DNA of 23,865 nucleotides, taken from a virus. A program made the translations under genes and the position numbers. This document shows, piece after piece, positions 1 through 23,865 of the stretch. The notes beneath the pieces are model-generated. The model was not told the DNA's origin and did not search any database. It saw only the letters and a program-made list of their open reading frames with translations. The DNA is taken from IMG/VR virus record IMGVR_UViG_3300027867_000044, positions 1 through 23,865 of that record; one strand, 5' to 3'. How positions within the stretch are numbered: position 1 is the first letter of the stretch; each line of letters starts with the position of its first letter.

Positions 1-165
1 TTTCTCGTAGGCAGCATGACTCGAAGAATGCACCGTGCATCCGACCGCGCAGCCTTTGCCGTTCTCCCAGTATTTGCCGTGAATCAGTTCATCGGCGGCG
101 ATATGGGCACGCACTCGGGCTAGATAAAAGTCTTTCACTTCCTGCTTTCCGTGATAGGCGATCAT
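1..165 (-). CDS. conserved phage hypothetical protein, C-terminus outside window
   Basis: The frame is open from ATG at 165 to the window edge (55 residues, no stop). It begins MIAYHGKQEVKDFYLARVRA and goes on with YWENGKGCAVGCTVHS, a pattern I recall from a widespread phage/prophage hypothetical family that is much longer; the rest lies outside the window. The start is set by an excellent ribosome-binding site, GAAAGGAGC, ending a few bases before the ATG on the minus strand. It is the last visible gene of the leftward operon, 26 bases after the preceding 65-residue gene. The two Cys in GCAVGC and the following His could bind metal, but no function is known to me. Confidence 0.82.
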   Translation of the reverse strand, partial: MIAYHGKQEVKDFYLARVRAHIAADELIHGKYWENGKGCAVGCTVHSSSHAAYEK

Positions 166-191
166 TGATTTGCTCCTTTCGAATTTTCGAC

Positions 192-389
192 TCAGCGTTT
201 CGACTGTTCTATTCCGAGAATGGACGAAAGTTCATCAGCGCACGACTCTCGGCCAGCGGTCCATTCATTTTCTCCCTCCATCGGAACCCGCCATTCTTCA
301 GGCAGCGCAAACAGTTTCTCGATGTCGGCCATGACTTCCGGTGGAACATGCTGGGCATACAGCCAGTCTTTGAGAGTGAGTTTAGCCAT
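192..389 (-). CDS. small acidic protein of unknown function (65 aa)
   Basis: I start this gene at ATG 389, beginning MAKLTLKDWLYAQHVPPEVM, because AAAGGAGCG lies 8-9 bases upstream. The frame is open further upstream, but that part overlaps the membrane peptide before it. The protein is soluble, acidic and probably helical, with no Cys cluster or transmembrane segment. Its start lies inside the last codons of the 28-residue membrane peptide (ATGGCTAA overlap), so the two are probably translationally coupled. I do not recognise the family. Confidence 0.75.
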   Translation of the reverse strand: MAKLTLKDWLYAQHVPPEVMADIEKLFALPEEWRVPMEGENEWTAGRESCADELSSILGIEQSKR

Positions 390-468
390 TTCGACGCGCT
401 CCTTTGAGAAACAGGGCTGCAAGAACGAGAAAGACAAGGTAGATGAGAAGTTCCAGGTAGTATTTCAT
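382..468 (-). CDS. tiny single-pass membrane peptide (28 aa)
   Basis: The reading frame MKYYLELLIYLVFLVLAALF continues with a short basic tail (KGARRNG) and ends at TAA 384-382. Nearly the whole peptide is one hydrophobic helix, with positive charges at the C-terminus. A good ribosome-binding site (GCGAGGTGAC) precedes the ATG. Its stop overlaps the start of the next gene by 8 bases. Too short for ordinary gene finders. The function is unknown; small holin-like or membrane-modulating peptides are possible but unproved. Confidence 0.68.
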   Translation of the reverse strand: MKYYLELLIYLVFLVLAALFLKGARRNG

Positions 469-579
469 TTGTCACCTCGCAGTAACTTTTCGAACTCCAT
501 GGCATTTCTGGCCAAAGGTTTTTAGAATCCTCTGGATGCACTTCAAATCTGCGCCCATCTGGACACCAAGTGAAATTCC
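469..579 (-). other. 111-base interval with no convincing gene
   Basis: This lies between the short Cys protein and the 28-residue membrane peptide. On the minus strand two frames are open. One gives a 28-residue basic peptide from ATG 558 (MGADLKCIQRILKTFGQKCH...), ending in the TGA just before the next ribosome-binding site. The other reads TWCPDGRRFEVHPEDSKNLW but has no clear start and runs into overlapping genes. Either could be the lost C-terminal part of the short protein upstream after an indel. Neither is annotated as a gene. Confidence 0.4.
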
Positions 580-657
580 CTAGTCGCAACACATGAGCCG
601 ATAGCCCTTTTGAATCGGTTGCTCCCACTCTCCGGCCTCACATTGTTTGAATCTCAC
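580..657 (-). CDS. very short Cys-containing phage protein, apparently truncated (25 aa)
   Basis: A GTG start at 657 has a strong GAGGAG box 5 bases upstream and gives MRFKQCEAGEWEQPIQKGYR then LMCCD and a TAG stop. The pattern GEW.QP..KGY...CCD is one I recall from a common small phage protein in which CCDC is followed by GLVH and about 30-40 more residues; here a TAG comes directly after CCD. The same frame is also open back to the upstream gene's TGA at 757, but without an ATG/GTG there, only a TTG at 738 without a ribosome-binding site. Either this is a shortened member or a broken copy. Confidence 0.55.
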   Translation of the reverse strand: MRFKQCEAGEWEQPIQKGYRLMCCD

Positions 658-756
658 TCGGTCTCCTCGATTCAGTTTCGGGGCCAGCCCGTCGATGGCT
701 TCGTATCGGCCCAGCCCCGACTCTGCGGTTAGAGGCAAATGGGGAAGGACTAAGCC

Positions 757-1575
757 TCATTCCGCAAACTTGATTGTGTATCCGTGTTTCTTGCCTATGT
801 CTTGCAAATCAAAGGCTTTAGACTCTTTCATATACTGTACCTTCGAAGCATCATCGAGCTTGATGTCGAGGAGCTTCTGAGATTCGGGACTGAGGGCAGC
901 CCGAAAGACAGAGACGCCTTCGCCTTGCAGGGCCACAAATCCATCCTTCCACCGCACAAGGGCTATAGTCTTGAGTTGTTCTTCCTCGCGCTCTTGGTAT
1001 TTCTGCTCGGCCTCGACTTGTGAGATTACAGCAGCCTCTTCAATTGGAGTAGGATCGAAGCCAGCGAGTTTGATGATCCAGCCATAGGTGAGGCGGTAGG
1101 CTTTGGATGCGGCCCTGGTGATCGCCATCGACCGAACAGCATAGTCCTCGGCTTTCTCCCATTGCCCGTCCCGAGTGCAAATGGAGCTTGCTGATCCGAC
1201 AATGTGATCGTCGCGCATACGGACAAGGTTGATCTTCGCTTCATAGCCTCTGGCGATCTCTTTGACATAGGCCTCTTGAGGCGTTACGCCCATCATCCCG
1301 CCGACAATCGACCAGCCTTCGAACCAGATGTATTTCTTCTGCTTAATGACGGTGTAGAGCTTTTGCGATGTGACAATTTCGGCCAGGCAGTTTGCGATCT
1401 CAACGGCTTCGGCCACAGCCTTTCGCGGATCGTGCTGCCCGAGTCGGCCAAGCTGATAGTTTGGTTGCGAGACAACGATTTCGCCTTCGATTACCTCGGG
1501 TGCGGGCTTTTCGGCTGGCGCTTGGACGGATTGAGTATCGACGAGCTGGCCGGAAATTTTCGTTCCTTCGGGCAT
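757..1575 (-). CDS. putative phage recombination/single-strand annealing-type protein (272 aa)
   Basis: Starts at ATG 1575 with GAGGAGGT 8-9 bases upstream. After a Pro/Glu-rich N-terminus (about residues 1-50) comes a conserved core. It contains WFEGWSIVGGMMGVTP, GYEAKINLVRMRDDHIVGSA, a CTRDGQW segment and EDYAVRSMAITRAASKAYRL. This core matches a family I recall in many phages and actinobacterial prophages (EGW...G.MLG...RDDYA.RSMA.TRA.SKA.R). That family is loosely linked to Rad52/ERF-like annealing proteins; the link is tentative. The C-terminal third (about 190-272) is charged and variable. It is the largest gene of the leftward operon, three bases after the Cys/His gene, which fits an early replication/recombination role. 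Confidence 0.6.
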   Translation of the reverse strand: MPEGTKISGQLVDTQSVQAPAEKPAPEVIEGEIVVSQPNYQLGRLGQHDPRKAVAEAVEIANCLAEIVTSQKLYTVIKQKKYIWFEGWSIVGGMMGVTPQEAYVKEIARGYEAKINLVRMRDDHIVGSASSICTRDGQWEKAEDYAVRSMAITRAASKAYRLTYGWIIKLAGFDPTPIEEAAVISQVEAEQKYQEREEEQLKTIALVRWKDGFVALQGEGVSVFRAALSPESQKLLDIKLDDASKVQYMKESKAFDLQDIGKKHGYTIKFAE

Positions 1576-1578
1576 AGG

Positions 1579-1764
1579 CTATACCTCCTCGGTATGTTCA
1601 TCGGCCAGAATAGATTCGACATCTTTCGGCACAAATTCAGCACATGCGCTCGAATGCAGTATCTGATGGTTCCAGTAGCTTGCTCCGCATCGATAGCATC
1701 GCTCCCAATCTTCCGGCTCCGGGGCAGGCTGTTTTCGAGACTCCATTTCGGCATCGTAGTCCAT
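1579..1764 (-). CDS. small Cys/His-knuckle protein (61 aa)
   Basis: Starts at ATG 1764, overlapping the previous stop as TGATG, with AAGGAGC 7-9 bases upstream. The middle holds CYRCGASYWNHQILHSSAC: a CxxC pair followed by two His and a further Cys, a plausible single zinc knuckle. The flanks are acidic. It ends in TAG three bases before the recombination-type gene, so the two are likely co-translated. No family is recognised beyond the metal-knuckle pattern. Confidence 0.72.
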   Translation of the reverse strand: MDYDAEMESRKQPAPEPEDWERCYRCGASYWNHQILHSSACAEFVPKDVESILADEHTEEV

Positions 1765-1934
1765 CAGCTCGGCTCCTTATCGGTGGGAATGTCGATAGGG
1801 CAATCGGAGATGAATTCGAGCCAAGGCATACCCTCTTCGATCTCGAAGGCGATGTTTCGGACGAGAATGGCCTGAGCGGTTCGGCCCTCTCGATCACAGC
1901 GTTCGGCCCAGCGTTTCAGATCATCGACGTTCAT
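1764..1934 (-). CDS. small acidic helical protein of unknown function (56 aa)
   Basis: The start is placed at ATG 1934 (MNVDDLKRWAERCDREGRTA) because ACAGGAGCG precedes it at good spacing. An upstream in-frame ATG at 1958 would add eight residues but has no such box. The N-terminal two thirds look helical and the C-terminus is acidic and Pro-rich. Its TGA overlaps the ATG of the Cys/His gene. Function unknown. Confidence 0.7.
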   Translation of the reverse strand: MNVDDLKRWAERCDREGRTAQAILVRNIAFEIEEGMPWLEFISDCPIDIPTDKEPS

Positions 1935-1976
1935 GGTTTCGCTCCTGTATCGAGCCACGAATACTGGCTCAGGTGC

Positions 1977-2414
1977 TCACTCGATTTTCAGATGCTCCAT
2001 TTCTGAGAGAATGGCCAGTTGTTGAGTCTTCAAGGCTTCCACTTGCCTGTCGAGTTCTTGGTGAGACTTGATGGCCTCCAAATTGGAGGGAGTATCGGCA
2101 TAAAGTTGGCGCGGCGATATTTTCGAACGATTCTTCTTGCTATCGGTGGTCCAAACATCGACACCGGAATAGCTTGATTCTGCAACCGAGGTAACATCTA
2201 AAACCTTCCAACCCTCCCATGGGGCGAACTTATGTGCGCGCACGCGAGTGAATGGCTTTTTGTCTTTTGGCTCCGGTTTGTCAATCGCTTCTTTGGCCTT
2301 TGCCAAGCTTTCAGCTGAACGCTCACGGCCGCGAAGTTCGAATAGCCACACATTGCGATTTTCGACATAGCTTATTTCGACGCCGCCATAAGTCGTTTTT
2401 AGTTCCTGCGCCAT
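1977..2414 (-). CDS. conserved-looking phage protein of unknown function (145 aa)
   Basis: Starts at ATG 2414 with AGGAGGG eight bases upstream, sharing bases with the preceding membrane peptide's TAA (TAATG). The first half is mixed alpha/beta with many charges. The middle (APWEGWKVLDVTSVAESSYS) has Trp and Ser-rich stretches. The last 40 residues are a likely coiled coil (QELDRQVEALKTQQLAILSE). There is no signal peptide or transmembrane segment. It is preceded by the membrane micro-gene cassette and followed by a 42-base gap, the largest inside this part of the leftward operon. No function is recognised. Confidence 0.78.
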   Translation of the reverse strand: MAQELKTTYGGVEISYVENRNVWLFELRGRERSAESLAKAKEAIDKPEPKDKKPFTRVRAHKFAPWEGWKVLDVTSVAESSYSGVDVWTTDSKKNRSKISPRQLYADTPSNLEAIKSHQELDRQVEALKTQQLAILSEMEHLKIE

Positions 2415-2503
2415 TAGCGTAACCCTCCTAGAATGAAGTAGATTTCGGCATAGCCGAGCACCGCGACAAAGGCGATCCAGAAGAACTGTTTAGCGAGTTT
2501 CAT
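2414..2503 (-). CDS. tiny single-pass membrane peptide (29 aa)
   Basis: ATG 2503 gives MKLAKQFFWIAFVAVLGYAE followed by IYFILGGLR and TAA. There is one hydrophobic segment after a short basic N-terminus, so an N-in orientation is expected. TGGAGGCC precedes the start by five bases. Its ATG overlaps the TGA of the peptide before it (ATGA), and its TAA overlaps the next ATG (TAATG). Function unknown. Confidence 0.7.
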   Translation of the reverse strand: MKLAKQFFWIAFVAVLGYAEIYFILGGLR

Positions 2504-2580
2504 TTACGGCCTCCAGTTTCGAGCCACATCAGAAAGCCGATAAAGGCAATACAGAGAACGAATTCGGCAAACTTCTTCAT
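2500..2580 (-). CDS. tiny single-pass membrane peptide (26 aa)
   Basis: ATG 2580 gives MKKFAEFVLCIAFIGFLMWL then ETGGRK and TGA. It has a basic N-terminus and one hydrophobic helix containing a Cys. A CCGGAGCC box lies just upstream, and both ends are ATGA overlaps with the neighbouring small genes. It resembles the following 29-residue peptide in size and layout, but the similarity is too slight to prove duplication. Function unknown. Confidence 0.68.
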   Translation of the reverse strand: MKKFAEFVLCIAFIGFLMWLETGGRK

Positions 2581-2738
2581 TTCGGCTCCGGGAAGTCCTC
2601 GTGCCAGATTTCCATGCGAGCGCGTTCCCGTTCTTTCATTTCGAGGCGAGCGCTATTCGAATAGCTCGGGCGGAACAGGAAATAACCCAGAGACAAGCCC
2701 AAAATAAAGAAGCAGATATATAAAATATCGTGGTTCAT
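2577..2738 (-). CDS. small membrane-anchored protein with charged tail (53 aa)
   Basis: The start is placed at ATG 2738, which has CGGAGGC six bases upstream and an ATGA overlap with the lipoprotein's stop. Longer in-frame versions run through that lipoprotein gene and are rejected. Residues about 5-22 (ILYICFFILGLSLGYFLF) form one transmembrane helix. The remaining 30 residues are highly charged (RLEMKERERARMEIWHEDF). With the adjacent lipoprotein this is reminiscent of an inner-/outer-membrane spanin pair, but the soluble tail is far shorter than known inner spanins, so this is only a thought. Confidence 0.72.
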   Translation of the reverse strand: MNHDILYICFFILGLSLGYFLFRPSYSNSARLEMKERERARMEIWHEDFPEPK

Positions 2739-2875
2739 GGACGCCTCCGATTCACGCAATGAGCACCGAATTTCGGGCACAGGGACCGGGAACCAGGCTC
2801 GAAGCGCACCGTTTTGACAATTGGGCGCATCGGGCAGCCAGAAGCGAGTAATACGAGGATGAGAAGGGATTTCAT
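2735..2875 (-). CDS. small putative lipoprotein (46 aa)
   Basis: ATG 2875 gives MKSLLILVLLASGC, a short basic-hydrophobic signal ending in a lipobox-like LASGC with Cys14 as the expected lipidated residue. The mature part is about 32 residues, basic, Pro-containing and with two more Cys. The first bases overlap the preceding stop (ATGA), and GGAGAAGCC lies directly upstream. It is followed by a membrane-anchored gene, again with ATGA. A lipoprotein suggests a host with lipoprotein processing, and a role in lysis, superinfection exclusion or envelope modification can only be guessed. Confidence 0.7.
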   Translation of the reverse strand: MKSLLILVLLASGCPMRPIVKTVRFEPGSRSLCPKFGAHCVNRRRP

Positions 2876-3057
2876 GGCTTCTCCTCAAATCGTTCACGCA
2901 CAAGCGCTTCGAGTATCTCAGCAGCTTTGTCTTCTCGACCAGCTTGGTAAGCGTCTGCGCCAATCATCTCTTTCTCAACCTCGGCCATAATCTTGTCGCA
3001 TGTGCACTCGGCGCCAGCCCTCGATTTGCAGCTTCGATAATGGAATGGCCGTTTCAT
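2872..3057 (-). CDS. Cys-rich small protein, first gene of the leftward operon (61 aa)
   Basis: ATG 3057 gives MKRPFHYRSCKSRAGAECTC followed by an acidic helical part. Three Cys plus an early His (HYRSC, CTC) could bind metal. There is no Shine-Dalgarno sequence before the ATG; instead a promoter-like TTGACC-16 bases-TATTCT ends seven bases before it. The message therefore probably begins at or next to the start codon and is translated leaderless. As the first product it may be a regulator, but no DNA-binding fold is recognisable. Confidence 0.7.
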   Translation of the reverse strand: MKRPFHYRSCKSRAGAECTCDKIMAEVEKEMIGADAYQAGREDKAAEILEALVRERFEEKP

Positions 3058-3092
3058 GGCGCCGAGAATAGCATCACGAGAAAATAGGTCAA
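3058..3092 (-). promoter_or_regulatory. leftward promoter, probably leaderless
   Basis: Read on the minus strand there is TTGACC (3092-3087), a 16-base spacer, and TATTCT (3070-3065), with seven bases left before ATG 3057. That distance puts the expected transcription start on or one base before the initiation codon, matching the missing ribosome-binding site. The -10 matches the sigma70 consensus at four of six positions. Confidence 0.55.
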
Positions 3093-3150
3093 TAGTACGG
3101 AAGTTCTAGTACCACCCAGCAAAATAAAGGATTTAGCTCACCTAGTACTA
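3093..3150. repeat. three AGTAC-centred operator-like boxes
   Basis: The divergent region holds AATAGTACGG (3091-3100), TCTAGTACCA (3105-3114) and CCTAGTACTATTT (3141-3153). The third contains the perfect palindrome TAGTACTA (3143-3150), and its reverse complement reads AAATAGTACTAGG, matching the first box. They lie directly upstream of the leftward -35 and between the two promoters, as expected for operators of a phage switch-type repressor. No repressor gene is identified in the window. Confidence 0.4.
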
Positions 3151-3157
3151 TTTGGGC

Positions 3158-3187
3158 TTGACAATCGCACCAAAACAGGCGTATAGC
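3158..3187 (+). promoter_or_regulatory. rightward sigma70-like promoter
   Basis: A perfect TTGACA (3158-3163) is followed after 18 bases by TATAGC (3182-3187). This is 40 bases before the first rightward gene (GTG 3229) and back-to-back with the leftward promoter. It would drive the chain of small genes from 3229 and perhaps, by read-through, the structural genes. Confidence 0.55.
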
Positions 3188-3228
3188 GTTTATCGACACA
3201 GTTGTGCCTAATCCACCGAGGCAGAACG

Positions 3229-3432
3229 GTGAGAGCGTTTTACAGCTTGGACAATCCACCGACCCGAAAATCAAGAGAGCAGCGCCGAATCGAGCGAATG
3301 GAGCGTTTAGAGCGCTTCGAGGCGATGCGAATACACGGTGAGAACCGAGGCTGGCAAGTCAAATCGAGTGCGGGGATTCCAGTATGGCAGTTCGTAGCGG
3401 GCGGAAAAATACAGCCACCCAATCGACAATGA
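3229..3432 (+). CDS. small basic protein, first rightward gene (67 aa)
   Basis: GTG 3229 is chosen because CCGAGG lies seven bases upstream. A TTG at 3202 would give nine more residues without support. The N-terminal half is very basic and helical (RKSREQRRIERMERLERFEA), while the C-terminal part is likely beta (WQVKSSAGIPVWQFVAGG). It ends in an ATGA overlap with the next gene. Such a charged first gene could bind nucleic acid, but no family is recognised. Confidence 0.6.
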   Translation: MRAFYSLDNPPTRKSREQRRIERMERLERFEAMRIHGENRGWQVKSSAGIPVWQFVAGGKIQPPNRQ

Positions 3433-3539
3433 GTGATGCTCAAAGGCGGGAATTACAGCGTCAGGCCGAAGCGAACGAAGCAGCTATGAAATGGCTCAAA
3501 TCGGAACTAAAGCGTCTTGAATCCAAAGCTCACACTTGA
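3429..3539 (+). CDS. tiny helical protein (36 aa)
   Basis: ATG 3429 overlaps the previous TGA (ATGA), which would allow reinitiation in the absence of a clear ribosome-binding site. The peptide (MSDAQRRELQRQAEANEAAM...) is a single charged amphipathic helix, probably a coiled coil. Its end overlaps the next gene by 23 bases. Function unknown. Confidence 0.55.
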   Translation: MSDAQRRELQRQAEANEAAMKWLKSELKRLESKAHT

Positions 3540-3705
3540 ACTCGACCAATCGACCGGCCAAGTCTCGGTAAATGGCCCAATCGACCAGACATTATTCTGC
3601 CTCGGCATGTTAGAACTAGCCAAGAACGCGATCCTCGACCATGCGAAACAATCGAAGAATCAGATACTTGTCGCCAGACCGGCGATAAGCTTGGTGAAGC
3701 AATGA
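3517..3705 (+). CDS. small conserved-looking phage protein (62 aa)
   Basis: The start is a TTG at 3517 (MNPKLTLELDQSTGQVSVNG); there is no ATG in the folded N-terminus, so an alternative start is needed. A short GGAACTAAAG segment lies upstream. A beta-hairpin-like N-terminus with the phrase VNGPID is followed by a helix (LGMLELAKNAILDHAK). This two-part pattern is one I recall from small phage hypothetical proteins. The end is an ATGA overlap with the next gene. Confidence 0.6.
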   Translation: MNPKLTLELDQSTGQVSVNGPIDQTLFCLGMLELAKNAILDHAKQSKNQILVARPAISLVKQ

Positions 3706-3863
3706 GTTGGACATTCGAACCAGCTGATGCCATTTTAATCCCAGCCTGGAACGATATGAGCTGTTTCTCGGCCATCTTGGCAGAAGCATTGGAGTTATTC
3801 ATAGACAGAGATTGCATGCCGTTGTTCTCGATGATCGACTGGAGCTTCGATAATGTTCGTTAA
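3702..3863 (+). CDS. small protein of unknown function (53 aa)
   Basis: ATG 3702 overlaps the previous TGA. The product (MSWTFEPADAILIPAWNDMS...) is rich in Trp, Phe and Met, acidic overall, and lacks a clean transmembrane segment. It ends in TAA ten bases inside the next gene. No family is recognised; the coupled start and packed context are the support. Confidence 0.55.
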   Translation: MSWTFEPADAILIPAWNDMSCFSAILAEALELFIDRDCMPLFSMIDWSFDNVR

Positions 3864-4035
3864 AGGCCAATCCGGTAATCCTCACGGTCGGCCAAAGCTC
3901 GGAGAAGCAGCTCCCAATTCACTATTATTTTTAGCTGTACAAGAACAAGCACTCGAAACAAATCCTGAAAGTCTCGAAATGTTAGCCAATTCAACATGCG
4001 AAACGCCCTCGAAAAACAACTCATCGAACTCATAA
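3853..4035 (+). CDS. short protein with KGQSGNPHGRPK motif (60 aa)
   Basis: ATG 3853 has CTGGAG eight bases upstream. Residues 4-15 (KGQSGNPHGRPK) match the start motif of the DUF5681-type family often found in phages near packaging genes. The rest is much shorter than usual and Ser/Asn-rich at the end. It overlaps the GIY-YIG gene by 40 bases in another frame. It may be a shortened member; a small terminase role should not be assumed. Confidence 0.6.
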   Translation: MFVKGQSGNPHGRPKLGEAAPNSLLFLAVQEQALETNPESLEMLANSTCETPSKNNSSNS

Positions 4036-4364
4036 TTCCAGACCTCGGCCAAAGATTTAAAGGCAATGATTTCAGATCGTTGTGTGGACCTGGGGTTTAT
4101 GTGTTCATGGACGGAGATTCAGCGCTTTATGTGGGAATGGCCTCTAACTTATTGAGAAGGCTGGGTGGTAGGCATCATCAAGTCGAAGCAAAGAAAACTT
4201 GCACCGATGTGCTGATTTATCGCACCAAATCGGTTGATGATGCGTACAAACTGGAGGCTTTGCTCATCGGAGGCCTGAAACCGGCAAGAAATATGCAACG
4301 AAAAAAGCGCTGGCTAAATGATCTACTTGGTAACACGCCTACATTCAGTGGCTTACAAGTATGA
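3996..4364 (+). CDS. GIY-YIG family endonuclease (122 aa)
   Basis: The family signature is clear. GVY at residues 33-35 and YVG at 45-47 form the paired strands (GPGVYVFMDGDSALYVGMAS). Arg54/55 follow in NLLRRLGGRH, and Glu88 in LEALLIGGLKPARN is the metal-binding residue, with Asn99 after it. The protein is little more than the catalytic domain, so DNA target choice must come from a partner or the short N-terminal helix. ATG 3996 lies inside the previous gene and lacks a strong ribosome-binding site. Free-standing phage GIY-YIG proteins may be homing enzymes or nicking/repair nucleases; which one cannot be told here. Confidence 0.85.
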   Translation: MRNALEKQLIELIIPDLGQRFKGNDFRSLCGPGVYVFMDGDSALYVGMASNLLRRLGGRHHQVEAKKTCTDVLIYRTKSVDDAYKLEALLIGGLKPARNMQRKKRWLNDLLGNTPTFSGLQV

Positions 4365-4550
4365 AGTCATATAAGCTACATTATGTTTAGTGGTTATTGC
4401 CCTCATAAATCCCGGTACCTTTGTGGAAAAAGCCTCAGCCGGATGGCGGGTCGCCCCAGGCGTCACTTTGTGAGCGACGTGGCATTGCCTAGCAACTTTG
4501 TGCCTACAAATCCCTTGATTTCCGTACCCACATCTGGTATCTGTACCCCC
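4365..4550. other. regulatory gap between GIY-YIG gene and RHH gene
   Basis: These 186 bases carry no convincing protein; an in-frame upstream extension of the next gene from ATG 4383 has no ribosome-binding site and a non-protein-like sequence. ACTTTGTG occurs twice (within 4460-4505) and GTACC three times (near 4412, 4524 and 4544). The right end holds a promoter-like sequence. Confidence 0.45.
4515..4550 (+). promoter_or_regulatory. probable leaderless promoter for the RHH gene
   Basis: TTGATT (4515-4520), a 17-base spacer and TATCTG (4538-4543) are followed by seven bases and then ATG 4551. The geometry is the same as in the leftward promoter before 3057. Two GTACCC copies (GTACCCACATC and TGTACCCCC) flank the -10, a direct repeat suited to ribbon-helix-helix autoregulation. 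The -10 match is weak, so this is tentative. Confidence 0.4.
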
Positions 4551-4961
4551 ATGCTGGACACAACGTGGAAGCTGCGGGTGAGCGAGAACGAGCTTACGGA
4601 GTGGAAGGCGATGGCAGCGGAACGAGGGATGCTGCTTTCGGAGTGGATACGGAGTTGCTGCAACGCGGCGGGGCCGTCAACGGCGCGAAGGATCGAGAAG
4701 ATTGCAGCAGAGATGGCCCACGACGCCGGAAAGTCGATCATCGAAGAACTTGAGCCAGTTGCTTCAGTATCGAGTGTGCGGGAAGACGCTGCGGTTCCTG
4801 CGGCTGGCGGACGGAAGCCTTTTACCGATCCATTTCCACCCGAGGCTGTATCAGATCCAAAGCCAGGAATATGCGCAAACTGCGAGCATCGAAGATCGAA
4901 GCACGGCGGATTTGGTTCGGCCTGTCAGGAAGACAACTGCTTATGCAGTGGCTTCGAGTGA
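4551..4961 (+). CDS. ribbon-helix-helix DNA-binding protein with C-terminal zinc knuckle (136 aa)
   Basis: I start at ATG 4551. The N-terminus (MLDTTWKLRVSENELTEWKA) then forms a typical ribbon-helix-helix fold, with a strand at residues 4-10 and two helices to about 38. It resembles MobC-like and phage RHH proteins. A Pro/Ala-rich linker follows. The C-terminus has Cys108, Cys111, His113, His118, Cys125, Cys130 and Cys132 in the spacing C..C.H....H......C....C.C, a likely zinc-binding tail seen in other phage small proteins. No ribosome-binding site precedes the ATG, but a promoter-like sequence does. It is probably a transcription regulator that may repress itself. Confidence 0.65.
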   Translation: MLDTTWKLRVSENELTEWKAMAAERGMLLSEWIRSCCNAAGPSTARRIEKIAAEMAHDAGKSIIEELEPVASVSSVREDAAVPAAGGRKPFTDPFPPEAVSDPKPGICANCEHRRSKHGGFGSACQEDNCLCSGFE

Positions 4962-5014
4962 GGGACTGGCCGGATTCGAGCCGAGTGGTGCATGGGATAA
5001 GGGTGTGGTACTGA

Positions 5015-5200
5015 GTGGACGTTAAGCCTCCCCGAAGATCGGTGCAGCTGGGTCCAGGACAGCATTACGGATCTCCTCTTCAGTCGGTGCATGGACCGGC
5101 ACCGGCGAAGCCTTCCGCAGTTCAATATTCGAATCCCGAGATACAAGACCTCTACGATCGGCTGAAAAAGGTGTTTGCCGAGATGGGGCATGAGTTTTAG
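5015..5200 (+). CDS. small Pro-rich protein of unknown function (61 aa)
   Basis: A GTG at 5015 opens the frame (VDVKPPRRSVQLGPGQHYGS...). AAGGGTG lies about 11 bases upstream. The first 40 residues are Pro/Gly-rich and likely extended; the last 20 (NPEIQDLYDRLKKVFAEMGH) form a helix. It ends 89 bases before the first virion-type gene. The normal-looking C-terminus supports a real gene. Family unknown. Confidence 0.6.
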   Translation: MDVKPPRRSVQLGPGQHYGSPLQSVHGPAPAKPSAVQYSNPEIQDLYDRLKKVFAEMGHEF

Positions 5201-5289
5201 CCTTCGGTTCGAAGCAATAGAGAAGGCGAACCTTAGCCGGTGCGACGGTCGGAGTTTCGTTCGGCGCATGTCGGTTCTAGGAGCATAAG

Positions 5290-5895
5290 ATGTCAGCACT
5301 GACAGTCAATTCGGGAGTGAGTCCGTTCTCGCCTTCGAGCGTGGGCGGGACTTCGACTTCCGAACAGATGTTTCCAGCGCCTTCGGGGAACTTCACGTCC
5401 TCGACGCTATCGACAACCACGCCCATGCAGCTCACGATCCCGAATAATGGGCAGTACGAGCAGCAAAGGATCGTGGTGAATGCCTCGGGGAAAGTCACCC
5501 TGGGGTCTACCTCTTCGCCGACCCTGCTTTGGAAGATGTACAGCGGCAAATCCCTTACGGCCTCTTCCAACGGCACGGCACTCCTAACGATGTCGGCCCT
5601 GACTGGGTTGACGGTGAGCAAGACGTATCCCTGGTCCTGGCAGTCGGTGTTTCAAGGTGATTCGACTTCCGGCATCTTGCAGGCGATCTCTTCGACGCTG
5701 TGGGTCGATAACGCCACAGCGGGGACGATCACTCTCACGGGTATCGCATCGGGCGTGAACTTCGGAGGCGGAGTGGGGATCATCACTTCGGGCTACTCTT
5801 CGAACTACGCCCTGAACTTCGTCGTGTCGTTCACGTTCGGCGTGTCTTCGGCGACCAATATCTGCTACTGCTCGCAATTCGTGGCGGAGAGTTAA
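5290..5895 (+). CDS. beta-rich virion-type protein 1 (201 aa)
   Basis: Starts at ATG 5290 with CTAGGAGC nine bases upstream. The sequence is rich in Ser, Thr, Gly and Val with little charge and few Lys, typical of phage surface, decoration or fibre proteins. About residues 45-110 and 120-195 read as two similar-size beta-sandwich-like parts. There is no signal peptide. It is the first of three neighbouring proteins of the same composition located before the terminase. A head-decoration or capsid-fibre role is inferred from composition and position only. Confidence 0.7.
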   Translation: MSALTVNSGVSPFSPSSVGGTSTSEQMFPAPSGNFTSSTLSTTTPMQLTIPNNGQYEQQRIVVNASGKVTLGSTSSPTLLWKMYSGKSLTASSNGTALLTMSALTGLTVSKTYPWSWQSVFQGDSTSGILQAISSTLWVDNATAGTITLTGIASGVNFGGGVGIITSGYSSNYALNFVVSFTFGVSSATNICYCSQFVAES

Positions 5896-5898
5896 CCG

Positions 5899-6417
5899 AT
5901 GACAACCCTAGCGCAGCACGCCCAGGTCGCAAACGACGGGCAAAACAACGACTTCCTTCACTACACCGCATCGAGCGGCCAGATTCTTTATGCCATAAAC
6001 TCCTCCGGCAACACTTCCATATCGGGAGGCGTGGCGCTTGTCGGCCTCGGCCAGCCTTCCATCGTCTACACTCTGAGCGCGAGCCTGGGATTCGCGGTGT
6101 GGAATGCGGCGGCGGCGGTGAACATGCTTCCCACCACCGTTCCAACCGGCACGTATCGCATTTCCCTATACCTCGTTACGACTACCGCTTTTGTAACGAA
6201 TACAGAAGAGGTGATTACGTTCGGGTGGACCGATGACGACCAGGCCCAGACGCTTGCGTTTACGACCTCGGCAAAATCGGCTGGTACGACTCTCGTTGGT
6301 TCTCAGTTGATTCGTGTCGTAACGAGTACGGCAGTGACCTATACCCCGTCAGTGACGGGATCGAACGCCACGGCAGGTGTCAACGCCGTATCTATCGTTG
6401 TGGAAAGGCTTATATGA
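5899..6417 (+). CDS. beta-rich virion-type protein 2 (172 aa)
   Basis: ATG 5899 follows the previous stop by three bases, with GGCGGAGAG upstream. The product is neutral and Thr/Ala/Val-rich. Alternating hydrophobic strands (TGTYRISLYLVTTTAFVTNT; LIRVVTSTAVTYTPSVTG) suggest a jelly-roll or Ig-like fold. It ends in an ATGA overlap with the third member. Probably a virion protein; exact role unknown. Confidence 0.7.
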   Translation: MTTLAQHAQVANDGQNNDFLHYTASSGQILYAINSSGNTSISGGVALVGLGQPSIVYTLSASLGFAVWNAAAAVNMLPTTVPTGTYRISLYLVTTTAFVTNTEEVITFGWTDDDQAQTLAFTTSAKSAGTTLVGSQLIRVVTSTAVTYTPSVTGSNATAGVNAVSIVVERLI

Positions 6418-7070
6418 GTTCAGCACCATTCAGTTTGCCGCAATTCGGAGTCAGTCTCAAAGGCAAGGCCACGAATCTTGCCCAGGGCACGCAAGCGCAG
6501 ATCGGCATCGATCAGTTCAACGCTCAGACGGTTTCCCAGGTTGGGATGCCGTATGGGTTTATGACCCTTGCCGGACTCATGTGCACGGGCACCTGGCCTG
6601 CTGCCGCCGCTGCCGCTTTATCGGCCACGGCGCTATCTGCCTGGTCGCTCTATAACCCGGCAGGGTCAAATGTCAACATTCACCTCCAGAGCATTACGGC
6701 GGTGATGACAGCCTTCACCGCTCAGGCCGCATCCTCGGCAGTCGGCATTCTTCCTTTTACCCAAACTCCGACATCGACCACCACGACCGGCACAGCCAAA
6801 GCCAACTGTCTGATCGGGACGGGAAACGCGGTGCAGGGCGTCCAGTACGTGACCGGGACCACGGTTGGCGCGGTGACGGTGCCGATACGCTGGATCGGCG
6901 GCATTTACACGGACCTGGCCGCCGGGGATACGCCCGCGACGTTGCACGATGAAATCGCGGGGTCGATGATTATTCCTCCCGGCAGCGGTATCCAGATTGG
7001 CGCGGTTGGAGGCACGGTTGCCGACCTCACCATCGCTGTCAGCATGACCTGGGCCGAAATCCCGGTATGA
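6414..7070 (+). CDS. beta-rich virion-type protein 3 (218 aa)
   Basis: ATG 6414 overlaps the previous TGA. The N-terminus (SLPQFGVSLKGKATNLAQGT) is followed by an Ala-rich middle with PAAAAAALSATALSAWSLYN and a Val/Gly/Thr-rich C-terminus ending in TIAVSMTWAEIPV. The composition is that of a secreted or virion surface beta protein without a signal peptide. It closes the three-gene block, and its stop overlaps the next start. Decoration or fibre function is inferred. Confidence 0.7.
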   Translation: MSSAPFSLPQFGVSLKGKATNLAQGTQAQIGIDQFNAQTVSQVGMPYGFMTLAGLMCTGTWPAAAAAALSATALSAWSLYNPAGSNVNIHLQSITAVMTAFTAQAASSAVGILPFTQTPTSTTTTGTAKANCLIGTGNAVQGVQYVTGTTVGAVTVPIRWIGGIYTDLAAGDTPATLHDEIAGSMIIPPGSGIQIGAVGGTVADLTIAVSMTWAEIPV

Positions 7071-7285
7071 TGAAAATAGCTCGGTGTCACATCATTCATG
7101 TCATGGAGGCCGCTGATGAAATCGGCCTCCAGACATCCTTCTACCCGCGATACACATTGACCGCCAAGAAAGTAAAAAGCGGTTGGAATGTGAGATTTTC
7201 TCCTCCGAACAGAGTGAAACTCAATGCCATTCAAAAGTCTCGCGCAAGAAGGTTATCTTCACGCCCATCCAGAAATTCTAGGTAA
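7067..7285 (+). CDS. small basic protein of unknown function (72 aa)
   Basis: Two adjacent ATGs (7067, 7070) overlap the previous TGA. The first 50 residues look protein-like (FYPRYTLTAKKVKSGWNVRF); the last 20 are Arg/Ser-rich and overlap the next gene by 62 bases in another frame. The DNA encodes a strong hairpin (7104-7131), so the interval may instead be mainly a regulatory RNA element. TCGA is absent here, unlike in the neighbours. Moderate support only. Confidence 0.45.
   Translation: MMKIARCHIIHVMEAADEIGLQTSFYPRYTLTAKKVKSGWNVRFSPPNRVKLNAIQKSRARRLSSRPSRNSR
7104..7131 (+). repeat. perfect 9-bp inverted repeat (RNA hairpin)
   Basis: TGGAGGCCG and CGGCCTCCA flank a 10-base loop (CTGATGAAAT). 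The stem is GC-rich and would be stable in RNA. No run of T follows on either strand, so it is not a standard intrinsic terminator. It lies between the virion-type block and the packaging genes. Confidence 0.6.
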
Positions 7286-7559
7286 GTCCGGGCTGAAAGA
7301 ATGGGACTCGGCCACGAAAGGAAAACACTTGCCAAAACACGCCAAGCACGGATTCACGCATTCGGAGATCAAGCACCACCACGACGGAAGCCACACCGTA
7401 ACCCATCACCACATAGACCCATCGAAGACTGTAGAGCATGCCGTTCCCGATCTTGCTGGGGCGCAAGATTCGCTTGAACAGCACATCGGCGCCGGAGCGC
7501 AGGCTAGCGAACCGCCTCCCATGCAAGCGGCTCCCGGAGGGATGCCCGGTGGCGCGTAA
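7224..7559 (+). CDS. His-rich conserved-looking phage protein (111 aa)
   Basis: Starts at ATG 7224 (MPFKSLAQEGYLHAHPEILG). About residues 30-75 are crowded with His and Lys (HLPKHAKHGFTH, KHHHDGSHTVTHHHIDPSK), a possible metal-binding patch. The C-terminus is Pro/Ala/Gly/Met-rich and probably disordered. The PFKS-start followed by AHPEIL resembles small phage proteins near packaging genes. The ribosome-binding site is weak (GAGTG). It overlaps the next GTG by 11 bases. Confidence 0.68.
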   Translation: MPFKSLAQEGYLHAHPEILGKSGLKEWDSATKGKHLPKHAKHGFTHSEIKHHHDGSHTVTHHHIDPSKTVEHAVPDLAGAQDSLEQHIGAGAQASEPPPMQAAPGGMPGGA

Positions 7560-7722
7560 GAAGATGAAGCTCAAGATTCACAAGGGCGGCTTCCATGAGT
7601 GGCTCGGGAAGAAAGAAGGCCAGCCCATCACGAGCGCCGATATTGCCAAAGGATTAAAGGCCGGGGGCCACGCCGCGAAGATGGCCCAGTTCGCCAAAAA
7701 TGCCCGATCCTGGCACCACTGA
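7549..7722 (+). CDS. small conserved phage protein (57 aa)
   Basis: GTG 7549 is chosen because CCGGAGGG lies about eight bases upstream; an ATG at 7564 is the alternative. The sequence is basic: KLKIHKGGFHEWLGKKEGQP, then a helical part and AQFAKNARSWHH at the end. This matches a small family I recall from many phages (H.D.LG.PEGQKI ... A.FA.NA..W.H). It sits just before the terminase, overlapping it by 23 bases. Function unknown; the basic character suggests nucleic-acid or acidic-protein contact. Confidence 0.75.
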   Translation: MARKKMKLKIHKGGFHEWLGKKEGQPITSADIAKGLKAGGHAAKMAQFAKNARSWHH

Positions 7723-9523
7723 AACTCCAATCGTTGAAGCTCCTCGACCCTCGGCCCTCCCCGATGGATGCACGAATGAGTCGTACTACAAGTCGGAAGC
7801 GCGTCCCCTCTACCAACTAAAGCCTCTGTGGAAGAAATTCGGGGATGAAATCTCCTTCAAGATGTGGCTCGATTTCCGGGACAGATGCAGGAAGGATTTG
7901 TTCTGGCTCGGCAAGTACGTTCTCAAAAAGGATTTGACAAGGTGGCATCTCATCCCCTGCTTTCGCATGTTCGTGCAGAAGAACTTCGATGGAGTCTATA
8001 AGCTCGGCTATTCCATCGGGGATGTTCATTCCGCGATTGGAGCGCAGAAGCGGGTCAAGGAGATGCTGTTCCTTGCTTCCCGAGGCAGTTTTAAGTCAAC
8101 GCTCGACGGAATTGATTCGGTTCAGTGGATGCTCAACTGCCCGGACATTCGCATCCTGATCCTGACCGGGGAATATAAGCTGGCCCTCGCGTTCATGTCG
8201 GAAATCAAGGGTTACTTCTACCGGGCTGAGAAGGCTCCTGCTACGTTTCTTCACAAACTGTTCCCCGAATACATCCTCGAAGGCAAGGACGGGACATCCG
8301 ACCAACCCCTCGAATGTCCCGCCCGGATACATAACCAAAAGGAACCTAGCCTATGGGTCAACGCGATTGTGGCGAACCTGTCGGGCTGGCACTGCGACAT
8401 CCGAAAGATGGATGATGTCATCACGGATGAAAACTGCAATTCGGTGGATGCGCGAGGACCTGAAGGAAAACTCAAAAAGAAGATTGACGGTACCGATAAC
8501 CTCGTCGATGAGTGGGGATTCACCGATATTATCGGGACGCCTTATTACACCGACGATTATTACGCCGAGCGCCTGAAAGCCCCCCCCGAGGAAGCGCCTT
8601 TGATCTTTGGGAAGTTTCCTTGCTGGCAGATCAAAAAGCCGTTCATCGGGACGCCGATCAAGGAACTCAAGGAAGAGATGGTCGATCTTCTCTTCCCCGA
8701 AAAGCTGACCTTCAAATCGCTTCGCCAAAAGCTCATGAAGAACGAGACCCTGTTCCGCTGCCAGCAGTTATGCGAGCCGGCGGCGGAGGGCGAAAGCATC
8801 ACGTTCACGGAGTCGATGCTCAAGGCGCATTTGGTGATGGAAGCGCCGCACGCGGAAGGCGATATTTACACGACCTGGGATACTTCGTTTGCGAGAACAT
8901 CCTATGCCGATTATTCCGCAGGCGTAGCGGTAAAGATCATTCCCCGAGAAGGCAAGAGCTTCGACGCTTACATCATGGAGATTGTATTCGGCAGATGGCG
9001 TCCTTCCGAGCTTGCGTTTCAGTACGTGATGTTCGAAAAGAAGTGGAAACCAAAGGCATCCTTGATTGAGCGTCCCGCCGGGGATGAACTGCTTCGCATC
9101 GAGCTTCAAAGGCAGGCCCAGAAACATTCCGTGGCCCTCAACATCATCTGGAAGAATGTCTCGAATAACAAGGACTCGAAACGCAATCAGATCAAAGGCA
9201 TCGAGACGCTTATCTCGAATGATCAGTTATGGTTCTTCGGCGGACAGTGGATCGACGAAACGTTCAATCAGTTCATGCGCTATACCGGAGAACCGAAGAA
9301 CAAGGGCCGGAAGGATGACATCCCGGATGCCGTTTCGCAGATTCAGTTCTTCTGTCCGTTCACTTCCGGGAATGAGGAACTGGAACGTCTGAAGAAAGAG
9401 CGGGAACAGAAAGCCGATCAACTCGCCATTTATAGCCATATCTTCGAGCGGCCCAACAAGCCAGTGCCTCTTCTTCCGCCAGTTCCGATGCGTCAGAGAT
9501 TATTTGGGAGTCTTGCCAGATGA
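7700..9523 (+). CDS. terL: phage terminase large subunit (607 aa)
   Basis: The DNA-packaging motor subunit, with ATPase and nuclease parts. The Walker A-type loop is at about residues 126-134 (ASRGSFKST). The Walker B-type segment is KMDDVITDEN at 236-245, with the acidic pair after a hydrophobic strand. The nuclease domain has Asp394 in TTWDTSFARTSYADYSAG and the late Asp residues in RKDDIPDAVSQ (539-543), giving the expected RNase H-like metal cluster. Length is somewhat above the usual 450-550. The ATG at 7700 overlaps the preceding gene. The portal follows after one tiny gene. No separate small subunit is recognised nearby. Confidence 0.9.
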   Translation: MPDPGTTETPIVEAPRPSALPDGCTNESYYKSEARPLYQLKPLWKKFGDEISFKMWLDFRDRCRKDLFWLGKYVLKKDLTRWHLIPCFRMFVQKNFDGVYKLGYSIGDVHSAIGAQKRVKEMLFLASRGSFKSTLDGIDSVQWMLNCPDIRILILTGEYKLALAFMSEIKGYFYRAEKAPATFLHKLFPEYILEGKDGTSDQPLECPARIHNQKEPSLWVNAIVANLSGWHCDIRKMDDVITDENCNSVDARGPEGKLKKKIDGTDNLVDEWGFTDIIGTPYYTDDYYAERLKAPPEEAPLIFGKFPCWQIKKPFIGTPIKELKEEMVDLLFPEKLTFKSLRQKLMKNETLFRCQQLCEPAAEGESITFTESMLKAHLVMEAPHAEGDIYTTWDTSFARTSYADYSAGVAVKIIPREGKSFDAYIMEIVFGRWRPSELAFQYVMFEKKWKPKASLIERPAGDELLRIELQRQAQKHSVALNIIWKNVSNNKDSKRNQIKGIETLISNDQLWFFGGQWIDETFNQFMRYTGEPKNKGRKDDIPDAVSQIQFFCPFTSGNEELERLKKEREQKADQLAIYSHIFERPNKPVPLLPPVPMRQRLFGSLAR

Positions 9524-9702
9524 TAAATGTCGAATTAATCGTTTCTGGAAAAAGAGCAAGCGGTAAAACCACAATCATTGAAATTTGTAGGAAGGCTTTG
9601 GAAGAGCAAGGATTGAAAGTTTCTTCAAGGGTTGTATTGAAAGACGAGGGAATTATCACCGAAAAGGTAGAAATTAAGGGGACTCTTCCAAAATCTCCAT
9701 GA
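9520..9702 (+). CDS. P-loop mini-protein between terminase and portal (60 aa)
   Basis: Both ends are ATGA overlaps, with the terminase stop and the portal start. The sequence begins MINVELIVSGKRASGKTT, a strand followed by a full Walker A loop (GKRASGKTT) and the first helix, then two more strands. There is no room for Walker B or a sensor, so it is only the nucleotide-binding corner of a P-loop fold. Codon use is AT-rich compared with its neighbours, suggesting recent acquisition. Small stand-alone P-loop peptides occur in other phages; their role is unknown to me. Confidence 0.78.
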   Translation: MINVELIVSGKRASGKTTIIEICRKALEEQGLKVSSRVVLKDEGIITEKVEIKGTLPKSP

Positions 9703-11753
9703 GCACCAAGCCAGCTGCAGTCATCGACAAAACCAACACCCGTTACAACGCCGAAACCGGAACGCACGATTTCGACGATGATGCGGCCTTGAAGTTGGTA
9801 CTCGATGATCTGACTGAAACCGATACATGGATGAATCTTCAGCAATGGCCTTCGAGATGGCTTGATTCGATCATGCTTCAGCAGTCTCCCGTATCGGGAT
9901 TCGATGATATTGCCAAGATGTCAGTGCCGAAGTTCACGCTCTCGAACACGGTTGCCACGCTTGTCAGCAAGATCATCCTGGGAATGTTTTATGACGATCC
10001 GCCATTTGTGCTTCGCCCGCGTCCGAATACCGATCCAAATGTAACGAGGGCCAAGACCGCTCTTTTCTCCTATCAACTCGACGAGATGAAGTTTCAGGAA
10101 GAGATCGAGGCGGGCTGGGAGTTTCTAGCTCTTCTCGGTACAGGCATCTGGAAGTGGGGCTTCTGCAACAAGAAAAAGAAAGTCACAGAATTCAAGGCAA
10201 AGGAAAATCCGACTCCGGTTGACACTCCATTCACAACGGAGCAAGTCCATACTCCCGATTCGATGGAATTTGAGGAAGTCATCGAAGAGAAGGATGTCGC
10301 GCATCCGTGGCTGAAGGCTTGCGACATTCGAAATGTAAGAGTGTGCAAAGGAACGAGGCGCGGAGACATTCGCAAGGCCAAGTTCGTCATTCACAGCGAA
10401 TACCCGACATGGGATGAACTGCAAGACCTCGCCGAAGAAGAAGACTACGATCTACCGGACCGCGAGACACTGGAACGGTTCTTTCTTGAGCGCTCGACCA
10501 CTCCTCCGGGCGATAACCTGACCATCACCCTCCCCGAGAACATGCGCGGATATTTGCAGACCGCGACTCCGAGGAATTTTAAGGACAGCGCCAATCCTTT
10601 CGATAATGGAATTGAACTGGTCGAGCGGGTGGACCCGAAGCACAAGATGGTCGTCATTCGCGTTGGCGGTGAACATAACTTCATCGTCTACAACGGGCCG
10701 AACCGCTACGGCAAGATCAATTACTACTCCTCGAACTGGCGCAATCTTCCCGATGCATTTTATGGTCAGGGCCTCGGACAGCTCATTGGTTCCGAACAAA
10801 TGGTTGAGCAGGGGACAACGGCTCTTGCTCTTGCAATGCTTGCCTATGGACTTCAACCTACTGCAGTTCGGAAAAAGGGATTTAATGCGATCAGTCAGGA
10901 TACGGTATGGGAACTCGGAGGTATCGTCAATGTGGAAGACGATGTGGACAAGGCTTTCAAGTTCCTGGAGTTTCCTAATGTCCCTGCCGAGGCTTGGCAA
11001 TTCATTCAGCTTTCGAAGGCCGACTCCGCCGAAACCAGCGGAGCCAATCAGCAAACTTCGATGGGAGCTGGAGCAAGTGGAGTCAAGACTACAGGAATGC
11101 GATCAGGAACGGGGGCTGCTCTTGTTGGTCAGGCAAGCGCTTCTCGACTCGATGGCCCGGTCGAACGCTTCATCCGGCAAGTATTTGTACCCTGGCTCTA
11201 CCAAATGGACGAGCTGAACAACAAGCTCCTACCCACAAAGATTCTGAACGATGTGCTCGGGGAAGAGATCGGCCAGGAGTTCAAGGTCGATCACATCAAA
11301 TTCCGCAACGCCAAGATGGAGTTCGATGTACTTGCGGGCGCGCATCTCGGGGCGAAGAAAGAGCAGGCCCAATTCCTGCCATTTGTCATGCAACTGGTCA
11401 ACAACCCGACGCTCATGGAGCAGGCAGCGGAGCAAGGTCTGAATTTCAACTTCAAGGCTTGGTTCGATGCGTTCTCCGACCTTGCCGGATACAGCTTCAC
11501 GCAGAACTTCTTTACCAAGATGACTCCGGCGCAGCAGCAACGCAGACAGGCGAACTCCCCGGCTGGTGTCGCAGCGCAGAAGAATCAAGCCACGCAGAAT
11601 CAGCAAGTTCAGAAGTTCCAACAGGAGCAACAGCTTCTTGATCAAGAGCAACTTGGCAAGGGCGCGAACGAATCGCAGCGCATCATTCTCGAACATGTTT
11701 TGGATCAGGGACTAGAAGGCGGCGAAGGCACATTCGGGACGGCAGAGCAATGA
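9699..11753 (+). CDS. portal protein (684 aa)
   Basis: Position after the terminase, size and layout identify the portal ring protein through which DNA enters and to which the tail attaches. After an acidic N-terminus comes a long alpha/beta wing and stem region (about 90-520), including GQGLGQLIGSEQMVEQGTTA, typical of podovirus-type portals. The last 70 residues are a Gln-rich coil (QQQRRQANSP, QVQKFQQEQQLLDQEQ), as in portals with a long barrel. It starts in an ATGA overlap and ends in a TGATG overlap. Confidence 0.85.
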   Translation: MSTKPAAVIDKTNTRYNAETGTHDFDDDAALKLVLDDLTETDTWMNLQQWPSRWLDSIMLQQSPVSGFDDIAKMSVPKFTLSNTVATLVSKIILGMFYDDPPFVLRPRPNTDPNVTRAKTALFSYQLDEMKFQEEIEAGWEFLALLGTGIWKWGFCNKKKKVTEFKAKENPTPVDTPFTTEQVHTPDSMEFEEVIEEKDVAHPWLKACDIRNVRVCKGTRRGDIRKAKFVIHSEYPTWDELQDLAEEEDYDLPDRETLERFFLERSTTPPGDNLTITLPENMRGYLQTATPRNFKDSANPFDNGIELVERVDPKHKMVVIRVGGEHNFIVYNGPNRYGKINYYSSNWRNLPDAFYGQGLGQLIGSEQMVEQGTTALALAMLAYGLQPTAVRKKGFNAISQDTVWELGGIVNVEDDVDKAFKFLEFPNVPAEAWQFIQLSKADSAETSGANQQTSMGAGASGVKTTGMRSGTGAALVGQASASRLDGPVERFIRQVFVPWLYQMDELNNKLLPTKILNDVLGEEIGQEFKVDHIKFRNAKMEFDVLAGAHLGAKKEQAQFLPFVMQLVNNPTLMEQAAEQGLNFNFKAWFDAFSDLAGYSFTQNFFTKMTPAQQQRRQANSPAGVAAQKNQATQNQQVQKFQQEQQLLDQEQLGKGANESQRIILEHVLDQGLEGGEGTFGTAEQ

Positions 11754-12082
11754 TGGACCTATCGAAAGTTCTGCTTGGCGAGTATCTGACGCAGACTGAG
11801 CGCCTGTATCTAAGGTCGCTCCCGGACCATGACGGTTTCCCGGTGCTCAAGAAACTCTTCGATCAGGTCTGCCGCCTCGCGACCGAAGATGTCGTGAAGC
11901 TCGACCCTGAGGACGAGCATTACGAACGAAAGCTGGCTGCAAGGACGCAGCGGGCGAGGGATTTCAACGAGTTTGCGGGATGCATTATCAAGAGTTTCAA
12001 TGCCAACGTACAGATCGCCAATGACATAGAGAAAAAGGAGAAACACAATGCCGGAACAAATTCAAGACCAGAAGCCAACTGA
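11750..12082 (+). CDS. small helical protein between portal and scaffold (110 aa)
   Basis: Starts at ATG 11750 or the adjacent ATG 11753, overlapping the portal stop. The product (LSKVLLGEYLTQTERLYLRS...) is charged and almost wholly helical, with one Cys in each half. It extends 35 bases into the scaffold gene and contains the latter's ribosome-binding site. Head-assembly or connector function is suggested only by its place. Confidence 0.72.
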   Translation: MMDLSKVLLGEYLTQTERLYLRSLPDHDGFPVLKKLFDQVCRLATEDVVKLDPEDEHYERKLAARTQRARDFNEFAGCIIKSFNANVQIANDIEKKEKHNAGTNSRPEAN

Positions 12083-12857
12083 GAAGTTCGTATTCGAGTT
12101 TCAGCACACCGACCGAAACGGTCAGCCAATTATCGACCCGCGCACCGGAAAGCAGGCCTTCACGAACCTCACGGGCGCGAATGAAAGGGAAGTGCTCGAC
12201 AAGCTGAAAGAATCGTACTTGGAACTGGAGAGCGCCTATGTGCGCGTGCGCTCACAAAAGCCAGTTCCGAAAGCAGAACAGCCCGCTCCGAAAGAACTAT
12301 CGGCGGAGGAAGAACGGCAGGCTGTTACCGAAGTTACCGACCCGGTAAAAGGGCGTGCGGCGATCCGCAAGCTCGCGGGAGTCGAAGACCTCGAAGCGCG
12401 GCAAAAGGCCACTGATGAAGCCAAATTCCAGGCCGATGCCCGAGCCGCTGCTTATGCTTTTATGGCCCAGCACATCAATGACTACTATCCCTGCCAAGCC
12501 AATTCCGCCGAATTGACCAAATACATCACCGAAAATGAGTTAGACCCTCGCAATGTCGAAAACTATGAAGTAGCCTTCAATGCCGTCGAGCATAAACTTG
12601 CGCCTCGGCCCGCACCACCCGCACCGCCAAAGATCGAAGAGCCTCCCGCAGCGCCGCCCGAAAAGAAGGCGAGCGGAGGCGTACAGCCCGGACAATTCAC
12701 AGGCGACAAGCCAAGACCTCGAAACGCCAAAGCAATCACCCGAGAGTCCATCAATGAAATGCGCCGCACCGCCGAGGGGCGTGCGGAGTACAAAAAGCGA
12801 ATGCGAGACCCCGAATTCGTTCGGCAGGTCAACGCGGCATTTCAGACACAAACTTAA
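12048..12857 (+). CDS. capsid scaffolding protein (269 aa)
   Basis: Starts at ATG 12048 with a very strong AAAAAGGAG box. It lies directly before the major capsid gene, the usual scaffold position. The protein is charged, mostly helical and low in aromatic residues. A central Ala/Glu-rich coil (about 75-190) is followed by a Pro-rich linker (APRPAPPAPPKIEEPPAAPP). A basic helical C-terminus (RESINEMRRTAEGRAEYKKR) follows, the part that in known scaffolds binds the coat protein. Function is assigned from position and composition. Confidence 0.78.
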   Translation: MPEQIQDQKPTEKFVFEFQHTDRNGQPIIDPRTGKQAFTNLTGANEREVLDKLKESYLELESAYVRVRSQKPVPKAEQPAPKELSAEEERQAVTEVTDPVKGRAAIRKLAGVEDLEARQKATDEAKFQADARAAAYAFMAQHINDYYPCQANSAELTKYITENELDPRNVENYEVAFNAVEHKLAPRPAPPAPPKIEEPPAAPPEKKASGGVQPGQFTGDKPRPRNAKAITRESINEMRRTAEGRAEYKKRMRDPEFVRQVNAAFQTQT

Positions 12858-12871
12858 AAGGAGATTAGAAA

Positions 12872-13915
12872 ATGGCAGGTCCGAATCCATCGGCAGCAAA
12901 CGTCGGAAACGTACTCACGGCACAAGCCATCGAGTTCGATTCCGAACTGATCCCGAACCTAAAGTCCAACACCAACGCCTTCATGCAGGCGGCGGTCAAG
13001 CGGGTGCAGGGCGAGGGAACAGGTATCAACCGCACGTTCTTCCAGTACGAGGAACTCGGCGCTCAACTCTTCCCCACAACGGATGGCGCGGTCGGCTCTC
13101 CGACATTCGTGGGCCAGATTTCACTTCCCGCGCAGGTCGGCGAGTGGAACAACTTCGGCAACTTCTCGGCAATGTCGGTCTATGCGGCAGTCGATGATGT
13201 GGTCGGCAACTCGGCTATCGAAGCGAGTTACCAGGTCGGCCAGACTATCAGCGAACTCTATGCCGAGGAACTCGATGCGGCATCGACAAGCGATTCGAAC
13301 GTCAACCAGTCCTCGCTTCTCTCTTCTCCCTACACGATGAACCTCCCGACCATTCGAACGATGAAACAGCAACTCGTTTCGATTGGCGTGCTTCCGCCTC
13401 CGGGACACGGCGGACGATTCTGCGGCCAGATCAGCCCGAACGTATTAGGCGATCTCTGGAACGGAACCACGGTCAACGCTTCGGCTATTGACTTCTGGAA
13501 GTACACGGCGGCAGGGCAGGAAATGTACGACAAGATGGCGGGCCAAGTCGATCAGAACTTGGAGATCGAGTTGCCCGGAACCGGAGTCGTGTTCTATCAG
13601 ACGCCTTTCGTACTGAAGACCGCGAGCTATCAGTCTGGCAGCCTGACCGCTTATCGGACCTACATCTGCGGCCACTATGCCCTGATCGGCGTGTGGCTGA
13701 ACGTCCCCGGCGACACGGAACTTGGAGACGGGAACTGGAAGACCATCGACTGCAAGGTTGTGAACGATGCGCCTTCCTCAGCCTACGATCCGGTTGCGAC
13801 TATCGGCTCGTGGTGGGCATGGAGATTTCATCAGACTGTGACCACTCCGCCTACTTACGGGACCGTGAACAGCCAGCGCGTCCGGTACGCGGACTCAGTA
13901 CCAGCCATTCAATGA
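12872..13915 (+). CDS. major capsid protein (347 aa)
   Basis: Starts at ATG 12872 behind AAAAGGAGAT, one of the best ribosome-binding sites in the window, fitting a highly made protein. Size, position after the scaffold and composition fit an HK97-fold coat protein. The N-terminal helix region (QAIEFDSELIPNLKSNTNAF) is followed by an extended loop-like part with INRTFFQYEELGAQLFP, then the core with Gly/Pro turns. No cleavage motif is obvious. Its stop overlaps the next start (ATGA). Confidence 0.85.
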   Translation: MAGPNPSAANVGNVLTAQAIEFDSELIPNLKSNTNAFMQAAVKRVQGEGTGINRTFFQYEELGAQLFPTTDGAVGSPTFVGQISLPAQVGEWNNFGNFSAMSVYAAVDDVVGNSAIEASYQVGQTISELYAEELDAASTSDSNVNQSSLLSSPYTMNLPTIRTMKQQLVSIGVLPPPGHGGRFCGQISPNVLGDLWNGTTVNASAIDFWKYTAAGQEMYDKMAGQVDQNLEIELPGTGVVFYQTPFVLKTASYQSGSLTAYRTYICGHYALIGVWLNVPGDTELGDGNWKTIDCKVVNDAPSSAYDPVATIGSWWAWRFHQTVTTPPTYGTVNSQRVRYADSVPAIQ

Positions 13916-14589
13916 TCGAAACGAACGCCAGCCCGTTCCGTAGCCAGCACAATGTCAAGGTCACGGAGCAGGGCATCAAGAACATCCTCGCCGATGGGAC
14001 GCCGAGATGGGTGTCCCATCCAAAGGATTTCAAAGAGTACGCGAACGAGGAGTACTACCGGGAGAAAGAACAATCCGACCGCCTCGTATCGGCTTACCGG
14101 ATGGAGGAGCAGGATACTCTGACCGATGAGAAGGCCCGCAAGGTCGGCAAGATCAGCACTCGGGAGTTCATCAAGAAACTGCGGGATAATGGGGTGAACT
14201 GTTTCACTTATCAGGTTCCACCGGATGCGAAGACTCCCGCTTCGATGCGGAACACGGTTGGTCTTTGGTGCGAAGTTCCCTCGGAGCGTTCCATCGGGTT
14301 TTCATATCGGGGCATCAACCACCAGTACATGACCTGGATGGATATTCCATTCATGTATGAATGGAGCATTTTGCGGCTCGACGATCACCAGCTTCCAGCG
14401 GGGGAGAAATACCGTGGATGGCGCACGATACTTGCACGTCTTGTAATGCGAAAGGTTTTGAGCGAAGTGAAGGCCAACCGGATATTCGGCGAGCCTTCCG
14501 GGGCAACATCCAAGATTTACAAACGCACGCTATTCGAATTCCGAAACGGAAGGATAAAACTCAATGACCGACCAACTGCAACCGAATGA
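13912..14589 (+). CDS. conserved post-capsid phage protein (225 aa)
   Basis: ATG 13912 overlaps the capsid stop; an open extension further upstream lies inside the capsid gene and is rejected. The product is soluble and mixed alpha/beta (MIETNASPFRSQHNVKVTEQ; TMRNTVGLWCEVP-like core; YMTWMDIPFMYEWSILRLDD). It overlaps the next gene by 26 bases. The place directly after the coat gene suggests a head-completion or virion-associated role, but I do not recognise a characterised family. Confidence 0.72.
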   Translation: MIETNASPFRSQHNVKVTEQGIKNILADGTPRWVSHPKDFKEYANEEYYREKEQSDRLVSAYRMEEQDTLTDEKARKVGKISTREFIKKLRDNGVNCFTYQVPPDAKTPASMRNTVGLWCEVPSERSIGFSYRGINHQYMTWMDIPFMYEWSILRLDDHQLPAGEKYRGWRTILARLVMRKVLSEVKANRIFGEPSGATSKIYKRTLFEFRNGRIKLNDRPTATE

Positions 14590-15070
14590 CGAACTACTGA
14601 AGATCATGCGCGCCCGCGAGTTGCGGGAAGCGCAGCGATTCGAGCAGGAGCAAGCCGAACGGCAGGAAAAGGAACTGGGTCGCAAGCAGCGCATCGCCAC
14701 CCAGGTCGAACAGGATAAGCAGGTATTCATCGCCGCAGCCGAGTGGCAGGCGAAGTGCGACCACCGCAAGGGAACGAGCGGAAAGAAAAAATGGAAGCAT
14801 ATCGACTACATGCTCTCGAAGCACACGTTCCAGAACGGCGTCGTGCAATTCAAATGCCTGAAGTGCCGGTTCAAGGCGTTTCCCGGAGATACTCGGGAAG
14901 CGTGCTCCTACAACTTCGAGAACTTCATGAAGGGCAAGAATAAGGTGAAATATCCGAATCCCACGGGCCTATCCTACGCCGATTGGTTCAGGATGTTTCA
15001 GGACGACACGACCAATTCTGAGACGCGCTCGGAGATGGTTGTGGCAGGCCCGGTTCCGGTAACAAGCTGA
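14564..15070 (+). CDS. putative zinc-binding phage protein (168 aa)
   Basis: Starts at ATG 14564 with AAGGATAA upstream, inside the end of the previous gene. Residues about 8-60 form a long Glu/Gln/Arg-rich helix. A compact metal-site pattern follows: CDHRKGTSGKKKWKHIDYML, then QFKCLKCRFKAFPGD, giving C..H and C..C pairs. The last 50 residues are Tyr/Phe-rich. The set resembles a small treble-clef or zinc-ribbon module. It may be a virion or host-interaction protein; function not known. Confidence 0.7.
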   Translation: MTDQLQPNDELLKIMRARELREAQRFEQEQAERQEKELGRKQRIATQVEQDKQVFIAAAEWQAKCDHRKGTSGKKKWKHIDYMLSKHTFQNGVVQFKCLKCRFKAFPGDTREACSYNFENFMKGKNKVKYPNPTGLSYADWFRMFQDDTTNSETRSEMVVAGPVPVTS

Positions 15071-15080
15071 GGGAGGAACG

Positions 15081-15764
15081 ATGTCCAGTCGTACTTATCC
15101 AGCCCTGAATACTAGCAGTACTTTCACGGGATTCGAGACATTTTCCGGGGGAACAAGTCTCGGGCTTCGTTCGCAGATATTCACGGTAGCGGGAACGTTC
15201 ACGATTCCGCCTGGAGTGACGGTTGCGAAAGTTACCGTCATTGCCGGAGGTGGAGCTGGCGGCGGAGGAACGAATGCAGCCAATGAAGGCGGCGGCGGGA
15301 GTGCGGGAGGCGTAGGGATTAAATGGCTCTCAGGGTTGACTCCCGGCAGTACATTGACTGTGACAGTAGGAGCTGGCGGCGTAGGCGCGGCTGGCACGAC
15401 TGGAGGAAATGGAGCCGCTTCATCTGTGATATCAGGAACTCAGATCATTACTTCGATTCTCACGAATCCAGGTAGCGGCGGCGGCAGCTCCACTGCCGGG
15501 GCTGGTGGTGGGTTTACGACCGTTGGAAGCGGCGGAGACTTGAATTTTGGAGGCAGTCAAGGCGGCCCAATAACAGGAACATTCGGCGGTCAAGGAGCAT
15601 CATCCATATTTGGAGCCGGTGGCGCAAATGCTGCGGCTGGCTCGAATGGCAATGCTGGCCTTGCTCCAGGTTCGGGCGGCGGCGGCGGAGGACAAGGAAG
15701 CGGTGGGACGACTACAGGTGGCTCCGGTGCCAATGGAATCGTAATTTTCGAATGGGTGGGCTAA
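15081..15764 (+). CDS. glycine-rich fibre/adhesin-like protein (227 aa)
   Basis: Starts at ATG 15081 with GAGGGAGG upstream. After a 30-residue anchor comes a beta strand pair (FTVAGTFTIPPGVTVAKVTV) and then long glycine runs (GGGAGGGG, GGGGSAGGVG, GSGGGGGGQGSGG). The protein closes with GANGIVIFEWVG, a cap seen on glycine-rich phage tail-fibre and receptor-binding domains. Such domains fold as polyglycine-II lattices and determine host range. Its stop abuts the TTG start of the next gene, suggesting coupling with the tail proteins. Confidence 0.75.
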   Translation: MSSRTYPALNTSSTFTGFETFSGGTSLGLRSQIFTVAGTFTIPPGVTVAKVTVIAGGGAGGGGTNAANEGGGGSAGGVGIKWLSGLTPGSTLTVTVGAGGVGAAGTTGGNGAASSVISGTQIITSILTNPGSGGGSSTAGAGGGFTTVGSGGDLNFGGSQGGPITGTFGGQGASSIFGAGGANAAAGSNGNAGLAPGSGGGGGGQGSGGTTTGGSGANGIVIFEWVG

Positions 15765-17126
15765 TTGGCCGTCATCGTCTACGATCCATCGGAAAACGCC
15801 TACGCTCTCGGGATTGACGCGGCGGGAGAACTTCAGGCAACTATCACGACTGGGCCGACTCCGCCATCCATGCCGCCCGTCGTTTACGATACTTCCGGCA
15901 ATGCTTATGCCATTAGCGTTCTTTCCACAGGTAATCTCTTCGCAAATCCCGTCTCGATTCAAGGCAATACCCTAAAAATCGCAGTAATTATCCTCGACAG
16001 TTCAGGAAACTCCTATTCTATCAGTGTGCGGACGGATGGTTCGCTTGGGGCCGATCCTGTCACGACTCCTACGACAGGCTCGGGGATCACGCTCCAGAAT
16101 ATCGCCGATGTGCTTTCCACGATGATCGACATTCAGCCGATTCTTTCGGTGGGCGGCTATTCGAACCTGACCATGCTCACGATAGCTAATGATGTAATGA
16201 ATGAGATTTGCGCTCAATCCTTCCCGTGGCCGTGGAACGAGATTCAACTTCCGCTATTTTATTCAAACTCCTGGCAACAGGACTATGCCATTCCCGGACT
16301 CATGAATCTGGCATCCTTGCAGCGCGGGATCGTCGTGAATATCAACAATAACTCGGTGCCGAAGCCCTGGGGATACGTGCAATGCGTTCGGGAACAGACG
16401 ATGGCAACGAGTTCCTGGAACGGCCCGTGCCCGTATTACAACACCTTCGTATTCAGCGCGAACTGGATGCTCAACTCGAATCTCTATTATGGGACGTGGG
16501 GAGATGCCAACACCGGGAATGCGACTTTTGGAAATAATCCTGTGGCAGGCAGTATTTACACAAATCCTCTTGGAGCCACGTCCCAGCCCGATAACCCAAT
16601 CACGCAGATTATTGACGCAAACGGAAACCTGCTTGTCCTCACTCGGTATGGAGTTGAAGGAACCGCAGCGCCGATTGCTCCTGTCTATTCTCAGGGAGGA
16701 ACGGTAGTCTCGGGCACCGGAGCAACAACTCAGTGGACCGTCGTGAATCCCGATGGGCAGGGCATTCGAATCAATCCGATCCCCTCGCAGACAGGCGTCG
16801 TATGGCAATTCAATCTTACTGGACAAAGAAAGCCTGTTCGATTCACAGGGCTTTCTCAGTCGATCTTTCCGCTTCCCGATTACATGGAGACGACGTTCCG
16901 GCAGGGATGCACGGCGCAGGCTTACCGATATTCGCAATCCGCGAAAGTGGCCGCGAAGTTCGACAAGGAATGGGCGCTCTGGCTTCGATCCTTGCTGCTC
17001 TTGCGTGAGCGTTCCGACAAAGAACGAGATGCTTCGAGGTTCGTGCCGAAGAAATCAGTGCTCGGGGCTGGCGGTCCGAGAGGCGGCTGGAAAGGTCCGG
17101 CTGATCCGTGGCTGGTGGGGCACTAA
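15765..17126 (+). CDS. connector/adaptor-like tail protein with N-terminal triple repeat (453 aa)
   Basis: The start is TTG 15765, directly after the previous TAA; the upstream GGGTGGG could serve as ribosome-binding site and no ATG exists nearby. Residues 3-99 hold three copies of a 35-36-residue unit (VYDPSENAYALGIDAAGELQ, VYDTSGNAYAISVLSTGNLF, ILDSSGNSYSISVRTDGSLG). The part after about 110 resembles conserved podovirus-type adaptor proteins. It shares landmark patterns with the next gene, including a Pro-Trp strand and I.P.P...PLPDYMETTFRQGCTA. A segment near residues 240-320 is AT-richer and may be an insertion. A portal-tail connector role is inferred. Confidence 0.65.
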   Translation: MAVIVYDPSENAYALGIDAAGELQATITTGPTPPSMPPVVYDTSGNAYAISVLSTGNLFANPVSIQGNTLKIAVIILDSSGNSYSISVRTDGSLGADPVTTPTTGSGITLQNIADVLSTMIDIQPILSVGGYSNLTMLTIANDVMNEICAQSFPWPWNEIQLPLFYSNSWQQDYAIPGLMNLASLQRGIVVNINNNSVPKPWGYVQCVREQTMATSSWNGPCPYYNTFVFSANWMLNSNLYYGTWGDANTGNATFGNNPVAGSIYTNPLGATSQPDNPITQIIDANGNLLVLTRYGVEGTAAPIAPVYSQGGTVVSGTGATTQWTVVNPDGQGIRINPIPSQTGVVWQFNLTGQRKPVRFTGLSQSIFPLPDYMETTFRQGCTAQAYRYSQSAKVAAKFDKEWALWLRSLLLLRERSDKERDASRFVPKKSVLGAGGPRGGWKGPADPWLVGH

Positions 17127-17837
17127 TTGGCTTCGACGATCCAGCTTCAAAACACCGTAAACTGGGCCTCGGCATTCATCGAGTTTGAAGTACCAACGCT
17201 TGGCACTGCGAATGAACCTTCGATTACGAGCGCCAACACGGTCATGCAAACGATCCTCGGTCCTCCCTTCAAATGGAGTTTCAATCGCGCGACCGTTCCA
17301 TTCACAACGACAGGCGGAAATCAAGATACGAAAGTGGCCGTCTCTAATTTCGGTTTCATCGAATCCGCGAGTGCTACTAGCGGAAATACCACTTTCGCAT
17401 TCAAGGAAGTCAAACAGGAACTCACGATGGGCACGGAACCTGGCAGGCCGCAGTCCATCGCGGCACAGTTCGACGACAATGCGGGTAATATCACGTTCCG
17501 ATGTCTTCCGGTGCCAGATAAGGCATATGTAGTGACTGTGACCTACCAGCAAGCACCACCCGCTCTCTTTTCGGCGCTTTCGACAACTTGGACACCAATC
17601 CCTGACAAGTACTCTTACATCTACAACTACGGATTCCTCGCGCTCACGATGGCCTACGACGACGATCCTAGATTCCCGCTTTTCAATCAGAAGTTTGTGG
17701 CGCATTTGCTCGGAACACAGCAAGGGCTGACCGAGACGGAGAAAATCATGTTCCTCGATAGCTGGAATCTGATCGCCCGACAGGAAGCATTGATGGGTAT
17801 TAAGACGCAGCAAGGCCGACAAGCCCTCGGAACCTGA
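17127..17837 (+). CDS. second connector/adaptor-like tail protein (236 aa)
   Basis: It also begins with TTG, 17127, directly after TAA, with GGTGGGG upstream. The sequence parallels the C-terminal domain of the previous protein: PPFKWSFNRATVPF matches FPWPWNEIQLPLF, and CLPVPDKAYVVTVTYQQAP matches INPIPSQTGVVWQFNLTGQ. Then IPDKYSYIYNYGFLALTMAY matches LPDYMETTFRQGCTAQAYRY. I take the two as paralogues. It ends in a TGATG overlap with the large tail gene. A ring or adaptor protein at the head-tail joint is the likeliest role. Confidence 0.65.
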   Translation: MASTIQLQNTVNWASAFIEFEVPTLGTANEPSITSANTVMQTILGPPFKWSFNRATVPFTTTGGNQDTKVAVSNFGFIESASATSGNTTFAFKEVKQELTMGTEPGRPQSIAAQFDDNAGNITFRCLPVPDKAYVVTVTYQQAPPALFSALSTTWTPIPDKYSYIYNYGFLALTMAYDDDPRFPLFNQKFVAHLLGTQQGLTETEKIMFLDSWNLIARQEALMGIKTQQGRQALGT

Positions 17838-20284
17838 TGCCCAGCCAATCGCTCTTACAGATTCTCGGCTCGAAGGGCAACAAGGAGACGCGATATGCTC
17901 CGATCTTCACAGACCGATTCTTCGTCGGATACTGGTCCAACCGAAATCCTCTGCGTAGTCCGCTGTCAACCTTCTACGCCGATGGTTGGCACCTGGGCGG
18001 CACAGATGCTCTTATATCGGGAACAAACATCGAGCTTTCGCCTCGCCTTACTCTGTGTCGAAGACCCGGAAACGTCGCCTATTCAACCGCAACCTTCACC
18101 ACACCGCCTCTGACGTTCTATCCATTCCGCCTTTTCGGTGCTACGTCTCCATCCATCGACGTAATCGTAGACACGCTCGGGAACATCTATAACCTGACGA
18201 CCACTTCCTCGACTTCGATCTTCTCGAAGGCCGCGAATGCGGGACAATCCAACTTCCTCGGGATCGGCCAGACGCTCTACTTCGGAGATGGCGCGGAAGT
18301 GATGGCTTGGCAGAATGGGACGATTCGGAATTGGGGAATCTCAATCAGCCCGTTCACGGCAGCGACGGGACCAAATACGGCAGGAACGGGCGCATCCGGA
18401 GCAGTTAATCCATGGACAAATCCAAGTGATATAACAGGAACCTCAGGATATGCAACTATTACGCTTAGCAATTCAGGCGGTATTTTCGGTCCGACTGTTA
18501 GCGGCACTTTGCTTGCTACAAATTTTTCTTTTTCCCTTGGACTCACCGAAATCGTTTCTGGCATAACAATTACAATCGCTGGCTTCGCCACAGTCAATTC
18601 CGGCACGGGCACTATTTTCAGATGGTTCCATGCGCAACTTCTGAGGAATGGAAGTCCTGTAGGAAATATTATTTCCGTTGCAGCTCCCGGTGTCAGCACC
18701 ACGCTGACATTTGGAGGGAGTTCAAATACATGGGGTTTGACACTCAGCGGAAATGACATAAATCAGAGTACGTGGGGAGTGCAAATCACTGCGGTTTTAT
18801 ATGGCAATGCTAATTTTACGTTCAATGCTCAAAATGCCCAAGCGACGATAAATGGTGTAATCGCTCCAGCTGTGACACCGACAGGTTCAGGTTCTCTGTC
18901 TCTTACTACCGGATGGTCCTATGCAGCGGCTTATGGGAATTCAAGTTCAGGGCAAGTTTCTTCGGCCACTCCAGTAAGTGTCACCACAGGACCGCAGACC
19001 AGCAAATCCTACATCGGAGTAGGTCTTATCGCCTCTACTGATCCCCAGGTGAATCAAATATGGCTTTTCCGAACAACGGACGGAGGAAGTTCATGGCTCA
19101 ACCTGCCAAGTTCTCCCTATCCGAATACGACGCAGACCATTCAGGATACGAATCCCGATACGACCCTGAATATCTTGCAGCAAGCGCCACTGAACTTCGT
19201 CAATAACCCGCCTCCGACGCAAGCGCTCGATCCGATCTACTATCTCAATCTTGTATGGGTGCACGTTGGAAACACAGTGTATTGTAGCCGGACGCCATCG
19301 GCCATTGTCGGAGTGACGCAGGAATCATTCCCTCCGGGGAATGCATTTCCTTTCCCCGAGACAGTCATTCGCAAAATTCCGTTCAGTTCTGGACTTCTGG
19401 TTTTCACGACTTCGAACATTTACATTATTCTCGGAAACAACACCTTAACGAGTCCGCTCTATCCGGCCCCTTTCGAGGCGGGTTATGGCATCCAGTCATG
19501 GAATGCGGTCTGGAACGATGGCAGCGTGATTTATTTCTTCACTTCGAATCATCGGATGATGGAACTGAATCCGTCCTCAGGACTCTCGGACATCGGCTTC
19601 CCGATTGCCGATCAGCTTGCCACGCTCAACCCGGCAAATGTGTATGTGACCTACAACAGTTCCACCTCGAATGACTCGGCTCTTTATGTCGGGGATGGAT
19701 CGACGGGCTGGTATCGCTGCAATCCAAATCAGGTGCCGGATGGAGCGATCACAGGCCCGGTCTGGAATCCAAAGGCCACTATTGTCGGAGGATTGCAGGC
19801 GCTTGTCGGCATGGAGACTTCACCTGGAGTTCATCAGCTCATGATGGGCGGCTCCGGGGCGAGCGAACCTGTACTGGTGCGGGATTCGACGTATACGACC
19901 TTCACCGACAATGGAACCGCATACGAGGCGAATTACACGATTGGCAGCATCGTCCTAGCGCAGCCGGGGCAGGTAGCCATCTGCCGATTCGTGACCGCCG
20001 ACTTCATCCGAACGGGGACGAGTCCAACAGTAAGTGTGTTGCTAGGGGAAGTCAGTGGCACATTCCAGAGCATTTCCGGGTACGTCTGGCAAGACCCACC
20101 GAAACTTCCAGCTTCGACATCGCTTTTCAACAATCGGTATTATTTCAAGCAATCCATCGGAGGAGCCGTTCCGCCTCCGGTACTGTGCAGGCACTTACAG
20201 ATCAAGGTGGACTATGGCATGGATTCGGTGCAGAACGAAATTCTCAGCATGACGATAAACGCGGCAATCGTTCAGGAGAAATGA
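17837..20284 (+). CDS. large beta-rich tail protein, nozzle-like (815 aa)
   Basis: ATG 17837 shares one base with the previous stop. The size, position after adaptor-like genes and beta-propeller-like texture resemble the tail nozzle of podoviruses (for example NQIWLFRTTDGGSSWLNLPS and GLLVFTTSNIYIILGNN). About residues 190-345 form a Ser/Thr/Asn/Gly-rich beta domain (for example WGLTLSGNDINQSTWGVQIT). That domain is AT-richer and free of the TCGA word common on both sides, suggesting an inserted module, perhaps for receptor or polysaccharide contact. A long beta C-terminus ends the protein. Confidence 0.68.
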   Translation: MPSQSLLQILGSKGNKETRYAPIFTDRFFVGYWSNRNPLRSPLSTFYADGWHLGGTDALISGTNIELSPRLTLCRRPGNVAYSTATFTTPPLTFYPFRLFGATSPSIDVIVDTLGNIYNLTTTSSTSIFSKAANAGQSNFLGIGQTLYFGDGAEVMAWQNGTIRNWGISISPFTAATGPNTAGTGASGAVNPWTNPSDITGTSGYATITLSNSGGIFGPTVSGTLLATNFSFSLGLTEIVSGITITIAGFATVNSGTGTIFRWFHAQLLRNGSPVGNIISVAAPGVSTTLTFGGSSNTWGLTLSGNDINQSTWGVQITAVLYGNANFTFNAQNAQATINGVIAPAVTPTGSGSLSLTTGWSYAAAYGNSSSGQVSSATPVSVTTGPQTSKSYIGVGLIASTDPQVNQIWLFRTTDGGSSWLNLPSSPYPNTTQTIQDTNPDTTLNILQQAPLNFVNNPPPTQALDPIYYLNLVWVHVGNTVYCSRTPSAIVGVTQESFPPGNAFPFPETVIRKIPFSSGLLVFTTSNIYIILGNNTLTSPLYPAPFEAGYGIQSWNAVWNDGSVIYFFTSNHRMMELNPSSGLSDIGFPIADQLATLNPANVYVTYNSSTSNDSALYVGDGSTGWYRCNPNQVPDGAITGPVWNPKATIVGGLQALVGMETSPGVHQLMMGGSGASEPVLVRDSTYTTFTDNGTAYEANYTIGSIVLAQPGQVAICRFVTADFIRTGTSPTVSVLLGEVSGTFQSISGYVWQDPPKLPASTSLFNNRYYFKQSIGGAVPPPVLCRHLQIKVDYGMDSVQNEILSMTINAAIVQEK

Positions 20285-20523
20285 TGCCGAAAATCGAAGA
20301 AAGCTACCTGACGAAGCCGCCCGAGGAAATGGGGCTGGAAACCGTTCCAGTTGGCGCGGCGATGGGAGGATCGGGGCCAGCCCCAGAGCCGAACTTGCAG
20401 CCGCAGTATTCCCGGTTCATGGTCTCGCCGATTCCGCTGGTAGCAACCTATCAGCCGGACGCCCTGAGACAGTTTTACCGGGGCGGCATTCCGCAGCAAA
20501 GGATATTCCCGAGAAGTGGCTAA
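20284..20523 (+). CDS. small Pro-rich protein of unknown function (79-80 aa)
   Basis: Two neighbouring ATGs (20281, 20284) overlap the previous TGA. The second is five bases after AGGAG and is preferred. The product is Pro/Gly/Met-rich and probably extended (EESYLTKPPEEMGLETVPVG, FMVSPIPLVATYQPD). It overlaps the next GTG by eight bases. It sits between nozzle-like and acetyltransferase-like genes; role unknown. Confidence 0.65.
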   Translation: MPKIEESYLTKPPEEMGLETVPVGAAMGGSGPAPEPNLQPQYSRFMVSPIPLVATYQPDALRQFYRGGIPQQRIFPRSG

Positions 20524-20902
20524 GTTTCGAGCGGTCAAGGAATCGGACAAGGAAGAACTGGACACATGGATAGCCGCCGATCCGGGACACGCGGGAAGAG
20601 TGACTTCGGAGTTCTTCCTGACTCCTGGGAAATATCATTCGCTCTGCGCTGTCGAGGATGAGCAGGGAACTGTGATGTATCTACGACTCGAAGGCGAGAT
20701 GGACAACATGCGGGCGCACATCCAGTTCTGTTCGAATCGCAAGCGGATCATGAAGACCTTTCGGGAAGGCTTTCCATTCGTCATGGCCGATGCGCGTGCG
20801 CGAGGATTTAAGGCTGTGGTGTTCGATAGTTGTAGTCCGGCGCTTGTGCGGTGGATGATTTTCGAGTTTCATTTCCTCGCTGAAATGAAAGCGGTGCTGT
20901 AG
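20516..20902 (+). CDS. GNAT acetyltransferase-like phage protein (128 aa)
   Basis: GTG 20516 gives MAKFRAVKESDKEELDTWIA, the strand-helix opening of GNAT proteins. Strands SLCAVEDEQGTVMYLRLEGE and helix MADARARGFKAVVFDSCSPA follow the GNAT order, but the acetyl-CoA loop (Q/RxxGxG/A) is not evident. It may be a degenerate or non-catalytic member; similar small proteins appear among tail/internal-protein genes of other short-tailed phages. It ends in a TAGTG overlap with the next gene. Confidence 0.5.
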   Translation: MAKFRAVKESDKEELDTWIAADPGHAGRVTSEFFLTPGKYHSLCAVEDEQGTVMYLRLEGEMDNMRAHIQFCSNRKRIMKTFREGFPFVMADARARGFKAVVFDSCSPALVRWMIFEFHFLAEMKAVL

Positions 20903-21573
20903 TGTGCGGCCCGAGCCAAGCCGAACAGAATCTAGCCAATCAGCAGGCGGCATTCACTTCGACGCTTCAGCAGGACTATTCCCAGACATTCGCCCAGAAC
21001 CAGCAGATTCTCGGAGCGCTCAATAGTGTTCTTCAGCCGATTGTACTCGCGGGACCGAACCAGCAAGGCTTTAATCAGCAGGAGCTTTCGGCGCTCAATT
21101 CACAGGCGATCAATTCGAACGCGCAAGGGGTCCAGCAGGCAGAGACGGCAGCGGGCAAGCAGGAGAACGCGCTAGGAGGCGGAAAGTCTTTCCTGCCATC
21201 AGGCGTGAACGCGCAGATCAATGCCGGGATTGCTACCGCCGGAGAAGAGAATCTGTCGAACGCGGAACTCGGGATCACCGAAGCGAACTATGCGACTGGA
21301 CGGCAGAACTGGCAGAACGCGCTATCCGGGGAACAAGCTGTAGCCTCTGGACAGCAACCTCTCGGATATGCCAATGCGGGAATTAACTCCAACACAGCCG
21401 CTTTCAATGAGGCCAATACAGTCTCGACGCAAACGAATCAGGAGTGGTCAAACATTCTTGGGGACATCACTGGTGGCATTCTCGGCGGAACGGCGAACAT
21501 GGATACCGCAGGAACGTCCACTCCGACCGAACAGACTGGCAACATACTCACCGGAATTCTTAGCGGATTATAA
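20902..21573 (+). CDS. Gln/Asn-rich internal-virion-type protein (223 aa)
   Basis: GTG 20902 overlaps the previous TAG and gives MCGPSQAEQNLANQQAAFTS, a start resembling a class of podovirus internal or tail-associated proteins I have seen. The protein is very rich in Gln, Asn, Ala and Ser, largely helical, with a Gly/Ala-rich C-terminus (GDITGGILGGTANM) that could insert into membranes. It ends in a TAATG overlap with the larger protein. A part in the ejected internal core is inferred from composition and order. Confidence 0.62.
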   Translation: MCGPSQAEQNLANQQAAFTSTLQQDYSQTFAQNQQILGALNSVLQPIVLAGPNQQGFNQQELSALNSQAINSNAQGVQQAETAAGKQENALGGGKSFLPSGVNAQINAGIATAGEENLSNAELGITEANYATGRQNWQNALSGEQAVASGQQPLGYANAGINSNTAAFNEANTVSTQTNQEWSNILGDITGGILGGTANMDTAGTSTPTEQTGNILTGILSGL

Positions 21574-23459
21574 TGGCTGACTCAGCAAACGCGCTTTCAG
21601 GGATGTCCGACTCGCAAGAGCCGATGGAGACTCCGCAGGGCACCGGAGCACCTGGTACTGCTCCTCCGGCAATGCCGTCTCCGATTGATGCTCTGGCCGG
21701 AGACGTGGCCGGAAATGCGAAAGCCCTGTCAAACGCCAATCCGACGCCTCAGAAGCCCGGAGGGTGGGCGCGTGCGATCCTCGGCGGAGTCCAGAACGCT
21801 CTCGCCGGAATTCACAACAGCCCTGGCGGACTCTTCTACGAAGCCTCGGAAGGCGCACGTCAACAGCAACAGATTCAGAGGCAACAGAAGCAGCAGGCTT
21901 TCGAGAATCAGCAAAAGCAGCAGACCATGAGCCGGGAGGAAGCTATCGCTCGAGCGACCATTGCGCATGAGAATATCCAGACGCTCTATACCGGGCAACT
22001 CATGTCCCAGCTTTCCGACAAGAACCAGAAAGACCTCATTGAGACTGGTAAGCAGGCCGTTCAATCGCTTGTCGCGGCAAGAACTCCAATCATCCAACAA
22101 GACCTGACCGAAGCCGATGCCCAACGTCTCATCAAGGAAAAGAAACTCAGTCCAACGACTCAGCACGCTTATCCCACTGGGCAGATGGAAGACCCGACAG
22201 GCACGAAAGACCCTTCTGGCAATCCTCGACTCATAACGACGTGGACCGTTCTTGGTGATACGCCGGACATGCAACTGAGCGCCGAGGATGCCAAACTACT
22301 CGGCTATCCCGAAGGCACTACTATGAACGGGAGAACGTTCAATACGCTCTACACAGGGGCCATGAGCGCGCAAGCGGCTAGACTTCACACTCAGCAACTC
22401 TTCGATGAAGCGAATCTCGGGGCACTCAAAGCCTCTACGAATCTTGAAGTCCAGAAGTATGAAAAGGAATGGGGAGTTTCGCTCGGGAAGGCTTACGGGA
22501 ACTTGCTCGACGCGCAGAAAGATTTCACTGCCCGGTTTCCCGATCAAGCTGGTCTCGTTCCTGAATTCGCTGGCGGAACTGATAAGTTTACCGCTCTCGT
22601 GGATGCGCAGCAACGAGATTTACAGGGTACTGCCACTCTTCCAAAGAACGAAGAGGAGGCGGCGGCTCAGACCGTAGCACGGAAGCAGGCTTATGAGGCG
22701 CATCCGACGCCATCAAACAAGGCTCTCTATGATCGGGCTGTCGATATGCAGGCGAATATCCAGCAGGTCGTACAGCGAGAGCGGCAATTCACTTCGGACC
22801 TCCAAAGAACGAACAATGAAGCCCTGAAAGGCGTCCAGCAGGGCAATGAACTGGCAAAGAAGGGCTTCGATGACATCAACAAGGCATGGACAGACCCGCA
22901 CACTGGATTCAGTGGGGCGCTCATGCAAGCCCGTAACACGCTAAACGCGATTCAGGCCGGGGCCGATGGGAACGGCCTTTTGACTTCGATGGCTCCGACG
23001 ATGGAAGTCTTGGGGATCAATCATGCCGCTGGAATCAGCCGGATTAGTCCTCAAGAAGCTGCGGCTGCCAATCTCCCTGGAGGCTGGGCGGAACGTTGGA
23101 ATGCATGGGCCACGAAAGCGGCTACCGGAAAACTGAGTCCGCAACTTGCCACCGAAGGCAAGCAACTCATGAATCAGATCATCACGAGCAAGCACCAACA
23201 GAGCGTGCAAGATACGCGAATGCTCGCAGCGAATTCGAAGATTGATCCGGCCCAGATCACAGTTATGGACATCAATGGACAACCCGATACACTGGCCCAT
23301 CAGATTCGAATCGGCGTGATGCAGAATCCGCCCAAAACTCCAATTCCTCCTGGCAAGACTCGTGTTCTGGCTTCCGATAACACGTTCCACGATGTTCCGA
23401 ACGTCGATGCGGCAAAGAAGATTGATCCTAACCTGACGGTGATAGGAGTAGGAAAATAA
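21573..23459 (+). CDS. large internal-virion-type protein (628 aa)
   Basis: ATG 21573 shares one base with the previous TAA. After a Pro/Ala-rich N-terminus (about 1-85) comes a Gln tract (about 90-115; QQQQIQRQQKQQ) and long helices with coiled-coil texture to about 470. A C-terminal part ends in PGKTRVLASDNTFHDVPN. There is no catalytic motif I can name. It ends in an ATAA overlap with the following frame. Size and place match ejected core proteins of short-tailed phages. Confidence 0.68.
   Translation: MADSANALSGMSDSQEPMETPQGTGAPGTAPPAMPSPIDALAGDVAGNAKALSNANPTPQKPGGWARAILGGVQNALAGIHNSPGGLFYEASEGARQQQQIQRQQKQQAFENQQKQQTMSREEAIARATIAHENIQTLYTGQLMSQLSDKNQKDLIETGKQAVQSLVAARTPIIQQDLTEADAQRLIKEKKLSPTTQHAYPTGQMEDPTGTKDPSGNPRLITTWTVLGDTPDMQLSAEDAKLLGYPEGTTMNGRTFNTLYTGAMSAQAARLHTQQLFDEANLGALKASTNLEVQKYEKEWGVSLGKAYGNLLDAQKDFTARFPDQAGLVPEFAGGTDKFTALVDAQQRDLQGTATLPKNEEEAAAQTVARKQAYEAHPTPSNKALYDRAVDMQANIQQVVQRERQFTSDLQRTNNEALKGVQQGNELAKKGFDDINKAWTDPHTGFSGALMQARNTLNAIQAGADGNGLLTSMAPTMEVLGINHAAGISRISPQEAAAANLPGGWAERWNAWATKAATGKLSPQLATEGKQLMNQIITSKHQQSVQDTRMLAANSKIDPAQITVMDINGQPDTLAHQIRIGVMQNPPKTPIPPGKTRVLASDNTFHDVPNVDAAKKIDPNLTVIGVGK
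23444..23459 (+). promoter_or_regulatory. ribosome-binding site with ATAA stop/start junction
   Basis: AGGAG (23444-23448), seven bases, then ATAA in which TAA ends the 628-residue gene and ATA would start the next. AAAA before the stop would also permit tRNA-Lys to slip back one base. The distance fits ordinary initiation better than an SD-stimulated -1 slip. Confidence 0.5.
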
Positions 23460-23865
23460 GCACTACTCCGGTTGATTTCTCAAGCATTGGCGGCGATCCC
23501 GTTCCGGTCGATGCCTCTTCGCAGCCAGCGGTTGACTTCTCGGGCGTTGGTGGAACATCAGTATCCGGCGCGGCACCACAAGACCAGCAACAACAGGCTC
23601 CTCCGGCTCCGCCTGAAGGATATGCCGCTCACTATTTCAAGAGCGTCATCGACCAGACGAAACAGCAATGGGCGGCTACCGAGGCATGGCGCAAACAGGA
23701 AGAGGCTGTGGCTAAGAGCGTTTCCGATGCGGTGATGAAGCGAGACTTCGGGACGGCGGCTGAGATTCTGATTCCGCATCTTCTCAAAGGGGCTAATACC
23801 GCTGTAAATGCGGCTTACGCCGGAGCAACAGCACCAAATGATCCGAATAGGATGCTAGGCGCTCC
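23456..23865 (+). CDS. internal-virion-type protein, partial, with an apparent AUA start
   Basis: The frame runs open to the window end (136 codons). The first codon in coupled position is ATA at 23456, overlapping the previous TAA and seven bases after AGGAG (23444-23448). No ATG, GTG or TTG occurs between the in-frame TAA upstream (about 23429) and a GTG near 23709, although the coding character is clear from the start: PVDFSSIGG and AVDFSGVGG repeat, a Gln/Pro-rich linker, then helix YFKSVIDQTKQQWAATEAWR. Either AUA is used, a -1 slip on AAAA joins it to the gene before, or one base of ATGA was changed. Confidence 0.65.
   Translation, partial: MSTTPVDFSSIGGDPVPVDASSQPAVDFSGVGGTSVSGAAPQDQQQQAPPAPPEGYAAHYFKSVIDQTKQQWAATEAWRKQEEAVAKSVSDAVMKRDFGTAAEILIPHLLKGANTAVNAAYAGATAPNDPNRMLGA

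Follow-up and report, generated by a model that had tools for sequence, protein, structure and literature searches.

A late gene of a soil phage probably starts at an AUA codon in an ATAA overlap

Organization of the locus

The window, meaning the whole 23,865-nt stretch that was analysed, is IMG/VR virus record IMGVR_UViG_3300027867_000044 and comes from a soil phage. The features of the junction and its flanking genes described below lie on the plus strand. Its last complete genes are the C-G-P-S virion-cassette gene (20902..21573), which has a GTG start in a TAGTG overlap, and a gene for a 628-aa protein (21573..23459), a probable internal virion protein with a TAA stop codon at 23457-23459. 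The 628-aa protein shares 36 % identity over 401 aa with its counterpart in a related contig (L003:10695-12584). A second frame, two positions downstream of the C-G-P-S gene, is in the -1 frame relative to the 628-aa ORF and is open from 23432 to its last codon (23863). No ATG, GTG or TTG occurs in it from the upstream in-frame stop until the GTG at 23708..23710, which we reject as the gene start (see below). The proposed start codon, ATA (23456..23458), overlaps the TAA by 2 nt, as ATAA, and the downstream coding frame counted from it (23456..23863) contains 135 residues after the ATA before it is cut by the contig end. The junction therefore lies some 400 nt short of the contig end (407 nt remain after the site).

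A Shine-Dalgarno sequence, AGGAG (23444..23448), precedes the ATA with a 7-nt spacer. With a duplex energy of -9.0 kcal/mol, it ranks among the strongest sites at gene starts in the window; random positions give -3.9 +/- 2.5 kcal/mol. The preliminary description of this DNA had reported a frame without a canonical start, the ATAA overlap and the placement behind AGGAG, and the positions, codon scores and Shine-Dalgarno energy confirmed all three. It had also described almost every junction nearby as an ATGA-type overlap. About six junctions are of this type (6414, 7067, 9520, 9699, 11750 and 13912), but "almost every" was too strong; the junctions nearer the site read TAATTG, TGATG, TAGTG and TAATG. 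The term internal virion protein, also used there, follows from gene position, with no Pfam match and no significant PHROG match. By its position, the downstream gene looks like one for a structural protein.

Predicted folding placed the Shine-Dalgarno sequence in a hairpin, GGAGTAG-GAAAATAAGCA-CTACTCC (23445..23469), with a perfect 7-bp stem, an 11-nt loop and an energy of -9.3 kcal/mol. The stem pairs the Shine-Dalgarno sequence and the ATA sits in the loop in this single-sequence prediction. Compared with shuffled sequences the hairpin is unexceptional (z -0.8), and similar stems arise by chance about once per kb in the window.

The major capsid gene of the window (12872-13915) is continuous, whereas it is interrupted in many relatives. 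Among those compared (L034, L045, L050, L051, L055, L058, L059, L060, L063, L071 and L075), the interruptions fall at about residues 30, 94, 117, 204, 281-295 and 320. A LAGLIDADG-like frame (LAYLAALLDGEGYF) occurs in the inserts of both L045 and L050, and a weak group I intron match (E 0.0012) was obtained with one insert of L058. In L088, a large late-gene protein (L088:8870-12574) carries an FtsK gamma domain at residues 961-1009 (PF09397, E 2.9e-14).

Coding signal and N-terminus of the downstream gene

The downstream protein had no Pfam match, no significant PHROG match and no tblastn relative; since no tblastn relative was found, support for the frame comes from codon usage and from an N-terminal motif. 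Codon usage was trained on the other genes of the window, where known genes scored 0.32 +/- 0.11 and wrong frames about -0.36. Between 23459 and 23707, the log-odds per codon were +0.25 in the downstream frame and -0.22 and -0.43 in the other two frames. In the same frame, the 24 nt preceding the ATA scored -0.81, which is non-coding. Because the scores are positive after the ATA and negative before it, coding starts at the junction.

The motif is a duplication, STTPVDFSSIGGDPV / SQPAVDFSGVGGTSV (23459..23563), which begins at residue 2, the codon after the ATA, and was equalled in 7 of 500 shuffles. Such a duplication is a hallmark of the N-terminus of this gene in relatives, here taken as the phages that carry the neighbouring C-G-P-S gene. 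Their gene order is mostly kept: a GNAT-like gene, the C-G-P-S gene, a gene for a protein of ~550-970 aa and then the gene for the next protein, which in about 50 non-redundant relatives starts at ATG or GTG within ~60 nt of the upstream stop. The first 60 residues of that next protein generally hold a phage-specific duplicated motif, for example QWQVDSVTPT twice or YSTPIPQGATVGQ twice. In 15 of the 16 sequences tested the duplication beat nearly all shuffles, and it was weaker in L097 (28/500). The motif differs between phages while its two copies agree within a phage (relatives L087-L160, e.g. L118, L134 and L158). Because the duplicated motif of the window starts at the codon after the ATA, the true N-terminus lies at or beside the ATA.

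When homologous junctions were compared, the roughly 50 relatives all started this gene near the upstream stop, as a separate gene with ATG or GTG, and none started it far downstream. The unusual start is thus not conserved among them. When viral_contigs was scanned with the upstream protein, with the downstream frame and with two alignments, no relative that spans the junction with the downstream gene was found; the upstream protein was also used to scan genome_contigs, and no close relative of the junction emerged. The nearest contig (L002/L033; L033 is IMGVR_UViG_3300037852_000028) ends inside an 815-aa gene, before the site. An ATA is also present at the L003/L004 junction (ATAG), which we attribute to chance, as the downstream gene there has upstream ATGs and no Shine-Dalgarno sequence accompanies the ATA.

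AUU and AUC starts of the C-G-P-S gene

In the alignment of the C-G-P-S gene, the N-terminus C-G-x-S is invariant. The aligned start codon is ATG in most orthologues and GTG in the window and in L097. It is ATT in three divergent phages (L030/L090, L085/L088 and L091; positions L030:8001, L088:5998 and L091:5998) and ATC in L003/L004 (L095/L096; position L003:9937, and L004), where GGGGAG stands at 7 nt. Each of the three ATT phages has a Shine-Dalgarno-like site at the aligned ATT. The next canonical codon downstream in these phages is a TTG 20 codons in, and its use would remove the invariant N-terminus; L088 additionally has a TTG 57 nt upstream of the ATT. The ATC case is less certain, since a TTG 15 nt upstream could serve as the start, although it has no Shine-Dalgarno sequence (-2.7 vs -7.8 kcal/mol). 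In the ATT and ATC relatives, annotation limited to canonical starts would either shorten the C-G-P-S gene by about 20 residues or give it a false extension.

A maximum-likelihood tree was drawn for 47 C-G-P-S orthologues. The clade of the window comprises 13 rows (support 100/99) and contains all four ATT/ATC cases, with none among the other 34 rows. The clustering has p = 0.004 (hypergeometric, 715/178365), a value that serves as a guide only because the clade was chosen post hoc and the rows are related. On the tree, ATT needs two to three changes; therefore AUG and AUU have been exchanged. The proteins of the three ATT phages are ~57-72 % identical to one another and come from different metagenomes, so their ATT starts cannot share one sequencing error.

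We also scanned 1428 distinct ORFs from the window and related contigs, including the whole records of three relatives. Two credible non-canonical starts backed by a Shine-Dalgarno sequence were found, the AUA of the window and the AUU of L030, and no general relaxation of start codons was seen. An apparent ACG start of terL in L033 proved to be an alignment artefact, and this terL starts at GTG.

C-G-P-S orthologues are also present in Tunturiibacter phage Tunturi_3, a podovirus of an acidobacterium (PMC11924767), and in a contig of a Candidatus Sulfotelmatobacter MAG, which suggests that the hosts of these phages are probably Acidobacteriota. In Tunturi_3, the orthologue (C-G-A-S) likewise follows an annotated acetyltransferase gene and precedes large late genes, but it has an N-terminal extension, so that no unusual start is needed. 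In Acidobacteriota of the class of Sulfotelmatobacter, most infC genes with a readable start begin with AUC or AUU, preceded by GGAGG, and AUH initiation (AUU, AUC or AUA) is therefore physiological in that class. A phage-encoded initiator tRNA was considered and rejected as an explanation: the window yielded no tRNA, and the sole tRNA-Met of the AUU-start relatives G027 and G022 has a C1-G72 pair and is thus of the elongator type. These two relatives, of ~100 kb (G027, L161-L162; G022, L170-L171), have ~32 tRNA genes each for nearly all amino acids, including a 94-nt tRNA-Ile(UAU).

Initiation at the junction

A genuine AUA start of the downstream gene at 23456 is, in our judgement, the probable explanation of this junction. 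The site combines a strong Shine-Dalgarno sequence within the 5-9 nt expected of AUH starts (AGGAG at 7 nt) with an open coding frame that offers no ATG, GTG or TTG at the start position. Relatives of this phage have similarly unusual starts, AUU and AUC, in a gene close by, so the AUA probably reflects genuine biology rather than just a sequencing slip. Against this reading, the ATA at this gene is present in one genome only.

The strongest competing explanation, which we regard as possible but unlikely, is an error of sequencing or assembly or a minor variant, in which the population carries ATGA and the single A of the contig is wrong or rare. One G-to-A change would suffice, the stop remaining a stop either way, and an origin of ATAA from ATGA in this manner is plausible in itself. 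The ATG or GTG found at this gene in the ~50 relatives agrees with an error or variant, as does the position near the contig end, where assemblies are weaker, and a laboratory ATG>ATA start mutation of rpoS shows that such variants arise (PMC12864459). However, the assembly is clean where it can be compared, with no broken gene in the part that the window shares with the closely related L033, and no other such loss of a start codon was seen among the 1428 ORFs. Both the strong Shine-Dalgarno sequence and the fact that relatives show AUU and AUC starts in this cassette favour a real weak start.

A -1 ribosomal frameshift on A-AAA before the UAA, fusing the 628-aa protein to the downstream frame, had been offered in the preliminary description as an alternative and appears very unlikely. 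The frame relation is indeed -1, A-AAA precedes the stop and the hairpin lies over the site. Yet the sequence (A-GGA-AAA) is no X-XXY-YYZ heptamer, and the hairpin overlaps the site instead of following it by 5-9 nt, with no spaced structure downstream. The C-terminus of the 628-aa protein (...LTVIGVGK*) ends like those of relatives (e.g. ...GNIIGYR* and ...NLQVIPR*), which keep separate genes with their own ATG or GTG at or next to the stop, none of them fused; the arrangement therefore requires no -1 slip and no lost base.

Equally improbable is another near-cognate start, such as AAA at 23453 or ATT at 23486. Near-cognate starts beyond AUH exist, as in the GTC start of Streptomyces sigR given in the available text of PMC5472188, but the optimal 7-nt spacing is found at the ATA alone, and the ATT has no Shine-Dalgarno sequence and would cut into the first copy of the motif. 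A start at the GTG at 23708, the first canonical one, with the preceding stretch untranslated, is scarcely credible and is excluded by the coding signal and by the duplicated N-terminal motif shared with relatives, both of which begin right after the ATA within the preceding 250 nt.

In the proposed AUA initiation, AGGAG would hold the AUA in the P site of a 30S subunit or of a ribosome fresh from termination at the overlapping UAA. The initiator tRNA would start there with low efficiency, giving Met-Ser-Thr-Thr-Pro-Val-Asp-Phe. The 2-nt overlap places the start within the -8 to +6 nt of the upstream stop that characterize termination-reinitiation. By burying the Shine-Dalgarno sequence, the hairpin would prevent de novo initiation. 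Ribosomes reaching the end of the 628-aa gene would unfold it and re-initiate at the AUA after the UAA, so that the second protein may be produced in a low and constant proportion to the 628-aa protein. The hairpin thus hints that downstream synthesis depends on upstream translation, which is suggestive only; since the stem is a single-sequence prediction and about one such stem occurs per kb, this step is a putative one. We infer the use of AUA, the coupling, the role of the hairpin and the control of dosage.

Comparison with known systems

The preliminary description had called AUA starts rare and normally rejected. They are rare but not unprecedented: in Staphylococcus aureus, AUA starts of infC, ccpN and citZ were mapped by ribosome profiling behind strong Shine-Dalgarno sequences, and in ccpN and citZ reporters AUA gave ~10-30 % of the AUG level (PMC13009471). 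As a counterpoint, Hecht et al. (2017), cited in the available text of PMC12864459, put AUA in E. coli at no more than ~1 % of the AUG level. The AUU, AUC and AUA starts of infC, including those of acidobacteria and the AUA of S. aureus (PMC13009471), resemble the start in the window in standing behind a strong Shine-Dalgarno sequence and in having no canonical alternative. They differ in that infC serves IF3 autoregulation and conserves its odd start, whereas the window has a phage late gene with AUA in one genome. The ccpN and citZ genes share the AUA behind a strong Shine-Dalgarno sequence but are bacterial genes, with the start proven by ribosome profiling and reporters, while the AUA of the window is read from sequence.

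Termination-reinitiation pairs of the ATGA (-4 nt) type (PMC10666635) have the same geometry, and the window has A for G with the stop retained. These pairs use ATG or GTG, and the available text of PMC10666635 describes no ATAA pairs. In E. coli, a Shine-Dalgarno sequence promotes re-initiation and excess IF3 inhibits it (PMC2268962). In the E. coli rpoS ATG>ATA mutant, one G-to-A substitution in the start codon likewise leaves translation possible, with RpoS reduced up to 5-fold (PMC12864459), but the mutant arose in laboratory culture and has reduced function.

Implications for phage biology

A wider reading can be offered tentatively, as a possibility that we consider rather doubtful at present: this clade of soil phages, probably infecting Acidobacteriota, may use the IF3-discriminated starts AUU, AUC and AUA as dosage control in the late virion cassette. 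These starts would have been kept over long divergence and swapped with AUG and GUG, yielding sub-stoichiometric virion proteins sensitive to IF3. Phage gene callers accept only ATG, GTG and TTG, and genes with AUH starts are consequently truncated or lost. If proven, AUH starts of virion genes would mean that phages set the protein ratios of their particles through the penalty imposed by initiation proofreading, and they would offer natural sites at which to test the fidelity of IF3 in a phylum whose translation initiation has been little studied.
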